This document shows, one piece after another, positions 1 to 64,000 of a DNA stretch of 64,000 bases. The notes beneath the pieces were generated by a model. It worked only from the letters and a program-made list of their open reading frames with translations. It had not been told where the DNA came from and did no database searches. This stretch comes from Clostridia bacterium (GTDB taxonomy: Bacteria > Bacillota > Clostridia > Christensenellales > CAG-138): contig JAFZRT010000015.1 in NCBI GenBank assembly GCA_017619735.1, positions 1 through 64,000 on the forward strand, written 5' to 3'. Position 1 is the first letter of the stretch; every line of letters starts with the position of its first letter. A program made the position numbers and the translations under genes.

Positions 1-444
1 ATGGCTTCCAATCTTGCGTCGATTGTGCGACTGTTTCCGACATGGAATCTCAGGGAAGCCGACGGGTTATGGTGTGCGGCGTTTGTCTATTATTGCTGCA
101 CGACAGCGGGATTCGAAATCCCGTTCAGACCTGAGGAGTGTAAAACCTGTCATCTGGCTGGATGCCTTGGCTGGGAAGAGTTTGCTTTAGGCGATCGGCG
201 GATCGAATACCATAAAGGGCAGGAAGGCTATGTTCCGGAAGCGGGAGACATCGTGCTCTATGACAGGGTGTTCGAAAACAAAGAGCACGACCATATGGGG
301 ATCGTCCTTGATAAACGGGAGGGTACGATCCTTGTTGCAGAAGGAAATGTGAACAATATATCCGGAATTATCGAGCGCCCTATTGATGAGCATATCCGTG
401 CGTATATTCGAATTCCGGATGGGTATCGGTATAGAGAAGAGTGA
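1..444 (+). CDS. CHAP-domain amidase-like protein, probably 5' truncated by the window edge
   Basis: CHAP-fold proteins are papain-like amidases or peptidases that often cut peptidoglycan. A nucleophile-like Cys25 sits in GLWCAAFVYY, and His98 in DHMGIVLD is followed by EGN at about 114-116, the usual Cys-His-polar order. No signal peptide is visible, but the first codon coincides with base 1, so the N-terminus may lie outside the window. The extra cysteines (CKTCHLAGC, residues 47-55) may bind metal. Its TGA stop lies inside the first rlmD-tail repeat, suggesting it was carried in as cargo. The CHAP assignment is fairly safe; the substrate is unknown. Confidence 0.7.
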   Translation: MASNLASIVRLFPTWNLREADGLWCAAFVYYCCTTAGFEIPFRPEECKTCHLAGCLGWEEFALGDRRIEYHKGQEGYVPEAGDIVLYDRVFENKEHDHMGIVLDKREGTILVAEGNVNNISGIIERPIDEHIRAYIRIPDGYRYREE

Positions 445-595
445 CAAATTTCATTTTATAGATATGTTTCTCCGGGACGGTCATTTCGAGACGGTATGCT
501 TATTGTCCAAACTTCATGAAGCAAAGAATCATATCAACATAAAGGTAGATATGGACGAGCTTGATCTTACAAGTGCGGAAGCTAAGGCAACATAA
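441..595 (+). pseudogene. rlmD/rumA 3'-end fragment, copy R1
   Basis: Read from base 443, the frame gives DKFHFIDMFLRDGHFETVCL, then LSKL and a tail ending DMDELDLTSAEAKAT before TAA. DMF, about 6 residues, H(V/F)ETV and a following LS is the C-terminal signature of 23S rRNA uracil-C5-methyltransferase RlmD/RumA. A DLDELDxTSAESKAT-type tail is one I associate with mobile elements inserted in that gene. There is no start codon with an SD and no catalytic domain, so this is a remnant. It begins GTGACAAATT, as does copy R3 at 2743. Confidence 0.6.
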
Positions 596-641
596 GCTGC
601 CCGGACAGATTTTTGAGTAAACTATAAGGAAGATATTGATT

Positions 642-1526
642 ATGAGAGCTAATATAGATTTTAAGAATTATACTGACAGTGATTATGAGGCCTTGTGCTC
701 TTTTCTGATTGCATTAAATGAGAACGATGACAGGCATATTAACTGGAACTGGGCAAGGCTGGAATGGATGATTGAACATCCTGAATTTGATAAGAGCTTA
801 AAGAATTCCATTGGCCTTTGGACTGTGGATGGCAAAATCGTTGGCGCTGCTATCTACGATATGTATTTTGGCGAAGGCTTTTGTGGAGTACTTCCGGAGT
901 ATAAAGATTTATATAAGGCCGTTCTGGAATATGCCTGCAAAGAGCTTAGGGATGATTCCGGCTTCGGACTGGCAATCTGTGATGAGAATACAGATGAAAT
1001 AGAGATGACAAAGAGTCTTGGATTTACACCTTCGGACCTGGATGAGACCATCATGGAAAGGAGTCTTTCTGATTCGCTTGAAGCAAAACTCCCGGATGGC
1101 CTTAAGCTCTTTTATCCGGATCCTGTGAAGGATGCTTATGACCTTCAATGGCTTTTCTGGCAGGGATTTGATCATGGTGATGATAAAGCTGAATTTGAGC
1201 GTGAAGAGGAGATTGTCCCAAGGGTCAGGAAGCATTTTAATAAGGACTTAGGTGTTGCAGCAGTAAATGAAAAGGGAGAAATGGTGGCCTGTTGTCTGCT
1301 CTGGTATATGGCAGGGACTGATTATGTTTATGTTGAGCCTGTCTGTACTATACCGGCATACAGAGGGAAGGGCATTGCAAAAGCTTTGATATTTGAGGCG
1401 TTTCGCAGAGCCAAAAAGCTTGGAGCAACCAGGGCCTACGTGATTTCCAATATGGAATTCTATGAGAGGCTTGGCTTCAGGAAGAAACATCATTATTCAT
1501 TTTATTTTTGGAAGGATGGCGAGTAA
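642..1526 (+). CDS. GNAT family N-acetyltransferase, about 294 aa
   Basis: Transfers an acetyl group from acetyl-CoA to an unknown amine. The C-terminal half holds the clear GNAT core: VEPVCTIPAYRGKGIAKAL (acetyl-CoA pyrophosphate loop R-G-K-G-I-A) and FYERLGFRK near the end. The N-terminal 130 residues look like a second, degenerate GNAT fold (WTVDGKIVGAAIYD). I chose ATG 642 because AAGGAAG at 626-632 is well spaced from it; a TTG at 636 is too close. Base use is distinctly AT-rich compared with the rest of the window, fitting recent acquisition. It lies between rlmD-tail copies R1 and R2. Confidence 0.8.
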   Translation: MRANIDFKNYTDSDYEALCSFLIALNENDDRHINWNWARLEWMIEHPEFDKSLKNSIGLWTVDGKIVGAAIYDMYFGEGFCGVLPEYKDLYKAVLEYACKELRDDSGFGLAICDENTDEIEMTKSLGFTPSDLDETIMERSLSDSLEAKLPDGLKLFYPDPVKDAYDLQWLFWQGFDHGDDKAEFEREEEIVPRVRKHFNKDLGVAAVNEKGEMVACCLLWYMAGTDYVYVEPVCTIPAYRGKGIAKALIFEAFRRAKKLGATRAYVISNMEFYERLGFRKKHHYSFYFWKDGE

Positions 1527-1534
1527 GAAGATAC

Positions 1535-1687
1535 ATGATAAAAATAGAGACAAAAAGGCTACTCCTGTATCCGATATCAGATGAGGAAATGCAGAAAGTT
1601 ATAGATGACGAGAAAGATCCGGATATGAAAAAGGCATATTCCGAGATGCTTCAAGGCTGCCTTGATAACCCGGAAGACAGAGTATGG
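1535..1687 (+). pseudogene. Truncated GNAT acetyltransferase (first 51 residues only)
   Basis: ATG 1535 opens MIKIETKRLLLYPISDEEMQ, the typical first strand and helix of a GNAT protein, and continues to EDRVW. Intact relatives normally carry on with a W-x-I strand and the acetyl-CoA site. Here the frame runs straight into repeat R2 at base 1688 and terminates out of family at about 1807. The acetyl-CoA binding loop is missing, so the protein cannot be active as GNAT. The junction coincides with the first base of the R2/R3 identity block, which points to recombination at the repeat. Confidence 0.75.
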
Positions 1688-1812
1688 TTGCCGATATGTT
1701 CCTTCTTGAGCATTATGTGGATACGGTATGCTGCTTGTACCGCCAAAAGAAGGACTTCATTTCAGTGCCGTACGAGCCGCAGGATACGGACTATCTGCAA
1801 CAGCTGAAATAA
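1688..1812 (+). pseudogene. rlmD/rumA 3'-end-like fragment, copy R2
   Basis: Frame from 1690 reads ADMFLLEHYVDTVCCLYRQK, then KDFISVPYEPQDTDYLQQLK and TAA. It shares the DMF...H-x-(E/D)-T-V-C layout of copy R1. Bases 1688-1761 match 2758-2831 at 72 of 74 positions (differences at 1746 and 1752). It has no start codon of its own. The tail after 1761 differs completely from R3, so only the core is conserved. Confidence 0.6.
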
Positions 1813-1843
1813 GATTGACAAATCGCAATTTGTGAGGAAGAAA

Positions 1844-2728
1844 ATGAACATGAAATATGAGATCAAGCCATTAACCGAGGAAGAGGAAACCTTCATCGAA
1901 GAAAAGATCAATGTATATGGCGATTCAATGGCGCCATCGGAACCTCACACAGAGGAAGAACAGCTTGTTTTCAAAGTGGAGGATGAAGATAAAAATGTCA
2001 TCGGCGGCTGCATCGTGAACATTCATGCATGGGGCAGGGCGGTGCTTGCCGAGCTTTGGGTGGACGGTCAGTATCGCCATCACGGCCTCGGCTCTATGCT
2101 GATTCGCGCGGCTGAAAACGCCGCCAGAGAAAAAAACTGCTATTATTTGTGCCTCGGAACCACAGATTTTCAGGCAAGACCCCTTTACGAAAAACACGGA
2201 TTCCATGTGTTTACCATCAACAAGGACATCCCTATGGGGCATGTTAGCTGGTCCCTATCGAAACGACTGGACAAAGATATACCAGACTACCTACCGACAA
2301 ACAACACCGCTGCAGAACATTATCAGGTCAAGGCCGGCACCAAAGAAGACACCAGGATCATCGACAAGGGGCTCGATGAGTTTTGTGAGGAGGTCGTGCC
2401 TGACAAGCACGAATATATCACGCTCAGCAAAAAGCTCATTGATGCGGACGGAAATCTGATTGCTGCTGTGATTTGCGGGATTGACGAAGACGACACTGCC
2501 TTTGTCGACGGTATCTGGGTAGAGGAACGGTATCGCAGGCAGGGTATCGGTTCTTGGCTTTTCAGTGAAACAGAGCGCGAAGCGAAGGAAAAAGGCGCCT
2601 ACGTAATTCTGTCCTATTGCTGCGACTGGGTATCCGCTTTCTTCTTCCAAAACGGGTTTACACCAAGAGGCAAGCTTGAGAATTATCCCAAAGGGCACAC
2701 GGCCTATGAGTTGGAGAAGCGGATCTGA
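1844..2728 (+). CDS. Tandem double-GNAT acetyltransferase
   Basis: Two GNAT domains lie in one chain. The first (about residues 1-150) has ELWVDGQYRHHGLGSMLI and PLYEKHGFHVF. The second (about 160-294) has GIWVEERYRRQGIGSWLF and AFFFQNGFTPRGK. Each has the R/Q-x-x-G-x-G/A acetyl-CoA loop, so both may bind cofactor. The start is ambiguous: ATG 1844 and ATG 1850 both lie behind GAGGAAG at 1834-1840, and an upstream GTG 1832 overlaps that SD. It is flanked by rlmD-tail copies R2 and R3. The substrate is unknown; duplicated GNATs include antibiotic and polyamine acetylators, but nothing here decides. Confidence 0.82.
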   Translation: MNMKYEIKPLTEEEETFIEEKINVYGDSMAPSEPHTEEEQLVFKVEDEDKNVIGGCIVNIHAWGRAVLAELWVDGQYRHHGLGSMLIRAAENAAREKNCYYLCLGTTDFQARPLYEKHGFHVFTINKDIPMGHVSWSLSKRLDKDIPDYLPTNNTAAEHYQVKAGTKEDTRIIDKGLDEFCEEVVPDKHEYITLSKKLIDADGNLIAAVICGIDEDDTAFVDGIWVEERYRRQGIGSWLFSETEREAKEKGAYVILSYCCDWVSAFFFQNGFTPRGKLENYPKGHTAYELEKRI

Positions 2729-2742
2729 AGGGAACGTCCTGT

Positions 2743-2843
2743 GTGACAAATTCCAGCTTGCCGATATGTTCCTTCTTGAGCATTATGTGGATACGGTATG
2801 CTGCTTGTACCGCCAGAAGAATGACTTCATTACTAGACTCTAA
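2743..2843 (+). pseudogene. rlmD/rumA 3'-end-like fragment, copy R3
   Basis: Frame from 2745 reads DKFQLADMFLLEHYVDTVCC, then LYRQKNDFITRL and TAA. The start GTGACAAATT matches copy R1 at 441. Bases 2758-2831 are almost identical to copy R2. It fills the whole gap between two GNAT genes. It is a non-functional remnant. Confidence 0.6.
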
Positions 2844-2857
2844 TTTGCGGGGGAACT

Positions 2858-3343
2858 ATGGAAACGATCAGGAACGGTATCATGGATGCAGACAGAACTG
2901 CTTTGATCAGAAAAGCAACCGCAGACGATCTATCCCGTATTGCAGAAATACATGTTTTTAACTACCGTCTGTATTTTTATCCTATATTCAAATCGGATGA
3001 ATATTACTTTAATGAACTTGGCGTTCCCTCTCTGATGAATGAGTATGGAGCCGGTCTTGACGACCTGTATGTTTATGATGACGGAGCAGTCAAAGGTTTT
3101 ATCAAGATCGAGGGAACATATATATCAAGGCTGTTCGTGGAGCCTGTTCTTCAAAATGCATCGATCGGTTCTCAACTGTTGGAATATGCAGTAAAGAAAC
3201 ATGATGCGGATCATCTCTGGGCTCTTGAAAAGAATGTAAATGCTATACGTTTTTACGAAAGACATGGGTTTACAGCAACCGGAGAGAAAAAGCGTGAAGA
3301 TGGGACCGAAGAGTATCTTGTAATGTTACGCAGAAGGATATAA
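2858..3343 (+). CDS. GNAT family N-acetyltransferase, 161 aa
   Basis: A single compact GNAT domain: IRKATADDLSRIAEIH at the N-terminus, ISRLFVEPVLQNASIGSQLL as acetyl-CoA strand and loop, and AIRFYERHGFTATGEKKRED as the C-terminal signature. The loop is Q-N-A-S-I-G rather than the common R-G-x-G-x-G/A, which is still seen in active members. ATG 2858 follows GGGGGAAC. It ends 1 nt before the next gene, so the two are probably cotranscribed. Its low GC resembles the genes upstream, not those downstream. Confidence 0.85.
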   Translation: METIRNGIMDADRTALIRKATADDLSRIAEIHVFNYRLYFYPIFKSDEYYFNELGVPSLMNEYGAGLDDLYVYDDGAVKGFIKIEGTYISRLFVEPVLQNASIGSQLLEYAVKKHDADHLWALEKNVNAIRFYERHGFTATGEKKREDGTEEYLVMLRRRI

Positions 3344-3344
3344 A

Positions 3345-3791
3345 ATGACGGAACTGAATAATATAACGGAGGAAAACTTCCTCGAAGCGTTCGGCCTTAA
3401 GCTGGCTCCGGGTCAGGAGACTTTCGTTTCCCATCCGATAAGGAGTCTTGCGCAGGCATACGTTTACCGGGATCAATGCCGGCCATTCGGCATATACGCC
3501 GACGGCAAAATGGTCGGGTACGTCATGGTCATCTATGATCACGATATACCCGAATACGATATTTGGCACATGATGATCGATGCGGAAATGCAGGGCAAAG
3601 GATACGGCAGCGACGCGCTCGACCGCGTTATTGAGTTTATCAGGACAAAGCCGTTCGGCGATTCCGATCGCGTTGCTCTGACCTGCGGCAAAACAAACGC
3701 CGCCGCAAGGAAGCTTTACGAAAGAAAGGGCTTCCGTGCGACGGGCGTCGAAGACGACGACGAAATTGAAATGGCTATGCATCTGTCATAG
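3345..3791 (+). CDS. GNAT acetyltransferase, diamine/spermidine type
   Basis: 148 residues. Strand IWHMMIDAEMQGKGYGSDAL carries the acetyl-CoA loop Q-G-K-G-Y-G, and AARKLYERKGFRATG is the closing signature. The overall pattern (FGIYADGKMVGYVMV, YDIWHMMID) resembles the BltD/PaiA-like diamine acetyltransferases of Bacillota, so a polyamine substrate is a reasonable guess. The preceding stop is 1 nt away, with no obvious strong SD, suggesting translational coupling. GC content rises sharply from this gene on. Confidence 0.82.
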   Translation: MTELNNITEENFLEAFGLKLAPGQETFVSHPIRSLAQAYVYRDQCRPFGIYADGKMVGYVMVIYDHDIPEYDIWHMMIDAEMQGKGYGSDALDRVIEFIRTKPFGDSDRVALTCGKTNAAARKLYERKGFRATGVEDDDEIEMAMHLS

Positions 3792-3824
3792 ACGTTACCA
3801 TAAAGAAAGGAACAGTCACTCGAT

Positions 3825-4247
3825 ATGAAAGAATGTTATTATGTCTGCAGCGAGGATGCTCCGGGAGCCGAGGAGTTTTCTCTCAACGGATCGAAAGGGA
3901 AAAGCTCGATATGGCTTACAAAGCGCGAATGCCCCGAAGAGCTTTTCTCCGATATCTGCTCCGATGTCAAGGATTGGATCATCGAAGAGATATACACCGA
4001 GGATGACGATCACGGGGACGCGTTCCGATATTTCGACCGCAATGAGATAACCCATCCCGTTTCGGCGGAAAACGCGATAGTCAAGGACGGGCGTTTTATC
4101 GGTGCGGTTTTCCGCAACAGGGCGCGCGGCTCTCTGATGCCCGTACTTATCGGAGATGATTACTTTTCCGGCAGTACCGAACGCTTGAGCGAGACTCACG
4201 AACTTGTAAAACAGACGAGAGCCCGTTTGGTGCGCAGGGCCGATTGA
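3825..4247 (+). CDS. Hypothetical acidic protein, 140 aa
   Basis: I do not recognise a family. The product is soluble, with no signal or membrane segment. It is rich in acidic residues in the middle (IIEEIYTEDDDHGDAF) and basic at the end (VKQTRARLVRRAD). ATG 3825 is preceded by AAAGGAAC at 3807-3814, a usable SD. Its last 4 nt overlap the TTG start of the following GNAT gene, so the two are likely translated together. It may be a substrate, partner or immunity-type companion of its acetyltransferase neighbours, but the sequence gives no proof. Confidence 0.6.
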   Translation: MKECYYVCSEDAPGAEEFSLNGSKGKSSIWLTKRECPEELFSDICSDVKDWIIEEIYTEDDDHGDAFRYFDRNEITHPVSAENAIVKDGRFIGAVFRNRARGSLMPVLIGDDYFSGSTERLSETHELVKQTRARLVRRAD

Positions 4248-4720
4248 TCAACGTTATATCTTGTAATGGCAAAATGGATTTTCTCAACACCGAAGGCCTC
4301 GAAACAGAGGAAATAAAGCTAGTATTGAAAAGGACTGCCGACGGCGATCCGAAAAGGAACCGGGTGCCGGCATACTATTTCGATATCTGCGGCAAAGGCG
4401 GTGAACGAATGGGCTCGTGCGACCTGCGTATCGGGTACACGGAGGGCCTCTATTACGGCGGCCATATCGGGTATTCTGTCGACGAAGCGTACCGGGGCCG
4501 TCACTATGCCGCCAAGGCGTGCAGACTGCTTTTCGAGCTTGCGCGGATGCACGGCATGGAGTATCTGTACATCACTTGCAATCCTGCGAACACGGCGTCA
4601 AGGAAGACCTGCGAATATCTCGGCGGACAACTCGTCGAGATAGCCGAGCTGCCCGAAGACAACGATATGCGCGTCAACGACGGCGAGACGCACGAATGCA
4701 TCTTCAGATTCGATCTGTAA
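4244..4720 (+). CDS. GNAT acetyltransferase, RimJ-like group
   Basis: The pattern is LETEEIKLVLKRT, then GGHIGYSVDEAYRGRHYAAK, then LYITCNPANTASRKTCEYLG. This is typical of the RimJ/RimL-like acetyltransferase_3 group, which acetylates protein N-termini or small amines. The loop R-G-R-H-Y-A-A is intact. The chosen start, TTG 4244, overlaps the previous TGA and is backed by AGGG upstream. ATG 4274 is an in-frame alternative that would begin MDFLNTEGLETE, closer to family length, but it has no SD. Ten bases separate it from the Nudix gene that follows. Confidence 0.78.
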   Translation: MINVISCNGKMDFLNTEGLETEEIKLVLKRTADGDPKRNRVPAYYFDICGKGGERMGSCDLRIGYTEGLYYGGHIGYSVDEAYRGRHYAAKACRLLFELARMHGMEYLYITCNPANTASRKTCEYLGGQLVEIAELPEDNDMRVNDGETHECIFRFDL

Positions 4721-4730
4721 AGGAGCGAAA

Positions 4731-5831
4731 ATGGACCGAAGCGAAATAAGCATAAACCTGACAGATACCGAATGGCCGTATACCTATACCGATCATGACC
4801 GGCAGATAGTCAGGGCGATCGTATTCGACGATAACGGACTTTTCTATTTTGTCAGGGCCGTAAGGAACGACGAGTTCGGGAACGCGACGCTGATAGAGAC
4901 CTCCGGCGGAGGCGTGGAACAGGGCGAGGAGCTCGATTCCGCCATACGCAGGGAACTGCGCGAGGAACTCGGCGTAGATGTCGATATTGTTTGCAGGATA
5001 GGCACAGTCAGCGATTATTACAACCTCATCCACAGGCACAATATCAATCATTATTACCTCTGCCGCGTCAAGTCCTTCGGCGATAAGCATCTGACGGAGG
5101 ATGAGATCGAGGCCTTCCATCTGTCGACGCTGAAGTTGGGTTTCGAGGAAGCCGTCGCGGAATACAAGCTGCGCTCGGATACGCATTTGGGAAAGCTCAT
5201 AATGAACCGCGAGCTGCCGGTGCTTATGCGCGCGAAGGTGCTGCTCGACGACATGAGAGACGACGGATTGAAGTGGGAAACGACCTCAACGGAAAAACTG
5301 CTGCATACCCGCGTCTTCGACGTGCTGCAGCAGTCCGAAACTTCCGCCACGGGGATCAGCGGCGATTACATAGCGCTCGACGCTCCGGACTGCGTTGTCA
5401 TTGTGCCCGAATACTGCGGATCCTTCATCATGGTTCGTCAGTGGAGGCACGGCGAGGGGCGTATCACGCTTGAGTTCCCTGGCGGAGTTGTCGGCCGCGG
5501 CGAGGATCCGCGCCTGTCGGCAGAACGTGAGCTTTTGGAGGAGACAGGCTTCCGTGCGGGCAGTCTGGAGCTTATCGGCACATGCAGTCCGAATCCGGCC
5601 CTGTTCAGGAGCCGGCTGTTCTTCTACCTTGCATCGGATCTTGAACCCACAGGCGAACAGCATCTCGACGAGGACGAGCTCATCAACTGCAGGATAATGC
5701 CCATAAAGGATGTAGTGGGCTCATTCGGAACGGATGAAATGACCCATGCTTTTACCGGAACGGCTCTGGCGTTCTATCTGCGGCGCAAAGCTATGATAAC
5801 GGATCAAGACGAAAGAGAGGAACTTGAATGA
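4731..5831 (+). CDS. Double-Nudix hydrolase
   Basis: Two complete Nudix domains in 366 residues. The first box begins GGVEQGEEL and ends RELREELGV (about 65-88). The second begins GGVVGRGED and ends RELLEETGF (about 247-270). Each has the G-x5-E-x7-R-E-x2-E-E-x-G metal-binding layout. The second domain, with CVVIVPEYCGSFIMVRQWRH, resembles ADP-ribose/ADP-sugar pyrophosphatases; the first resembles small general Nudix proteins. Fusion could couple two sanitising reactions. AAAGGAG lies just upstream of ATG 4731. It ends shortly before ATG 5833 of msrA-GNAT, likely one transcript. Confidence 0.85.
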   Translation: MDRSEISINLTDTEWPYTYTDHDRQIVRAIVFDDNGLFYFVRAVRNDEFGNATLIETSGGGVEQGEELDSAIRRELREELGVDVDIVCRIGTVSDYYNLIHRHNINHYYLCRVKSFGDKHLTEDEIEAFHLSTLKLGFEEAVAEYKLRSDTHLGKLIMNRELPVLMRAKVLLDDMRDDGLKWETTSTEKLLHTRVFDVLQQSETSATGISGDYIALDAPDCVVIVPEYCGSFIMVRQWRHGEGRITLEFPGGVVGRGEDPRLSAERELLEETGFRAGSLELIGTCSPNPALFRSRLFFYLASDLEPTGEQHLDEDELINCRIMPIKDVVGSFGTDEMTHAFTGTALAFYLRRKAMITDQDEREELE

Positions 5832-5832
5832 T

Positions 5833-6777
5833 ATGAAAACCATCTATCTTGCAGGCGGATGCTTCTGGGGAGTGCAGCGCTTTTTCGATCAGTTCGACGG
5901 AGTGCTCAACACCATGCCCGGCTACGCGAATGGCCCGACGGACAAGACGGATTACCGATCGGTCTGCGGCAGCAGCGGGCACGCGGAGACTGTTCGCATA
6001 GATTACGACGAGCGGGTAATAAGCACAGGCGAACTGCTCGATCGATTCTTCATGATAATCGATCCGACCTCGGTCAACAAGCAGGGCGGCGACGAGGGCA
6101 TACAGTACCGCACAGGCATCTATTACACGGATGACGAACTGCTTCCTGATATCCGTGCAGCATACGAAAAGGAAGCCGCGAAGCACGACGAGCCCCTTGC
6201 GGTAGAGTTGGAGCCCCTCGAGAACTTCTGCGACGCGGAGGAATACCACAGGAAATACCTTGTGAAGAATCCCGGCGGGTACTGCCATATCCCCTTTGCC
6301 ATGCTTAATATCAATAAAAAGAACGAGCACGGGATAATCAGCATAAAGGAGCATCCCGGCATGAAGGAAGCCGCCGCGAACTGGTTCCACGAAAAATGGG
6401 GCGTCCCGACGGAAGCATACCTCGAGAGCATGGACGAGTGCATATCCGGCTCCTCCCCCGTCCCTCAATGGTACGTCGCAATGGACGGTGAAAGGATAGT
6501 CGGCGGCCTCGGCGTGATAGAGAACGATTTTCACGACAGAAAGGATCTCACGCCGAACGTCTGCGCCGTCTATACGGAGGAGGACATGCGCTGCCGCGGG
6601 ATCGCCGGCGCTTTGCTTAACTTCGTCTGCGCCGATATGGCCGAAAGAGGTATCGGTACACTTTACCTTTTGACGGACCACGACTCGTTCTACGAGCGGT
6701 ACGGATGGGAGTTTTACTGCATGGCGCAGGGCGACGGCGAGGATACCCCGTCAAGGATGTACATACACAGGATGTGA
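5833..6777 (+). CDS. msrA: Peptide methionine-S-sulfoxide reductase MsrA fused to a GNAT domain
   Basis: Residues 1-155 are MsrA: LAGGCFWGVQRFF contains the catalytic Cys in GCFW, and GHAETVRIDYD, DPTSVNKQGGDEGIQYRTG and AEEYHRKYL complete the family pattern. It reduces methionine-S-sulfoxide in oxidised proteins. Residues from about 170 form a GNAT domain (QWYVAMDGERIVGGLGVIE, MRCRGIAGALL, DSFYERYGWEF). I placed the start at ATG 5833 because GAGAGG at 5816-5821 is well spaced; TTG 5824 is too close. No MsrB is in the window. The fusion partner suggests repair plus acetylation of the same or related targets, which is inference. Confidence 0.85.
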   Translation: MKTIYLAGGCFWGVQRFFDQFDGVLNTMPGYANGPTDKTDYRSVCGSSGHAETVRIDYDERVISTGELLDRFFMIIDPTSVNKQGGDEGIQYRTGIYYTDDELLPDIRAAYEKEAAKHDEPLAVELEPLENFCDAEEYHRKYLVKNPGGYCHIPFAMLNINKKNEHGIISIKEHPGMKEAAANWFHEKWGVPTEAYLESMDECISGSSPVPQWYVAMDGERIVGGLGVIENDFHDRKDLTPNVCAVYTEEDMRCRGIAGALLNFVCADMAERGIGTLYLLTDHDSFYERYGWEFYCMAQGDGEDTPSRMYIHRM

Positions 6778-6783
6778 CACAGC

Positions 6784-6820
6784 GAAAAAGGCCCGGAGCT
6801 CAAGCCCCGGGCCCTTTATT
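6784..6820. terminator. Bidirectional rho-independent terminator
   Basis: GGCCCGG at 6790-6796 pairs with CCGGGCC at 6807-6813. The tail is CTTTATT on the plus strand and a run of Ts on the minus strand. It sits between the convergent msrA-GNAT and GH13 genes and serves both. Confidence 0.85.
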
Positions 6821-6827
6821 ATGCGGA

Positions 6828-8453
6828 TCACTTAAGTATGACGCTTGTCATGGAACCTATCGTCAGCGTTGTGCCGTCAAGCGTCGCTTCCTCCATCCCT
6901 ATTACCGCGCGGATCTCTGAAACGCTTAAATCGGTGATCTTCGAAAGGTCTATCGCCGCGGAGGAACCGGTCGTGTTGTGTATTACGATCACGGAGCTGC
7001 CGTTGTAAGTGGCGATGAATCCGCCGATCTTGCTGTCCTTGATGTTCAGCGACTTGTAATCGCCGAGCGCTATCTCGGGATTGGCCTTGCGGGCCATTAT
7101 GAGCTTCTTATAATATGTGTATAAGCTCGCTTCGTCCTTCATCTGGTCAGCCGCGGCAGTCTCCACCTGATTGGAGGCGGGATATGTCGATCCGGTGGGA
7201 TCCTTTACGGTATCTCCGTCGCCCCACACCATTGCAAGACGGCGGTTCGCATCGGTATTGGCGCCGCCCCTGGAGCCGCGCATGCCTATCTCTTCGCCGT
7301 AATAGATGAACGGAGTGCCGGGGCCAAGTATGTAAAGGTTGGCCGCCATCTGCATAGCGCCGTTTGCGGTGGTAAGGAAGCCCGCCGCCCTGTCCATATC
7401 GTGATTCGTAATGAAGGGCGTGATCGCCGCGCCTTCACGCATGGCCTTTACGCGGTTCTGATATTCCTCGACGTATTTCGTGAACTTGTTGACGTCGCCC
7501 TTTTTGGCTGTCTCGGCTATCATGCCGCCCGACTGGGATATGGCGAAATCAAAGCAGTTCATAGCGGGATAATAGATGTCCGTGATACCGTCACCGTCCC
7601 AGACCTCTGCCACGACATAGAGATCGGGCTTCTTGCCGCGGAGCTCGCCGAGATACCACTGCCAGAACTCGAGGCTGCTCTTGTGGTCTCCGAAGTACAC
7701 GTACTTCGCCGCGTCGAAGCGGAACCCGTCAATGCCCATATCGATATAGTGCTCGGCAACTTCGATCACCTTCTGCCTGACGAGGTCGTTATCGAAATCG
7801 AGCTCCGGCATATCGTCGGAGAAATTGCATTCGAACCAGTGATCGGTGCCGAGTATCTGGGAGAACTTGCGCCCCGCGGGAGCAGACTCCGCATTGGCGT
7901 CGTACCAGCTGTAAAAATCGTAGTATTCGTTCCCGACGTCGCCCTTCTGGTGCGCCTCGCGGAAAGCAGTGAACCACGCATTCTTTCTGCCCGTATGATT
8001 GATGGGCAGATCGAGTATAACGTAAACGCCCCTCTCATGGCAGATGGAAATGAGCTCCTTCAGATCCTCCTCCGTACCGAACGCGGGATCGACCTTATAA
8101 TAATCGGTCACGTCGTATTTATGATAGGAAGGGGATTCGAATATGGGCGTGAGCCACAGTCCCTCCACGCCGAGCGATCTGCCGGAGGCGGGGTCGCCGT
8201 CGTTGAGATAGTCCATGCGGTTGATTATTCCGCGGATATCGCCCGTGCCGTCTCCGTTGGAATCGGAGAAGGAACCGACGAATATCTCATAGAATACCCG
8301 GTTATGCCCCTCGGTGGGCTTTCCCTCGAGGAGCTTTTCGTCCTTTATCACGTATTCGCCGTTAGCATCGGGTCCGGGCTTCCTGCAAGCGGCAAAGCTC
8401 AAAACCATCGCCGCAGCCAGCAGTACGGCAAGCAGCGTTTTTATCGTTCTCAT
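6828..8453 (-). CDS. GH13 alpha-amylase family lipoprotein
   Basis: Hydrolyses alpha-1,4-glucans at the cell surface. The signal peptide ends in a lipobox with Cys23 (VLSFAAC). The catalytic barrel shows the GH13 regions in order: region I DLPINH, region II GFRFDAAKY (nucleophile Asp), region III VVAEVWDG (acid/base Glu) and region IV FITNHDMDR (transition-state Asp). A small beta domain closes the C-terminus. ATG 8453 is chosen over GTG 8459 because GGGGGTG at about 8461-8467 spaces correctly. It has its own promoter at 8488-8516. It lies near the MalEFGK importer, which could take up its maltodextrin products. Confidence 0.9.
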   Translation of the reverse strand: MRTIKTLLAVLLAAAMVLSFAACRKPGPDANGEYVIKDEKLLEGKPTEGHNRVFYEIFVGSFSDSNGDGTGDIRGIINRMDYLNDGDPASGRSLGVEGLWLTPIFESPSYHKYDVTDYYKVDPAFGTEEDLKELISICHERGVYVILDLPINHTGRKNAWFTAFREAHQKGDVGNEYYDFYSWYDANAESAPAGRKFSQILGTDHWFECNFSDDMPELDFDNDLVRQKVIEVAEHYIDMGIDGFRFDAAKYVYFGDHKSSLEFWQWYLGELRGKKPDLYVVAEVWDGDGITDIYYPAMNCFDFAISQSGGMIAETAKKGDVNKFTKYVEEYQNRVKAMREGAAITPFITNHDMDRAAGFLTTANGAMQMAANLYILGPGTPFIYYGEEIGMRGSRGGANTDANRRLAMVWGDGDTVKDPTGSTYPASNQVETAAADQMKDEASLYTYYKKLIMARKANPEIALGDYKSLNIKDSKIGGFIATYNGSSVIVIHNTTGSSAAIDLSKITDLSVSEIRAVIGMEEATLDGTTLTIGSMTSVILK

Positions 8454-8487
8454 TTTCACACCCCCATAACTGGTTCGATTTTAATAT

Positions 8488-8516
8488 ATAATAATCAAAT
8501 CCGTTTCCTTTGTCAA
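8488..8516 (-). promoter_or_regulatory. Sigma-A promoter of the GH13 gene
   Basis: Minus strand: -35 TTGACA at 8511-8516, 17-nt spacer, -10 TATTAT at 8488-8493, about 35 bases before the GH13 start. Confidence 0.8.
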
Positions 8517-8537
8517 GGAGTCGCAGCTAATTGCGTC

Positions 8538-8566
8538 TTGCGAAACGAAGTAAAAATGAATATAAT
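8538..8566 (+). promoter_or_regulatory. Sigma-A promoter placed for a leaderless transcript
   Basis: -35 TTGCGA at 8538-8543, 17-nt spacer, -10 TATAAT at 8561-8566. The ATG of the next gene is at 8573, only 6 nt after the -10 hexamer, where transcription would normally start. No SD is present. Confidence 0.75.
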
Positions 8567-8572
8567 TAACGC

Positions 8573-9070
8573 ATGAAAAAGAAGACAGTCGAGCTCTATT
8601 CGCAGGACGATATCGCCGCAATAGAGAAAAAGAGAAGGATATGGATCGCCGCCGCCGCTGCGGCCGCGCTCATAACGCTTGCGGTCTGCGTGTATTTCTG
8701 CATCAGGGCAAACACGCTGAACGCCGAACGGATGCTGCTTTACTGCATCATCTCATCGGTGATCGGCGGATGGATCGTAATATCCATTTTGCGTTTCCCC
8801 GTTTACGACCTCAAATACGCCAAGCGCCATACAATGGCGATACTGACAGGCGAACGTGAGGAGGTGCGCGGGGATTTCACCGTGACCGACGAGCGGGTGC
8901 GGATAATCAACGGAGTATCCATGTACAAGGTAGCGGTCGACGGCGCAGAAAGGGTAAGATCGCTGCAGCTGTTCGCCGACAAAAAAGAGCTGTTCGACGG
9001 TTCCGCTCACAGCGTGATCAGCGTACACGGCTTTATCGCGGCATACGAGGCGGGATATGAGAACGATTAA
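8573..9070 (+). CDS. Hypothetical protein with two membrane helices
   Basis: 165 residues, no family recognised. A basic N-terminus is followed by helix 1 (about 23-44, alanine-rich) and helix 2 (about 57-75). A soluble C-terminal part of about 90 residues (GEREEVRGDFTVTDERVRII) probably lies on one side of the membrane and reads like a small beta domain. The transcript seems leaderless (see promoter 8538-8566). Its last 14 bases overlap the next gene. The pair sits between two glycoside hydrolases, but nothing shows a link to sugar use. Confidence 0.7.
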   Translation: MKKKTVELYSQDDIAAIEKKRRIWIAAAAAAALITLAVCVYFCIRANTLNAERMLLYCIISSVIGGWIVISILRFPVYDLKYAKRHTMAILTGEREEVRGDFTVTDERVRIINGVSMYKVAVDGAERVRSLQLFADKKELFDGSAHSVISVHGFIAAYEAGYEND

Positions 9071-9626
9071 AAGGATCCTTTCACAGCTTCATCGCTACGT
9101 ATTATGGGCGCTCATATCCGCAGTCGTATGGGCATTCGTTTTCACGCGGATAACCGACGCCTCTCCGAAGAGAAAGGTCACCGTTTATACGGACGCGCCC
9201 GCTGTATCGGAGATAACGCTCGAGGCGAAACTCGAAGAGGAGCTCCCCGACGGGATAAAAATGGTGAAGGTGCGCCATTTCACATACGCCGCGTTCAACT
9301 CCGACGCTCCATCGGAGGCGGACATACTGATCCTTTCGGAAAGCTCCGTGAAGGAGCACTTGGACATGCTCTCCCCCATCCCCCGGGACCCGCGCGAAGG
9401 CGACTATGTTGAAGGCGGATCGCTCTACGGGATAAAGGTGTTCGATCTTGCAAGCGGCAGCGCGGTATGCGGCGAATACTTCACATATACCTATATCGTT
9501 TCCGAAACCCCGAACCAAAACTACTATCTCTGCTTCAACAAGGACTCCATCCATCTCGGCGGCTGGAACGGTTCCGCCGACGACGCTGCTTTGATAATTG
9601 CCGAAAAGATACTCTCGATGAAATAA
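9057..9626 (+). CDS. Hypothetical membrane-anchored protein, 189 aa
   Basis: One N-terminal signal-anchor helix (about 13-31, YVLWALISAVVWAFVF) is followed by an extracytoplasmic domain of about 155 residues with no recognised motif. ATG 9057 overlaps the upstream gene by 14 bases and follows GAGGCGGG, so translation is coupled. A plausible fold is a mixed alpha/beta ligand-binding or accessory domain (ADILILSESSVKEHL), but this is a guess. It ends 13 bases before the GH53 gene and may be transcribed with it. Confidence 0.65.
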   Translation: MRTIKRILSQLHRYVLWALISAVVWAFVFTRITDASPKRKVTVYTDAPAVSEITLEAKLEEELPDGIKMVKVRHFTYAAFNSDAPSEADILILSESSVKEHLDMLSPIPRDPREGDYVEGGSLYGIKVFDLASGSAVCGEYFTYTYIVSETPNQNYYLCFNKDSIHLGGWNGSADDAALIIAEKILSMK

Positions 9627-9639
9627 AAAAGGACTGGTA

Positions 9640-11616
9640 ATGCTCATGAAACACGCCGCGATAATACTGATCGTATCCATGCTCGCGCTTGCCTTTACCG
9701 GATGCGCCGGAAAGCCCGTCAGCCGCGTCAGCACCGAAAAGATCGAAGGCAGCTCCCTCTACGTCAAAAAGGTCGAAAACATGCCCGACGACTTCATACT
9801 CGGCATGGACGCCTCCTCCGTAATAGCCGAGGAGAACAGCGGCGTAAAGTATTACGATTTCGAAGGGAACGAGCAGGACGTTTTCGTAACACTTGCCGAA
9901 AGCGGCGTGAATACGATAAGGGTACGAGTCTGGAACGATCCCTACGATGAAGAAGGTCACGGTTTCGGCGGAGGCAACAACGGCATCGAGACCGCGATAG
10001 AGATCGGAAAGAGGGCCACTGCGGCGGGCATGCGGCTGTTGGTCGATTTCCATCTTTCCGACTTCTGGGCGGATCCCGGAAAGCAGATGGTCCCCCGCGC
10101 CTGGAAGGGCATGACTATAGAGCAGAAGACCGCCGCTGTGCACGATTTCGTCCGCGACAGTCTGAAGGCGTTGAAGAAGAACCGCATAGACGTCTGCATG
10201 GTGCAGATAGGCAACGAGACGAACGGCGCGCTCGCCGGCGAGACGACTTGGTTCAATATGCGTTATCTCATGCAGGCCGGCTCCGAAGCGGTACGTGAGG
10301 TATTCCCCTCCGCGCTCGTGGCGCTGCACTTCGCCAATCCCGAACACGAGGGCAGCTATGAGAACTACGCAAAGAAGCTCGCCGAATACGAGGTCGATTA
10401 CGACGTGTTCGCTTCCTCTTATTATCCCTACTGGCACGGCACGCTCGATAACCTCTCAAAGGTCCTCAACGGCATTTCCGCGAGATACGGCAAGAAGGTC
10501 ATGGTTATGGAGACCTCATATGCTTACACCGCGGAGGATACCGACTTCAACGGCAACACCATAGGCGACGGCGGAAACGTGATAAAGCCCTATCCCTTCA
10601 CTGTGCAGGGACAGGCAAATCTCGTCCGCGACGTGATCGACACCGTGGTCAACGGTATGACTGACGGGATCGGCGTCGTCTATTGGGAGGGCACGTGGAT
10701 CTCCGTCGGACAGAACTCCTGGGAAGAGAATCATAAGCTCTGGGAGGAGTTCGGCTCCGGTTGGGCGTCCAGCTACGCCGCCGCGTACGATCCCGTCGAC
10801 GCAGGCAAGTATTACGGCGGATGCGCCGTCGACAATCAGGCAATGTTCGGGCCCGACGGCAGGCCCTTTGAGTCGCTGCGCGTATTCAATCTCGCAAGGT
10901 ACGGCAACGAGACCGAGATAAAGGCCGACGCAATAGAGGACGCGATACTCTACGTCGACCTTAACGGGACTATTACTCTTCCCGAAACGGTCAACGCGAT
11001 CATGAACGACGACAGCAGACAGCCGGTCGCCGTCAAATGGGATGCTGACGAAGCATTGTTCGATCTGATGTACAAGGGCGGCGTCGCCACATATGAAATA
11101 ACAGGCGAAGCGGACGGCCTGCCTGCAAAATGCACAGTCAACATGATCGAGTACAATTTCCTGCAGAACCACAGCTTCGAGGACGGCGAGCTCGGCGCAT
11201 GGCGCGTTATAGAGCGCGGGAATGCCGATCAGCTGTTCGTCGAGAGCAAGCCGACAGATTCCAAGACCGGCGAATACCATATGCATTTCTGGAGCGCGGC
11301 CAAAAACTCCGTCGACTTCTCGCTCGAGCAGGACGTTGAAGGCCTCGAAGCCGGTGAATACAAGTTCACGATCTCGATAATGGGCGGCGACAGCGGAGCC
11401 GCGGAGATCTATGCATACGCGCTAGTCGACGGAGAAGAGGTCGGAAGGGCCGAAATGAGCATCACCTACTACGGAGCATGGGATACCGTGACGGTGAGCG
11501 GCATAAACGTCGCCGAAGGGCAGACAGTGACCGTAGGTATTTCGGTCAAGTGCGAAGGCGCGGGAAACGGCGCATGGGGCAAGATCGACGACGCCATGCT
11601 GAACTCCGTCGGATGA
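9640..11616 (+). CDS. GH53 endo-beta-1,4-galactanase lipoprotein
   Basis: Cleaves the beta-1,4-galactan side chains of pectin outside the cell. The lipobox is LALAFTGC with Cys22. The GH53 barrel covers about 45-390: FILGMDASSV, GVNTIRVRVWNDP, LLVDFHLSDFWADPGKQ, VQIGNETNGAL (acid/base Glu) and VMVMETSYAYT (nucleophile Glu). About 430-505 looks like a bacterial Ig-like Big_4 segment. About 510-658 (NHSFEDGELGAWRV to KIDDAMLNS) resembles a jelly-roll carbohydrate-binding module, perhaps CBM61. AAAGGA at 9628-9633 serves ATG 9640; ATG 9646 is possible. A terminator follows. Confidence 0.88.
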   Translation: MLMKHAAIILIVSMLALAFTGCAGKPVSRVSTEKIEGSSLYVKKVENMPDDFILGMDASSVIAEENSGVKYYDFEGNEQDVFVTLAESGVNTIRVRVWNDPYDEEGHGFGGGNNGIETAIEIGKRATAAGMRLLVDFHLSDFWADPGKQMVPRAWKGMTIEQKTAAVHDFVRDSLKALKKNRIDVCMVQIGNETNGALAGETTWFNMRYLMQAGSEAVREVFPSALVALHFANPEHEGSYENYAKKLAEYEVDYDVFASSYYPYWHGTLDNLSKVLNGISARYGKKVMVMETSYAYTAEDTDFNGNTIGDGGNVIKPYPFTVQGQANLVRDVIDTVVNGMTDGIGVVYWEGTWISVGQNSWEENHKLWEEFGSGWASSYAAAYDPVDAGKYYGGCAVDNQAMFGPDGRPFESLRVFNLARYGNETEIKADAIEDAILYVDLNGTITLPETVNAIMNDDSRQPVAVKWDADEALFDLMYKGGVATYEITGEADGLPAKCTVNMIEYNFLQNHSFEDGELGAWRVIERGNADQLFVESKPTDSKTGEYHMHFWSAAKNSVDFSLEQDVEGLEAGEYKFTISIMGGDSGAAEIYAYALVDGEEVGRAEMSITYYGAWDTVTVSGINVAEGQTVTVGISVKCEGAGNGAWGKIDDAMLNSVG

Positions 11617-11635
11617 CGGATGAATGCAATTATCA

Positions 11636-11660
11636 CCTCTCCTGCGGGAGAGGTTTTTTT
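11636..11660 (+). terminator. Rho-independent terminator after GH53
   Basis: CCTCTCC at 11636-11642 pairs with GGAGAGG at 11647-11653, followed by seven Ts. Confidence 0.9.
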
Positions 11661-11738
11661 GTTTCACGTGAGATATTTCGGTGAACATTATTTACAGAAG
11701 GTGCATGCCTTTTTTAATAAAAAAATAAGCAAAATCTA

Positions 11739-11767
11739 TTGACATTTGAAAATCGCAGATGTATATT
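11739..11767 (+). promoter_or_regulatory. Sigma-A promoter of the malEFGK operon
   Basis: Perfect -35 TTGACA at 11739-11744, 17-nt spacer, -10 TATATT at 11762-11767. The leader to the malE ATG is about 100 bases and AT-rich. No clear operator or catabolite site was found. Confidence 0.8.
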
Positions 11768-11872
11768 TAGGTTTAGTGAGAGGTATGTCCATATGGGCAT
11801 ATTATCCCAAATCGTCCGCACCGCGGATGATCAATGATCGAAAACAAAATCATTTTCAGGAGGAACTAAAAG

Positions 11873-13453
11873 ATGAAGAAGTTTTTAGCACTCGCATTGG
11901 TTTTCATCATGGTTCTCGCTCTTGCGGCCTGTAAGCCCGCGAAGCCCGATCCCGCGAAGCCCGATGACAGCCAGCCCAGCGGCGAATCCCTCGCCGGCAC
12001 CTACGACGTGACCGTATGGTGCGCCGAGGCCGCCAAGGATCTGTTCCAGAAGCAGATCAACGACTTCAACGCCAACAATACCGACGGCATTGTCATCAAT
12101 GCGAACATCCAGCCCGTATCTGAGGCTGACGCCGGTACCAACATGATCACCGACGTCCAGGCCGGCGGCGACATCTACTGCTTCGCGCAGGACCAGTTCG
12201 CCCGTCTCGTGCAGGCCGGTGCTCTCGACAAGCTCGGCGTTAAGGCTGCGGAGACCGTAAGGGCCGCCAACGACGCCGGCGTTGTTACCGCTGCTACCGC
12301 GGGCGAGGATCTCTACGCCTACCCCATGACCTCCGATAACGGCTATTTCATGTACTATGACAAGTCCGTCATCCCCGAGGAAGACGTCGACTCCCTCGAG
12401 AAGCTGATCGCCGACTGCGAAGCCAAGCAGAAGTATTTCGCTTTTGACTGTGCCAACGGTTGGTACGTTGCCAGCTTCTTCTTCGGCGCAGGCTGCGTCT
12501 CCGAGTGGAAGACCGACGCTGACGGCGTGTTCGTCGACGTCAACGACGACTGGAACTCCGACAAGGGTCTCATCGCCGTCAAGGGTCTCGAGAAGCTCGT
12601 CAAGTCCGACTTCCATGTAAACGCCGGCAACGTCTCCAACTTCGAGTCCGGCGCCGCTATCGTCGTTTCCGGTACCTGGGATTTCGAGGCCGCTAAGGGT
12701 CTCCTCGGCGATAACCTCGGCGTTGCCGATCTGCCCTCCTTCGAGGTAGACGGTCAGCAGTACCACCTCGGCTCCTTCAACGGCTGCAAGCTCCTGGGTG
12801 TCAAGCCCCAGTCCGACGCCAAGAAGGGTGCCGCTATCCACAAGCTCGCTCAGTACCTCACCGGTGAGCAGTGCCAGATGGAGCGCTTCAATGAGCTCAG
12901 CTGGGGCCCCTCCAACAGCAACGTTCAGGCCTCCGACGCCGTTAAGGCGAACCCGGGCCTTGCCGCTCTGCTCGCTCAGGCTCCCTACTCCAAGCCTCAG
13001 GGCCAGATCCCCGATGCATGGTGGGGCGTAGCTCAGACCATCGCCGAGGAAGTCAAGCAGGCTGAAGGCGAAGACGCTCTCAAGGCTGTTCTTACCAACT
13101 ACTACAACAAGTGCCAGGCTCTGTTCGATCTGTTCGGTTCCACCGATTACATCTTCGTCGGTGCTTGGGGCGGTTGGGACAACGCCTCCTCCGATTACAA
13201 GCTCACCGAAGCTGACGGCAAGCTCACCATCACTCTGGACGTTCCCGAGTCCGATTACATGGGCGGCCGTATAGTTCCCATCGGCACCTGGGAGACCGAT
13301 CTCGGCTATGCTCAGGTCACCGAGGGCGCTGAGCTCATGAAGGAAGTCGATCCCGCCGATAACGGCGACAACAACATCATCTTCGCCGAGGCCGGCAACT
13401 ACACCGTTACCGTCGACGTCGAAGCCAAGACCATCACCATTGTAAAGAACTGA
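11873..13453 (+). CDS. malE: MalE-type sugar-binding lipoprotein with a C-terminal beta-sandwich
   Basis: Substrate-binding component of a carbohydrate ABC importer. Lipobox Cys20 (LALAAC) is followed by a short Pro-rich linker. The bacterial extracellular solute-binding fold covers about 45-415 (YDVTVWCAEAAKDLFQKQI; YPMTSDNGYFMYYDKSV). From about residue 420, an extra domain of about 100 residues (FVGAWGGWDN; GDNNIIFAEAGNYTVTVDVE) resembles starch-binding SusE/F-like or other CBM folds, unusual for MalE. AGGAGG lies before ATG 11873. Codon choice is very biased (GTC, CTC, TCC, AAG), indicating high expression. The likely ligand is a malto-oligosaccharide. Confidence 0.85.
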   Translation: MKKFLALALVFIMVLALAACKPAKPDPAKPDDSQPSGESLAGTYDVTVWCAEAAKDLFQKQINDFNANNTDGIVINANIQPVSEADAGTNMITDVQAGGDIYCFAQDQFARLVQAGALDKLGVKAAETVRAANDAGVVTAATAGEDLYAYPMTSDNGYFMYYDKSVIPEEDVDSLEKLIADCEAKQKYFAFDCANGWYVASFFFGAGCVSEWKTDADGVFVDVNDDWNSDKGLIAVKGLEKLVKSDFHVNAGNVSNFESGAAIVVSGTWDFEAAKGLLGDNLGVADLPSFEVDGQQYHLGSFNGCKLLGVKPQSDAKKGAAIHKLAQYLTGEQCQMERFNELSWGPSNSNVQASDAVKANPGLAALLAQAPYSKPQGQIPDAWWGVAQTIAEEVKQAEGEDALKAVLTNYYNKCQALFDLFGSTDYIFVGAWGGWDNASSDYKLTEADGKLTITLDVPESDYMGGRIVPIGTWETDLGYAQVTEGAELMKEVDPADNGDNNIIFAEAGNYTVTVDVEAKTITIVKN

Positions 13454-13464
13454 TGACTTTACAA

Positions 13465-13504
13465 ACGGTTGGGGCCTGTAAAAAGGCCTCAACCGTATTT
13501 TTAT
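13465..13504 (+). terminator. Intra-operon hairpin/attenuator between malE and malF
   Basis: ACGGTTGGGGCCT at 13465-13477 pairs with AGGCCTCAACCGT (G:U-tolerant) at 13484-13496 around a short A-rich loop, then ATTTTTAT. It probably lets most transcripts stop after malE, keeping the binding protein in excess of the membrane parts. Confidence 0.85.
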
Positions 13505-13590
13505 AGCCGGAATAAAAATATATTCATTTTATTGGGTTTTTTCGGCAAAAACAAACGTTTCGCCTTCAAATCACAACAGGAGGGATGTAT

Positions 13591-15318
13591 ATGCATAAAC
13601 AGAAGCTGACGCCAGCGATAGTAAAGATGCTTCTCGGCATCGTCGTATTGGCGGCTGCATGGATGATCTTCAGTAAAGCGGAGATCGCGAAAATGTTCGC
13701 CGGGACCGCCGGCAGCTTTTCGCTGTTCCCCGTTATCGGGTTCGTCCTTGCCCTTCTCATCGGCATATTGCTGTTGGTGCTCGGCATAATCGATCTGAAA
13801 AAGATCACGAGCTTCAACAGGATGATCGATGAAAGCGGCATCCGCATCACAAAGGAAAAGCATGCCACGATAGGCGATTTCTTCAAAAAGGTCGGCAACG
13901 GGATACTCGGTTTCTTCCGCGCAGTCGGGAACGAGGCCAAGGACATAGTGACGACCTTCGTACACGGCGACTGGAAGACCAAGATATCCTACTTCGTAAT
14001 GGGCTTCGGCTGCATTGCCAGGGGCCAGATACTGAGGGGTATCCTCTTCCTCCTCTTCGAGATAGTCTTCATCGGCTACATGGTGCTCTGGGGATTCAAA
14101 TGGCTCTCCAAGCTGCCCACCCTCGGCACCGTCGGCGCACAGAAGGTCTACGACGAGGTATACGACCAGTGGGTCACCACATATAACGACAACTCCTTCA
14201 AGATCCTGCTCTACGGCGTTCTGACGATATTCTTCATAATCGCCGCCATCTACACCTGGCGCGTGAACGTCAAGCAGAACAAGATCGCCGAGGAGATCCT
14301 GAAGTCCGGCAAGAAGCTGAAGAGCGGCAAGGACGACCTCAAATCCATGGTCGACGATCAGTTCCACAAGACGCTGCTCGCTCTGCCCATGTTCGGCATC
14401 ATCGTATTCACCGTCCTGCCGATAGTGTTCATGGTGCTCGTCGCATTCACCAATTACAGCGGCGCGAACGACGGCGTGAACAACCTCTTCCACTGGGTCG
14501 GGCTCAAGAACTTCAACGAGATACTGTCCTGGAAGAGCGCGGACGGCGCGCAGTCATATGCGGCGACATTCGGTGAGATCCTCTCCTGGACTCTCATCTG
14601 GGCGTTCTTCGCGACGTTCACCAACTACTTCCTCGGCATGCTCGTAGCTATGGCCATCAACAAGAAGGGCATCCGCCTCAAGAAGGTGTGGCGTACGATA
14701 CTCGTTCTGACCATAGCGATACCGCAGTTCATTTCACTGCTGTACGTCGGCAAGATGTTCGCAAAGAACGGTATCGTAAACGGAATACTGATGGATCTCG
14801 GCTGGATCAAAAAGGCGATCGACTTCTGGGGAGACACGTCGCATAACGGTCTGCTTGCGCGAGTCACGGTCATACTGATCAACATCTGGATCGGTATACC
14901 CTACCTCATGCTGATAGCCACCGGTATCCTGATGAACATCCCCGCAGACCTTTACGAATCCGCGAAGATCGACGGCGCAAGCGGTTGGCAGCAGTATTCG
15001 AAGATCACTCTTCCCTACATGCTGTTCATCACGGGCCCGTACCTTCTCACGAGCTTCACCGGCAATATGAACAACTTCAACGTCATATACCTGTTGACGG
15101 GCGGCAACCCGGTAAACACCGCCGCATCGGCAACAGGCGTTGCGGTCGGTCATACGGACCTGTTGATCACATGGCTGTTTAAGATAGCGATAGGCAGCGG
15201 CAACAAATACTATCAGGCGTCCGTTATCGGCGTACTCGTATTCGTTATAATCGCCATTATCAGCCTCGTCGTTTACAGTCTACTGCCGTCGATCAAGAAC
15301 GAGGAGGATTTCCAATGA
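13591..15318 (+). CDS. malF: MalF-type ABC permease with an extended N-terminus
   Basis: Membrane subunit of the sugar importer, 575 residues. The first 250 residues hold four or so extra hydrophobic segments (MLLGIVVLAAAWMIF; LFPVIGFVLALLIGILLLVL; YFVMGFGCIARG...). The binding-protein-dependent transport core follows from about 265. The EAA loop, which docks on MalK, reads DLYESAKIDGASGWQQYSKI, matching EAAxxDGA-x8-IxLP. AGGAGG at 13578-13583 is 7 nt before ATG 13591; an in-frame ATG at 13585 overlaps the SD. Its stop overlaps malG by 4 bases. Confidence 0.88.
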   Translation: MHKQKLTPAIVKMLLGIVVLAAAWMIFSKAEIAKMFAGTAGSFSLFPVIGFVLALLIGILLLVLGIIDLKKITSFNRMIDESGIRITKEKHATIGDFFKKVGNGILGFFRAVGNEAKDIVTTFVHGDWKTKISYFVMGFGCIARGQILRGILFLLFEIVFIGYMVLWGFKWLSKLPTLGTVGAQKVYDEVYDQWVTTYNDNSFKILLYGVLTIFFIIAAIYTWRVNVKQNKIAEEILKSGKKLKSGKDDLKSMVDDQFHKTLLALPMFGIIVFTVLPIVFMVLVAFTNYSGANDGVNNLFHWVGLKNFNEILSWKSADGAQSYAATFGEILSWTLIWAFFATFTNYFLGMLVAMAINKKGIRLKKVWRTILVLTIAIPQFISLLYVGKMFAKNGIVNGILMDLGWIKKAIDFWGDTSHNGLLARVTVILINIWIGIPYLMLIATGILMNIPADLYESAKIDGASGWQQYSKITLPYMLFITGPYLLTSFTGNMNNFNVIYLLTGGNPVNTAASATGVAVGHTDLLITWLFKIAIGSGNKYYQASVIGVLVFVIIAIISLVVYSLLPSIKNEEDFQ

Positions 15319-16667
15319 AAAAGAAGTTTTCTATAGCTCCCGTCGTATTGATGGTACTCGGCGTGCTGTGCGCTCTGTTCGGCGCGTATGCTCTCTGTAA
15401 CCGCTTCATGGCCGATCCCATTTGGAAGGTCACGAGCGAATACTTCACCGAAAAGTTCATCTATTCCGCGGTCGGCATATTGTTCCTGTTCATCGGCGTC
15501 GTCCTTCTGCTCCTCGCTGCATTCAAGATAATGAGGCAGAACGACGAGAACGGCACGGTGAGGAGCCCCGCGACCGGCATTATCGAAATGATCGCCGGCT
15601 GCGTGCTCGGCGGCGTAGGTGCGTTCTTCGGCTACGAGGCAATTAACGGCTCCGGCACGAAATGGCAGCTGCTCGGCGGCATACTGCTCGCCATAGCGGC
15701 TCTGTTCCTCTTCTTCTTCGGACTCGCTTCGCTCATCAAGGCCTTCACTGCGAAAGCACAGGGCGATTCGATGAAGCACCATATGGGCATGAAGGCGACC
15801 AACGCCCTGTCCAACACCATCATCCACCTGATACTTGTCGTGATAAGCATCATCTGGCTGATGCCCTTCGTGTTCATCGTACTGCAGTCCTTCCGTGTCG
15901 ATCCTCTCTGCCAGGTCGGCTACGTAATCCCCAAGCACTGGGGCCTCGACAACTACGTTAACCTGTTCGTCACCAAGAACGCCGAAGGCAAGACCGTCAG
16001 CACGATCGTGACCAACGGCTTCCTCCGCTGGTATCTGAACACGCTCATCATCGCGGTCGTCACCGCCGTTATGCAGACGATCATCCAGCTCTGCATGAGC
16101 TACACGCTGTCCCGCTTCCGCTTCAAGATGCGTAAGCCGCTGATGAAGTTCATGCTCATACTCGGTATGTTCCCGGGCATGCTGTCGATGATCATACTGT
16201 ACAACGTCCTGAAGGACCTCGGTCTTACGAGCGAGCACGCCGTCCCCGGCTTGATCCTCGTTTACATCGCCTCCGCCGGCATGGGCTACTACGTATCCAA
16301 GGGCTTCTTCGACACCATCCCCAAATCCCTCGACGAGGCCGCCCGTATCGACGGCGCGACCCGCGCGCAGGTGCTCTTGAAGATCATTCTCCCCCTGGCA
16401 AAGCCCATAGTCATCTACACCATACTGACGGCGTTCATGGCCCCGTGGGGCGACTACGTATTCGCGCAGTACATTTCGCGAAGCGCGCCTGAAGGCATGA
16501 ACGTGGCCGTCGGTCTGTTCAACTGGCTGAGCAACGACCAGATCAACCAATGCTACACCAAGTTCTGCGCAGGCGGCGTGGTCGTTGCGATACCCGTCAC
16601 GATACTGTTCCTGTGCCTGCAGCGCTACTATGTAGAGGGCGTTACCGGCGGCGCAGTCAAGGGCTAA
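15315..16667 (+). CDS. malG: MalG-type ABC permease with an extended N-terminus
   Basis: Second permease of the importer. At 450 residues it is about 150 longer than usual MalG. The N-terminal extension has about four helices (VLMVLGVLCALFGAYAL; AVGILFLFIGVVLLLLAAF; LLGGILLAIAALFLFFF). The core starts near residue 165 (IIHLILVVISIIWLMPFVFI). The EAA loop is SLDEAARIDGATRAQVLLKI followed by ILPLAKP. ATG 15315 overlaps malF in ATGA. Both permeases carry extensions, suggesting a matched extra membrane module. Confidence 0.88.
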   Translation: MKKKFSIAPVVLMVLGVLCALFGAYALCNRFMADPIWKVTSEYFTEKFIYSAVGILFLFIGVVLLLLAAFKIMRQNDENGTVRSPATGIIEMIAGCVLGGVGAFFGYEAINGSGTKWQLLGGILLAIAALFLFFFGLASLIKAFTAKAQGDSMKHHMGMKATNALSNTIIHLILVVISIIWLMPFVFIVLQSFRVDPLCQVGYVIPKHWGLDNYVNLFVTKNAEGKTVSTIVTNGFLRWYLNTLIIAVVTAVMQTIIQLCMSYTLSRFRFKMRKPLMKFMLILGMFPGMLSMIILYNVLKDLGLTSEHAVPGLILVYIASAGMGYYVSKGFFDTIPKSLDEAARIDGATRAQVLLKIILPLAKPIVIYTILTAFMAPWGDYVFAQYISRSAPEGMNVAVGLFNWLSNDQINQCYTKFCAGGVVVAIPVTILFLCLQRYYVEGVTGGAVKG

Positions 16668-16698
16668 ACCGAGGAATAATAAAAAGGAGTGAACAAAT

Positions 16699-17850
16699 AT
16701 GGCAAGCGTCAAATTGACAAATGTTAAAAAGATCTATGATAAAAACGTAGTTGCCGTGCACGATTTCAACCTCGATATCCACGATAAGGAGTTCGTGGTA
16801 TTCGTCGGTCCTTCCGGCTGCGGCAAATCCACCACCCTGCGCATGATAGCGGGCCTTGAGGAGATCAGCGAAGGCACCGTCGAGATCGACGGCGAGGTCG
16901 TCAACGACCTGCAGCCCAAGGACAGGAATATCGCCATGGTCTTCCAGAACTACGCACTGTATCCGCACATGACCGTTTACGACAACATCGCGTTCTCCCT
17001 CCGTCTGCAGAAGATGCCCGAGGACGTGATATTCAACAAGGTCACGAACGCGGCTGAGATACTCGGCATCACCGATTACCTCATGCGCAAGCCCCGCGCT
17101 CTCTCCGGCGGCCAGCGTCAGCGTGTCGCCATCGGCCGCGCTATGGTCCGCGATTCGAAGGTCTTCCTCATGGACGAGCCGCTGTCGAACCTCGACGCCA
17201 AGCTCCGCAACCAGATGCGCGCTGAGATAATCCTCCTCCGTCAGAAGCTGGACACCACGTTCATCTACGTTACCCATGACCAGACGGAGGCCATGACCCT
17301 CGGCGACCGCATAGTCATCATGAAGGACGGCTACATCATGCAGGTCGGCACCCCCACCGAGGTATTCGAAATGCCCGACAACCTCTTCGTCGCGGAGTTC
17401 ATCGGCGCGCCGAAGATGAACGTTTTCCACACCGAGCTCGTCTCCTCTGCGGACGGTTATTATGTAACTCCGTTCGGCGCGAGGATCAAGGTCGACGGCG
17501 ACAAGGGCGATCTGCTCCGTGAGAAGAACGTGCCCGGCGGCGAGATCATTCTCGGCGTAAGGCCCGAGCATATCCAGCTTGCAAAGGGTCCCTCTCCCGA
17601 CGCGATCCCCGTAAAGCTCGAGGTAAACGAGATGATGGGCAGCGAGCTCCATCTCCACGTCTACACCGAGGACGGCACGAGGCTCATCGTCAGGGTCCCG
17701 ACCATCGACCTCACGACCGAGCAGCGCAATACCCTCGTGAACGGCGCGTCGCTCTACATCACCTTCACCGGCAAGGTAATGCACTTCTTCGACAAGGACA
17801 GCGAGCGCAACCTCATCTATCACGACGAGCTGACCAACTACGATAAGTAA
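16699..17850 (+). CDS. MalK/MsmX-type sugar ABC ATPase
   Basis: Energises sugar import by ATP hydrolysis on the cytoplasmic face. Walker A GPSGCGKST is at 37-45, Q-loop in VFQNYALYPHMT, signature LSGGQRQRVAIGRA near 134, Walker B VFLMDEPLSNLD near 155, and H-switch THDQTEAMTLGDR. A C-terminal OB-type regulatory domain (TOBE) from about 240 matches the MalK/UgpC group, and 383 residues is normal. AAAAAGGAGTG precedes ATG 16699. MsmX-like ATPases may also serve other sugar importers of the cell. Confidence 0.93.
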   Translation: MASVKLTNVKKIYDKNVVAVHDFNLDIHDKEFVVFVGPSGCGKSTTLRMIAGLEEISEGTVEIDGEVVNDLQPKDRNIAMVFQNYALYPHMTVYDNIAFSLRLQKMPEDVIFNKVTNAAEILGITDYLMRKPRALSGGQRQRVAIGRAMVRDSKVFLMDEPLSNLDAKLRNQMRAEIILLRQKLDTTFIYVTHDQTEAMTLGDRIVIMKDGYIMQVGTPTEVFEMPDNLFVAEFIGAPKMNVFHTELVSSADGYYVTPFGARIKVDGDKGDLLREKNVPGGEIILGVRPEHIQLAKGPSPDAIPVKLEVNEMMGSELHLHVYTEDGTRLIVRVPTIDLTTEQRNTLVNGASLYITFTGKVMHFFDKDSERNLIYHDELTNYDK

Positions 17851-17888
17851 GACCGGCTTAGCTTATCCGAAAAATAACATTTGACCTT

Positions 17889-17940
17889 ATCGGGCCGATA
17901 TCGTAAAATCTTATCAAGCGATACGGCCCGATACTTTTAT
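17889..17940 (+). terminator. Terminator at the end of the mal operon
   Basis: ATCGGGCCGATATCG at 17889-17903 pairs with CGATACGGCCCGAT at 17919-17932 (one bulged A), followed by ACTTTTAT. Confidence 0.8.
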
Positions 17941-17955
17941 CCGAGAGGACTTAAA

Positions 17956-18261
17956 ATGAAAAGCACGTTCGAACTCATTTACGAGCAGGTCAAAAGGATA
18001 CCGCGCGGCAAAGTCGCGACCTATGGTCAGATAGCCGCGCTTGCGGGCAATCCACGATGGTCAAGGGTCGTCGGCTACGCTCTGCACGTGAATCCGGAGC
18101 CGGGCGTGATACCCTGTCACAGGGTCGTGACAAAGGACGGCCGCGTCTCCCCCGCCTTCGCCTTCGGAGGAGAAAACATGCAGATAAAGCTGCTTGCGGA
18201 CGAAGGAGTACCTGTTTCCGACGGAAGGGTCGACGTCGATCTTTACCGCTGGCGTCCGTAA
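17956..18261 (+). CDS. MGMT/ATL-type alkyltransferase C-terminal domain protein
   Basis: 101 residues, covering only the DNA-binding half of O6-alkylguanine-DNA alkyltransferase. IPRGKVATYGQIAALAG is the helix-turn-helix part, NPRWSRVVGYALHVNP is the recognition region, and IPCHRVV holds the active-site Cys. ATL proteins usually have Trp in place of this Cys, so here alkyl transfer may still be possible despite the missing N-terminal domain. GAGAGGAC upstream supports ATG 17956; there is no reason to start further upstream. It may repair or flag alkylated bases. Confidence 0.85.
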   Translation: MKSTFELIYEQVKRIPRGKVATYGQIAALAGNPRWSRVVGYALHVNPEPGVIPCHRVVTKDGRVSPAFAFGGENMQIKLLADEGVPVSDGRVDVDLYRWRP

Positions 18262-18265
18262 AGTC

Positions 18266-18294
18266 TTTACTTGGACGCGGAAAAATGGTAAAAT
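18266..18294 (+). promoter_or_regulatory. Probable sigma-A promoter
   Basis: -35 TTTACT at 18266-18271, 17-nt spacer, -10 TAAAAT at 18289-18294, ahead of the gene at 18323. Confidence 0.6.
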
Positions 18295-18322
18295 ATCCCA
18301 AACTCTGTTTGGAGGGAAAACT

Positions 18323-18868
18323 ATGTATCAGGAAAGCGTGGACAAACTGAAGGGGACTTCGAGATCCGATACCCTTCTCGTTGTCCTTCTCATACTGTTC
18401 TTCTTTTTTGCGGGCAGCATAGCTACTATGCTCCGAGCGAAGTTTAACAGCAGCGTGCCTCTTTACGTCTTCGCCGCTGTGCTCGGGGGACTTCTGTACC
18501 TCGTTTACCGTCTGCGTATAAAGGGGTTCAGGTACACGGTATTCTACAAGGAGCCCGAGCCAGAATACGATCCGCGCTTTGACGATTACATCACGCACGA
18601 GGATTATCCCTACCCCGTCGGCACTCTCGTTTTCGAGAGCACGGTGAGCGCGAAGGGCACCATCCTCCTGACCGTGGATACAAAGGAGATCAAAGCCCTG
18701 CTCGCTCCGGGCGAGGAATGCTCTGCCGAAGAGGAAATGCTGCTGAGTCCGAAAAAGAAAGAGGCCTCTCATTCCATAGTATTCGAACGCGAAGGCAAGC
18801 CCGTAAGAGCATATTTCGCCCCATCCGAAACATTCATTAACCATGTCCGCGGCTTGATCGAGGAATAA
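18323..18868 (+). CDS. Hypothetical membrane protein, 181 aa
   Basis: Family not recognised. After a short basic N-terminus, two helices (about 17-37 and 43-60) are followed by a cytoplasmic-looking domain with GTLVFESTVSAKGTILLTVD, which reads like a beta-rich pleckstrin or bPH-type fold. GGAGGG at 18311-18316 is well placed for ATG 18323. It abuts the YaaO-like decarboxylase gene and could be cotranscribed with it. Confidence 0.65.
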   Translation: MYQESVDKLKGTSRSDTLLVVLLILFFFFAGSIATMLRAKFNSSVPLYVFAAVLGGLLYLVYRLRIKGFRYTVFYKEPEPEYDPRFDDYITHEDYPYPVGTLVFESTVSAKGTILLTVDTKEIKALLAPGEECSAEEEMLLSPKKKEASHSIVFEREGKPVRAYFAPSETFINHVRGLIEE

Positions 18869-20203
18869 ATGACAGAACGCCCCCTGCTCAAAGCGATAAA
18901 GAAATACGCGGGATCCGATCCCGTGCGGTTTCATATGCCCGGGCATAAGGGTCTTCTCTCCCCGCTGGACGTGACTGAGATCACGGGAACGGACAATCTG
19001 CATTCGCCTCACGAGGCGATACTGCGTTCCGAGGAGCTGTGCGCCGAAGCTTTGGGCGGCAGGGACGCGTTCTTTCTCGTCAACGGATCGACCGCGGGCA
19101 ATCTTGCGATGCTGTTCGTTATCGGATGCGGCAAGCGCATACTCCTGGGACGAAACTGCCACAAGTCGGTGATTAACGGCATAGCCCTTGCAGGGCACGA
19201 TACCGTGCCTCTTTTTCCCGATGAAAACGGAGTATTCTCCGCAGAAACTGTCGACCGAGCACTTGGCGAATCCCCCTGCGACGCGGTTTTCATCACTTCG
19301 CCGACCTATCGCGGCGCCGTCTCCCCGATGGACGAGATCGCCGAAGCTGCCCATAGGCACGGGGCGCTGCTCTTCGCAGACTGCGCTCACGGCGCGCATT
19401 TCGCGTTTTCCGGCGAGCTTCCCCCCGTCCCCTATCATGCGGACGCATGGTGCGTGAGCTGTCACAAGACGCTGTACGCCCCCACGCAGTCCGCCGTGCT
19501 GTTGACGGGCATAAGCTTTCCCTACCCGCGCGAACGCATGCAGGACGCGCTGAATATGTTTCAGTCGACGAGCCCGTCGTATCCGCTCATGCTGTCGATC
19601 GAGGGGTCCGTTCTCGATCCGGATGACTGGAACTCGCACGTTGAAAGGATCAAACCAGTTCGTAAAGAAATTGCAGGTATCAACGGCGTTTCGCTGCTTG
19701 GTGAGACCGGCGAATACGATCTGACACGACTCAACATCGCCGTTCGCGGCATGACCGGCCGCGAACTTGCGGAGAAGCTTGAAAGCAAGGGCATTTATCC
19801 CGAAATGAGCGACCGCGAATGCGTGACGCTCATAACAACACCCGCCGACCCGGGCGATTGGTACGCGAAGCTTATCGCCGTCCTTTGCGATGCGTCGGCC
19901 TCATCCTGCGATAAAAGCATACAGTCCCCCGTTATTCCCGCTCTCGAATGCTTGACGGGAAAAGCCGTTATGACAGTGCGCGATGCGATTACCGCCGGGA
20001 CGTGTCAGGTGCCTTTGGAGAACGCCGCGGGTCTCGTTTGCGCGGGAGCAGTCGGCTGCTATCCACCGGGGATCGCGGTGCTCTTCCCCGGGGAGAGCAT
20101 TACCCAAGCCGCCGTCGATCATCTCCTCTCCGAATCGGAGAACGGTGCGGAGCTCTTCGGACTGACGAACGGCACAGTAAAAACAGTTGAGAACAAAGCA
20201 TGA
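18869..20203 (+). CDS. Orn/Lys/Arg decarboxylase family protein (YaaO-like)
   Basis: PLP-dependent aspartate-aminotransferase-fold decarboxylase. VRFHMPGHKG opens the family pattern. VNGSTAGNLAMLF and TSPTYRGAVSPMD follow, and the PLP-binding lysine lies in CVSCHKTLYAPTQSAVLL. The C-terminal domain is short, as in YaaO/SpeA-type proteins of Bacillota. The exact amino acid is not fixed by the sequence. In Bacillus, yaaO stands just ahead of the tmk-holB-yaaT cluster; here it directly overlaps holB by 4 bases and tmk is absent, so only part of that order is kept. Confidence 0.88.
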   Translation: MTERPLLKAIKKYAGSDPVRFHMPGHKGLLSPLDVTEITGTDNLHSPHEAILRSEELCAEALGGRDAFFLVNGSTAGNLAMLFVIGCGKRILLGRNCHKSVINGIALAGHDTVPLFPDENGVFSAETVDRALGESPCDAVFITSPTYRGAVSPMDEIAEAAHRHGALLFADCAHGAHFAFSGELPPVPYHADAWCVSCHKTLYAPTQSAVLLTGISFPYPRERMQDALNMFQSTSPSYPLMLSIEGSVLDPDDWNSHVERIKPVRKEIAGINGVSLLGETGEYDLTRLNIAVRGMTGRELAEKLESKGIYPEMSDRECVTLITTPADPGDWYAKLIAVLCDASASSCDKSIQSPVIPALECLTGKAVMTVRDAITAGTCQVPLENAAGLVCAGAVGCYPPGIAVLFPGESITQAAVDHLLSESENGAELFGLTNGTVKTVENKA

Positions 20204-21117
20204 ACGATCTTCTGAAAAAGCTCGAATCTGCCATACTTAACGGCAGAGCGCTGCACGCCTACCTGCTGACCGGCACCGATCCCGACATGACGGACAAGGC
20301 CGCGAGGGAGGCCGCCTCGCTCATACTTTACTCGCGCCGCGATACGGATCGGCTCGCAAACGATCCCGACTATATGGAATACGGCGGCGCGGTCTCCATT
20401 TCCGATTTCAGAGACCTTATAAGGCCGGAGATCTACCGTGAGACCTACGGCAAGCGAGGCAGGGTAGTCATTTTCAGATTCGCCAATCTGCTTTCCCAGA
20501 TGGTGCAGAACGCAATGCTGAAGGTGCTCGAGGAGCCGCCCGAGAACACGTATTTCATACTGACGGGCAACGAATACGGCATCCTCCCGACCATAAGATC
20601 CCGCTGTATGATAATCCGCTGCGGCGTGACGGATCCCGCCGAGATCGCCGATATCCTGCGCGAAAAGGGCGCCGACGCATCGGAAGCCGCCGCTTATGCA
20701 GCCATGAGCGGAGGTGTCACGGCAAGAGCTGTGCGTCTTTATGAGGACGCCGATTTCAGCGAGATGCGCTCCGGCGTAATATCGTGCTTCCTTTCGGCTC
20801 TGCGGGCCGCTCCCGACTTCCGCTGGACGAAACAGAAGCGTGAGCGCACGGACTGGATGGAGGCGAACGAGATGCTTCTGCTCGCCTGCCACGACATGAT
20901 GCGTCTGAAATGCGGCATGCCCGCCGAATACTGCACCGATCACGCCGCTGAATTAAAAAAATCGTCGCTCGGCTTTACAATCGGCGACATTGGATGTATT
21001 ATAGATAAGTTAAAGGAAAACGCACAGCGGCTCGCGACCAACGCCTCCGGCGGCGCAGCATTCGACAGGCTGCTGGCGGAGCTGGCCGAGATCGGCCTTG
21101 CTGCAAAGAACAAGTAA
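20200..21117 (+). CDS. holB: DNA polymerase III clamp-loader subunit delta'
   Basis: Stator part of the clamp loader that places the beta clamp on DNA. The AAA+ fold is visible from ALHAYLLTG at the N-terminus to MVQNAMLKVLEEPPENTYFI and PTIRSRCMIIRC, which holds sensor-like residues. The P-loop position reads TGTDPDMTDKAA and lacks GxxGxGK, and no Zn-binding Cys cluster is present. This fits a non-ATP-binding delta'. The start ATG overlaps the decarboxylase stop (ATGA). The next gene is ricT, as in many Bacillota. Confidence 0.85.
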   Translation: MNDLLKKLESAILNGRALHAYLLTGTDPDMTDKAAREAASLILYSRRDTDRLANDPDYMEYGGAVSISDFRDLIRPEIYRETYGKRGRVVIFRFANLLSQMVQNAMLKVLEEPPENTYFILTGNEYGILPTIRSRCMIIRCGVTDPAEIADILREKGADASEAAAYAAMSGGVTARAVRLYEDADFSEMRSGVISCFLSALRAAPDFRWTKQKRERTDWMEANEMLLLACHDMMRLKCGMPAEYCTDHAAELKKSSLGFTIGDIGCIIDKLKENAQRLATNASGGAAFDRLLAELAEIGLAAKNK

Positions 21118-21138
21118 GTAAATGTCAGGAGTTCATAT

Positions 21139-22092
21139 ATGAGCAAAGTTATCGGAGTCCGCTTCAAGGAAGGCGGCAAGATCTACTATTTCGATCCCCT
21201 CGATTTCGAGATCAAGACCGGCGACGGAGTCATCGTCGACACGGCGAGGGGCATCGTGTTCGGCGACGTCGCAGAGGCGCCGCACACCATACCCGACGAG
21301 CAGCTCGTTTCGCAGCTGAAGCCCGTTATCAGGGTCGCAACGCCCGAAGATCACGAGCAGAGGCGCATCTATAAGGAAAAGGAGAAGGACGCTTACGGCA
21401 TCTGTCAGGCGAAGATAGAAGAGCACGGCCTTGTGATGAAGCTCGTCGAGGTCGAATACGCCTTCAACGGCTCCAAGATCATGTTTTACTTCACCGCGGA
21501 CGGCAGGGTCGATTTCCGCGAGCTCGTCAAGGATCTCGCGAGCATATTCAAGACGCGCATCGAGCTTCGCCAGATCGGCGTGCGCGACGAGGCGAAGATG
21601 CTCGGCGGACTCGGTGTATGCGGAAGACCCATCTGCTGCTCGTCCTTCCTTTCCGATTTCATCCCCGTTTCGATCAAAATGGCGAAGGAGCAGAATCTCT
21701 CCCTCAACCAGACCAAGATATCAGGCATCTGCGGAAGGCTCATGTGCTGTCTGAAGTTCGAGCAGTCGGGCTATGAGAGCATGCATAAGATAATGCCCCG
21801 CACCGGCAAGGAGGTCATCACTCCCGACGGCAACGGCATAGTCGTCGACAACAACGTCATCAGCGAGACGACCACCGTCAAGGTGCAGCTTGCCGACGGT
21901 ACATTTGAAATGAAAACATTCCCCTTCCGCGAGCTTTTCGACAAATCGGGAAAGCCCTACGGAGAGGAATGCGAGGGATGCGGAAACTGCTGTCCCGCAG
22001 CGGCGCAGGAGCCGTATGAAAACTCCGAGCCAGTCGAAGTGCCGTCAGAGCCGGACAATGCAGACGGCGGCACGGACGGTGATACACTCTAA
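21139..22092 (+). CDS. ricT: RicT (YaaT), PSP1 family, partner of the Y-complex
   Basis: RicT works with RicA and RicF in an RNase Y-associated Fe-S complex that helps mRNA maturation, competence and sporulation in Bacillus. The PSP1 core is visible in RPICCSSFLSDFIPVSIKMA and GICGRLMCCLKFEQ, with many conserved cysteines, and DFRELVKDLASIF. An unusual extra CEGCGNCC motif near residue 285 resembles a metal ligand and may bind a further cluster. AGGAG at 21128-21132 precedes ATG 21139. Its 3' end overlaps ispDF, which is read the other way, by 48 bases. Confidence 0.92.
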   Translation: MSKVIGVRFKEGGKIYYFDPLDFEIKTGDGVIVDTARGIVFGDVAEAPHTIPDEQLVSQLKPVIRVATPEDHEQRRIYKEKEKDAYGICQAKIEEHGLVMKLVEVEYAFNGSKIMFYFTADGRVDFRELVKDLASIFKTRIELRQIGVRDEAKMLGGLGVCGRPICCSSFLSDFIPVSIKMAKEQNLSLNQTKISGICGRLMCCLKFEQSGYESMHKIMPRTGKEVITPDGNGIVVDNNVISETTTVKVQLADGTFEMKTFPFRELFDKSGKPYGEECEGCGNCCPAAAQEPYENSEPVEVPSEPDNADGGTDGDTL

Positions 22093-23193
22093 TTTGCCTT
22101 CGGGGCCGGTATGCTCCGGCGTAGTGGCCTTGACGCTGACGTCATCTATGCCGATGTGAGGGATCGCATCGGCTATTCTTTTGCGCATTTCGTCGATGTA
22201 CGGCGCGAGCTTCGGCTCCTGCGCTGTGATCGTTGCATCGATATTGACTGCGCGGAAGCCCTTTTCTTCGATCAGAGCGGCTGCTTTTTCAAGCAGGATG
22301 ACGCTGGATATCCCCTTGTACTTCGGGTCGCTGTCCGGGAAATGGCGGCCGATGTCGCCGAGAGCGGCGGCGCCGAGAAGCGCGTCGATGATCGCATGGA
22401 CCAATGCGTCCGCGTCGGAGTGCCCCAAAAGCCCGAGACGGAACGGTATCTCGACCCCGCCGAGTACAAGTTTGCGACCCTCGGTCAATCTGTGGGTGTC
22501 CTCCCCCATTCCTATCCTCATAGTCCTATCCTCCCTCCGCGCGAGCTTCCTGAACAGCTCTAAATCTTCTCTTTCGGTCAGCTTCTGGTTTTCAAGACGG
22601 CCGTTCGTGAAACACGGTTTGCCGTATGCCCTCTGCCAAACGGCCGCGTCGTCCGTCGCCTCGCAGTCGAGGCCCGCATATGCGGCAAGCAGCTTTTTGC
22701 GGTCGAAGCACTGCGGCGTCTGCATTATCAAAAGGCCGTCCCTATCGACGATATCGCCCGTAGCCGCACGTCTCAGCGTGTCCCTGACCTTTAAGGCCGG
22801 GACGCCGCTCCCGTTCTCCCGCGCGGAATCAAGCGCCGCTTCTATGACGTCCGCCGAAACGAGACAGCGAGCGCAGTCGTGCACGGCGACGATATCGCAA
22901 TCGGATGCTTTTATCCCGTTAAGCACGGAATCCTGCCTCATAGCGCCGCCTCCGACGATACGGACCGGGACGCCGGCGAGCTTCGCGGCGCGCTCCGCCG
23001 CAGCTCTCGTCCTTTCGGCCACGGTGATAACGATCTCGTCCGCGAACGGCGAAAAGGCCTTTACGCACCTCTCTATGGGCGTAAGACCGCAGATATCGGC
23101 TTCGAGCTTGTTGATGGGTCTGCCTTCCCCGTCAAGCCCCATTCTGGTGGAGCCGCCGGCGGCAAGCAGTACAGCGCAAACGGTCTTTTTCAT
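22045..23193 (-). CDS. ispDF: Bifunctional IspD-IspF of the MEP isoprenoid pathway
   Basis: Residues 1-220 are IspD (MEP cytidylyltransferase) with AVLLAAGGSTRMG and VAVHDCARCLVS. From about 225 comes IspF (MEcPP synthase): RIGMGEDTHRLTEG carries the metal Asp and His, and LLGHSDADALVHAIIDALLG the HSDAD metal site. The fused product makes and cyclises CDP-methylerythritol intermediates for IPP synthesis. The start ATG 23193 follows GAGGAAACG; an upstream frame extension is not like IspD. The 3' end overlaps ricT by 48 bases on the opposite strand. Confidence 0.93.
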   Translation of the reverse strand: MKKTVCAVLLAAGGSTRMGLDGEGRPINKLEADICGLTPIERCVKAFSPFADEIVITVAERTRAAAERAAKLAGVPVRIVGGGAMRQDSVLNGIKASDCDIVAVHDCARCLVSADVIEAALDSARENGSGVPALKVRDTLRRAATGDIVDRDGLLIMQTPQCFDRKKLLAAYAGLDCEATDDAAVWQRAYGKPCFTNGRLENQKLTEREDLELFRKLARREDRTMRIGMGEDTHRLTEGRKLVLGGVEIPFRLGLLGHSDADALVHAIIDALLGAAALGDIGRHFPDSDPKYKGISSVILLEKAAALIEEKGFRAVNIDATITAQEPKLAPYIDEMRKRIADAIPHIGIDDVSVKATTPEHTGPEGKLECITVRAAVCIVRL

Positions 23194-23204
23194 CGTTTCC
23201 TCGT

Positions 23205-23453
23205 TCACTCGTTGGATATGACGCGGTACATTTCGTCCGCGTTCTCCTTGGTCGCATACTCGCGAACGGAAAGTATCTCGGCTGTAAAGAGCCGCGCTCC
23301 GAGACGGATAGCTATGATATCGCCCTCCTTGACCTCGGTGGACGGCTTTGCGACCTTGTCGTTGATCGTGACGCGGCCCGCGGAGCACGCCTCATTCGCG
23401 ACGGTGCGCCTCTTAATGATGCGCGATACCTTCAGATATTTGTCAAGTCTCAT
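23205..23453 (-). CDS. rqcP: RqcP (YabO), S4-domain ribosome quality control protein
   Basis: 82 residues almost fully taken up by an S4 RNA-binding domain: MRLDKYLKVSRIIKRRTVAN and AGRVTINDKVAKPSTEVKEG, then DIIAIRLG. RqcP helps RqcH add alanine tails to nascent chains on stalled 50S subunits and is a homologue of Hsp15. ATG 23453 is only 1 nt from the stop of the upstream foldase gene, so it is cotranscribed. It lies just before ispDF in the same leftward operon. Confidence 0.9.
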   Translation of the reverse strand: MRLDKYLKVSRIIKRRTVANEACSAGRVTINDKVAKPSTEVKEGDIIAIRLGARLFTAEILSVREYATKENADEMYRVISNE

Positions 23454-23454
23454 A

Positions 23455-24876
23455 TCATTCCTTCCCGATCCTGTCCGCGCCTACGGACCTGATCGCGTCA
23501 ATGTCGATCTTCAAAGCGGGATCCTTCTTCCACTCGTTCAGCAGTTCTTCCCACTGCGCGTCCTGCACTCCCGCGGAGCAGACCGCCTTTATGTCGTCGT
23601 AGATCTTCTCCATCGGAACGTCGCCCGCCGGTTCGTCCCCGACGTAAAAGATGATGTGGTAGCCGTCCCCGTCAGGGAAGGGTTCGGAGTACTTGCCCGG
23701 CGAAAGCTCGGCGAATTCGGCCTTGACCGTATCGCTCCAGTCCTGCTCGCTCTTATAGTCCAAGCTTATGAGCTCTCCCCTTTCGGCAAACGCCGCGCAG
23801 TTCAGTACGCGCTCGTCCTCCGTATACTCGAGCATGACCTCCGCAAAGGGTCTGCCGGACAGCAGCTCGCCGTACGCCTCGTTGATCTTTCTTATGGCGG
23901 CGGCGACGAAGCCCTTATACTCCTCGTCAGCTTCGGAGCGAAGCTCGGCGTACTCGCGCAGTATCGCCTTGAGCCGGGCGGAGTTGGCGTCGGTGCCGTT
24001 GACGGCGTCCTCGAAAGCCAGATCGGAGTATTCCTTCTTAAGCTCCTCCATTCTTCTGAGCTTCGCGGAGTATTCCTCGGACAGCTCGCCTTCCGGATAA
24101 ACGGCGATATGCATTATTCTGGAGTATCCTGCGGGAACAGCCGTTACGGGAACGATGCCTTCCCGCTGGCCGAAATACTGCTCGTAATTCTCCTCGTCGG
24201 TCTTGTACTTTTCGGGTGCGTCGGCGTAATTCGCCTTATCGCTCTCATGCGCGGACTGATACCAACCGGCGATGTCCTCCTCGGAAGGCTCGAACTCGGC
24301 GCAGACCAGATCGCGGTACGCACGGCAGATATGGTCCTTACGCGCCTGCTCGATGAAGTAGTTTTTATAATCCTCCCAGCTCATTGCGACGCCGGTATAA
24401 TACTCCGACTCGCTGTTGACGAGGCTCTCGAAATAGGTCTCGACCGAAACAGAGGGATCCTCGGCAAAGCTCTGCTCGGCGTACTTGATGAGCTTGTCGT
24501 ATACGGCCTTTAGGTCGCTCTCGACGGAGGAGGCAAGCTCTCTCTCCTGCTCTTCGGAAAGCTTGAAGCCCGCCTGTTCCGCCTGATCGAGCGTCACGAG
24601 GTCGTCTGTAAGGAAATCAACTATCCAGTCCTGATAGCTTTCAAGGGAGTTTTTATCCTGAAGAGGATCCTGCCCGAGGTACTGCATGTAAGGCAGGTAG
24701 TTGTCGAACAGCGACCTGTACATGGCAAGTGTGACCTCCTCCTTCCCGATGGAGATGACGGGATCGGACGGATCGCGGTCTGCGGAGGATCTGCCCGGTT
24801 TTTTGAGCGAGCATCCGCAGAGCGCCATGCAAAGCACCGTCAATATCAGTATGAATGAACGCGTTCTTTTGCTCAT
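23455..24876 (-). CDS. PrsA/SurA-like parvulin foldase lipoprotein
   Basis: Surface peptidyl-prolyl isomerase that helps fold exported proteins. The lipobox is MALCGC, Cys near position 21. A SurA_N-like helical region precedes and surrounds a parvulin-type stretch near the C-terminus (GRPFAEVMLEYTEDERV; EFAELSPGKYSEPFPDGDGYHIIFYV), which has the usual LxxGxxSxPxxxxxGYHI pattern. ATG 24876 is chosen since GAAGGTG is about 10 nt upstream; a TTG at 24885 is too close. At 473 residues it is longer than Bacillus PrsA (about 290). Confidence 0.82.
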   Translation of the reverse strand: MSKRTRSFILILTVLCMALCGCSLKKPGRSSADRDPSDPVISIGKEEVTLAMYRSLFDNYLPYMQYLGQDPLQDKNSLESYQDWIVDFLTDDLVTLDQAEQAGFKLSEEQERELASSVESDLKAVYDKLIKYAEQSFAEDPSVSVETYFESLVNSESEYYTGVAMSWEDYKNYFIEQARKDHICRAYRDLVCAEFEPSEEDIAGWYQSAHESDKANYADAPEKYKTDEENYEQYFGQREGIVPVTAVPAGYSRIMHIAVYPEGELSEEYSAKLRRMEELKKEYSDLAFEDAVNGTDANSARLKAILREYAELRSEADEEYKGFVAAAIRKINEAYGELLSGRPFAEVMLEYTEDERVLNCAAFAERGELISLDYKSEQDWSDTVKAEFAELSPGKYSEPFPDGDGYHIIFYVGDEPAGDVPMEKIYDDIKAVCSAGVQDAQWEELLNEWKKDPALKIDIDAIRSVGADRIGKE

Positions 24877-24919
24877 GCCTCGCAAGCACCTTCTTTTGGA
24901 TAGTTAGAGTCTATAATCA

Positions 24920-24947
24920 ATTATACCATTTCTTCAGCATTTTGCAA
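24920..24947 (-). promoter_or_regulatory. Sigma-A promoter of the foldase-rqcP-ispDF operon
   Basis: Minus strand: -35 TTGCAA at 24942-24947, 16-nt spacer, -10 TATAAT at 24920-24925. Confidence 0.78.
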
Positions 24948-25037
24948 GCAAAACGGCGCGGGCAGGCGGCTTCGTGAGATCAGCTTCCTCAAATAGACCG
25001 GCAGTGAAAATATTTTATTTGATTTTAAATAATCCCC

Positions 25038-25067
25038 TTGCCCTAAAGGTACATAATGGGGTATAAT
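25038..25067 (+). promoter_or_regulatory. Sigma-A promoter of the surface-protein gene
   Basis: -35 TTGCCC at 25038-25043, 18-nt spacer, -10 TATAAT at 25062-25067. Confidence 0.68.
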
Positions 25068-25109
25068 AAAAGATGAATTACCATGATCGGAAACAAAGGA
25101 GTGTTTGTT

Positions 25110-26825
25110 TTGAATAGATATCTCAAAAAGGGTCTGGCACTGCTTATTACGGCGGTGATGCTTATCGCGGTACTGCCCGAGCTCGCGGGAGCTTCGAGCT
25201 CTTCTTCTCATGTCTCGATTTCCGTATCGCCCAAGGAGCTTGCCCAGGCGGGCACGGTCACCGTATCCATAACCCTGAAGAACACCAACTCCGCTTCGAA
25301 TCCCTCGCAGCCCCCGTCCACCGAGAATCCGACGGATAAGCCGACCGAGCCTCCGACGAACACCGAACCGCCGGAGAACACTCCCGAGCCCACGGATATC
25401 CCCAATCCCACAGCGACTCCCGCTCCCGGGTCGAGAACCGCGGGCAACGGCGATTATACCAATATCACGATCTCCAACTCCTACGGCGTTACTTTCAGCA
25501 CCAACGGAGTCACCATACCCGCCGGCTCGTCGAAGAGCTTCACCGCTAAGATGAACGTTTCCGACGGGATGATCGGCATCGATATCCCCTTCACCGTCAC
25601 CTGGAACGACAACGGCACCACGAGGTCCGAGACCGTCTCCTGCAGGATCAACCGCAGGAACGTCTCCCCCTATCTCTCCGTATCCAGGACGGCGACTCCG
25701 GTCAACGCCTCCGAAGGCACCGAAGTCACATTCAAATACACCTTCACTAACACCGGCGCGGTCACGCTCGTGAATATCGCGCTCGTCGACCGCTACGTTT
25801 ACGGTTCCACATCCGCGATGTACAAGATATCGTCTCTGGAGCCCGGCGCTTCGAAGGAGTTCGAATACGTGCTGACGATGGGCAAATCGACCATAGTCTC
25901 CGCTCCCGTCGTCACATTCTATGCGCAGGGCGGCAGCACGCAGCTCGTAAACAACGTGTCCGCGCTCACGATCGGCCTCATACAGTCTCAGATCACGAAG
26001 GAGATCGTCAAGGGCACTCCCACCCCCGAAGGCGTGCAGTTCACTCTCTATCTCACCAACAACGGCAACCAGAAGCTGAGCGCGCTTGAAGTCAAGGACG
26101 AAAAGGGCAACAAGGTATCCGACAGCGCTTTCTCTCTTGCCGTCGGCGAAACGAAGGTGCTCGAATACTTCGTTCCCAATCCCACGAGCGTCCGCTACGT
26201 CGTATTCACCATAACGGGCGAGGATTACAACGGCACCGCTTTCAAGGACAATACCGAAAGCTTCGTTGTCCGTCCCTATATCGACACCTCGCTGCTCGGC
26301 CTCTCCTTCACTGCCGTCACGACGAGTTCCCTCAATGAGGAGAATACGATAGGTATCCAGTTCAGCATCGTCAACACCGGCGCTCTGGAGTTCTTCAACC
26401 TGTCCGTGACCGAAAGATCCCTCGGGTACGAGATACATAAATGGAGCAGCCTCGGCGTTGGCGCTTCCGACAAGGTCGACGTGGACGTCAACATAGGCGC
26501 GGTCCGCGATCTCGTGTTCATACTGACCGCGGAGGATTCCTCCGGAAACAAGTACGAGCATGAGGCGTACATCACCGCCGAGAATATCGACGTCGACGCG
26601 CTCGTTCCCACTCAGGATCCCAATCAGAACGACGATCCCATCGGATACGTGGAGGATGAGGAAGGCATCGGCAAAAAGCTCGACGGAATGATCACAAACA
26701 CGGGCGAAAAGCTCATGAAGTGGTTCCGCGTGCTCGGCGTTATTGCCGCTGTTGCCGCGGTCGCCATGCTCTCGCTCGGCATTGCGGAGATAGTAATAAG
26801 GCGCAGCAAGCGCAGCAACGGCTGA
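25110..26825 (+). CDS. Membrane-anchored surface protein with Ig-like/CARDB-type repeats
   Basis: A signal peptide (about 1-27, GLALLITAVMLIAVLPELAG) leads to a Ser-rich start, a Pro/Thr-rich linker (about 70-105, many PTEPP/NTPEP repeats), then several domains of about 110 residues that resemble NEW3/CARDB-type beta-sandwiches (VTFKYTFTNTGAVTLVNIAL; GVQFTLYLTNNGNQKLSALE; IGIQFSIVNTGALEFFNLSV). A C-terminal helix (about 538-560) and a basic RRSKRS tail anchor it. The start is TTG 25110: AAAGGAG is 7 nt upstream. The likely role is display or assembly at the cell surface; no enzyme motif is seen. Confidence 0.8.
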   Translation: MNRYLKKGLALLITAVMLIAVLPELAGASSSSSHVSISVSPKELAQAGTVTVSITLKNTNSASNPSQPPSTENPTDKPTEPPTNTEPPENTPEPTDIPNPTATPAPGSRTAGNGDYTNITISNSYGVTFSTNGVTIPAGSSKSFTAKMNVSDGMIGIDIPFTVTWNDNGTTRSETVSCRINRRNVSPYLSVSRTATPVNASEGTEVTFKYTFTNTGAVTLVNIALVDRYVYGSTSAMYKISSLEPGASKEFEYVLTMGKSTIVSAPVVTFYAQGGSTQLVNNVSALTIGLIQSQITKEIVKGTPTPEGVQFTLYLTNNGNQKLSALEVKDEKGNKVSDSAFSLAVGETKVLEYFVPNPTSVRYVVFTITGEDYNGTAFKDNTESFVVRPYIDTSLLGLSFTAVTTSSLNEENTIGIQFSIVNTGALEFFNLSVTERSLGYEIHKWSSLGVGASDKVDVDVNIGAVRDLVFILTAEDSSGNKYEHEAYITAENIDVDALVPTQDPNQNDDPIGYVEDEEGIGKKLDGMITNTGEKLMKWFRVLGVIAAVAAVAMLSLGIAEIVIRRSKRSNG

Positions 26826-26836
26826 CAGTACGAATA

Positions 26837-26866
26837 AAGGCCGGTCAAACGACCGGCCTTTTATTA
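26837..26866. terminator. Bidirectional terminator
   Basis: AAGGCCGGTC at 26837-26846 pairs with GACCGGCCTT at 26851-26860 around AAAC, with TTATT on the plus side. It lies between convergent genes. Confidence 0.88.
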
Positions 26867-26873
26867 TGCTTTT

Positions 26874-27491
26874 TTATTCGTTATCTATCGATCTTGCGTA
26901 TTCGCCGAGCATGACGAGATCCTTTTCAAGCACGGGCTTCAATTCCCTGTTGTAGATGGAAGCCGCCGGATGATACAGTGGGAATACGCGGCGCGGCTTT
27001 CCGCTGATAAGGAACATGACGGGGAATCCGTGCGCCGCTCCGACTGTCAGCGGCTCGTTCACTCCGCCTGCGAGCTGTACTACCGCGCTCAGGGGCACGT
27101 TGCCGAGAGTGGCTATAACATCGGGATCGACCGCCTCGATCTCGGCCCGGAGCAGACTCAATCCGCCGCGGACTTCCGCAGCGGTCGGAGTCCTGTTGCT
27201 GACGCTGGAGCCCTTGCGCTTAATGGGGCGGTACTTGACGGCGTTCGTTACGTAAACCATGGCGCGGTCGATTCCCGCGAGCGACAGCATCGAGTCGAGC
27301 TGTTTCCCTGCTTTGCCTACGAACGGGCGGCCGGAAGCGGCCTCCTCCCTCCCCGGAGCTTCGCCGATAAACATGATGACCGGGTTGTTCTCCCGTCCCT
27401 CCCCGAAAACGGGATGATCGAGATCCGCGTCGTGTTCAAGGTCGAGGTATCTGATCTTTTCGGCTTCGAGGATGTATCTTTCCTTCAGCAT
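26874..27491 (-). CDS. Family 4-type uracil-DNA glycosylase without Fe-S cysteines
   Basis: Removes uracil from DNA. Motif A is GEAPGREEAASGRPFVG (about 43-59) and motif B is YHPAAS near residue 170. The YVTNAVKYRP strand is also typical of family 4 UDG. That family normally has four Cys ligands for a 4Fe-4S cluster; this protein contains no cysteine at all, with LDLEHDADLDHPVFGEG in place of the N-terminal CxxC. It may be a natural cluster-free variant. ATG 27491 follows GAAGGAG at some distance. It has its own promoter at 27525-27553. Confidence 0.85.
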   Translation of the reverse strand: MLKERYILEAEKIRYLDLEHDADLDHPVFGEGRENNPVIMFIGEAPGREEAASGRPFVGKAGKQLDSMLSLAGIDRAMVYVTNAVKYRPIKRKGSSVSNRTPTAAEVRGGLSLLRAEIEAVDPDVIATLGNVPLSAVVQLAGGVNEPLTVGAAHGFPVMFLISGKPRRVFPLYHPAASIYNRELKPVLEKDLVMLGEYARSIDNE

Positions 27492-27524
27492 GGGGTGTGG
27501 GCTCCTTCGCTTTTTACTGTTATG

Positions 27525-27553
27525 ATTTTAGCTTTCATTCGCCCTATTGTCAA
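27525..27553 (-). promoter_or_regulatory. Sigma-A promoter of the UDG gene
   Basis: Minus strand: -35 TTGACA at 27548-27553, 17-nt spacer, -10 TAAAAT at 27525-27530. Confidence 0.8.
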
Positions 27554-27603
27554 TCGTGAGCGGATATATTATGAAAAATACAGAAAAAAACGCGCCGCGG
27601 CTG

Positions 27604-27632
27604 TTGACAAAACGGGATCGCATAAGTATAAT
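27604..27632 (+). promoter_or_regulatory. Strong sigma-A promoter of rpsU
   Basis: -35 TTGACA at 27604-27609, 17-nt spacer, -10 TATAAT at 27627-27632: consensus at all twelve positions. Confidence 0.9.
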
Positions 27633-27700
27633 GTGTAGGTATTTTGGGTTAACGCTCAATGAAACGGTCGTCCCGCATAAGAGAGGGGGGAAATAGGTTA

Positions 27701-27871
27701 ATGGAGATCCATGTTGGTGAAAACGAATCCCTGGAGAGCGCCCTCAAGCGTTGGAAGCGCAAGTGCGCCCGCTCCGGTATCCTTGCCGATGCAAGGCGTC
27801 GTGAGCACTACGAGAAGCCCAGCGTAAAGCGCAAGAAGAAGGCTGAAGCTGCAAGAAAGCGCAAGTATTAA
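27701..27871 (+). CDS. rpsU: 30S ribosomal protein S21
   Basis: 56 residues. [20 protein letters not shown] opens S21, and the rest is strongly basic, ending [13 protein letters not shown]21 binds the 3' domain of 16S rRNA and aids initiation. GAGAGGGGGG at 27681-27690 lies 10 nt upstream of ATG 27701, so the longer in-frame upstream reading is not used. A consensus promoter and terminator make it a single-gene unit. Its 3' end has a partial duplicate just downstream (27971-28028). Confidence 0.95.
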
Positions 27872-27885
27872 GATTTTGACACAAA

Positions 27886-27914
27886 AGCCCATCTTTACGG
27901 ATGGGCTTTTTGTT
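27886..27914 (+). terminator. rpsU terminator, copy 1
   Basis: AGCCCATC at 27886-27893 pairs with GATGGGCT at 27900-27907, then TTTTGTT. Confidence 0.9.
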
Positions 27915-27970
27915 ATGCAGCGTAAATCGGGAAGAAGAAGGCTGATGGCTGCCCAGCATAAATGCTGCGG

Positions 27971-28028
27971 AAGCGCAAGTATTAAGATTTTGACACAAAA
28001 GCCCATCTTAACGGATGGGCTTTTTGTT
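27971..28028 (+). repeat. Duplicate of the rpsU 3' end plus terminator
   Basis: Bases 27857-27914 (last codons of rpsU, stop and terminator) recur at 27971-28028 with one change (27896 T, 28010 A), an offset of 114. Upstream of it, 27915-27970 is a looser copy of 27821-27856 with an insertion. No working coding sequence results. Confidence 0.9.
28000..28028. terminator. Duplicated terminator, probably used by hemZ on the other strand
   Basis: AGCCCATC at 28000-28007 pairs with GATGGGCT at 28014-28021, with Ts on the plus strand and TTTTGTG on the minus strand. It sits just after the hemZ stop, so it can end the long leftward operon. Confidence 0.8.
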
Positions 28029-28037
28029 TTACCTATT

Positions 28038-29492
28038 TCACAGATCGAACAGCGCTTCCCTTTCGGCGTTGGTTGCTTCGATGTTGGAGATGTACGTCGC
28101 GATGTCCTTGTTGTTGGGCACGCGCTCTATCCGGCCGCCTTCGGCAAATACGCGTTTCGTCATGGCGCCGGCTCCGTGGGCGAGTATGCTCATGCCGTCC
28201 TCCATCATATCGATATTGTAGACGCATACGCCCAACGGGGTCGAATAGCCGACGTTTTCGAGATTGCCGGCCATGTACTTCTGGCGGTACATGTAATAGG
28301 GCTTCATGCCCATACGTGATGCCGTCTCCCTGCCCATGCCGACCATGCGCTCGACGGTCTCCACCGACGGAAGAGCATACTCGTCCATGCGCTCGTGGAG
28401 CCGTGAGGCGCGTTTTATCGCAAGGGTATGCACTGTAAGGCAATCGGGAGAAAGCGCCTCTACGGCTTTGAGAGAGGCCTCCATCTCGGTCTCCGTCTCA
28501 TTGGGCAGCCCGGCGATAAGATCCATGTTTATAGAATCGAATCCGAGGCTCCTGACGTCCTCATAGCACCTTATAATATCGGCGGAGCTGTGGTCGCGGC
28601 CTACGAGCCGCAGCGTGCTGTCGCACATCGTCTGCGGATTCACGGATACCCTTGTCACGCCGTGCGCCTTCATCACGGCAAGCTTCTCGTGCGTTATGGT
28701 GTCCGGGCGCCCGGCCTCCACCGTGAACTCGCGCCCGCTTGTATCGTAGCATTCGCAGATCTTGTCGAGCAGTCTGTCGAGCTCCGGCGCAGTCAGTATG
28801 GTCGGCGTGCCTCCGCCCATGTAGAACGAGCGCGGCTCGAGCCCGAGCGAAGCGGCCATTGCCGAGCCCAGTTCGATATCCCTGTGCAGAGCGGCAAGAT
28901 ACGCGCCCATGTCCGTCTTTTTCGTGCGGAGCTGCGATGCGAACGAGCAGTAAAGGCAGCGCGTCCTGCAGAACGGTATGCCGATATAGACGCCGAGCAT
29001 GTTATCCCTTGCGGAATCGAGTATCGGACGCTGCACCGTGACTATCTCGTCTGCGAGGCGAAGCTTCTCCTCGTCGACGTCGAACTCCGAGCGCATGAGG
29101 CGCATAGCCTCCTCCCTGCCCTCGGTATCGATGAGCTCTCTTAAAAGGCGCGTCGGCCTTATGCCCGTGAGCGAGCCCCACGGGATAAGCTTTTCAGGGA
29201 AGGCCTTTCGCAGCGCGCGGAATACGGCGACCTTGACGCAGCGCTTTGCGTAGCGCTTTTCGATGATATCAGAACCGCCGACGTACGGCGTCTCGTGTGA
29301 ATACCGGTAATTGCTTCCGAGGTATGAAAAAACGGCGTCGGCCCTGAACGAACCGTCCTCGGCGAGTATGACCGAAAGAGAGGAGCCGTCCTCCCCGCCG
29401 CCGTCCAGAGCGATCTCGGCGCGGGGCAGGAAAAGGCGTATCTCCTCGCATACGTCGTTATAAAAATCGGGTCTGTTTGTTATGAGCTTCAT
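28038..29492 (-). CDS. hemZ: HemZ-type oxygen-independent coproporphyrinogen III oxidase-like radical SAM protein
   Basis: Belongs to the HemN/HemZ radical-SAM group. The 4Fe-4S ligands are C175, C179 and C182 in GIPFCRTRCLYCSF. GGGTPTIL and the HemN-like NMDLIAGLPNETE follow. The N-terminal 165 residues (ITNRPDFYNDVCEEIRLFLP; WGSLTGIRPTRLL) are the HemZ-specific extension, absent from HemN. True coproporphyrinogen decarboxylation is not proven for HemZ relatives. ATG 29492 overlaps the MBL gene by 4 bases. It is the last gene of the scfA-to-hemZ operon. Confidence 0.88.
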   Translation of the reverse strand: MKLITNRPDFYNDVCEEIRLFLPRAEIALDGGGEDGSSLSVILAEDGSFRADAVFSYLGSNYRYSHETPYVGGSDIIEKRYAKRCVKVAVFRALRKAFPEKLIPWGSLTGIRPTRLLRELIDTEGREEAMRLMRSEFDVDEEKLRLADEIVTVQRPILDSARDNMLGVYIGIPFCRTRCLYCSFASQLRTKKTDMGAYLAALHRDIELGSAMAASLGLEPRSFYMGGGTPTILTAPELDRLLDKICECYDTSGREFTVEAGRPDTITHEKLAVMKAHGVTRVSVNPQTMCDSTLRLVGRDHSSADIIRCYEDVRSLGFDSINMDLIAGLPNETETEMEASLKAVEALSPDCLTVHTLAIKRASRLHERMDEYALPSVETVERMVGMGRETASRMGMKPYYMYRQKYMAGNLENVGYSTPLGVCVYNIDMMEDGMSILAHGAGAMTKRVFAEGGRIERVPNNKDIATYISNIEATNAEREALFDL

Positions 29493-30142
29493 TCGCAGAC
29501 TCCGCTCAAGGCGCAGAGATTGTTCCTGCGCTCGAAGTCGAGCGTGGTCTCCCGGTCGTGACCCGGGAGCACGCGGTAATCGCCCTTCAGCGTGAACAGG
29601 CGGTAGGCGATCGAGTCGAACAGCGCGACGGCGTCGCCTCCGGGCAGGTCGGTCCTGCCGTAGCTCATGTAAAAGAGCGTGTCGCCGGAGAATATTACCT
29701 TCTCCGATTCGACGATATAGCACACGCCGCCTTCGGTATGGCCGGGCGTGTGGATCGCGCGGAATGTGACGCCGGCCTCCGTGAACACCATCCCGTCCTC
29801 AACGAACACGTCAACGGAGGCGGGATCGACCTTGAAGCCGATCATGGAAGCGAGGCTCGCGCCGTTGTCCGAAAGCGACGCGGCGTCGAGCTTGTTGATA
29901 TAGACCCGCGCGCCGGTCCTTTCCTTCAGACGCGCAACGCCCATGATATGATCGAAATGGCCGTGGGTCAGCAGAATCGCCCTGCAGTCGAGGCCGTTTT
30001 CGTCCAGAAAGCGTGCGACCTTGCCGGAATTGGCGGGGTCTATCACGACGCAGTCGTGACGCTCCGATCCGTTTTCGGAGTCCCAAACTATGTAGGTATT
30101 GACGGCCAGAGGCCCTGTGGGAATGGATCTTATGTTGATCAT
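29489..30142 (-). CDS. MBL-fold metallohydrolase (glyoxalase II-like)
   Basis: A metallo-beta-lactamase-fold hydrolase of about 217 residues. LLTHGHFDHIMGVARL is the HxHxDH metal motif, HTPGHTEGGVCYI and SGDTLFYMSYGRTD give further ligands, and VLPGHDRETT closes the site. Relatives hydrolyse thioesters such as S-lactoylglutathione, but in Clostridia the substrate is unsure. The start ATG 30142 begins MINIRSIPTGPLAVNTYIV. There is no good SD; it likely depends on coupling with dtd, which ends 7 nt before. TTG 30172 is less likely. Confidence 0.88.
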   Translation of the reverse strand: MINIRSIPTGPLAVNTYIVWDSENGSERHDCVVIDPANSGKVARFLDENGLDCRAILLTHGHFDHIMGVARLKERTGARVYINKLDAASLSDNGASLASMIGFKVDPASVDVFVEDGMVFTEAGVTFRAIHTPGHTEGGVCYIVESEKVIFSGDTLFYMSYGRTDLPGGDAVALFDSIAYRLFTLKGDYRVLPGHDRETTLDFERRNNLCALSGVCE

Positions 30143-30149
30143 GGCATTG

Positions 30150-30596
30150 TTAAAAGAGCTTTTTGCTGTCAAGAAGTATCGTGACGGGGCCGTCGTTTAC
30201 GAGGGATACCTGCATATCCGAGCCGAACCGGCCTGTTTCAACGTGAAACCTTTCGCGCAGGGACGATACGACGTACTCGTAAAGCGGGATCGCCTTTTCG
30301 GGGAGCGCGGCTTCGATGAAAGCCGGCCTGTTGCCGTGTCTCGCGTCGCCGTAAAGGGTGAACTGGGAGACGATTAGAAGCTCGCCGCCCGCTTCGGAGA
30401 GCGGGAGGTTCATCTTTCCGTTCCCGTCCTCGAAAACGCGGAGGCCGGAGATCTTCTTGATCATGTAATCCGCGTCGGCTTTTTCATCGGATGCATGAAC
30501 GCCCAAAAGCACAAGAAAGCCGCGGCCTATGCGGCCGGCTTCCCTGCCTTCAATGGTGACGCTCGCTTCCGATACGCGCTGAACGACTGCTCTCAT
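30150..30596 (-). CDS. dtd: D-aminoacyl-tRNA deacylase
   Basis: Clears D-amino acids wrongly charged to tRNA. MRAVVQRVSEASVTIEGREA is the classic opening. SQFTLYGDARHGNRP holds the SQFTL motif, and the GPVT loop appears as VNDGPVTILLDS. At 148 residues it is the normal size. ATG 30596 lies 11 bases after the relA stop. relA-dtd is a conserved neighbour pair in Bacillota. Confidence 0.95.
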   Translation of the reverse strand: MRAVVQRVSEASVTIEGREAGRIGRGFLVLLGVHASDEKADADYMIKKISGLRVFEDGNGKMNLPLSEAGGELLIVSQFTLYGDARHGNRPAFIEAALPEKAIPLYEYVVSSLRERFHVETGRFGSDMQVSLVNDGPVTILLDSKKLF

Positions 30597-30607
30597 TCGA
30601 TGTCCTC

Positions 30608-32776
30608 TTATATCTGGTTGGAACGCTCGACCTTTATTACGCCGTCGAGCTTCATTATGCCCCTTGTCAGCGTCTGCAGCTGCTCGGCGTTCTGTATGTC
30701 GAATGTCAATGTGATGTCGACGGTATCGCCGCCGGATTTCGCGTTCAGGTACTTGGTGTTGATCTTCAGACTGAGGAGGAGCTGCGTGATCTCCATCATG
30801 ATACCCGCGCGCTCGCTCGCTATAACGTGTATCGTCACGGGGAAGGTCTGGCTCATGCCGGTTACCCACTCGACGGGGATTATCCTCTCGACGTCGAGCA
30901 GAAGCTGTTCCGCGTTCGGGCAGTCCTTCCTGTGTATGGATACGCCCCTGCCCCTCGTGATATAGCCGAATATCTCGTCGCCGGGAACGGGGGTGCAGCA
31001 CTTGGCGAAATGCACGACCATGTCATGCTCGCCTTTGACGACGACTCCCCTGCCCTGCTCGTCGTAGCTCTCGCGCAGTTCTTCCTTGTGCAGGAGGCGT
31101 TCTTCGAGCTCGGACTGTTTTTCGGCCTTGCGGTACTCCTCCATGAGGCGGTGGAGCGCCTGGCCGGTCGTCATGCCGCCGTAGCCGATGGCGGCGTAGA
31201 CGTCGTCCATGTCGTTGAGCGTGAACCGTTTGAGGAGCGGAGCGCAGAACTCGGGCTTTACGAGATCGACGAGCTTCTTGCCCTGGCGTTTGGCGGCCTC
31301 GGTAAGCATGTCGCGGCCCCTTATGATATTCTCCTCGCGGTTGGCCTTTTTGAACCACTGACGGATCTTGGACTTAGCCTGCGAGGTCTTGGCGTAGTTG
31401 AGCCAATCGCGGCCGGGGGTCGCCTGCTGAGAGGTGATTATCTCAACGACGTCGTGCGTTTTGAGCTTGTGATCGAGCTTGACGAGCGCGCCGTTGACCT
31501 TGACGTGCTGGATATGGTTGCCGACGTTGGTATGGATGCGGTACGCGAAATCGATCGGCGTGGAGCCCGCGGGAAGGTCTATTATCTCCCCGTTCGGGGT
31601 AAGGACGTAAACGTAATCGGAGAAGAAATCCTTGCGGATATTGTCGATGAACTCGCGCGTGGAATCGGCGTCGGTATCGTAATTGACAAGATCCCTTACC
31701 CATGCGAGCTTGCTGTCGAGCTCGTCCGGACGTGCCCTGCCCTCCTTATAGAGCCAGTGCGCGGCAACGCCGTACTCGGCCGTGCGGTGCATCTCCAAAG
31801 TCCTTATCTGCACCTCAAACGGCATGCCCATATCGCTGAAAAGGGTCGTATGCAGCGAGCGGTACATGTTCGTCTTCGGCATGGAGATATAGTCCTTGAA
31901 CCTGCCGGGCATGGGCTTCCAGATCGAATGGATGACGCCCAGCGCCGCATAGCAGTCGTTCACGGTATTGACTATGACCCTTATCGCGACAAGGTCGTAT
32001 ATCTCGCTCAGGCTCTTGTTGTTCTTCTTCAGCTTGCGGAAGATGCTGTACATATGCTTTCTTCTGCCGCTGATCTCGCATTTGATGCCGGCCTTTTCGA
32101 GCGATTCCACAATGGTCTTGATGGCGGAATTGAGGAGGCGCATGCGCTCCTCCTGCTGCGGCTCGATGAGCGAGCAGAGATGGCGCCACTCCTCCGGATA
32201 GAGGTATTCGAAGGAGAGATCCTCGAGCTCGGCCTTGATGGCGCCCATTCCGAACCGGTCCGCGAGGGGCGCGTAAACATCAAGCGTTTCCCTCGCGATC
32301 CTCTGGCGTTTTTCAAGGCTGCAGTTGCCCAGGGTGCGCATGTTGTGGAGCCGGTCCGCAAGCTTGATTATGACGACTCGGACGTCGTTGGCCATGGCGA
32401 GGTACATCTTACGCAGGTTCTCCGCCTGCCTGTCCTCACGCGTCTGCATATCGCTCGCGTTGCCGGTCTTGGTCAGCTTTGTGACTCCGTCGACCATGCC
32501 GGCGATATCCTCGCCGAAAAGCTCGCGCAGTTTGTCGACGGTTATGCCGTCGCCGTCCTCGACGACGTCATGCAGAAGCCCCGCGGCGACGGTGTCGGCG
32601 TCCATCTCCATCTTGGCGAGGGAAAGCGCCACCGCTTCGGGGTGAGTGTAATAGGGCTCGCCCGATTCACGCTTCTGTCCGTCGTGAGCGGCTCTCGCGA
32701 ATTCGGCGGCTTTACGGATAAGCTCGACCTTTTCGGGCGAGTATTTCTTCTCGCATAAGGATATCAGACGATCCAC
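30608..32776 (-). CDS. relA: Bifunctional (p)ppGpp synthetase/hydrolase
   Basis: Makes and breaks ppGpp in the stringent response. The HD hydrolase domain has H45 and the HDVVED box (69-74), so hydrolysis should be intact. The synthetase domain (about 200-340) holds GRRKHMYSIFRKL and KTNMYRSLHT. TGS starts near 390 (VYVLTPNGEIIDLPAGST), then the conserved helical part and FAKCCTPVPGDEIFGYITRG, and the C-terminal ACT domain (PVTIHVIASERAGIMMEITQ). The start is GTG 32776, backed by AGGGGGTG. It is the central gene of the scfA-hemZ operon. Confidence 0.95.
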   Translation of the reverse strand: MDRLISLCEKKYSPEKVELIRKAAEFARAAHDGQKRESGEPYYTHPEAVALSLAKMEMDADTVAAGLLHDVVEDGDGITVDKLRELFGEDIAGMVDGVTKLTKTGNASDMQTREDRQAENLRKMYLAMANDVRVVIIKLADRLHNMRTLGNCSLEKRQRIARETLDVYAPLADRFGMGAIKAELEDLSFEYLYPEEWRHLCSLIEPQQEERMRLLNSAIKTIVESLEKAGIKCEISGRRKHMYSIFRKLKKNNKSLSEIYDLVAIRVIVNTVNDCYAALGVIHSIWKPMPGRFKDYISMPKTNMYRSLHTTLFSDMGMPFEVQIRTLEMHRTAEYGVAAHWLYKEGRARPDELDSKLAWVRDLVNYDTDADSTREFIDNIRKDFFSDYVYVLTPNGEIIDLPAGSTPIDFAYRIHTNVGNHIQHVKVNGALVKLDHKLKTHDVVEIITSQQATPGRDWLNYAKTSQAKSKIRQWFKKANREENIIRGRDMLTEAAKRQGKKLVDLVKPEFCAPLLKRFTLNDMDDVYAAIGYGGMTTGQALHRLMEEYRKAEKQSELEERLLHKEELRESYDEQGRGVVVKGEHDMVVHFAKCCTPVPGDEIFGYITRGRGVSIHRKDCPNAEQLLLDVERIIPVEWVTGMSQTFPVTIHVIASERAGIMMEITQLLLSLKINTKYLNAKSGGDTVDITLTFDIQNAEQLQTLTRGIMKLDGVIKVERSNQI

Positions 32777-32809
32777 TCAATCACCCCCTTCTGCAATAGT
32801 TTCGGTTTC

Positions 32810-33334
32810 TCAGTACTTGATGACGGTGCCTACGTCGTAGTCGGATAGTATCTCGCGGCCGCCGAGGTCGGTGAGCTCGATGGCGAACCTTGCGCCGACG
32901 ACCTCCGCGCCCATCTGCTCCGCGAGCTTGATCGTGGCAAGCGCAGTGCCGCCCGTCGCAAGAAGATCGTCGACTATGGCGATGCGCTGACCGGGCTTTA
33001 TGGCGTCCTTGTGTATCTCGAGGCAGTCGCTGCCGTATTCGAGGCCGTAGGAGAAATTGAACACCTCCGCGGGGAGCTTGCCGGGCTTCCTTGCGAGCAC
33101 GAATCCGGCGTTGATCGCATACGCCACGGCGGAGCCGATGACGAATCCCCTCGCCTCCGGGCCGATAACGAGATCGACGTTGAGATCGCGCAGAGAATCC
33201 GCGATCTGGGCGATGAGCTCCTGATATGCCTCGGAATCCTTCAACAGAGTGGTTATGTCATAGAAGAGTATGCCTTCCTTGGGGAAGTCGGGGATCTCCC
33301 TGATGACGTTTTTGAAATCCTGCTCGGTGTACAT
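32810..33334 (-). CDS. apt: Adenine phosphoribosyltransferase
   Basis: Salvages adenine to AMP using PRPP. IVDDLLATGGTALATIKLAE contains the PRPP-binding loop, and GPEARGFVIGSAVAYA the conserved core. At 174 residues it has standard length. GGGAGG upstream of ATG 33334 is an excellent SD. It is placed between recJ and relA, an order known in many Bacillota, and together with deoD at 47646 gives a purine-salvage route. Confidence 0.96.
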   Translation of the reverse strand: MYTEQDFKNVIREIPDFPKEGILFYDITTLLKDSEAYQELIAQIADSLRDLNVDLVIGPEARGFVIGSAVAYAINAGFVLARKPGKLPAEVFNFSYGLEYGSDCLEIHKDAIKPGQRIAIVDDLLATGGTALATIKLAEQMGAEVVGARFAIELTDLGGREILSDYDVGTVIKY

Positions 33335-33356
33335 TTTTTTCCTCCCTTTAGAGTAT

Positions 33357-35753
33357 TCAGCTCGAATGCTGTATGCTTGCGACGGTATTGTAAAGCGGGC
33401 TCTCGTCGAGCTTTTTGGGCTCGCTCTTCAGTATCCTCACCGCCTTGCCCCCGTCGTCGGTAAAGAAACCGAGCTGCATGAACACGCGTATCGCGAACGC
33501 GGTCTGATGCGGCGGTCGGTTCAGCATGTCGCAGAGCTTGGAAGCAAGCTCCGTGACGGAATAGTTCGCGGAATTGACAAGACCCGCCGTGGTCTTATAG
33601 TAAAGGCCCATCTCGTCGCGGCTTATGGAGAAGCCGCTGCAGATATCGGCGAAATCGTATTTCTGGCCGGACGAGAGTATCTCGGCGCCGGGAAGCGCGT
33701 CCCTGACCATTTTATAGACGCCCGGGGAATAGGGCTCGTCCATGAATACGACACGGTTATAACCCCTTACGGGCAGCTTCTCGACGTTCGGCGCAAGGAG
33801 CAGTACGTTTCCCGAGAATACGCCGTCGGGGATGGAACCTAAGCAGACCTCGAAGTTTTCGACGTTGGCACCTGAAAGAGCGCGCAGCGCCCGCTCTGCT
33901 CCCTCTGTCGAGAACACGAGCACGAGCGTCCCCGCGAAGCTGTCGCCGATCGTGCGGGCAACGTCGATCTCCCTCTGCTCGGGAACGTAACCGTCTCCGT
34001 CTTTGCAGCTGCCGCGCATGAACGCGTCGCAGAAGTTGAAGAGGTTGCTCTTTATGAACCTTGACGGGCACCTCGGAAGATCGGGCCTTGCCGAAACGAT
34101 GCGCATCTGCAGATTGTCGGTGCCGTTCCATTTGTTGATGAACGGCATATACAGCAGTGAAATGCTGTCCGCGCGCATTATGTTTTCGAACCTGCGGCCG
34201 CCGCAGAAATACACGCTCTCAAAGCAGGCGCGGTTCTGTCTGAGATCCATCCTCAGATGCTGGCCGTCGGAGCCGAAACGCCTGATGTGATAGGGGCTGA
34301 CGTTCGATACATGGAACACCGGGCAGGGATTGCCCTCGCCGAACGGAGAGAGCATTTCAAGCTGTCTGGTGAGCTCCATCGTGATTTCGCTGAGATCCTC
34401 GTCGAATTCGTAGCAGCGGCGCGGGACGAAGAGATCCGGGGCGCAGTTCTCTGTCAGATACTTTTCGAGCGCCTCGCAGAACGCGGGGAACATCTCCTTT
34501 TCCATGGTGACGCCCGCGGCCTTCGCATGACCGCCGAAGCGGATGAACATATCGCTGTGCGCTTTGAGCGCGTCGTGGATATTGATGCCCTCCACGGACC
34601 TTGCGGAGCCCTTCAGGGCGTTGTCATGCTCGGAGAAGAGTATCGTCGGCCTGTGGAACATCTCCGTAAGGCGCGATGCGGCGATACCGATTACGCCGGA
34701 GTTCCACTTGTCCGAAGCGAGCAGTATGGCGTGCTTGTCGGAAATATCGAGCTCCTCGACCATGGCTATCGCCTCGTCGAGTATGCTCTGCTCCTCGGCC
34801 TGGCGAAGCTCGTTAAGGCGGCCGAGCTCGGCGATAATCCTCGCGGCCTCGTCCTCGTCCTCTGTCATGAAGAGCTCCACTCCGAGTGATGCGTCGCCCA
34901 TTCGGCCGGATGCGTTGAGTCTGGGGGCCACGCCGAAGCCGATATTGTAAACGGAATACGGTTTTTTGGCGGAGGGGATGCTCTCAAGCAGCATGCGCAT
35001 ACCCAGACAGCATTCGTCCTTGTTCAGCGATTCCAACGCACGCTTCACAAGCAGGCGGTTCTCATCGAGGAGCGGCACTACGTCGGCCACGGTAGCGACG
35101 CCGGCGAGGAATATGTACTCCTCCGCAGCTTCAACTCCGCCCAATGCCTGAATGAGCTTCAGAGCTGTGCCGGCTCCGCAAAGATAACCCGGGTAATCGC
35201 AGCCGGGTACGGAGTGGCATATGACGGCTGTGCAGTCGGGGATCCTCTCGGGCGGTATGTGATGGTCGGTGATTATTACGTCGATGCCGAGGGACTTCGC
35301 ATATTCGATCTCGTCATAGGCGGAAATGCCGTTGTCGACCGTGATGATAAGCGATACTCCGGACGCCTTCAGCGCGTCGACGGCCTTTTTGCTTATTCCG
35401 TAGCCCTCGTCATGCCGTGATGGTATGCGATAGGAAGCGTCCGCGCCGACGCTCAAAAGATAATGCAGCAGCATCGTCGTGGCGCAGATGCCGTCCACGT
35501 CGTAATCTCCGTAGACGCATATGCTCTCGCCGGAGAATATGGCCTCCTCGATCCTGTCGACGGCCTTCTGCATATCGGGAAGGCCCATCGGATCGCGGAG
35601 CATGGAAAGATCGGGGTACATGAACCTCGACCTTTCTTCCTCGGTATTTATGCCTCTCGCCCTGAGCGCGCGCATGACGATCGGGAGGAACGCAGCGCTG
35701 CGGTCCGCCTCGATCTCCGGCGTATAGTACTTTGAGGGCGAGTAGATGATCAT
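33357..35753 (-). CDS. recJ: Single-stranded-DNA-specific exonuclease RecJ
   Basis: Degrades single-stranded DNA 5' to 3' in recombination and repair. DHH motifs: D83, D85 and D87 in VYGDYDVDG, D140 in ITVDNG, and DHH at 163-165 in VIITDHHIP. The DHHA1 domain shows near 365-410 with GSARSVEGINI and RFGGHAKAAG. The OB domain follows. From about 560 there is a C-terminal region of about 230 residues that is less conserved and typical of Bacillota RecJ (798 total). AAAGGAAA precedes ATG 35753. Confidence 0.95.
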   Translation of the reverse strand: MIIYSPSKYYTPEIEADRSAAFLPIVMRALRARGINTEEERSRFMYPDLSMLRDPMGLPDMQKAVDRIEEAIFSGESICVYGDYDVDGICATTMLLHYLLSVGADASYRIPSRHDEGYGISKKAVDALKASGVSLIITVDNGISAYDEIEYAKSLGIDVIITDHHIPPERIPDCTAVICHSVPGCDYPGYLCGAGTALKLIQALGGVEAAEEYIFLAGVATVADVVPLLDENRLLVKRALESLNKDECCLGMRMLLESIPSAKKPYSVYNIGFGVAPRLNASGRMGDASLGVELFMTEDEDEAARIIAELGRLNELRQAEEQSILDEAIAMVEELDISDKHAILLASDKWNSGVIGIAASRLTEMFHRPTILFSEHDNALKGSARSVEGINIHDALKAHSDMFIRFGGHAKAAGVTMEKEMFPAFCEALEKYLTENCAPDLFVPRRCYEFDEDLSEITMELTRQLEMLSPFGEGNPCPVFHVSNVSPYHIRRFGSDGQHLRMDLRQNRACFESVYFCGGRRFENIMRADSISLLYMPFINKWNGTDNLQMRIVSARPDLPRCPSRFIKSNLFNFCDAFMRGSCKDGDGYVPEQREIDVARTIGDSFAGTLVLVFSTEGAERALRALSGANVENFEVCLGSIPDGVFSGNVLLLAPNVEKLPVRGYNRVVFMDEPYSPGVYKMVRDALPGAEILSSGQKYDFADICSGFSISRDEMGLYYKTTAGLVNSANYSVTELASKLCDMLNRPPHQTAFAIRVFMQLGFFTDDGGKAVRILKSEPKKLDESPLYNTVASIQHSS

Positions 35754-35759
35754 TTTCCT

Positions 35760-37103
35760 TTATTCCTTTACCGTCGCCATGCCGATGGCGATCTCGGTGC
35801 GTTTCTTCAAAAGCCGGCAGCTGATATCGCACGGCTCATTTATGGAGCCGTTGAGCTTGTGCGCGTTTGCCGCGCAGCCGCCGCTGCAGAAGTATTTGGC
35901 CCAGCAGGACGAGCATTTTTCCTTCGTGAAGATATTGCAGGAGGCGAAACTCTGCCTTATATCCTCATTGAGCGGGACGTTCCCTTCCGCGTCCTTATCC
36001 AGCACGTTGCCGAGCAGGAACGCGCTGTCGCCGACGAACTGATGGCAGGGATAGATATCCCCGTTGGGAGCTACGGCGACGTATTCTACGCCGGCTCCGC
36101 AGCCGAGCGCGCGCTTCGCGAGGCAGGGCGCGTTCTCAAGATCGACGTGGAAGTGGAAGAAGTTGAAAGGCTTCCCCTCCCTCCTGCGTTCGATTACGTA
36201 ATCGGCAAGACGGTCGTATTCAGCTATCGCCTTATCGACGTTCGACTCGTTTATGGCGTGGGGCTCGTCGGGCTTGAGAACGACCGGCTCTATCGAGATC
36301 TGCTCAAAGCCGAGGCGGGTGAGGGCCTTCACGTCCTCGGTAAAATCGAGGTTGTCGGCGGTATAGGTGCCCCGAATGTAATGCTCCCCGTCGCCGCGCT
36401 CGCTCACGAGCTTCTGTGCCTTGGGCACGATCACGTCATAGGAGCCCTTTCTGTTTGGTGTGACGCGAAGAGCGTCGTGGACTTCCTTCCTGCCGTCGAT
36501 GGAGATGACGACGTTGAACATCTCCCGGTTTATGAAATCGATCTTTTCGTCGTCGAGCGCCAGGCCGTTGGTGGTAATGGTGAAATTGATATGCTTGTTA
36601 TGCTCCTTTTCGAGCATGCGGCCGTATTCCACTATACCCTTAACGACGTCCCAGTTCATGAGCGGCTCTCCCCCGAAGAGGTCGACCTCAAGATGGTAAC
36701 GTCCGCCCGACCGCTTTATGAGCATGTCGAGCGCCGCTTTCGCCGTATCGAGCGGCATGAGCATCCTGCCGCCGTGGAACTCGCCCGTCTCCGCAAAGCA
36801 GTAGGCGCAGCGGAGATTGCAGTCGTGAGCCACGTTCAAGCACATGGACTTGATGGGAGAAAACGCGGCGTTCGCCTTCGGCGCTGCGGGGGCGGGAGTA
36901 TCGAAAAGCCCCTCTTTGCGGAGCTCGTCGATCTCGTCGGTGATCTCCTTTATCAATGAATGAGAATAGGGCAATGCGTATACGGCATTGCCCTGCTCAA
37001 CTGCGCTTATCACATCATACGAGGGTTTGTCCACCTCGTGTACGGCTCCGCTCTCAACATCCAGCACAAGATATGTGCCGCGATATTCAAATGCGTGGAT
37101 CAT
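35760..37103 (-). CDS. scfB: SCIFF thioether maturase (CteB-type radical SAM)
   Basis: Installs thioether (ranthipeptide) cross-links between Cys and other residues of the SCIFF peptide. The radical-SAM triad is C95, C99 and C102 in HDCNLRCAYCF. A SPASM-type C-terminal region carries many cysteines (GCGAGVEYVAVAPNGDIYPC; CSSCWAKYFCSGGCAAN) for two auxiliary clusters. An N-terminal RRE-like part (residues 1-75) would bind the leader. The start ATG 37103 is 2 nt past the scfA stop. The gene pair is widespread in Clostridia; its cell role may relate to quorum signalling. Confidence 0.95.
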   Translation of the reverse strand: MIHAFEYRGTYLVLDVESGAVHEVDKPSYDVISAVEQGNAVYALPYSHSLIKEITDEIDELRKEGLFDTPAPAAPKANAAFSPIKSMCLNVAHDCNLRCAYCFAETGEFHGGRMLMPLDTAKAALDMLIKRSGGRYHLEVDLFGGEPLMNWDVVKGIVEYGRMLEKEHNKHINFTITTNGLALDDEKIDFINREMFNVVISIDGRKEVHDALRVTPNRKGSYDVIVPKAQKLVSERGDGEHYIRGTYTADNLDFTEDVKALTRLGFEQISIEPVVLKPDEPHAINESNVDKAIAEYDRLADYVIERRREGKPFNFFHFHVDLENAPCLAKRALGCGAGVEYVAVAPNGDIYPCHQFVGDSAFLLGNVLDKDAEGNVPLNEDIRQSFASCNIFTKEKCSSCWAKYFCSGGCAANAHKLNGSINEPCDISCRLLKKRTEIAIGMATVKE

Positions 37104-37105
37104 TA

Positions 37106-37249
37106 TTACTTAGCCGTCTTTACGCACTTCTGGTTCGCTACAGTGCAGGAGGTCTTGCAGGCGGACTGGCAGGATGCCTGGCACTCGCCGCAGGCGGTGT
37201 TTGCGCCGTTCCTGATACAGGGCTTCTGGATATTCTTGATATGCTTCAT
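37106..37249 (-). CDS. scfA: SCIFF ranthipeptide precursor, 47 aa
   Basis: Six cysteines in forty-five residues. The leader MKHIKNIQKPCIRNGANTAC leads to GECQASCQSACKTSC and ends VANQKCVKTAK; the Cys-x2-3 spacing gives the family its name. ScfB converts Cys residues into thioether bridges. CGGAGTG, about 6 nt upstream, is the SD. It has a near-consensus promoter at 37297-37325 and leads the operon. It is shorter than the usual gene-finding cut-off. Confidence 0.97.
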   Translation of the reverse strand: MKHIKNIQKPCIRNGANTACGECQASCQSACKTSCTVANQKCVKTAK

Positions 37250-37296
37250 TTGTTACACTCCGATTGAAATATTGACCCTCTCCGGATCACCAATTA

Positions 37297-37325
37297 ATTA
37301 TACACCGACAAGGCTTCGGTTTCAA
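37297..37325 (-). promoter_or_regulatory. Sigma-A promoter of the scfA operon
   Basis: Minus strand: -35 TTGAAA at 37320-37325, 17-nt spacer, -10 TATAAT at 37297-37302. Confidence 0.85.
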
Positions 37326-37359
37326 GTATTATTTTCATCATGCCTTCCTGCCGCGGCCT

Positions 37360-37740
37360 TCATTTTACAAGGTTCCTTATCATACCTACCACCGCTCCGC
37401 CGAGCATGCACATGGCGATATCCGTGAGCGTCGAAAGGCCCGGCCGGAAGCTGCCGGAAAGCAGTGAAAACACGAGGAAGGTAATGAGCATGTACGCACC
37501 GCCTGCGGCAGAGCTCCAGAGGAGGGTCCGGCTCTTTACCGAACGCGCGGCTATCAAAGCGGCGGCGGCAGCGCATACGAACTTTATGCCCGTGTTGATG
37601 TAATTGACGCTGTCGACTCCGAGCCACTGCTTTTGCAGTACGAAAGCGAACGCCACAACGAGCAGCACGCTTGCGGCGCAGGCGATGAGAGCGGCTTTCA
37701 AAACGGCCCTTATGCCGCTTTCAGGTGTTCTTTTATCCAT
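37360..37740 (-). CDS. Small membrane protein, TIGR04086 family
   Basis: Four hydrophobic segments: VLKAALIACAASVLLVVAF, TGIKFVCAAAAALIAARSV, TLLWSSAAGGAYMLITFLVF and TDIAMCMLGGAVVGMIRNLV. TIGR04086 proteins are small Clostridia membrane proteins that commonly lie between yajC and scfA, as here. Function is unknown. GGGAGGG upstream makes ATG 37740 the start, rather than a longer in-frame one. Confidence 0.8.
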   Translation of the reverse strand: MDKRTPESGIRAVLKAALIACAASVLLVVAFAFVLQKQWLGVDSVNYINTGIKFVCAAAAALIAARSVKSRTLLWSSAAGGAYMLITFLVFSLLSGSFRPGLSTLTDIAMCMLGGAVVGMIRNLVK

Positions 37741-37810
37741 ATCTTCCCTCCCGTGCAATTCTTAACAAAGCATATTCGGGACAGGTATGAATAATTCATT
37801 TGCGTAAAAG

Positions 37811-37836
37811 TAAAAAAGCAGCCCCGAAGGGCTGCT
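37811..37836 (-). terminator. yajC terminator
   Basis: Minus strand: GCAGCCC at 37829-37835 pairs with GGGCTGC at 37818-37824 around TTCG, then six Ts. Confidence 0.9.
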
Positions 37837-37850
37837 CGTACTGTATGGTC

Positions 37851-38246
37851 TTACTTGACGTCCCTGACGTCGCCGTCGATGGTCGCTTCAACGGGAGCGT
37901 CCTCGATAGTGGCGATAGCGCCCCTTGCGAACACAAGGCGGGCCTTGTCGGGACCGACGCTGACGGTAACGACGTCGTCCTTGATGTTGGTGACGGTGCC
38001 GTAGATGCCGCCGATGGTGCGTACGCGGTCGCCGGGCTTAAGGGAGGAGAGCATCTCCTTGACCTTCTTTTCACGCTTGCGCTGAGGAACGGACATGAGA
38101 AGAACCATGCCGACCATGAGTACCATCATGATAAGAAGGGGAAGAACGCCGGTAAGCGCGCTTCCGGAAGCGCCGGACTCGCCGCCCTCAGCGCCCGTGC
38201 AGGAGACGAGGCTTGCGAGAAAAACGGGATTGAAAATCGAAAACAT
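37851..38246 (-). CDS. yajC: Preprotein translocase subunit YajC
   Basis: Single-span membrane protein of the SecDF-YajC complex. The first residues (MFSIFNPVFLASLVSCTGAE) are followed by a hydrophobic span (about 28-48, GVLPLLIMMVLMVGMVLLMS). PQRKREKKVKEMLSSLKPGD and RVRTIGGIYGTVTNIKDDVV are the YajC hallmarks. At 131 residues it is a usual size. GAAAGGTAAC precedes ATG 38246. Confidence 0.95.
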   Translation of the reverse strand: MFSIFNPVFLASLVSCTGAEGGESGASGSALTGVLPLLIMMVLMVGMVLLMSVPQRKREKKVKEMLSSLKPGDRVRTIGGIYGTVTNIKDDVVTVSVGPDKARLVFARGAIATIEDAPVEATIDGDVRDVK

Positions 38247-38294
38247 ACTTGTTACCTTTCGTGTTTCGGCTTTGCCGTATTATCAAGCAATAAT

Positions 38295-38321
38295 ATTATA
38301 CCATCCGCGCCGAAAAGTCAA
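38295..38321 (-). promoter_or_regulatory. Probable yajC promoter
   Basis: Minus strand: consensus -10 TATAAT at 38295-38300; -35 TTGACT at 38316-38321, but the spacer is only 15 nt. Confidence 0.55.
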
Positions 38322-38341
38322 GAAAAATCGTGATCGGCGGG

Positions 38342-39184
38342 TCAGTATCGGTCGAATCCGTATGCGCGGCAGGGGTCGATGAAGATATCCGGCTTCAGCT
38401 TTTTAATCATGCTGAATGCCTCGACTGAGACGGCGGACCCGACAGGCGCGGCTTCGAGCAGCGGAAGCGGGAACACGTATTCATGTAATCCCGACGGCAG
38501 CAGCGAAAGAGGATCGGTCCCGCGGCGGCAGAACAGTTCCGAAGCGCGGAAGGTATCCCCATCCGCATACCCGGCGCAGCAGCCGTTTTCGGTAAACACG
38601 AGCCGAGCGTCAGGCGCAGAATACTCGTCGATGAAAGCACCGAAATACGCTTCGCCGCGCATGGAAGCGCCGTCATAGGCGCGCATGCAGTCGTCATACA
38701 GCGCTGAAAGTGCAGCGGGATCTTGCGCGGCGTAATCGTGCGGTCGTACGACGTCGTTCAGCCGTTCGGCCGAGATGCTGATGCTCTTATGCCAAATAAA
38801 AGTCCTGTAGCCGAAACGCTCGTAGAACGCCGTATCGAAGGGCTGGAGCACGGTCGCGTCGAAGCCCCTCTCCCTCATTATTCCGAACGCCTTATCAAAG
38901 AGTGCGGCGCACAGGCCCATCCTTCGGTGATCCGGCCTTGTGCAGACGCCCGCAACAAAGCAGATATCCTTTATCCCGCCGCAAAAACGCATGCGCATGG
39001 GGATCATGTGCAGCATGGATACGGGCTCGTTATCCCCTTCTTCGAACGCGCCGAGAGCATACTCCGGCTTTGAGCGGGCGGAGTAATAGAGGTCCGCAAA
39101 CGCGGCGTCGTCCTCCGGAAAGCACTCGAGCCAGAGACGCTTCGACCGCTCGTATTCGGTTTTGTTCATGAGCTTGATCTTCAT
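38342..39184 (-). CDS. Eis-like GNAT acetyltransferase
   Basis: 280 residues. The N-terminal GNAT half shows ICFVAGVCTRPDHRRMGLCA with R-R-M-G-L-C as the acetyl-CoA loop and FDTAFYERFGYRTF. The second half (from about 140) resembles the Eis-type second GNAT/SCP2-like arrangement. Eis relatives acetylate aminoglycosides or proteins, but here no target is known. The chosen ATG 39184 lies 36 bases from a gene running the other way. Confidence 0.8.
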   Translation of the reverse strand: MKIKLMNKTEYERSKRLWLECFPEDDAAFADLYYSARSKPEYALGAFEEGDNEPVSMLHMIPMRMRFCGGIKDICFVAGVCTRPDHRRMGLCAALFDKAFGIMRERGFDATVLQPFDTAFYERFGYRTFIWHKSISISAERLNDVVRPHDYAAQDPAALSALYDDCMRAYDGASMRGEAYFGAFIDEYSAPDARLVFTENGCCAGYADGDTFRASELFCRRGTDPLSLLPSGLHEYVFPLPLLEAAPVGSAVSVEAFSMIKKLKPDIFIDPCRAYGFDRY

Positions 39185-39220
39185 TGTATAGCGCTCCGAT
39201 CCTGTCGGCATACTGGGTGT

Positions 39221-39751
39221 ATGAGAAAAGCCGCCGTGATATTTTTACTGTTCATAATGCTGCTGTCGTTTCCGCGCTGCGCACGGGAAGAAAACGGCGG
39301 CAGTGTCGATGCGGACGCCGCTCTGAGGATAGAGCTCTCCCCCGCCGCTTCGGTCGAATGGCGTACCTGCTGCCTGAAATGCGGGCACGAATACACTTCT
39401 TTCGACGGGTCGGACGTCATTGGCCTTACGAGGGATGAGCTGCACAGGCGTTTCCCGGAATGGGATATCGTTGTATTCACACGAGAGAAGGCGGTGCTCG
39501 AGAGGAAGGCCGAATGCTGGTGTCCCGATCATTATCTCCTGTTTCTGACCGACCGAACCCTCACGGTATCGTCAGCGGCGGAGCCGGATCTCGTGATACT
39601 CCCGATAATCGAGCTGGATAAGGAGGAGTATCTTTTCGACGACGAGGCGGAAAGAGCGCTGCGGGAGGGGCTTGCGTTCGATACCCTGCGGGAGCTCGAC
39701 GGCTTCCTCGACCCGTTCCTCCGCAAAAATACCGCCGAAAGAACAGACTAA
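39221..39751 (+). CDS. BofC-like exported protein
   Basis: 176 residues with a signal peptide or lipobox-like end (LLFIMLLSFPRC). The middle resembles the BofC C-terminal domain: GLTRDELHRRFPEWDIVVFT and CPDHYLLFLTDRTLTV. BofC inhibits SpoIVB, thereby delaying pro-SigmaK processing in spore formation. Two cysteine pairs (TCCLKCGHEY and ECWCPDH) are unusual for BofC. The SD is weak (GGGTG). The identity is an inference from pattern. Confidence 0.6.
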   Translation: MRKAAVIFLLFIMLLSFPRCAREENGGSVDADAALRIELSPAASVEWRTCCLKCGHEYTSFDGSDVIGLTRDELHRRFPEWDIVVFTREKAVLERKAECWCPDHYLLFLTDRTLTVSSAAEPDLVILPIIELDKEEYLFDDEAERALREGLAFDTLRELDGFLDPFLRKNTAERTD

Positions 39752-39777
39752 AGGCGCCCGATAGAGGGCGCCTTTTT
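39750..39777. terminator. Bidirectional terminator
   Basis: AGGCGCCC at 39752-39759 pairs with GGGCGCCT at 39766-39773, then TTTT on the plus strand. It lies between convergent genes, one of them fbp. Confidence 0.85.
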
Positions 39778-39779
39778 CA

Positions 39780-41801
39780 TCAATACCTTGTGGAGATCTT
39801 GACGAGTCTGGATCTGTGATTCTCCTTGACGTAGCCGTATTCGAAGGCCTGCACGAGCATTTCGAGGTTGTGTATCTCCTCCTCGAGCTCCTTGCCCTTG
39901 TCGGTGTCGCGGATGGTCATCTGGCCCTTTGTCGCGAGGATGTTCTGGACCTCGATGGTGGCCTTTATATCGGCGTTGTCCTCGATGGCCTTATGCAGAC
40001 TGACGAAGGGCTCGTGAGCGACGATGTACAGCCCGCGGGAGTCGTAGGTCAGCGTGTAGCCCGCGATGCCGGTGGTCTTCTGATAGTACTTCGAGAAGCC
40101 GCCGTCGATGACGATGAGCTTGCCGTTCGCCTTTATGGGGTTCTCGCCGTTGATCTTCTCAACGGGGATATGGCCGTTGACGATTACGGAGTTTTCGGTA
40201 TTCTCGATGCCGAACTCATGCATAATGCGGATCGCCATGTCCTCGGTATCCTGATAGGAATAATAGGCGTTGCGCTTTTCCTTATGCGTCTTGGTATCGT
40301 CGATCTCAACGCGCTCGAATGTGGTCATCTTGTTCTTGCCGAAGAACGGAGAATCGGGACCGCACCAGAGATACCACATGAGGTCGAGCTCCTCCTCCGT
40401 GCGCTCATCGGGATCGGTGTGATAAATGCGCTTGACTTCGGAATCGAGATAGTCGAAGAGTTCCTTGCCGTGGCGGGGCACACCGCCGAGCTCGACGTCC
40501 TTGAATGTGCCGTCCTCGTTCATGGGAACGAGAGCGTGGTACAGCAGGTTGTTGTTTACGATGAGGTACATGCTGCCCTTCTCGATGAAGAAGCGCATAT
40601 GGCGCTGGAGGCGAGGGCTCTTGAGGAAGCTCTGCTGGAGCTCGTCGATAATGGTCTGTTCCTCGTCGGTGAGCTTGTAGGGATCCTTCGGATCGATGGT
40701 CGGGAAGTCGGCGTCCTTTATTGGATGCGAGACGCCCTCTATCGTGATGGTCGAATGCTCCTTGTTGATGCCTTCGAGCAGCAGACGGTGATCGAGGCCG
40801 AAATTGGGATTCCTCTTTATCATCTGGCCTTCGAGCTTATGCATTATTACGAAAATCGCCTTGTGGAGCTTAGCTCTGATATTGACTTCGGGATTGTCGT
40901 AATAGGCGTCGACGGATGTCTTGCGCGGCCTGAATACGAGGGCGGACTTGTAGGTCTCCTGTGCGAACATCAGAAGATGCCTGAGGTTTATGCCGTAAAC
41001 GTCCTCTATGAGTTCGAGGTTGCCGTGACGGAAGCTGTTGGTGAGCACGCCGGATATGCAGGTCTTGTCGCCCATCGCGGCGCCCATCCACAGTATGTCA
41101 TGGTTGCCCCACTGGATGTCCACGGAGGGGTGATCGACGAGCAGATCGAGTATGCGGTGCGGTTCGGGTCCCCTATCGTATATGTCGCCGACGATGTGCA
41201 TCCTCTCGACCGCGAGACGCTTAATGGTCTCGGTGAGGGCGACTATCACGTTCTCGGCGTAGTCATAGCGGATTATGGAATCGAATATCTCGTCGTAATA
41301 GGCGTCGAGATCGTGGAAATTGACGCGCGCGGTGAGGAGCTCTTCGATGATGTATGCGAACTTCGGGTTGATGTTCTTCCTGACGCGGGACTTCGTGTAT
41401 TTGCTCGATACCTTGCGTCCGAGCTGTATGAGAAGGCGGAGAGTGCGCTTGAACCAGGCGTCGGGATCTTCGACGTGCTGGAGCTCAAGAGCTATCTTCT
41501 GACGCGGATAATAAACGATGGTAGCCAGAGTCTCCATCTCCTCAAAGGAGAGATCGTCCTTGAAGAGTCTCGAGATCTCGTTCCTGATAACGCCGGAACA
41601 GTTGTTGAGGATATGCTCGAAGGCGTCGCCCTGGCCGTGCAGATCGCTCATAAAATGCTCTGTCGATTTGGGCAGAGCAAGTATGGAGCTCAGGTTGACG
41701 ATTTCGGTCATTGCGTCCTCCTGCGTGGGGAAGGACTTCGCAAGCTGATTAAGGAAACGGAGATTGTCCTTGATCTCCTGCTCATTGACAAGTTGCTTCA
41801 T
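39780..41801 (-). CDS. fbp: Fructose-1,6-bisphosphatase class 3
   Basis: Dephosphorylates fructose-1,6-bisphosphate in gluconeogenesis. At 673 residues it matches class 3 enzymes of Bacillota. Metallophosphatase motifs appear in order: FMSDLHGQGDAF (DxH), HIVGDIYDRGPEPHRI (GDxxDRG), WGNHDILWMGAA (GNHD) and VNGHIPVE (GH). DGGFSKYYQKTTGIAGYTLT is conserved in the family. ATG 41801 is supported by GGGAGGAA; TTG 41807 is an alternative. It is preceded by an inverted repeat and a WYL regulator. Confidence 0.95.
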   Translation of the reverse strand: MKQLVNEQEIKDNLRFLNQLAKSFPTQEDAMTEIVNLSSILALPKSTEHFMSDLHGQGDAFEHILNNCSGVIRNEISRLFKDDLSFEEMETLATIVYYPRQKIALELQHVEDPDAWFKRTLRLLIQLGRKVSSKYTKSRVRKNINPKFAYIIEELLTARVNFHDLDAYYDEIFDSIIRYDYAENVIVALTETIKRLAVERMHIVGDIYDRGPEPHRILDLLVDHPSVDIQWGNHDILWMGAAMGDKTCISGVLTNSFRHGNLELIEDVYGINLRHLLMFAQETYKSALVFRPRKTSVDAYYDNPEVNIRAKLHKAIFVIMHKLEGQMIKRNPNFGLDHRLLLEGINKEHSTITIEGVSHPIKDADFPTIDPKDPYKLTDEEQTIIDELQQSFLKSPRLQRHMRFFIEKGSMYLIVNNNLLYHALVPMNEDGTFKDVELGGVPRHGKELFDYLDSEVKRIYHTDPDERTEEELDLMWYLWCGPDSPFFGKNKMTTFERVEIDDTKTHKEKRNAYYSYQDTEDMAIRIMHEFGIENTENSVIVNGHIPVEKINGENPIKANGKLIVIDGGFSKYYQKTTGIAGYTLTYDSRGLYIVAHEPFVSLHKAIEDNADIKATIEVQNILATKGQMTIRDTDKGKELEEEIHNLEMLVQAFEYGYVKENHRSRLVKISTRY

Positions 41802-41838
41802 AACCAAGATTTCCTCCCTGATTCGGTATTCTTTTTTT

Positions 41839-41867
41839 ATTATAACACGTTAACCCCCGTTTGGGAA
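41839..41867 (-). promoter_or_regulatory. Likely fbp promoter
   Basis: Minus strand: -10 TATAAT at 41839-41844, 17-nt spacer, weak -35 TTCCCA at 41862-41867. The -35 is inside the inverted repeat at 41856-41875. Confidence 0.55.
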
Positions 41868-41875
41868 CAAACGGG
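41856..41875. promoter_or_regulatory. Inverted repeat overlapping the fbp -35, possible operator
   Basis: CCCGTTTGGGAACAAACGGG: 7-base arms CCCGTTT and AAACGGG around six bases. No T-run follows, so it is not a simple terminator. The WYL regulator gene adjoins. Confidence 0.5.
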
Positions 41876-41884
41876 AGATTATAT

Positions 41885-42859
41885 TTATTCGTTATACAGA
41901 GCAGCGGCGTCAAGCAGACGTTTTTTTACAGCTTCGCGGAGGTCCTTCGGCTCCTGCACCTCGACCATGCTGCCGTACTGGCATACCCAGTTGATGAAGC
42001 CTTCGCTGACGGCCGCCTCCACGAGAGCGATGAAATAGTCTTCCCCATCCTTCTTGACGGGGATATCGTCGCCGAAGCGGTCAAACAGCTCGTTCAAAAG
42101 ATCGATGCTGCAGCGAAGACGGATCTTTTTGATCTCGCCTCCGAACATGTTGAGGCATTTCGAAGCGTAATCGACGGCGTTGAAGCGGCCCTCGTAATCG
42201 CTGACCTCCTCAACGGGGCGTATGGGCGCGTCCTCTATGCGGACGTCCCTGATGCGGTCGAGGCGGAAATGGGTAAGGCCCTCCTTGCCGCTCATATTGG
42301 ATATGAGATAGTATCTGTCCTGCACCCAGACCATCGCATAGGGGCTGACGAGATAGCGCTTGCCGCGCCTCTGAACGACGTCACGGCGCATGATGCTGCG
42401 CTTGTAATAGAGGAACGATATGGTCTTCTTGGAGGCGATGCCGTAGTTTATCATTTCGATAGTGCGGTAGACCTCTTCATTGCCGAATTTGACGCCGCTG
42501 ATGTTGGAGGCGTTCTTTAGGCCCTCCTGCTGGTAGACGCTGAGAAAGCCCATGAGCTTTTCCATGAGCGAGGCGGTCTTGCTCTCCGTAACGAAAGGGG
42601 CGGCCTGCACGGCGGAAATGAGGAGCATTATCTCCGCGAGCGTGAATCTGCGGTTGCGAAGATAAAAGCCCTTCGGCGTTGTCACAACGTCGTAGCCGTA
42701 CTCGGCGAGCGCTTCCACGTCGCGGTAGACAGAGCGTCTGTCGGTGGAATAGCCGCGCTTGCTGAGCTCCGCAAGGAGGGACTGGCTGTTCATTATGTGC
42801 TCCTCGTCGGTCATCTTGTAAAGAATGTCGAGAAGCGTCAGCATCCTGACCTTTATCAT
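41885..42859 (-). CDS. WYL-domain transcriptional regulator
   Basis: Helix-turn-helix followed by a WYL ligand-sensing domain. The N-terminal HTH spans about 5-65 (MLTLLDILYKM; LSKRGYSTDRRSVYRDVEAL). The WYL core reads ISFLYYKRSIMRRDVVQRRG with PYAMVWVQDRYYLISNMSGK, and the C-terminal extension (WCX) ends near residue 320. Such regulators sense nucleic acid or nucleotide ligands. ATG 42859 overlaps the NlpC stop (TGATG). Its target may be fbp next door, which is a guess from position. Confidence 0.88.
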   Translation of the reverse strand: MIKVRMLTLLDILYKMTDEEHIMNSQSLLAELSKRGYSTDRRSVYRDVEALAEYGYDVVTTPKGFYLRNRRFTLAEIMLLISAVQAAPFVTESKTASLMEKLMGFLSVYQQEGLKNASNISGVKFGNEEVYRTIEMINYGIASKKTISFLYYKRSIMRRDVVQRRGKRYLVSPYAMVWVQDRYYLISNMSGKEGLTHFRLDRIRDVRIEDAPIRPVEEVSDYEGRFNAVDYASKCLNMFGGEIKKIRLRCSIDLLNELFDRFGDDIPVKKDGEDYFIALVEAAVSEGFINWVCQYGSMVEVQEPKDLREAVKKRLLDAAALYNE

Positions 42860-44466
42860 CAGTCGAACACCCTCCTGCCCCATGCGAAGTGGCTCACGGA
42901 CCAGTTGCCGAAATCGGATATGACGATCATACCCTGTGAGCTGGACGCGTGGATATAGGTGCCGTCGCCGATGTAGACCGCGACATGGCTGATATAGGTG
43001 TGGGAATCGTTATAGTAGAATATCAGATCGCCCCTGCGCAGATCCTCGACGCTCGATACCCTTGTCCAGCCATCGTAATTGGCGTAACCGGCGGCGCTAA
43101 GCCTGCCGATGTTGATGCCGACCTGCTTCAGGCAGTAATAGACGAGACCGGAACAGTCAAAGCAGGAGGGTCCGTTCCCGCCGAGAACGTAGGGCTTGCC
43201 GAGCTGCGCGTAAAGCTGCGCCATGAAGCCCTCAACGCCTGTGGTCGGGAAATCGGAAGGCGTGGGCGTGGGCGCCGGAGTCGGCGTATTCGTCGGCTTG
43301 GGCGTGGGCGTCGCCGTGGGTTTGGGCGTAGGCGTCGGCGTCGCGGTGGGCTTCGGCGTGGGCGTCGGCGTAGGCGTGGGCGTCGGCGTCGGAGTCGGCG
43401 TGGCCGTGGGCTTCGGCGTGGGCGTCGGCGTAGGCGTCGGGGTGGCCGTGGGCTTGGGAGTATTCGTCGGCTTCGGAGTATTCGTCGGTTTCGGCGTATT
43501 CGTCGGCTTCGGCGTATTCGTGGGCTTCGGCGTATTCGTCGGCTTCGGAGTATTCGTCGGCTTCGGAGTATTCGTCGGCTTCGGAGTATTCGTCGGCTTG
43601 GGAGTCGGCGTCGGCGTGGGCGTAGGCGTGGGAGTCGGCGTCGGAGTGGGAGTCGCCGTGGGCTCGGGAGTATCGGTGAACTCGGGAGGAGGCTCGGGCG
43701 TGGGCTCCGGCGTGATCTCGGGCGTGGGCTCGGGAGTTGCCTCCTCCGTGGGATACGGGGTGTCGTAGGGTTCGATATCGACAATGGCGGGCTTGCCCTC
43801 CGAGTCGAGCGCGTCGAGTGAGAACAGCAGCTCCCTCGTTGCGATATCGGCCTTGCCGTCGACCCTCAGGCTGTTGACGGTCTGGAACTGTTCAAGCGCG
43901 CGCTCGGTCGCTACGCCAAAATAGCCGTTCTGCTTGTCCTCATAATAGCCAAGGGCGTTGAGCCTGCCCTGCAGTGTGGAAACGTCCTCGCCCGTGCAGC
44001 CGTATTCGATGACGTATTCCTTCGCGACGGGCGAGAAGAGGAGCTCCAGAAGATCCTCGTCGGCGATGCCCGTCTGTGTCAGATAATGAGTGCGCTGAAA
44101 GAGCTTTATAGCATTGGAAACGGATTGGTTGTAAACGTTGCAGGGCTCGTCGGAGGCCATGTAGAAGAGCGCCATCAGTCGGGTCTGGATCTTTATCACC
44201 TCGTCGTCGACGTCGCCGACGTGGAACTCCTTGCCCCTGGGCGGGGTCATATCCTGCGTGGGTTCGGGCGTTTCGGTCTCGGCCGAGGCGCTGTGATCGG
44301 AGCTTTCATGTCCGGGGATGTTGTTAACGGGGCTTGTCCCCCTTGACGCGGCGCGGAAAACTATAGGCAATACGACCAACGCCACGATGAGCGCGGAGCA
44401 TACGGTTATTAACGGTACACGCAGCCAGCGCATGACGGCTCTGGCGGCATCGTTTTTCTTTGACAT
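42859..44466 (-). CDS. NlpC/P60 peptidoglycan hydrolase with a long Pro-Thr linker
   Basis: A surface cell-wall endopeptidase. A signal-anchor helix (about 17-38) is followed by two peptidoglycan-binding domains ([37 protein letters not shown]). Then comes a 170-residue Pro/Thr/Lys linker, and the catalytic NlpC/P60 domain over the last 120 residues: [10 protein letters not shown] (Cys), [10 protein letters not shown] (His) and YIHASSSQG (third residue). AAAGGAAAAG precedes ATG 44466. The linker likely spans the wall. Confidence 0.93.
43256..43760 (-). repeat. Pro-Thr low-complexity coding repeat
   Basis: Encodes the linker of the NlpC/P60 gene. It includes about eight near-perfect 18-bp units (43458-43600) coding KPTNTP, flanked by PTPTP runs. 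On the opposite strand the same bases give Gly-Val or Arg-rich frames that are not genes. Confidence 0.9.
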
Positions 44467-44504
44467 CTGCTTTTCCTTTCGTCCACAGATTCGCTATTTT
44501 ATTT

Positions 44505-44533
44505 ATTATACCACACCGCTGCAAGTTTTTCGA
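44505..44533 (-). promoter_or_regulatory. Possible promoter of the NlpC gene
   Basis: Minus strand: -10 TATAAT at 44505-44510, 17-nt spacer, poor -35 TCGAAA at 44528-44533. Confidence 0.4.
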
Positions 44534-44619
44534 CACTCAAAAGGGCGTTTTTTTGAAATAACTGTTACAAAAAACACAAAATATGGTGAAGAACAGCCAT
44601 TCGGGCACCATATCGGGGA

Positions 44620-45366
44620 CTATTCTCCGTCGCTTACGGATATGAAGAAGCTCGCCCTCTCGCCGAAGAACGCCCTTATCGCATGCATTATCCCGATGCT
44701 TTTTCCGCCCGTGAGATCGTAGACCGAGATCCTTTCCGGAGCTATCCCCGCGAGTATCGCCATGAGTTCGCCCGCGTCCGCCTCCGCGCATTCGATGCGC
44801 TGTCCGCTGCCGCCGGATATTACGCAGCTGCCGTCCGCGTGGAGTATCAGCCGCACTTCGCCGTTCACCCTGCCGGATCCGCCGATCTGCGTCATCAGGC
44901 CCAACAGCATCAAAAGCTCCGTGTACTCGCGGTCGATGAGCAGCTCCTCCCCCGCCCGGTCGAGCGCCATCGCCCAGCTGTCGAGCACGAGCGGCAGACG
45001 GAACCTCAATATGCCCTCCGGTATCAGCAGGCGCGTTTCGTCAAGAAGACGGGTTATCTCCCCCGCCGCGTATCCAGAATGATCTGTCCTGTCGGCAAGC
45101 TGCGACGCAAGCGGCAGTATGAGTTCCCTCTCCCGCAGTGAAACGGGGAGCAGCACGGCAAGGCGCGAAAGCTCGCAAGATTTAAGATCCTTCAGGATGT
45201 GACCTGCAAGCGCTTCCGCAAAGGCCTGTCTTTCACCCGCCGTTACCTCCGTCTCGATCCTTCCGTCGTCCGCACGGGCGTCTATCCCCGCCTTTTCGAG
45301 TCGGCGCATAAGCGGCTCTATCGATCCCGCGCCGTGTTCGGGGCTCATAACGGTATAAACTGGCAT
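44620..45366 (-). CDS. ytxC: YtxC-like protein
   Basis: 248 residues, soluble. Patterns LRFRLPLVLDSWAMALDRAG and LLIDREYTELLMLLGLM resemble the YtxC family of spore-formers, which lies next to thrS in Bacillus; here it diverges from thrS, which supports the name. The function of YtxC is unclear. ATG 45366 is set by AGGAG 7 nt upstream, over ATG 45393. The last third has weak similarity only. Confidence 0.7.
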   Translation of the reverse strand: MPVYTVMSPEHGAGSIEPLMRRLEKAGIDARADDGRIETEVTAGERQAFAEALAGHILKDLKSCELSRLAVLLPVSLRERELILPLASQLADRTDHSGYAAGEITRLLDETRLLIPEGILRFRLPLVLDSWAMALDRAGEELLIDREYTELLMLLGLMTQIGGSGRVNGEVRLILHADGSCVISGGSGQRIECAEADAGELMAILAGIAPERISVYDLTGGKSIGIMHAIRAFFGERASFFISVSDGE

Positions 45367-45425
45367 CGGCTGGCTCCTTGCATTTCGTTCCATTACTAAT
45401 ATGTTCAGAACTTTGATTTTTGTGA

Positions 45426-45454
45426 TTGACAAGATTTGCAACATGGGTTATAAT
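45426..45454 (+). promoter_or_regulatory. thrS promoter
   Basis: Consensus -35 TTGACA at 45426-45431, 17-nt spacer, consensus -10 TATAAT at 45449-45454. Confidence 0.9.
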
Positions 45455-45460
45455 AAAGAT

Positions 45461-45690
45461 TAGTTGAATCAACGGGATGACCGGGGACAACGCCTTTTAC
45501 AGCACCTGTTTCAAGAGAGCGACGCCATGGCTGAAAGCGGCGCAGCGGATGTGAAGGGATACCGCCCCGCGACCGATCGGGCATTCGGCCGTCCGTGAAC
45601 AGGCCGTATCGAGAGGGGATATTTTCCCAATCGAGGTGGAACCGCGGTATCACGCCGTCCTCGAATTGATCGGGGACGGTTTTAATTTTA
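45461..45690 (+). ncRNA. T-box riboswitch controlling thrS
   Basis: The T-box core AGGTGGAACCGCGG is at 45634-45647. The distal stem-I signs AGAGAGCG and GGCTGAAAG lie near 45515-45545. A candidate threonine specifier ACC is at 45561-45563, though position alone does not fix it. The terminator stem CCGTCC at 45655-45660 and GGACGG at 45674-45679 is followed by TTTT. Uncharged threonine tRNA would bind, form the antiterminator and allow thrS to be read. Confidence 0.92.
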
Positions 45691-45715
45691 TCAATAATTT
45701 CAAAGGAGATATGAC

Positions 45716-47626
45716 ATGATCAACATTACATTGCCCGACGGCTCTGTAAGAGAGTACGAAAACGGCGTTACGGCTTTCGACGTTGCAGAGTCGATAAGCC
45801 CCCGCCTGCGCAAGGCCGTACTCGCGGCCGAGATCGACGGCGAGCGTCATGACGCTTTCGCTCCGATCGAGCACGACTGCTCGCTGAAGCTTCTGACCTT
45901 CAACGACGAGGACGGAAGATGGACCCTGCGCCATACGGGCTCCCATATTCTCGCCCAGGCCGTCAAGAAGGTCCGTCCCGAGGCGAAGCTCGCGATCGGC
46001 CCCGCCATCGACAACGGCTTCTATTACGACTTCGACGTCGACGAGCCCTTCACTCCCGACGAGCTCGAGGTCATCGAAAAGGAAATGGCGAAGATAGTCG
46101 AGGAGAAGCTTCCCCTCGAGCGTTTCGAGCTTCCCCGTGAGGAGGCCATCAAATACATGGCCGAGCGCGGCGAGCCCTACAAGGTCGAGCTCATCGAGGA
46201 TCTCCCCGAGGATGCGATAATCAGCTTCTACAAGCAGGGCGATTTCGTCGACCTCTGCGCCGGTCCTCACGTCGAGAATACCGGCAAGGTCAAGAACTTC
46301 AAGCTCATGAGCATCGCGGGCGCTTACTGGCGCGGCAGCGAAAAGAACAAGATGCTCCAGCGCATCTACGGCACCGCGTTCGAGAAAAAGCAGGATCTTG
46401 ACGAGTACATCACCCGCATCGAGGAAGCCAAGAAGCGCGACCACCGCAAGATCGGCCGCGAGCTCGGACTGTTCACGATAATGGACGAGGGCCCCGGCTT
46501 CCCGTTCTTCCTTCCTAAGGGCATGGTGCTCCGCAATACCCTGATCGATTACTGGCGCGAGGTGCATAAGCGCTACGGCTACGTTGAGATATCCACACCG
46601 ATCATACTCAACCGCACGCTTTGGGAGCGCTCCGGCCACTGGGGCCATTACAAGAACAACATGTACACCACCGTCATCGACGACGAGGACTATGCGATAA
46701 AGCCCATGAACTGCCCCGGGGGAATGCTCGTCTACAAGCTCGAGCCGCACTCCTACCGCGAGCTGCCTCTCCGCTGCGGCGAACTGGGCCTCGTCCACAG
46801 GCACGAGCTTTCCGGCGCGCTGCACGGTCTATTCCGCGTACGCTGCTTCACACAGGACGACGCGCATATCTTCATGACGCGCGAACAGATGAAGGACGAG
46901 ATCAAAAACGTCGCAAAGCTCTTCGACGAGGTTTACTCGCTCTTCGGCCTTAAGTACACGATAGAGCTCTCCACGATGCCCGAGGATCATATCGGCACCG
47001 AGGAGGAGTGGATCGAGAATCAGGAGATCCTGAAGGCCGCCATTACCGAGATGGGCAAGGATTACGTCATCAACGAGGGCGACGGCGCGTTCTACGGCCC
47101 GAAGCTCGACTTCCATCTTGAGGACTGCCTCGGACGCACCTGGCAGTGCGGCACGATACAGCTCGACAGCCAGCTGCCCGAAAGGTTCGAGCTCGAATAC
47201 ATGGGCGCGGACGGCTTAAAGCACAGGCCCGTCATGATCCACCGCGTCGTGTTCGGCTCCATCGAGCGCTTCATCGGCGTCATCACCGAGCATTTCGCCG
47301 GCGCGTTCCCGACGTGGCTCTCCCCCGTTCAGGTCAAGGTAATGGCAATGACGGACCGCACGGCCGAGCAGACGAAGGCCATCGCCGCAGAGCTTGAGGC
47401 CGCCGGTCTGAGGGTCGAAACGGATCTTAGGAACGAGAAGATCGGCTTCAAGATCCGCGAGGCGCAGATGCAGAAGATCCCCTACATGCTGATCATCGGC
47501 GACAAGGAAGTCGAGAACGGCGTAGTCGCGGTACGCTCCCGCAGGGGCGGCGACCTCGGCACCATGCCGCTTGCTGACTTTAAGGCGAAGGTCGTCGAGG
47601 AAGTCGTTAACCGTTCCAGGGACTGA
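45716..47626 (+). CDS. thrS: Threonine-tRNA ligase
   Basis: Charges tRNA-Thr. The N-terminal TGS domain (1-62) is followed by the editing domain with [14 protein letters not shown] and a [19 protein letters not shown] motif. The class II core has [18 protein letters not shown] (motif 1 region), [17 protein letters not shown] (motif 2) and [18 protein letters not shown] (motif 3). A C-terminal anticodon-binding domain ends the 636 residues. AAAGGAGAT precedes ATG 45716. It is regulated by the upstream T-box. Confidence 0.98.
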
Positions 47627-47645
47627 TATTGCAAGGAGGAAGAAA

Positions 47646-48356
47646 ATGAGCGTCCCCACTCCCCACATTAACGCTAAGGTCGGTGATTTCGCAAAGACGG
47701 TGCTCATGCCCGGCGACCCCAAAAGGGCGAAGTTCATCGCCGACAATTTCCTTACCGACGCCGTCCTCGTAAACGACGTCAGAGGCGTGCAGGGCTACAC
47801 CGGCTTCTACAAGGGCAAGCGCGTATCCGTTATGGCTAGCGGTATGGGAATGCCCTCGATAGGCATCTATTCCTATGAGCTCTTCAACTTCTACGGAGTC
47901 GAGAACATCATCAGGGTCGGTTCCGCAGGTTCCCTCCACAAGGATCTGCACATCCGCGACATAGTGCTGGGTCAGGCCGCCTGCACCAATTCCAACTACG
48001 TTTCGCAGTACGGGCTCCCCGGCAATTACTCCCCCATTGCGAGCTACAAACTTTTGAGGAAGGCCGCGGACGCCGCCGAAAAGATGGGGCTTAACTACAT
48101 GGTGGGCAACGTGCTGTCCTCAGACACGTTCTATGACGATTCTATGGGAACGATGAAGTGGGCGAAGATGGGCGTGCTCGCCGTTGAGATGGAAGCCGCT
48201 GCGCTCTACATGAACGCCGCGAGAGCCGGCAAGAACGCGCTGTGCATCTGCACGATCTCCGACAGCATCGTGAACGACGAGCCGGAGACCACCGCCGAGG
48301 AGCGCCAGACGAGCTTTACCGCGATGATGGAGCTCGCGCTCGAGGTAGCGGAATAA
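47646..48356 (+). CDS. deoD: Purine-nucleoside phosphorylase, DeoD type
   Basis: Splits purine nucleosides with phosphate. [20 protein letters not shown] and [15 protein letters not shown] open the DeoD family pattern; [21 protein letters not shown] and [20 protein letters not shown] complete the hexameric type. The length of 236 is standard. AAGGAGGAAG stands before ATG 47646, 19 bases after thrS, so cotranscription is possible. It ends at a clear terminator. Confidence 0.97.
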
Positions 48357-48378
48357 GTCCGAATAAGACAAACAAAAA

Positions 48379-48408
48379 GGAGCGGTTTTCGAACCGCTCC
48401 ATTTTTTC
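48379..48408. terminator. Bidirectional terminator between deoD and the anti-sigma gene
   Basis: GGAGCGGTT at 48379-48387 pairs with AACCGCTCC at 48392-48400 around TTCG, then ATTTTTTC on the plus strand and Ts on the minus strand. Confidence 0.9.
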
Positions 48409-48424
48409 TATCCGTCCTGTCTTG

Positions 48425-49489
48425 TTATGCTTCTTGTTTTTGGCTCCAGTACCATTCCGAATTGCGCTCGTACCAATCGTTCCACATAAGGCCAATGCTG
48501 CTTTCGGTCTTGAACAGCTCTCTCTGGATCACCAGCGAGGAATACGCCTCGTCGAGCCGTTGTTCGGCTTCGGTCTCTGAAAGCGTCAGACCGTCTTCGA
48601 GCATGACAGCTTTGACCACGCTGCCGTTCTCGAACGAGGGCATTTGAGCTCCGAGGGGGGCCCAGAAACAGACGAGAGCGTATCCGACGATATCTCCCCC
48701 TTCATTTTTCAGAAGGATGCGCACAGCCGCGTTGTCGTCCATCAGGCTCCAGTCCCCATCCCGGTATCCCCTGCCCATTACGAAAACGGTGCTGACGTGC
48801 GAAGCGTCTAACAACACGAAGCTGTCGCTGCCCAAGAAGGACTTGCCGACGTACGCGTGATCGCAGCTGAGCTCTGCAGTGACGCCCTCGATTCCTATGC
48901 AAAACCCACCGGCGCCCTGATAGAAGCCGAGCGCATTAGTCGGCCACAGGAACAGCTCGCGCTCGCCGAGCATCCTTTCGCCGGGAAGCAGTGAGTTCAT
49001 CGAGGTAGTCATATTCCACAGCTCCAGATTGTTGTAATTCATTGGGGCGTCGTCGCTGCGCAGGATGGCAGCGCCGTTCGAGTTAAGATTGTTGAGCAGT
49101 ATTGTGTTGGTCTCCGGATCCGCGAATCTCCGATTCAGGATATCCCTGAAAACGGTCTTGATCTGCGCCCGCGACAATCCATCGGAGCTGATGTTGTTCT
49201 GTTCCAGAAACGCCTTTGCGGCCACGAATTCCCTTGCATCCGCCGCATATGCTATGGCGCCGGCGGTAAGGCCCAGCACGAGCACGGCGCATGCGGCGAT
49301 ACGCAGCAGCGTCTTGACGGATATCCGGCTGCGGTGAGCCGAAGACCCGACGCCCGCTTTTGCGAGGGCCGCTTTCGCTATCCTGCGAGAGGAGAGAATG
49401 TCCGTTCCGGGCTCCTCGATCCCGCAGAGGAGGGAATCGGCTTCTTCGGCGCCGACGCCGTCCAATATTTCATCGATCCTCTTTTTCAT
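48425..49489 (-). CDS. Putative anti-sigma or regulatory membrane protein
   Basis: 354 residues. A short cytoplasmic N-terminus (about 1-55) leads to a single helix (about 58-78, LLRIAACAVLVLGLTAGAIA). The large outside domain has no known motif. The first ATG can be 49489, or 49507 in overlap ATGA with the sigma gene. Position and topology match anti-sigma factors that follow ECF sigma genes in Bacillota (DUF4179-like), but no zinc motif is seen. It probably holds the sigma factor until a surface signal arrives. Confidence 0.6.
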   Translation of the reverse strand: MKKRIDEILDGVGAEEADSLLCGIEEPGTDILSSRRIAKAALAKAGVGSSAHRSRISVKTLLRIAACAVLVLGLTAGAIAYAADAREFVAAKAFLEQNNISSDGLSRAQIKTVFRDILNRRFADPETNTILLNNLNSNGAAILRSDDAPMNYNNLELWNMTTSMNSLLPGERMLGERELFLWPTNALGFYQGAGGFCIGIEGVTAELSCDHAYVGKSFLGSDSFVLLDASHVSTVFVMGRGYRDGDWSLMDDNAAVRILLKNEGGDIVGYALVCFWAPLGAQMPSFENGSVVKAVMLEDGLTLSETEAEQRLDEAYSSLVIQRELFKTESSIGLMWNDWYERNSEWYWSQKQEA

Positions 49490-49503
49490 GATCTGTCGTC
49501 CTT

Positions 49504-50058
49504 TCATTCCGCTTCTTCAAAAACGGCTCTCAGCTTATTCACCGCACGGTGAGTGCGCGTATCGACGTTCGAAACGCTCATGCCGAGCCTCTTTGCGATC
49601 TCTTTGGAGGGCTGACCGAGATAGAACTTACGCACGATAATCTCCCTGTCGGGTTCGCCGAGTTCGTTCACGGACCGTAGCAGCTCTTCCCTGAGCTGTC
49701 TTTCCTCAAGGTCCGACTCGAGCGAGTATTCGTCCGTAATCTCCGGGGCGTCTTCGGAATCGAGGGACGCCGTGCCCTTTTCCCTGTAACGCCTACGGAG
49801 AGCATCCAGTGCGTTGCGCTTTGCCGTGACGCAAAGCAGTCCTTTTATGCTGTCCGCGGGGCCGAGGTCCTGCGAACACGACCAGAACTCCATAAACGTC
49901 TGTGCGGCGCAGTCCTCGATATCGGCCCGGCAAAACTCAGGCGCGCCGAGCTTGCCCCTTATTATGGAGCATACAAGGCCTCCGTACTTTGCAACGAGCT
50001 TGCTCATTCCGCGTTCGGGATCCGTTTTCAGGATCCGCGCGAGCTTTTCATCCTGCAT
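49504..50058 (-). CDS. Sigma-70 family (ECF-type) RNA polymerase sigma factor
   Basis: About 184 residues with region 2 (DCAAQTFMEFWSCSQD; GLLCVTAKRNALDALRRRYR) and region 4 (LGEPDREIIVRKFYLGQPSK, then EIAKRLGMSVSNVDTRTHRA). It would direct RNA polymerase to a small regulon, probably its own operon. GGAGG lies 6 nt ahead of ATG 50058; a TTG directly before it is also in frame. The stop overlaps the first possible start of the membrane gene. Confidence 0.9.
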   Translation of the reverse strand: MQDEKLARILKTDPERGMSKLVAKYGGLVCSIIRGKLGAPEFCRADIEDCAAQTFMEFWSCSQDLGPADSIKGLLCVTAKRNALDALRRRYREKGTASLDSEDAPEITDEYSLESDLEERQLREELLRSVNELGEPDREIIVRKFYLGQPSKEIAKRLGMSVSNVDTRTHRAVNKLRAVFEEAE

Positions 50059-50234
50059 CAAGCGCCTCCGATGAACTTCATTTGACCGCGATCTGTACTA
50101 ATAATCGCGCTTCGCTGCGAAATCTTACACTTTCGGCTCCATTATACAGCATTTGTCCGGTTTCGTCATCAGCGGTTCTGCGGTTTCGTATCGTTTTGTC
50201 CTGTTTTTCATATAACTATATCGTATATTTTCTC

Positions 50235-50263
50235 TTGACAAATCTTTACTTTTGGTGTATAGT
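50235..50263 (+). promoter_or_regulatory. Promoter of carD-yacL
   Basis: -35 TTGACA at 50235-50240, 17-nt spacer, -10 TATAGT at 50258-50263. Confidence 0.8.
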
Positions 50264-50279
50264 AGCGAATGGGGGAATA

Positions 50280-50295
50280 ATCGGCAATTGCCGAT
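50280..50295. promoter_or_regulatory. Perfect 16-bp palindrome in the carD leader
   Basis: ATCGGCAATTGCCGAT lies about 10 bases after the expected transcription start. A dimeric repressor could bind here. Confidence 0.5.
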
Positions 50296-50355
50296 CGGAT
50301 TTCCATGAAGCAACCTTAGAGCACAGGAGCTGTTGATCGTTTTCGGAGGGATATC

Positions 50356-50820
50356 GTGTTTTCCATTGGGGATTTGGTTTGCTACCCCATGCACGGGGTA
50401 GGCACAGTCGAGGGGATAGTTCGTCAGACTGTATTGGGCGTTGCCGCGGATTACTATTCGCTGCGTTTCGCCAACGGGAAGATGACCGCGCTCGTTCCCG
50501 TCGCCACGGCGGAGAAGGTCGGGCTGAGGCATCTTATCTGTGAGGATGAGTGCCGCAAGGTCCTCTCCTACATGGGCGAGCCCGGCGACAGGGGCAACGA
50601 CAACTGGAACCAGCGTTACCGCGACAATATGGAAAAGATGCGCAAGGGCGACGTTTACGAGGTTGCGGACGTCGTGAAATGCCTCCGCCTCCGCGAAGCC
50701 GAAAAGGGTCTTTCCGCCGGCGAAAGGAAAATGCTCTCCACCGCGAAGCTCATCATAGCGGGCGAGATCGCGACAGTGCTTAAAGTCGATCAGGCAGAGA
50801 TCGAGGAAAAGATCTGCTGA
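50356..50820 (+). CDS. CarD-family transcription regulator
   Basis: 154 residues with an N-terminal RNA-polymerase-interacting domain like that in TRCF (MFSIGDLVCYPMHGVGTVEG) and a C-terminal helical part that ends DQAEIEEKIC. CarD/CdnL proteins stabilise open promoter complexes, especially at rRNA genes. The start is GTG 50356 with GGAGGG at 50345-50350. It is followed by yacL in the same operon, a common order in Bacillota. Confidence 0.88.
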   Translation: MFSIGDLVCYPMHGVGTVEGIVRQTVLGVAADYYSLRFANGKMTALVPVATAEKVGLRHLICEDECRKVLSYMGEPGDRGNDNWNQRYRDNMEKMRKGDVYEVADVVKCLRLREAEKGLSAGERKMLSTAKLIIAGEIATVLKVDQAEIEEKIC

Positions 50821-50851
50821 CATAATAATTCTATAACAAAGGAGAATGCAA

Positions 50852-51946
50852 TTGAAGAAAAACTACCTTCGTCCGCTCATCACGATACTGGGCATGTTCC
50901 TCGGGTTCGGCATCGTGTGGGCGATCTATAAGAATCAGGATGAATTGGGCCTCACGGCTTTTTTTGCGGGCTCGCCGTCCTGGCTTCGGACTGTGCTTTA
51001 CGCCGTCTCGGCTGTGCTTTTCGGTGTCATATTCTTTTTTCTTTCTACGGGCATCATAAACAGCATCGTCAAGCTCACGAGCAAGGTCGAGCGCAAGACC
51101 TCCGAAATGTCCATGCAGCAGATCTTCGTCGGCGTCATAGGCCTGCTCATAGGTCTCGTTATTGCCGCGCTGATCAGCCTGCTGATACAGAAGATCCCCT
51201 TCGCGGCGATAAGGCTGATGCTTAACGTCATCGTCTTTGCCGTGCTCGCCTACCTCGGGTGGAAGATCCCGACGAGCAGGAGCAGGGAGTTCAATCTTCC
51301 CAACTGGTTCAGAAGGGGCGATCCCTCCGTGCGCACCGATCCCGTCAGCGCCAAGCCGAAGGTGCTCGACACCTCCGCGATAATCGACGGCCGCTTTTTC
51401 GACGTGTTCCGGACGGGCATAATCGAGGGAAAGATCGTTGTGCCGCAGTTCGTGCTCGACGAATTAAGGCATATTGCGGACAGCTCCGACCCGCTGAAGC
51501 GCGCGAGAGGACGCAGGGGCCTAGACTCCATAAACTCCATGCAGGAGGAGTATCCCGAAAGACTGACGGTCTCCCCCGCCGACTACCCCGAGCTGCAGGA
51601 GGTCGATACGAAGCTTTTGAAACTCACGAGCGATCTCGGCGGCGTTGCCGTCACCAACGACTACAACCTCGGCAAGGTGGCCGCGGTGCAGTCCGTGCCG
51701 GTATTCAACATTAACGACCTTGCGAACTCGCTGCGCATCAACGTCGTCGCCGGAGAAACGATCGAAGCGGCAATAGTCAAAGAGGGCAAGGAGTACGGAC
51801 AGGGCGTAGCATATTTCGACGACGGCACAATGATAGTTATCGACGGCGCTGCGAAGCTCGTCGGAGAAACGGTCCCCGCCGTGGTAACGAGCGTTCTGCA
51901 GACCTCCGCCGGCAGAATGGTATTCGCAAAGATCGACGAGCAGTGA
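50852..51946 (+). CDS. yacL: YacL-like PIN-TRAM membrane protein
   Basis: 364 residues. Four helices over the first 140 residues (LITILGMFLGFGIVWAIY; VLYAVSAVLFGVIFFFLSTG; FVGVIGLLIGLVIAALISLL; LNVIVFAVLAYLGWKI) precede a PIN nuclease-like domain with acidic sites in VLDTSAIIDGRFF and DELRHIAD, and a C-terminal TRAM-like part. The start TTG 50852 (MKKNYLRPL) fits AAAGGAG 7 nt upstream; ATG 50846 overlaps the SD. Function is unclear, possibly membrane-bound RNA handling. Confidence 0.88.
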   Translation: MKKNYLRPLITILGMFLGFGIVWAIYKNQDELGLTAFFAGSPSWLRTVLYAVSAVLFGVIFFFLSTGIINSIVKLTSKVERKTSEMSMQQIFVGVIGLLIGLVIAALISLLIQKIPFAAIRLMLNVIVFAVLAYLGWKIPTSRSREFNLPNWFRRGDPSVRTDPVSAKPKVLDTSAIIDGRFFDVFRTGIIEGKIVVPQFVLDELRHIADSSDPLKRARGRRGLDSINSMQEEYPERLTVSPADYPELQEVDTKLLKLTSDLGGVAVTNDYNLGKVAAVQSVPVFNINDLANSLRINVVAGETIEAAIVKEGKEYGQGVAYFDDGTMIVIDGAAKLVGETVPAVVTSVLQTSAGRMVFAKIDEQ

Positions 51947-51979
51947 CAAATTATATAATATCGTCCGCAGAAATCGATA

Positions 51980-52008
51980 TTGACAAGGCAAATTAAGTTT
52001 GGTATAAT
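51980..52008 (+). promoter_or_regulatory. Promoter of the two tRNA-Ser genes
   Basis: -35 TTGACA at 51980-51985, 17-nt spacer, -10 TATAAT at 52003-52008: full consensus. Confidence 0.9.
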
Positions 52009-52036
52009 TCGGCTGCTGCACAGTTGGCAGCGCTAT

Positions 52037-52125
52037 GGAGAGATGGCCGAGTGGTTTAAGGCGCCGGTCTTGAAAACCGGTGATGTCGCAAGGCACCGGG
52101 GGTTCAAATCCCTCTCTCTCCGCCA
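52037..52125 (+). tRNA. tRNA-Ser (anticodon TGA)
   Basis: Acceptor GGAGAGA at 52037-52043 pairs with TCTCTCC at 52115-52121, followed by G and an encoded CCA. The anticodon TGA lies in CTTGAAA. A long variable arm marks a class II serine tRNA. Confidence 0.96.
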
Positions 52126-52138
52126 AACCTAATAATAT

Positions 52139-52230
52139 GGAGAAGTACCCAAGAGGTCGAAGGGGCTCCCCTGCTAAGGGAGTAGGATCTGCGAAGGGTC
52201 GCCGGGGTTCAAATCCCCGCTTCTCCGCCA
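52139..52230 (+). tRNA. tRNA-Ser (anticodon GCT)
   Basis: Acceptor GGAGAAG at 52139-52145 pairs with CTTCTCC at 52220-52226, then G and CCA. The anticodon loop CTGCTAA gives GCT. A long variable arm (about 20 nt) is present. Confidence 0.96.
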
Positions 52231-52235
52231 TGTAA

Positions 52236-52262
52236 AAGAGCTCGGCAAGGCCGGGCTCTTTT
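52236..52262 (+). terminator. Terminator of the tRNA operon
   Basis: AAGAGCTCGGC at 52236-52246 pairs with GCCGGGCTCTT at 52250-52260 (one G:T), then TT. Confidence 0.75.
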
Positions 52263-52440
52263 GCATGGCGCATTTGAGCAAAAGGGATTTGAAGGGCGGA
52301 ATAGCGAACCATCCTGTGGATGGTTTGCCCGCCCCGGGGTTTTTGCATGGCCGAAGCTGCGCAGCGCGGAGCGCAAGCAGCAAGAGCCAGTATGCAAAAA
52401 CCAAATCCCCGCTCTACTCCCCCTCCCTCTTCTCCTTTCT
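52263..52440. other. Non-coding stretch with several hairpins and a tRNA-like scrap
   Basis: No gene seen. AACCATC and GATGGTT form a hairpin at about 52308-52326. GGTTTTTGCAT at 52338-52348 and ATGCAAAAACC at 52392-52402 enclose an inner GCTGC/GCAGC stem. AAATCCCCGCT at 52403-52413 repeats the 3' part of tRNA-Ser (GCT), hinting at a decayed duplicate or an old attachment site. Confidence 0.5.
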
Positions 52441-52445
52441 CACCC

Positions 52446-52473
52446 TTGCAATTCTTCGCCGATATGATATAAT
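52446..52473 (+). promoter_or_regulatory. trkA promoter
   Basis: -35 TTGCAA at 52446-52451, 16-nt spacer, -10 TATAAT at 52468-52473. Confidence 0.75.
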
Positions 52474-52508
52474 GATATTTGGTAAATTATTATTTCGAGG
52501 TCTCTCAA

Positions 52509-53867
52509 ATGAAGATAATCGTTGCAGGTTACGGAAAAGTCGGTTCCGCGCTTACAAGGCAGCTCTCCGCCGAGGGCTATGACCTGACCATAATCGATTC
52601 CAACAGGAAAATGCTTGAGTCCGGTCAGGAGCTTTACGACGTACTCGGCGTATACGGCAACTGCGCCACGATGGACGTTTTGTCCGAAGCGGGCGTCAAG
52701 AACGCCGATCTGCTCATCGCCGCCACCAACGCGGACGAGGTCAACCTCCTCTGCTGCCTCACCGCACATAAGCTAAACAAAAACATACACACGATCGCGC
52801 GCATCCGCAACCCGGAATACAGCGAGCAGATCGTCATGATGCGCGATTCGCTCGGCCTGTCGCTCCTCGTCAATCCCGAGAAGCAGGCCGCGCAGGAGAT
52901 CGAGCGTCTTATCAGATACCCCGGCTTCCAGAAGCGCGAAAGGTTCGCTCACGGCAGGGTCGAGATCGCCGAACTGCGCGTTTCCGCCGACAGCCCTTTG
53001 AACGAGCTTCCCCTTTCTCAGCTTGAAAGCGAGACCAAGTGTCACTGCCTCGTCTGCACCGTTTTGAGAAACGGCGAAGCGATCACCCCGCGCGGCAGCT
53101 TCGTGCTGAAGGAGGGCGACCGCGTTTTCCTGACAGCCACGACGAACGAGCTCGCAAGACTGCTTAAGAGCCTCGGCATCGTCACTCATAAGGTCAAGCG
53201 CGTCATCATCTGCGGCGGAGGCGGCAGCGCATACTATCTCGCGCAGATGCTCGACAAGGCAAATATCGACGTCCAGATCATCGAACGCAGCGCCGAAAAA
53301 TGCGTGCATCTTGCCGAACTGCTCCCCAATGCGAGCATCGTGAACGCGGACGCTTCCGACATGACGCTCTGGGAGAGCGAGCGGCTTACCGCCGACGACG
53401 CCATTGTCGCCATGACCGGGCTCGACGAGCTCAACATCATCATTTCCATATACGTTCAGAGCTGCGGTGTAAATCAGATAATCACGAAGCTGAGCCGTAC
53501 GGAAAGCTCCGCCGTGCTCGACCGTCTTGCTTTGGGCAGCGTGATCTGCCCCAAGGATCTTTGCAGCAATACGATAGTCGGCTACGTCCGCGGTATGAAG
53601 AACCAGACGGGCGCTTCAATCGCCGTGCACAGGATAGCTGACGGCAAGGCCGAGGCGACAGAGTTCCACGTTTCGAAGGACACGCCGAACTGCGGCGTTC
53701 CGCTCCGCGATATCAAGCTCAAGAAGAACGTGCTGATAGCTTCCATACTGCATCTGTCCCAGTGCCTTATCCCGAACGGCGATTCACGCTTCTATCCGGG
53801 CGACACAGTGATAGTCGTTTCCAACAGCGACAGCGCCATTTCCAGCTTGAACGATATTTTCGAATGA
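52509..53867 (+). CDS. trkA: TrkA potassium-uptake regulatory subunit
   Basis: NAD-binding RCK protein that gates TrkH. Two RCK_N domains: MKIIVAGYGKVGSALTRQLS at the start (GxGxxG) and RVIICGGGGSAYYLAQML near 235. RCK_C halves follow each (EIAELRVSADSPLNELPLSQ; ATEFHVSKDTPNCGVPL). At 452 residues it is the two-fold form seen with TrkH. GAGG at 52497-52500 precedes ATG 52509. trkH follows 10 bases later. Confidence 0.93.
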   Translation: MKIIVAGYGKVGSALTRQLSAEGYDLTIIDSNRKMLESGQELYDVLGVYGNCATMDVLSEAGVKNADLLIAATNADEVNLLCCLTAHKLNKNIHTIARIRNPEYSEQIVMMRDSLGLSLLVNPEKQAAQEIERLIRYPGFQKRERFAHGRVEIAELRVSADSPLNELPLSQLESETKCHCLVCTVLRNGEAITPRGSFVLKEGDRVFLTATTNELARLLKSLGIVTHKVKRVIICGGGGSAYYLAQMLDKANIDVQIIERSAEKCVHLAELLPNASIVNADASDMTLWESERLTADDAIVAMTGLDELNIIISIYVQSCGVNQIITKLSRTESSAVLDRLALGSVICPKDLCSNTIVGYVRGMKNQTGASIAVHRIADGKAEATEFHVSKDTPNCGVPLRDIKLKKNVLIASILHLSQCLIPNGDSRFYPGDTVIVVSNSDSAISSLNDIFE

Positions 53868-53877
53868 GGTCCGATCC

Positions 53878-55332
53878 ATGAACTTTCGAATGATAGGGCG
53901 AATAATCTCGTTCATACTCATAGTCGAAGCGATATTCATGCTCCCCGGCATGCTTCTGTGCGCTTTCGGCGGGCAGAGCTGGTCCGCGATCTCCTTCCTC
54001 ATCTCCATCGCGATAATACTGGCGTTTGCGACAGGGCTTTGGCTCATCACGAGAAAGGCGCCGAAGGGATTCTTCTCCCGAGACGGCCTCGTCTGCGTAG
54101 GTCTTTCATGGATCACGATGAGCGTGTTCGGCGCGCTTCCCTTCTATATCTCGCATGAGATCCCCTCCTACATCGACTCGCTGTTCGAGATCGCATCCGG
54201 CTTCTCCACGACCGGCGCTTCGATACTGAACGACGTCGAATCGCTGTCGAAGGGCATACTGCTCTGGCGCAGCACGAGCCACTGGCTGGGCGGTATGGGC
54301 GTGCTCGTATTCCTTCTCGCTCTCGTCCCGATCAGCGGGCGCAACGACGGCTTCACTATGCACCTCCTGCGGGCGGAGAGCCCCGGCCCCGACGTGGGCA
54401 AGCTCGTCCCCCGCATGAAGCAGACCGCGATCATACTTTACGGCCTGTACATACTCCTTACCGTACTCGATTTCATATTCCTTGTCATCGGCAAAATGCC
54501 CGTATTCGACGCGGTATGTATCGCGATAGGCACTGCCGGCACCGGCGGATTCGGCGTTCTGAACACTAGCATAGGCAGCTATTCGCCCTATATCCAGACG
54601 GTCTGTACGGTGTTCATGTTCCTGTTCGGCGTGAACTTCACATGCTATTATCTGCTCTTCTGCGGCAAGATCAAGAACGTGCTGAAGGATGAGGAGCTCC
54701 ACTGGTACCTCGGCATCGCGTTCGTCTGCATCACCGTGATCACGATAAGCGTGCGGCACCTCTACCCCACCTTCGGCGATACGCTCCGCCACTCCGCGTT
54801 CCAGGTCGGCTCGCTGCTGTCCTCGACCGGTTTCTCGACGACAGACTTCGATATCTGGCCCGCTCTGCCCAAGGCGATACTGTTCTCGCTCATGTTCATC
54901 GGCGCGAGCGCGGGTTCTACGGGCGGAGGCTTCAAGGTCGGCAGGGCGCTTATGGCCGCGAAGATAATGCGGCGCAACGTCCGCCAGATACTCTATCCGC
55001 AGCGCGTCGAGGTCGTTCGGATGAACGGGCGCGTTGTTGACGAGAACGTCCTGCGGAACACCAACGCTTACCTTTGCACCTACATCATCATAATCATTGT
55101 GAGCTTCCTTGTCGTATCGCTCGACGATTTCACCACGGCGACGAACCTCACGGCGGTTGTCTCCTGCTTCAACAACATGGGCCCGGGTCTTGAAGGCATC
55201 GGCCCGACGCTCAATTACAGCGGCTACAGCGTGCTGTCGAAGATAGTTCTGATATTCGACATGCTCGCCGGAAGACTGGAGATATTCCCGATACTCGTGC
55301 TCTTCTCAAGGAGCGCATGGAAGCGCAGATAA
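53878..55332 (+). CDS. trkH: TrkH potassium transporter
   Basis: Ion-conducting membrane subunit, 484 residues, about ten helices. Selectivity-filter loops are visible: GFSTTGASILNDVE, GTAGTGGFGVLNTSIG, STGFSTTDFDIWPA and FNNMGPGLEGIGPTLN, each with the Gly that lines the pore. GASAGSTGGGFKVGRALM is the family helix-bend motif. GAGG precedes ATG 53878. It works with TrkA directly upstream and ends before a bidirectional terminator. Confidence 0.95.
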   Translation: MNFRMIGRIISFILIVEAIFMLPGMLLCAFGGQSWSAISFLISIAIILAFATGLWLITRKAPKGFFSRDGLVCVGLSWITMSVFGALPFYISHEIPSYIDSLFEIASGFSTTGASILNDVESLSKGILLWRSTSHWLGGMGVLVFLLALVPISGRNDGFTMHLLRAESPGPDVGKLVPRMKQTAIILYGLYILLTVLDFIFLVIGKMPVFDAVCIAIGTAGTGGFGVLNTSIGSYSPYIQTVCTVFMFLFGVNFTCYYLLFCGKIKNVLKDEELHWYLGIAFVCITVITISVRHLYPTFGDTLRHSAFQVGSLLSSTGFSTTDFDIWPALPKAILFSLMFIGASAGSTGGGFKVGRALMAAKIMRRNVRQILYPQRVEVVRMNGRVVDENVLRNTNAYLCTYIIIIIVSFLVVSLDDFTTATNLTAVVSCFNNMGPGLEGIGPTLNYSGYSVLSKIVLIFDMLAGRLEIFPILVLFSRSAWKRR

Positions 55333-55344
55333 CGACGCAAAATC

Positions 55345-55379
55345 AAAGAGCCGGATGCAGAGAGCACCGGCTCTTTTTT
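55345..55379. terminator. Terminator after trkH
   Basis: AAAGAGCCGG at 55345-55354 pairs with CCGGCTCTTT at 55367-55376, with a T-run on the plus strand. It also separates the convergent gx gene. Confidence 0.88.
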
Positions 55380-55389
55380 ATCGCCCTGT

Positions 55390-55887
55390 TCAGGCCTTCA
55401 GATCGATCTTGGACACGAGCAAAGCTCCGACGGCTCCCACTGCGAGGCCGGTCACAACGCCGCTTAAAACGAGCGCAGGGAGCCAATACGCGATCTCCCG
55501 CGTGCCCATCAAAACGATCGCCATGAGTATCTGCCCCGCATTGTGCGAAACGGCTCCGGCGACGCTCGCTCCCACGGGAGAGAACACGCCGGTTATTTTC
55601 AGGAGGCCCATCACGAGGATCGACAGCGCGGCTCCCGCGGCGGAGTAGGCGAACGACGCGGCGCTGCCGAAGAGAAGCGCCGTGAGCGCCACCCGAACGG
55701 CGGAGACGGCGGCCGCGCTCTTCCAGTCGAGCTTGATGAGCAGGAAAAGCGTGACAAGGTTGGCAAGACCGAGCTTTACGCCGGGTACAGCGACGGAAAC
55801 GGGTATGAACGTCTCGACGTAGGAGAGCACCATCGCGGCGGCGGTCGAAATGCCGAGTATTGTCAGCTTTCGGACGTTCGTCTTCAT
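55390..55887 (-). CDS. Gx transporter family membrane protein (HepS1-like)
   Basis: 165 residues, about five helices (AAAMVLSYVETFIPVSVAVP; NLVTLFLLIKLDWKSAAAVS; AAGAALSILVMGLLKITGV; ...). Gx transporter proteins resemble ECF-type S-components and have been called heptaprenyl diphosphate synthase component I. They are often located next to NusG domain II genes. The start overlaps the upstream NusG-II gene by 4 bases. It is the last gene of the rnf operon. Confidence 0.8.
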   Translation of the reverse strand: MKTNVRKLTILGISTAAAMVLSYVETFIPVSVAVPGVKLGLANLVTLFLLIKLDWKSAAAVSAVRVALTALLFGSAASFAYSAAGAALSILVMGLLKITGVFSPVGASVAGAVSHNAGQILMAIVLMGTREIAYWLPALVLSGVVTGLAVGAVGALLVSKIDLKA

Positions 55888-56252
55888 GAAGCCGTATCCA
55901 CCCCGCTTTCGCCCTCTATGCGTATGACGAGACGGTGAGGAAGGCAGATTATGGTCTCCCCCGTCCTCGATATGGCGGGCTGCTTCACGCAGAGCTTATC
56001 GGGGCAGTCGGCCGACACGACGCTCGCCCTGCCGCCCGCTATCACGAGAGTGTTCACGTGACCGTCACCCGTAACGATCTCTACGCTCATATCATCGCCG
56101 AGAGGGTATCTCGCGGTCTCTTTGCCGTCGATCTCCACGACCGCAAATTCGCCCGTTTTATGGGTAAAACGGATCACGCCCCATGCGGCGATAGCCAGTA
56201 CAAGGAGCGCGACCGATAGAATGATATCGTTTCTTAACCTTTTGTTCTTCAT
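55884..56252 (-). CDS. NusG domain II-containing membrane protein
   Basis: 122 residues. One N-terminal helix (about 9-28, IILSVALLVLAIAAWGVI) precedes a NusG-II beta domain: EFAVVEIDGKETARYPLGDD and KLCVKQPAISRTGETIICLP. The two cysteines in DCPDKLC and the one in IICLPHRL are conserved in this family. It lies in rnf operons of many Clostridia, so a role in Rnf assembly or flavin loading is possible. Start and stop both overlap neighbours. Confidence 0.9.
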   Translation of the reverse strand: MKNKRLRNDIILSVALLVLAIAAWGVIRFTHKTGEFAVVEIDGKETARYPLGDDMSVEIVTGDGHVNTLVIAGGRASVVSADCPDKLCVKQPAISRTGETIICLPHRLVIRIEGESGVDTAS

Positions 56253-57067
56253 CAGAACCTGTGTTTGCCGGAGAAATCGGCAAACTTGATCGCATGGACG
56301 GGGCACTTCTCCTCGCACTTGCCGCAGCTGACGCATTTATCGTAGTCGATAACGGCAAGGTTGTTTACGAGGCTTATCGCGCCCTGTTCGCAGTTCCTCA
56401 CACAGAGGCCGCAGCCCAGACAGCCGGCGGAGCATTTCGCTCTGACGACGGCGCCCTTTTCGTGGCTGGAGCACACAACGACAACGCGGCGAACGTCCGG
56501 GAACAGCTCTATGAGGTGGTTCGGGCAGGTCTTTGCGCACAGGCCGCAGCCGACGCATTTGCGGGTGTCGACGTGAGCTATGCCGTTCTCGATGCAGATG
56601 GCGTCCTGCGGGCAGACCTTCTGGCAGTCGCCGAGGCCAAGGCAGCCCATGGTGCACATGCCGCTGCCGCCGTAGAGCATCTGCGCCGCGGCGCAGGACT
56701 CGATGCCCTCATAGATATGCTTCTGCTTGCGGTTGAAGCAGTCGCCGCTGCAGTGCACGAACGCGACCTGCTCTATGACGTCCTCCGCCTCCACGCCCAG
56801 CACGTCGGCGACCTTTTTGGCCACCGCGTCCGCTCCCGGGACGCAAAGGTTCGTTTTCGTACCCGGCACCTCCGCGAGCGCTTTTGCATATCCGTCGCAG
56901 CCGGTGAAGCCGCAGGCGCCGCAGTTTGCGCCCGGCAGACACTCACGGATCCTGACCTCTTTTTCATTTACGGGGACGCTCATGAAATGGGACGCCACGG
57001 CGAGAATGCCCGCGCAGGCGAAGCCGATGAGCGTAACAACGATTATCGCTAAAAGTATCGGACTCAT
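56252..57067 (-). CDS. rnfB: Rnf electron-transport complex subunit B
   Basis: Ferredoxin-like subunit that accepts electrons from reduced ferredoxin. An N-terminal helix (5-27) anchors it. A Cys-rich start (CLPGANCGACGFTGCDGYA) holds a 4Fe-4S site, and later CVGCGLCAKTCP, CLGCGLCVRNC and CVSCGKCEEKCP give further 4Fe-4S clusters; total Cys content allows about six. At 271 residues it is normal for Clostridia. It is closely packed with rnfA and the NusG-II gene. Confidence 0.97.
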   Translation of the reverse strand: MSPILLAIIVVTLIGFACAGILAVASHFMSVPVNEKEVRIRECLPGANCGACGFTGCDGYAKALAEVPGTKTNLCVPGADAVAKKVADVLGVEAEDVIEQVAFVHCSGDCFNRKQKHIYEGIESCAAAQMLYGGSGMCTMGCLGLGDCQKVCPQDAICIENGIAHVDTRKCVGCGLCAKTCPNHLIELFPDVRRVVVVCSSHEKGAVVRAKCSAGCLGCGLCVRNCEQGAISLVNNLAVIDYDKCVSCGKCEEKCPVHAIKFADFSGKHRF

Positions 57068-57071
57068 ATCA

Positions 57072-57674
57072 TCACTCCCCGAAAAGACTCGTCACAATGC
57101 CGCCGAAGCCGTAGAAGGCCATGGAGACGATGGAAGCCGCGGCAAGCGTGATGGGGATCCCGCGGAAGGCCTTGGGAGGATCGGACTCCTCCATCCTTTC
57201 GCGAACGCCCGCGAATATGACCATCGCAAGCAGGAAACCGAGGCCGCAGCCAAGGGAGCTCACCATCGACTGCAGGAATGTGTAGCCGTCGGTGATATTG
57301 TTGATGGTAACGCCCAGAACGGCACAGTTGGTCGTGATGAGGGGCAGATACACGCCGAGCGACTTATGCAGCGAAGGCAGGAAGCGCTTGAGCACTATCT
57401 CCACGAACTGCACGAGAGCCGCAATGACGAGTATGAACACTATCGTCTGCAGATACCCCATGCCGTTCGGGTCGAGGAGATAGGTCTGTATGGGCCAAGT
57501 CGCGGCGGTGGCGAGGAGCATTACGAATATGACCGCGATGCCCATGCCGGACGCCTGATCGAGCTTTTTCGAAACACCGAGGAACGGGCAAATGCCCAGG
57601 AACTTCGAAAGCACGTAGTTGTTGACCAGTACGGAGGTCATTATGATCTTAAGCAGAAGCTTGAACTCTGTCAT
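57072..57674 (-). CDS. rnfA: Rnf complex subunit A
   Basis: 200 residues, six helices. MTSVLVNNYVLSKFLGICPF and LGVYLPLITTNCAVLGVTIN are the RnfA hallmarks, each with Cys that may hold a cluster at the membrane core. It is paired with RnfE, which has inverted topology. Directly follows rnfE (adjacent stop and start) and precedes rnfB by 4 bases. Confidence 0.97.
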   Translation of the reverse strand: MTEFKLLLKIIMTSVLVNNYVLSKFLGICPFLGVSKKLDQASGMGIAVIFVMLLATAATWPIQTYLLDPNGMGYLQTIVFILVIAALVQFVEIVLKRFLPSLHKSLGVYLPLITTNCAVLGVTINNITDGYTFLQSMVSSLGCGLGFLLAMVIFAGVRERMEESDPPKAFRGIPITLAAASIVSMAFYGFGGIVTSLFGE

Positions 57675-58367
57675 TTATTTCGCCTCCGTTTCCGTTTCGA
57701 TATTGGACGGGCACTGATCCTTGCGGCAGAAGGAAGCCGAAGGGCAGCCCTCGCAGTCGAAGCTCTTTCTCTGAGGAGCTTTGCCGCGGGTGATATAAGC
57801 GACGAGCGCTATGAGGCAGCCGAATACGAGGAAGCCGCCCGGAGGAGCCGTCAGTATGGGGATCCTGTAGTTTTCGAGGAAGCCGATCTTCATGCCGGCG
57901 AAGCTCGCGTTGCCAAGCACCTCGCGGACGGTCGCCATGGCGACGAGCGCGAGAGTGAAGCCGAAGCCCATGCCGAGACCGTCGAGAGCAGATTCGAGCA
58001 CGTTGTGCTTGTTGGCGAACATCTCCGCGCGGCCGAGTATGATGCAGTTGACGACTATCAGCGCGAGATAGACGCCGAGCATCTCATATAGGTCTGGCAG
58101 GTATGCCTCCATGAGCATCTGTACGAGAGTGACGAAGCCGGCGATCACGACTATGTAGCAGGGTATCCTGACGGTGTCGGGGATGATCTTCCTGAGCAGG
58201 GAGATAACGGCGTTGGAGCAGATGAGAACCGCCATAGCCGCGAGGCCCATCGCCACGGCGTTTATAACGCTGACGCTCATTGCGAGCGTCGGGCAGGTGC
58301 CGAGCACGAGCACGAGAACGGGGTTCTCCTTCAAAAGGCCGTTGGTCAGTATCTTGAGCTTTTTCAA
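57675..58367 (-). CDS. rnfE: Rnf complex subunit E with a Cys-rich tail
   Basis: Six helices. NGLLKENPVLVLVLGTCPTL and LGVYLALIVVNCIILGRAEM mark RnfE. A C-terminal extension after the last helix holds DCEGCPSASFCRKDQC, a Cys-x2-Cys-x5-Cys-x4-Cys pattern that could bind metal. The start is TTG 58367, overlapping the rnfG stop (TTGA), with GAGGTGAAG as SD. At 230 residues it is slightly longer than RnfA-type partners. Confidence 0.96.
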   Translation of the reverse strand: MKKLKILTNGLLKENPVLVLVLGTCPTLAMSVSVINAVAMGLAAMAVLICSNAVISLLRKIIPDTVRIPCYIVVIAGFVTLVQMLMEAYLPDLYEMLGVYLALIVVNCIILGRAEMFANKHNVLESALDGLGMGFGFTLALVAMATVREVLGNASFAGMKIGFLENYRIPILTAPPGGFLVFGCLIALVAYITRGKAPQRKSFDCEGCPSASFCRKDQCPSNIETETEAK

Positions 58368-58897
58368 TTCGCTTCACCTCCTTCGAGGAGCTTTACAACA
58401 GTGAAGGCGTCCTGAAGGGCGGCCTTGAATGCCTTTGACGAATAGGTGACTCCAGCGAACACGTCTACGGCTTCGGCGCCCGCGGCGTCAAGTCCGACGT
58501 ACTGCTGCGGGTAGGTCTCCCTGCCGAAATCCTTTGACTCGAAATACGATGTGAGCTTTATGCCGAGTATCTCCCCTTCTCCGGAGAGGCCGACGGTGAT
58601 GCCCATATCTCCGCTGGAATAGGCGGACGTGGTCGCGAGCACGACGGCGTAAATCTCGCCGTTTATCACGTAGACCTTTTTGACGGATGCGGGCGTGCCG
58701 TCGGGCAGGGGCTTGACCTCACGCATGCTGTACATGTCGGGGATGACCGCCCTGAGCGAATCCTCGACCTTCTTTTCACGCGTTTCGGCAATGACCGGGG
58801 ACGTGAAATGGTTCGTGACGGCGAGCAGCGCCGTGACGATGAGGCAGATGGCCGTCAGCGCGATGATGCTTTTCACGTTGAACTTGGGCTTGTTCAT
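58364..58897 (-). CDS. rnfG: Rnf complex subunit G (FMN-binding)
   Basis: 177 residues. One helix (about 10-28) is followed by the FMN-binding domain. DVFAGVTYSSKAF contains the Thr that carries covalent FMN in this family. MGITVGLSGEGEILGIKLTS also fits. GGGAGGTGAAAGC precedes ATG 58897. It moves electrons in the membrane-facing side of Rnf. Confidence 0.95.
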   Translation of the reverse strand: MNKPKFNVKSIIALTAICLIVTALLAVTNHFTSPVIAETREKKVEDSLRAVIPDMYSMREVKPLPDGTPASVKKVYVINGEIYAVVLATTSAYSSGDMGITVGLSGEGEILGIKLTSYFESKDFGRETYPQQYVGLDAAGAEAVDVFAGVTYSSKAFKAALQDAFTVVKLLEGGEAN

Positions 58898-59835
58898 GCT
58901 TTCACCTCCCCCAGGGGCTTCCTTGCGGTGAGCTTTTCGATGTAGTTGGTGAGAAGGTTCATAAGGAGTATCGAGAAGGAAACGCCTTCGGGATAGGAGC
59001 CGAAGCGCCTTATGAGCACCGTCAGAAGAGCGCAGCCCAGACCGAACACCGCCTTGCCGAGATTGGAGGTCGGCGTGGTGGAGTAGTCGGTCGCCATGAA
59101 TATTGCGCCTATGAGCAGGCCGCCCGAGAGCACCTGATAGAGCGCGGTCTCGGCGCTGCCGTAAGCGAGCCAGGAGAGGAGGAACACCGCTCCGACGTAA
59201 ACGACCGTCGTATGCCAGGTGATGACCTTCCTGATCATGAGGTAGGCAAAGCCGATCAGCAGCGCGACGGCGCAGGTCTCGCCGATAGCGCCGCCCCTCA
59301 AGCCGAGTATCATGTCTGTCAGCTTGGGAAGCGTTCCCTCGCCTGCCTTCATTATAGCAAGAGGCGTGGGCGACGCGACGGCGTCGACGATCTTTATCTC
59401 CGCAGCGGCGCCCATCGTGTTGGCGAATGCGACGAGCATGAACACGCGCGCAGCAGCAGCGGGATTGGCGAAGTTCTTGCCGAGGCCGCCGAACAGGCAC
59501 TTGACCACGACTATCGCGAAAAGGCTGCCGACGACGGCCGGGAATATGTCGACCGAAGCGGGAAGGTTGAGACCCAATATGAGACCGGTGACTATGGCGG
59601 AGAGATCGCCCGCGGTCTGCTGCCGCTTTGTGATCAGCGCGAACAGTATCTCGCCCGCGAGGCAGCTGACGATGCAGACGGCGACGACGAGAAGCGACCT
59701 AATGCCGAATATCACGGTGCCGGCTATCAGCGCGGGGATAAGGGCGATTATGACGTCCAGCATTATGCCCCTTGTGGTGCGGCCGGTTCTTATATGCGGC
59801 GAAACGGAAACTATGAGCTTATTGTCTTCCATCAT
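58894..59835 (-). CDS. rnfD: Rnf complex subunit D
   Basis: Membrane flavoprotein, about nine helices, 313 residues. NLPASVDIFPAVVGSLFAIV, FGGLGKNFANPAAAARVFML and SNLGKAVFGLGCALLTVLIR are family marks. DYSTTPTS lies near the covalent FMN site. AAAGGAG is about 7 nt before ATG 59835, which overlaps the rnfC stop (ATGA). It forms the sodium/proton path with RnfA and RnfE. Confidence 0.96.
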   Translation of the reverse strand: MMEDNKLIVSVSPHIRTGRTTRGIMLDVIIALIPALIAGTVIFGIRSLLVVAVCIVSCLAGEILFALITKRQQTAGDLSAIVTGLILGLNLPASVDIFPAVVGSLFAIVVVKCLFGGLGKNFANPAAAARVFMLVAFANTMGAAAEIKIVDAVASPTPLAIMKAGEGTLPKLTDMILGLRGGAIGETCAVALLIGFAYLMIRKVITWHTTVVYVGAVFLLSWLAYGSAETALYQVLSGGLLIGAIFMATDYSTTPTSNLGKAVFGLGCALLTVLIRRFGSYPEGVSFSILLMNLLTNYIEKLTARKPLGEVKA

Positions 59836-61163
59836 GCCTTGTCTCCTTTTTGAGAGTTCTGCCAATTCCTGAGAATGACCTTGGCAAGCTTATGCCTCTG
59901 CACTATCGGCTGATGCGCGGGGCAGACGAACGCGCATGCGCCGCACTCCATACACAGGTTGACCCTCTGCTTATAGAGCGCTTCGCCGTCCTTGTTGTTG
60001 AACGCCTTTGCGATGGCGGGAGGATTGAGACGCATCGGGCAGTGATTGACGCAGTTGCCGCACCTTATGCAGGGCGTCTCCTTCTTCACCTCGGCGTCCT
60101 TTTCGGTGAAGGCCAGTATCGCGTTGGTATTCTTCAATACGGGAGCGTCGAGATCCGGTACCGCGGTACCCATCATCGGGCCTCCGTAAAGCACCTTGCG
60201 CGGCTCCTCTTTGAAACCGCCGCAGAACTCGAATACGTCGCGCAGCCTCGTCCCTATGGGGGCGAAAACGTTCTTCGGCTCCTTTACGGCGGAGCCGTCG
60301 ACGGTGATAAGCTTCTCAACGAGGGGCATGCCCGTCTCTATGTACTGCTCGATATTGGCGAGCGTGGTGACGTTCATTATGACTACGCCGACGTCGAGGG
60401 GCAGCTTGCCCTCCGGGACGACGCGGCCGACGGTATTGTAGATGAGGACTTTCTCGCCTCCCTGCGGGTACATGGGCGGAAGCGATTTTACCTGGATATG
60501 GGGATCGTCCTTGAATCGGGCTCGGAGAGCGGCGATGGATCTGGGCTTGTTGTTTTCGACTCCGATTATTACCGCCTTGGGCTTCAGGAACTCGGAAATA
60601 CGGCGTACGCCGCGCTCGACGAGATCGGTGTAGTCGAGCATGGTCCTCGTATCGCTGGTGATGTAGGGCTCGCACTCGGCGCCGTTAATGAGGAAATACT
60701 CGGCCTGCTCGATATCCTTTATCGCGAGCTTTACGGAGGTCGGGAATCCTGCGCCGCCGAGGCCGACTATACCGCTGTTCCTCACCGCTTCGGCAAGGTC
60801 GGACAGCGTCTCGATACGGGGCTTTACGAGATCCTCGCAGGGGCGCATCTCGCCGTCGGATTCAATGAAAATGGCGGGGGCGCTCCGTCCGTTGCTGAGG
60901 ACGATATCCTCCACCTTTTTGACCGTGCCCGAAACAGAGGCGTGAACGGGCGCCGAAATGAATCCGCCGGATTCGGCGATGAGCTGGCCGACGGCGACCT
61001 TGTCGCCGGCCTTAACGATGGGCTTTGCCGGAGCGCCTATATGCATGACCGTGGGGATGACCACCGAAGCCGGCGCCGGCATGCGCACGGCCTCCATAAG
61101 TGCGGTGTTCTTCCTGTGCGGGACATGCACTCCAGAAAGCGGGTCAAAGAAACGTTTGGACAT
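59832..61163 (-). CDS. rnfC: Rnf complex subunit C
   Basis: Soluble NADH-linked subunit, 443 residues. HVPHRKNTALMEAVRMPAPA opens it. The NADH/FMN core reads GIVGLGGAGFPTSVKLAI and NGAECEPYITSDTRTML. Two 4Fe-4S motifs lie near the C-terminus (CIRCGNCVNHCP; CMECGACAFVCP). ATG 61163 follows GGAG. It is the first gene of the rnfCDGEAB operon, which has a consensus promoter at 61254-61282. Confidence 0.97.
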   Translation of the reverse strand: MSKRFFDPLSGVHVPHRKNTALMEAVRMPAPASVVIPTVMHIGAPAKPIVKAGDKVAVGQLIAESGGFISAPVHASVSGTVKKVEDIVLSNGRSAPAIFIESDGEMRPCEDLVKPRIETLSDLAEAVRNSGIVGLGGAGFPTSVKLAIKDIEQAEYFLINGAECEPYITSDTRTMLDYTDLVERGVRRISEFLKPKAVIIGVENNKPRSIAALRARFKDDPHIQVKSLPPMYPQGGEKVLIYNTVGRVVPEGKLPLDVGVVIMNVTTLANIEQYIETGMPLVEKLITVDGSAVKEPKNVFAPIGTRLRDVFEFCGGFKEEPRKVLYGGPMMGTAVPDLDAPVLKNTNAILAFTEKDAEVKKETPCIRCGNCVNHCPMRLNPPAIAKAFNNKDGEALYKQRVNLCMECGACAFVCPAHQPIVQRHKLAKVILRNWQNSQKGDKA

Positions 61164-61253
61164 TTTCTCTCCAATCTGCCCGGCATGAGGCGTAAACATA
61201 CGGCGCCGGGATCGACCCGGCTCCGCTGAAATAATGCATATTATTTCTTATAT

Positions 61254-61282
61254 ATTTTAGCACTGACGATATATGCTGTCAA
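61254..61282 (-). promoter_or_regulatory. Promoter of the rnf operon
   Basis: Minus strand: -35 TTGACA at 61277-61282, 17-nt spacer, -10 TAAAAT at 61254-61259. The leader carries a GCCGGG/CCCGGC hairpin near 61205-61221. Confidence 0.85.
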
Positions 61283-61367
61283 TGCTTTTTTGCCGCAGCT
61301 CGGCTTGGGCGGAATCCCCGAAAGAGCGGAATAAAACAAAGCGTCTCATGGAAAAATCTATTTCCTG

Positions 61368-61396
61368 TTGCCTATTTGGCGGCCCGGGGGTATAAT
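61368..61396 (+). promoter_or_regulatory. Promoter of the DUF3810 gene
   Basis: -35 TTGCCT at 61368-61373, 17-nt spacer, -10 TATAAT at 61391-61396. Confidence 0.78.
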
Positions 61397-61440
61397 AATA
61401 CGGAAGAACCATATCCCGACCGAACGAAAGGAGGCATTCG

Positions 61441-62553
61441 ATGAGGCGAGATACCATCCCCCGCCAGCTGTTGAGGCTGCCGCAGCTTCTTATACTTGTG
61501 CTCGTATACTTCTTGGTAAAGGCCGCATCAAAGGCGCCTTCCATAGTCGAAAGCTTCTACTCCATGAAGCTTTATCCCGTTATCCGCAACGCCGTTTCCG
61601 CGGTCACAAGGGTCGTTCCCTTCTGCGTTGCCGAGCTCATTGCCGCGGTAGTTATCGCCGCGTTCGTTATCGTGCTCATCGTGCGGCTGATAAAGCTAAT
61701 ACTCTTCCGCAAGAAATCGCTCGTGCGCCTCATATCGCTCATTATCACCGCCGCGCTCACTGCGAGCTATCTCGTGCTCGCCTTCTACGTCATGTGGGGC
61801 TTCAACATGTTCCGCACGCCCGTCGCGGAGAAGCTCGACCTGCCCGAAAGGGAGTACACGGTGGAGGAGCTTTACGCCGTCTGCATGGACCTTGCCGAGA
61901 ACGCGGTGAGGCTGCGCGAACAGGTCGACACGGACCCGAACGGCGTTATCACGGGCGACATGAACGAATTAAAGGAGAGCATACGCCTTGCCTACGCCGA
62001 GTTCGGAGCGAGCCGCCCCTCATTCAAGGCGGATGTGCCGCCCGTCAAGGAGGCCGCCTGTTCGAAGTTCCTGTCCAAATGCGGTATCGCGGGCATATAC
62101 ATATTCCTTACCGAGGAGCCGCTCATCAACAACAACGAGCCCTTCCTCTACTCCGCCATGGACGCCGCGCATGAGACCGCGCACTATATCGGCTACGGCC
62201 GCGAGGAGGACGCGAACTTCATAGCGTTCCTCGTATGCAAGGATTCCTCCGATCCGGCAGTCGCGTATTCCGGCTATATGCACGCGCTTCAGCACTGTTC
62301 ATCGGCGCTCGCATCGGCCGATCCCGCGCTTTATCAGAGACTGCGCGCGACGTACTCCAACGGCATGCTGACGGATCTTGCGGATTACTCCGCGCATTAC
62401 GCAGTGTACGCCGGCACCGACGTATGGAAGGCGTCGAACGATCTGAACGACAGCTATCTGAAGCTAAACAAAGAAGAAAAAGGCGTGCTCTCCTATCTGG
62501 AGGACACAGCCCTTATACTGCGGTATTACGACAGCCGCCGCTTCTTCAATTGA
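61441..62553 (+). CDS. DUF3810 membrane metalloprotease-like protein
   Basis: 370 residues with three helices early (about 10-30, 58-85, 96-118), then an outside domain. MDAAHETAHYIGYGREEDAN has an HExxH motif followed by E-E/D, typical of zinc peptidases. DUF3810 proteins are otherwise uncharacterised. GAAAGGAGG lies before ATG 61441. Its stop is 1 nt from the stop of the convergent lipoprotein gene. Confidence 0.85.
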   Translation: MRRDTIPRQLLRLPQLLILVLVYFLVKAASKAPSIVESFYSMKLYPVIRNAVSAVTRVVPFCVAELIAAVVIAAFVIVLIVRLIKLILFRKKSLVRLISLIITAALTASYLVLAFYVMWGFNMFRTPVAEKLDLPEREYTVEELYAVCMDLAENAVRLREQVDTDPNGVITGDMNELKESIRLAYAEFGASRPSFKADVPPVKEAACSKFLSKCGIAGIYIFLTEEPLINNNEPFLYSAMDAAHETAHYIGYGREEDANFIAFLVCKDSSDPAVAYSGYMHALQHCSSALASADPALYQRLRATYSNGMLTDLADYSAHYAVYAGTDVWKASNDLNDSYLKLNKEEKGVLSYLEDTALILRYYDSRRFFN

Positions 62554-62554
62554 T

Positions 62555-62974
62555 CTATCGCATGGATACGCTGATATCCATGCTTCCCGTAACGCTCCAG
62601 ACGATGGCGGCGCTTATCTCGCCGTTTGTGAACTGAGGCACCGCGCTTACACCCTCCGAGAGCCATATCTCGGAGTTTTCTTTAAGCACGAATCCGCAGG
62701 CCATGAGCTCGTCAACGTAGCGCTCGTAAGCGTCGGAAGTGACCGCGCGGTACGAGATGACTATGTCGGAGTTCCTTCCCTCATACATGCCGTCGAAGAT
62801 GCCGTTGTCGCGGTAGCGGGGCACGCTGTCGAGCAGGGGGTAATCGTCCCAGCGCAGGAGCACCTCCGGATCGGAGGCGTCCAAAGGCATTTCGTTGCTT
62901 TCGGTGCCGAAGCATCCCGTAAAGCAGGAGACGATCAGGATGATGACGGCAAAAATGGAGATCGCTTTTTTCAT
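62555..62974 (-). CDS. Small hypothetical lipoprotein
   Basis: 139 residues. The signal peptide ends in a lipobox with Cys21 (IVSCFTGC). The rest reads RWDDYPLLDSVPRYRDNGIF and ERYVDELMACGFVLKENSEI, the shape of small surface-exposed sensing or binding domains. No family recognised. No good SD precedes ATG 62974. The gene is fully antisense to a possible 3' extension of the DUF3810 transcript. Confidence 0.7.
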   Translation of the reverse strand: MKKAISIFAVIILIVSCFTGCFGTESNEMPLDASDPEVLLRWDDYPLLDSVPRYRDNGIFDGMYEGRNSDIVISYRAVTSDAYERYVDELMACGFVLKENSEIWLSEGVSAVPQFTNGEISAAIVWSVTGSMDISVSMR

Positions 62975-63031
62975 AATGGGAATACTCTGACAGAGGCCTT
63001 TCCCGGCAGTCAGCCGAAATCGTTTTTACGG

Positions 63032-63060
63032 CGGGAGCACACGCTCCCCGCCTTTTTCGT
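63032..63060 (+). terminator. Plus-strand terminator with no near upstream plus gene
   Basis: GGCGGGAGC at 63032-63040 pairs with GCTCCCCGCC (one bulge) at 63045-63054, then TTTTTC. The closest plus-strand gene ends 480 bases upstream. Confidence 0.7.
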
Positions 63061-63070
63061 TTACCCGGAC

Positions 63071-63099
63071 ATTTTATCATAAACATTCCCGCCGCGCAA
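63071..63099 (-). promoter_or_regulatory. Promoter of the small lipoprotein gene
   Basis: Minus strand: -35 TTGCGC at 63094-63099, 17-nt spacer, -10 TAAAAT at 63071-63076. The terminator hairpin at 63032-63060 would form near the 5' end of this transcript. Confidence 0.65.
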
Positions 63100-63160
63100 T
63101 CGCCGAAGCATAAAAAACTTCCGTTTCTGCAAACTAAATACAAAAAACGGGAGGCAAAGC

Positions 63161-63838
63161 ATGTTCACTCTGTTTATGCGGACGATAGTGGTGTACGCAG
63201 TCGTGTTCACCGTCCTGCGGCTGATGGGCAAGAGGCAGATCAGCGATATGCAGCCGTTCGACCTCGTTATCACCCTGCTTATCGCGGACGTGGCCTCCGT
63301 GCCGATATCGGACAGCGCGATACCGCTCCTTTACGGGGTAGTGCCTATACTCGCGCTTTTCATACTGCACCGGCTTGTGGCTCATCTGTCGCTGAGATCA
63401 GACGCGGTACGCACGCTGGTATGCGGACGCCCGATAATCGTCATCGCGAAGGGCGTCGTGCAGGAGGACGCGATGAAGGCCGCAAACTATACCCTTGGCG
63501 ACCTTACGGAGCAGCTGCGCGTCAAGGATGTTTTTACGCTGTCGGAGGTCGAATACGGGATATTGGAGACTAACGGCTCGCTGAGCGTGCTGAAGAAGCA
63601 GAGCGGCGGCAACGGCCAATGCAGGCCTTCCGTACTGCTCGTGTCGGACGGCAGGACGCAAGCCGCCAATCTTTCCGACATAGGCCGGAGCGAGGAATGG
63701 CTTCGTGAAAAGCTCGGCGCGATACCGGTCGGTCGATGCCTTTTCGTATTCCTCGATCCCGACGGGCGGCTCCATGTACAGTTGAAGCAGAGGAAGGGAA
63801 CGGCTCCGGCGGTGCGCTTTCTGAAGGGTGAGCAATGA
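63161..63838 (+). CDS. DUF421 membrane protein (YetF-like)
   Basis: 225 residues. Three helices at the start (RTIVVYAVVFTVLRLMGKRQ; LVITLLIADVASVPIS; LLYGVVPILALFILHRLV) precede a cytoplasmic domain with LVCGRPIIVIAKGVVQEDAM and LRVKDVFTLSEVEYGILETN, both typical of the family. YetF/YcaP proteins are linked to spore coat or envelope processes; no enzyme role is proven. GGGAGG precedes ATG 63161. The next gene, a DUF4363 protein, overlaps its stop. Confidence 0.93.
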   Translation: MFTLFMRTIVVYAVVFTVLRLMGKRQISDMQPFDLVITLLIADVASVPISDSAIPLLYGVVPILALFILHRLVAHLSLRSDAVRTLVCGRPIIVIAKGVVQEDAMKAANYTLGDLTEQLRVKDVFTLSEVEYGILETNGSLSVLKKQSGGNGQCRPSVLLVSDGRTQAANLSDIGRSEEWLREKLGAIPVGRCLFVFLDPDGRLHVQLKQRKGTAPAVRFLKGEQ

Positions 63839-64000
63839 TAAAGAACAGAAGCTTTCAAGCAATGAAGACTGCGGTCGCCGCTGGGCTTGCGCTTGCAGCC
63901 GTTTTCGTTCTGCTCGCGTGCCTTCTGCCCTGGCTCGCCGTGGATTCGCTTTACCGTGAGACCTCGGGGCTGATCGAAGGCGCGAAGCTCGACGCCCTTT
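63835..64000 (+). CDS. DUF4363-like protein, 3' truncated by the window edge
   Basis: Only 55 residues are visible. A basic start (MIKNRSFQAMKTAV) is followed by a signal-anchor helix (about 14-37, AGLALAAVFVLLACLLPWLA). ATG 63835 overlaps the DUF421 stop (ATGA), the usual arrangement of DUF421-DUF4363 pairs in Clostridia. Further domains lie beyond the window. Confidence 0.7.
   Translation, partial: MIKNRSFQAMKTAVAAGLALAAVFVLLACLLPWLAVDSLYRETSGLIEGAKLDAL

Follow-up and report, generated by a model that had tools for sequence, protein, structure and literature searches.

A truncated GNAT gene in a Clostridia genome and a probable worn array of small cassettes at the 3′ end of rumA

Introduction

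Why does a GNAT gene stop at the very edge of a repeat, and what is that repeat? The question is raised by a stretch of 64,000 nucleotides from a Clostridia bacterium (genome G000), analysed as a whole and called the window below. The first-pass annotation saw a GNAT reading frame cut exactly at the start of a repeat block and suggested recombination between repeat copies, with loss of the rest of the gene. The features concerned lie at the start of the contig, all on the forward strand.

1..444, + strand: CHAP-domain cassette gene at the contig start (Pfam CHAP, 8e-08)
441..595, + strand: R1, in which the start of a cassette 3′ element (GTGACAAATTTC) is joined to a rumA tail of the long type (HFETVCLLSKL...TSAEAKAT, then stop)
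642..1526, + strand: double-GNAT gene (Pfam)
1535..1687, + strand: GNAT stub, first 51 codons, the rest missing (homologue comparison)
1688..1812, + strand: R2, rumA 3′ tail (...ADMFLLEHYVDTVCCLYRQKKDFISVPYEPQDTDYLQQLK, then stop), left end lost (repeat and matches to rumA ends)
1844..2728, + strand: double-GNAT cassette gene (Pfam; array relatives at L131, 61% aa, and in G056, 46% aa)
2729..2831, + strand: R3, start of a cassette 3′ element plus rumA tail, shortened (comparison with L124)
2858..3343, + strand: GNAT gene, probable cassette (Pfam and array position; no relative among the loci compared)
3345..3791, + strand: GNAT gene common to other rumA-tail arrays (78% and 77% aa identity to array genes of G045 and G025)

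A GNAT gene cut inside a repeat

The stub holds 51 GNAT-like residues, from the ATG at 1535 to 1687, the last of them being ...NPEDRVW. Its frame matches no Pfam family in a Pfam scan, and the label “GNAT” rests on homologues at loci L248, L249 and L252. The full-length GNAT gene at L248 (G253, from another family of the class) is identical to the stub at 140 of 153 nt up to 1687, including 17/17 of the last 17 nt before 1688. The blastn match reaches only 1689, beyond which the gene of G253 continues as a full GNAT. At all three loci the frame runs about 100 to 120 residues past the end point of the stub, so GNAT homologues do not naturally end there, and the homologues also exclude that the repeat is the GNAT gene's own 3′ end. 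A search of the window's genome (92% complete) for the missing part gave no copy, the two matches being 34% and 30% identical. GNAT likeness thus stops at 1687 and the identity of R2 and R3 starts at 1688, as first described, and the loss of the rest of the gene at this sharp edge is borne out.

A class-wide search with the stub gave matches in 6 of 341 genomes, that of the window included; among 101 close relatives, the window's own genome alone gave a match. At L249, in a different family, the full-length relative of the stub has AAGGCATATGGAGG, near the cassette core, just after its stop.

The first double-GNAT gene has a counterpart at L251 (G361), which is 84.5% identical over 916 nt to window positions 642-1557, reaching 23 nt into the stub gene before the two diverge. 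We considered that the stub and this double-GNAT gene arrived together, and dropped the idea because the double-GNAT gene of G361 carries only those first 23 nt. The GNAT gene behind it also breaks off, just 23 nt after its start.

As for the cause of the loss, recombination between repeats found no support. R2 (1688-1761) and R3 (2758-2831) are 97% identical over 74 nt (72/74 as counted), and R2 exceeds this shared block, its rumA tail reading on to the stop codon at 1810-1812. On the left, R3 has 15 nt more than R2 (GTGACAAATTCCAGC, 2743-2757), which means that the left end of R2 is gone: R2 is cut 15 nt inside the unit as seen in R3, and joined to mid-gene sequence. Had two direct repeats recombined, one would expect an intact repeat with the natural left flank of one copy, which is not what the window shows. 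At the join of stub and R2 at most 2 nt (TT) are shared. We infer that an illegitimate deletion, ending inside a junction, fits the stub better than repeat exchange.

The repeats and rumA

Judged by their matches, R1 to R3 are 3′ ends of rumA (rlmD), which encodes a 23S rRNA m5U methyltransferase. Over 135 nt, R1 has 85% identity with the 3′ end of rumA in G003, and its tail is of the type found in the rumA of the window's own genome; the rumA end of G059 matches R2 at 80% over 113 nt. When 101 genomes were searched with the tail, 9 gave matches, the own genome included. Three of the matches fall within open frames some 500-630 aa long, two of which read as probable RumA/RlmD-type methylases.

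The rumA of G000, with a long tail, lies at the end of contig C35, which stops about 80 nt after the gene, and in several relatives rumA is near a contig end too. These last bases (L023, 2369-2450) contain the start of a new ORF (MDKKTILD...), which the contig end interrupts; by eye, it is like the serine-hydrolase genes in the L109 and L186 arrays.

Two comparisons bear on the state of the window. The CHAP protein is 90% identical (aa) to the product of an L146 gene, in an Erysipelotrichaceae MAG, which stands directly after a palindrome junction. Positions 2638-2764, at the end of the second double-GNAT gene, share 95% identity with L124, in which a complete palindrome element and a junction come next; the counterpart in the window is a shortened element passing straight into rumA sequence. 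These comparisons make R1 to R3 worn junctions, with the end of the stub inside one of them. The absence of the palindrome from the window's own junctions counts against the explanation favoured below, that of a cassette array grown at rumA. The repeats of the first-pass annotation are real and sharply edged; their role, as rumA 3′ ends that mark cassette junctions, lay beyond its reach.

Arrays behind rumA

In relatives and in other Bacillota, mostly from herbivore guts, an array of small cassettes stands behind rumA. Each cassette, as sought here, has a rumA 3′ tail at its start and a conserved palindromic element at its end. The rumA ends and the inner copies align at His-Val-Glu, and to the left of the inner copies lies unrelated sequence. 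There, the end element reads ...TATTCACGCTATTGTCCCAAGG, followed across the boundary by CATGTGGA, or, in another class, ...TATTTGACCTGCTGCTCCRAGG up to the boundary.

A 17-base core pattern was found in 12 of 103 family genomes (2 with the reversed control), and it missed the window's own genome, where the junctions are worn. A longer junction pattern gave 92 stretches in genome_contigs. Among the 80 of these that were listed are uncultured Clostridia, Clostridiales, Oscillospiraceae, Ruminococcaceae, Lachnospiraceae, Clostridiaceae and Erysipelotrichaceae kin, and the animals named in the listed titles are mostly ruminants. The sample consists mostly of MAGs, with one genome per species. Where rumA lies in the same stretch, the site is always downstream of it on the same strand (36/36), 441-6020 nt away; the other loci of the 80 have no rumA within the stretch.

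A profile gathered 115 unique sites, in which the end element is conserved. Intervals of 200-2500 nt have a median length of 853 nt, with the longest ORF taking 0.72 of the length. This ORF runs in the direction of rumA in 64 of 65 intervals (64 distinct), a count that leaves out other lengths and 11 loci whose contigs were already represented by other loci, and after which a duplicate region (L246) was removed. The alignments establish an array of fixed place and direction, with boundaries set to within a few bases.

A viral origin was rejected, the junction pattern having no exact match in viral_contigs, and so was a plasmid or phage origin, the consensus junction having no matches in phage and plasmid records.

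In terms of cargo, the 64 main ORFs include 13 acetyltransferases and 3 methyltransferases by Pfam, with one protein of the chloramphenicol-acetyltransferase family and one of the beta-lactamase family. The Pfam CAT match among these proteins was read from the sequence as L142:345-1013. No recombinase is present among the 25 Pfam families listed for the 64 main ORFs (48 matched in all), and the scan of these ORFs did not reveal cassettes that carry an integrase and transfer genes. With the defence-island idea in mind, PADLOC was run on the 64 proteins and gave 23 models, each in one protein except one in three.

Cassettes shared between genomes

Near-identical cassettes are common to several genera, as the alignments show, and lie behind different left neighbours: rumA, another cassette, or the 3′ end of a serine integrase gene. 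On the left, the flanking sequence switches at the Glu-Thr codons of HVET, to within a few bases, with the edge just before GARAC. For the cassette of L135, L117 and L178, identity is no more than 13/20 before the core and 20/20 at it. The ends of the L135 and L117 copies agree as well, up to the next core; the L178 copy differs from L135 in its 3′ part (1271 vs 696 nt), where the last 20 nt or so alone agree.

Another cassette has a start that is 208-217/220 identical in G013, G059, G025, G045 and G012, which represent three genera, and the 60 nt to its left agree at 8-26/60 in 9 of 10 pairs. Its left neighbours are rumA (two), an integrase end (one) and other sequence (two). Lastly, the L209/L059 cassette is 97.6% identical over 1104 nt, starting at GAGTGC, with an integrase 3′ end to the left of L209 and a palindrome to the left of L059. 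Exchange with fixed ends is seen for the whole cassette in L135/L117 and L209/L059, and at the left end in the others. The tail is not always common among the 11 cassette pairs compared (L162/L160 0.42, L123/L138 0.70), a comparison that leaves out 18 of the 64 cassettes, in which the motif did not locate both cores.

The end of rumA itself varies independently of the gene. Across 10 genomes of the genus, the rumA body (300 nt before the core, compared with gaps) is 65-75% identical in every pair, and the tails (+16 to +60, compared without gaps) are 18 to 89% identical, with no correlation between the two (-0.14). In G004 and G010 the tails are 89% alike and the rumA bodies 69%.

Cassettes could also spread by homologous recombination between rumA tails once DNA has been taken up, given that tails and end elements share tens of nt and that copies as alike as R2 and R3 exist. 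A switch between unrelated flanks within a few bases, at one point and in many species, is however unexpected for such a process, which we judge very improbable.

Serial insertion and decay of ordinary ICEs and IMEs at rumA, by tandem accretion and formation of CIMEs, would make the single genes leftovers. By published reports, rumA is an established site (PMC4701971, PMC4320837, PMC11578063) and CIME accretion is described (PMC5704250); long ICE-like tails do occur in our data. Random decay, however, would not repeat such patterns as an end element kept in 115 unique sites. Moreover, cassettes of 0.7 and 1.1 kb recur whole, with both ends, at 96% and 97.6% identity behind different neighbours, and the third cassette begins alike in five genomes. 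We consider decay unlikely as the source of the arrays.

A candidate recombinase

Array stretches L114, L132, L158 and L209 hold a large serine recombinase that ends in a rumA tail, and G025 has a C-terminal integrase end that shares 95% identity over 101 aa with the one at L209 but carries a different tail. Pfam Resolvase, Recombinase and Zn_ribbon are present in 3/3 integrases scanned next to arrays. A class-wide integrase search found 19 loci in 18 of 391 genomes, and 15 of the 19 have rumA-like C-termini by eye, L270 weakly so. Of the remaining loci, two have a broken or cut gene, one reads beyond a stop into a long tail, and in the fourth another ORF had been picked. More distant serine recombinases among the loci examined show no rumA-like end by eye.

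In the aligned loci, serine integrase genes pass at their 3′ ends into rumA tails, at the point where the cassettes do. These shared edges make a rumA-specific large serine recombinase the best candidate for the enzyme that moves the cassettes. It counts against this explanation that such an integrase came from only 4 of the 92 junction stretches (L129, L132, L158, L209). A second point against it is that no such integrase was found in the assembly of the window's own genome, with one PF07508 match of 49 bits.

A tyrosine integrase was rejected as the enzyme. PF00589 gave 38 matches in 7 genomes, including, as read here, one XerD-like protein per genome. The 30 loci examined, of which five had matches in a core scan allowing up to 2 mismatches, contain by eye one true junction, L093 (G008:C7), with a GNAT gene between junction and integrase. 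A profile of 15 tyrosine recombinases found one further such enzyme in a junction stretch (L186), away from the junction.

Three further observations concern serine recombinases. At L245 (G017:C45), a serine recombinase frame (399-1421, minus) lies within about 250 nt after rumA on the same strand. At L265 (G511), rumA (plus) adjoins a minus-strand serine recombinase match, which looks convergent, unlike the other loci. Finally, TTTGGACAAT in several integrase 3′ ends approximates the reverse complement of ATTGTCCCAAG in cassette ends (GGACAAT/ATTGTCC), which could be a shared recombinase motif.

A palindrome at the cassette end

From the 115 unique sites, 2 were excluded by E-value and 12 of 113 were removed by hand for other loop lengths or a degenerate element, leaving 101 aligned. 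In these, 80.5% of cells are paired, versus 34-49% when slid. The covariation score is 0.282 versus 0.200 in shuffles, and 0/500 shuffles reach it, a signal inflated by relatedness since two sequence classes (80 and 21 sites) drive it. Two of the five palindrome measures are not above the shuffles: pairs with two-sided change (7 vs 8.1) and further pair types (22 vs 23.5) show no excess. In 4 of 16 pairs, about half or more of the sequences are open.

An inverted repeat would also be kept if it were bound as a double strand, not just as an attC-type fold. An intrinsic terminator was rejected by eye, since the run of T falls within the loop and the 3′ arm and does not follow the stem.

The palindrome elements of the cassettes are unlike the 3′ ends of integrase genes found in that position, and for this reason another enzyme may read the palindrome. 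A dedicated enzyme other than the serine integrase would then move the cassettes, in the way that integron integrases read attC. Its appeal lies in a palindrome kept in two sequence classes, with the pairing given above and covariation above 500/500 shuffles. Against this, no such gene was recognised near the sites (38 tyrosine-recombinase matches, 7 genomes, 30 loci), and the cassette edge matches the serine integrase's own edge, so that we hold a dedicated enzyme to be improbable.

Discussion

The explanation that we regard as probable for the whole locus is that a cassette array has grown at the 3′ end of rumA, and that the array in the window is old and decayed. A cassette would be made up of a short rumA 3′ coding tail, usually one main gene in the direction of rumA, and the palindrome element at the far end. 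Insertion at the HVET codons would swap the RumA tail for that of the cassette, and since the incoming tail replaces the old one, the enzyme would stay whole. The older tail and its cassette would be pushed downstream, with the new tail restoring the site. A serine recombinase presumably inserts the cassettes in trans, the moving form may be a circle, and the youngest cassette is expected nearest to rumA. In the window, junctions R1 to R3 would have been shortened, and an illegitimate deletion would have taken the end of the GNAT gene and the left end of R2.

More tentatively, the arrays may represent an integron based on a serine integrase, with the last codons of rumA as platform, cassettes that repair the gene and remake the site, palindromic ends, and a pool in herbivore-gut Bacillota that extends from Clostridia to Erysipelotrichaceae. 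The cassettes appear to serve distant gut bacteria as a means of exchanging single genes.

If a serine integrase does move small cassettes at rumA, gut Bacillota own a separate integron-like route. This could explain the assembly breaks often seen downstream of rumA in these MAGs, and the rows of acetyltransferases and other small genes behind it. With defined cassette junctions and a named integrase family, a direct recombination test becomes possible.

Integrons, with their core GTTRRRY, are the textbook route by which bacteria collect single genes. The arrays described here resemble them in their small one-direction cassettes, palindromic end site, fixed platform and varied cargo. They differ in that the core, GARAC, lies within rumA codons and the platform is the 3′ end of a housekeeping gene. 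The candidate integrase is of the serine family, and no IntI was found at the platform (PF00589, 7 genomes).

SCC elements of staphylococci use serine recombinases at the 3′ end of rlmH, an rRNA methylase gene, and form composite tandem islands. Serine recombinases, the 3′ end of an rRNA methylase gene and tandem islands are common to both systems, whereas in SCC the methylase and the recombinases are different, and the elements are far larger than the cassettes here.

Insertion at rumA, the serine integrases involved and tandem accretion are already known; among open-licence papers we found no description of such cassettes. The streptococcal rumA ICEs have a single serine integrase with the attachment site in the 3′ end of its gene, and these integrases exchange 3′ ends with rumA (PMC4701971), while CTn5 of C. 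difficile fuses rumA to another tail upon insertion (PMC4320837). The ICEs and IMEs of Streptococcus and CTn5 share the target gene with our arrays, and the integrases with rumA-like C-termini found here have the same layout. Those elements carry many genes and their own integrase; here we see mostly one main gene, no integrase, rows of cassettes and a palindromic end.

CIMEs, as presented in PMC5704250, are decayed ICEs or IMEs without integrase, lying between attachment sites and stacked at one gene end. The cassettes are like them, on that description, in keeping attachment sites and having no recombination gene in their main ORFs, and unlike them in being small and, in some cases, common as whole units to distant genomes.
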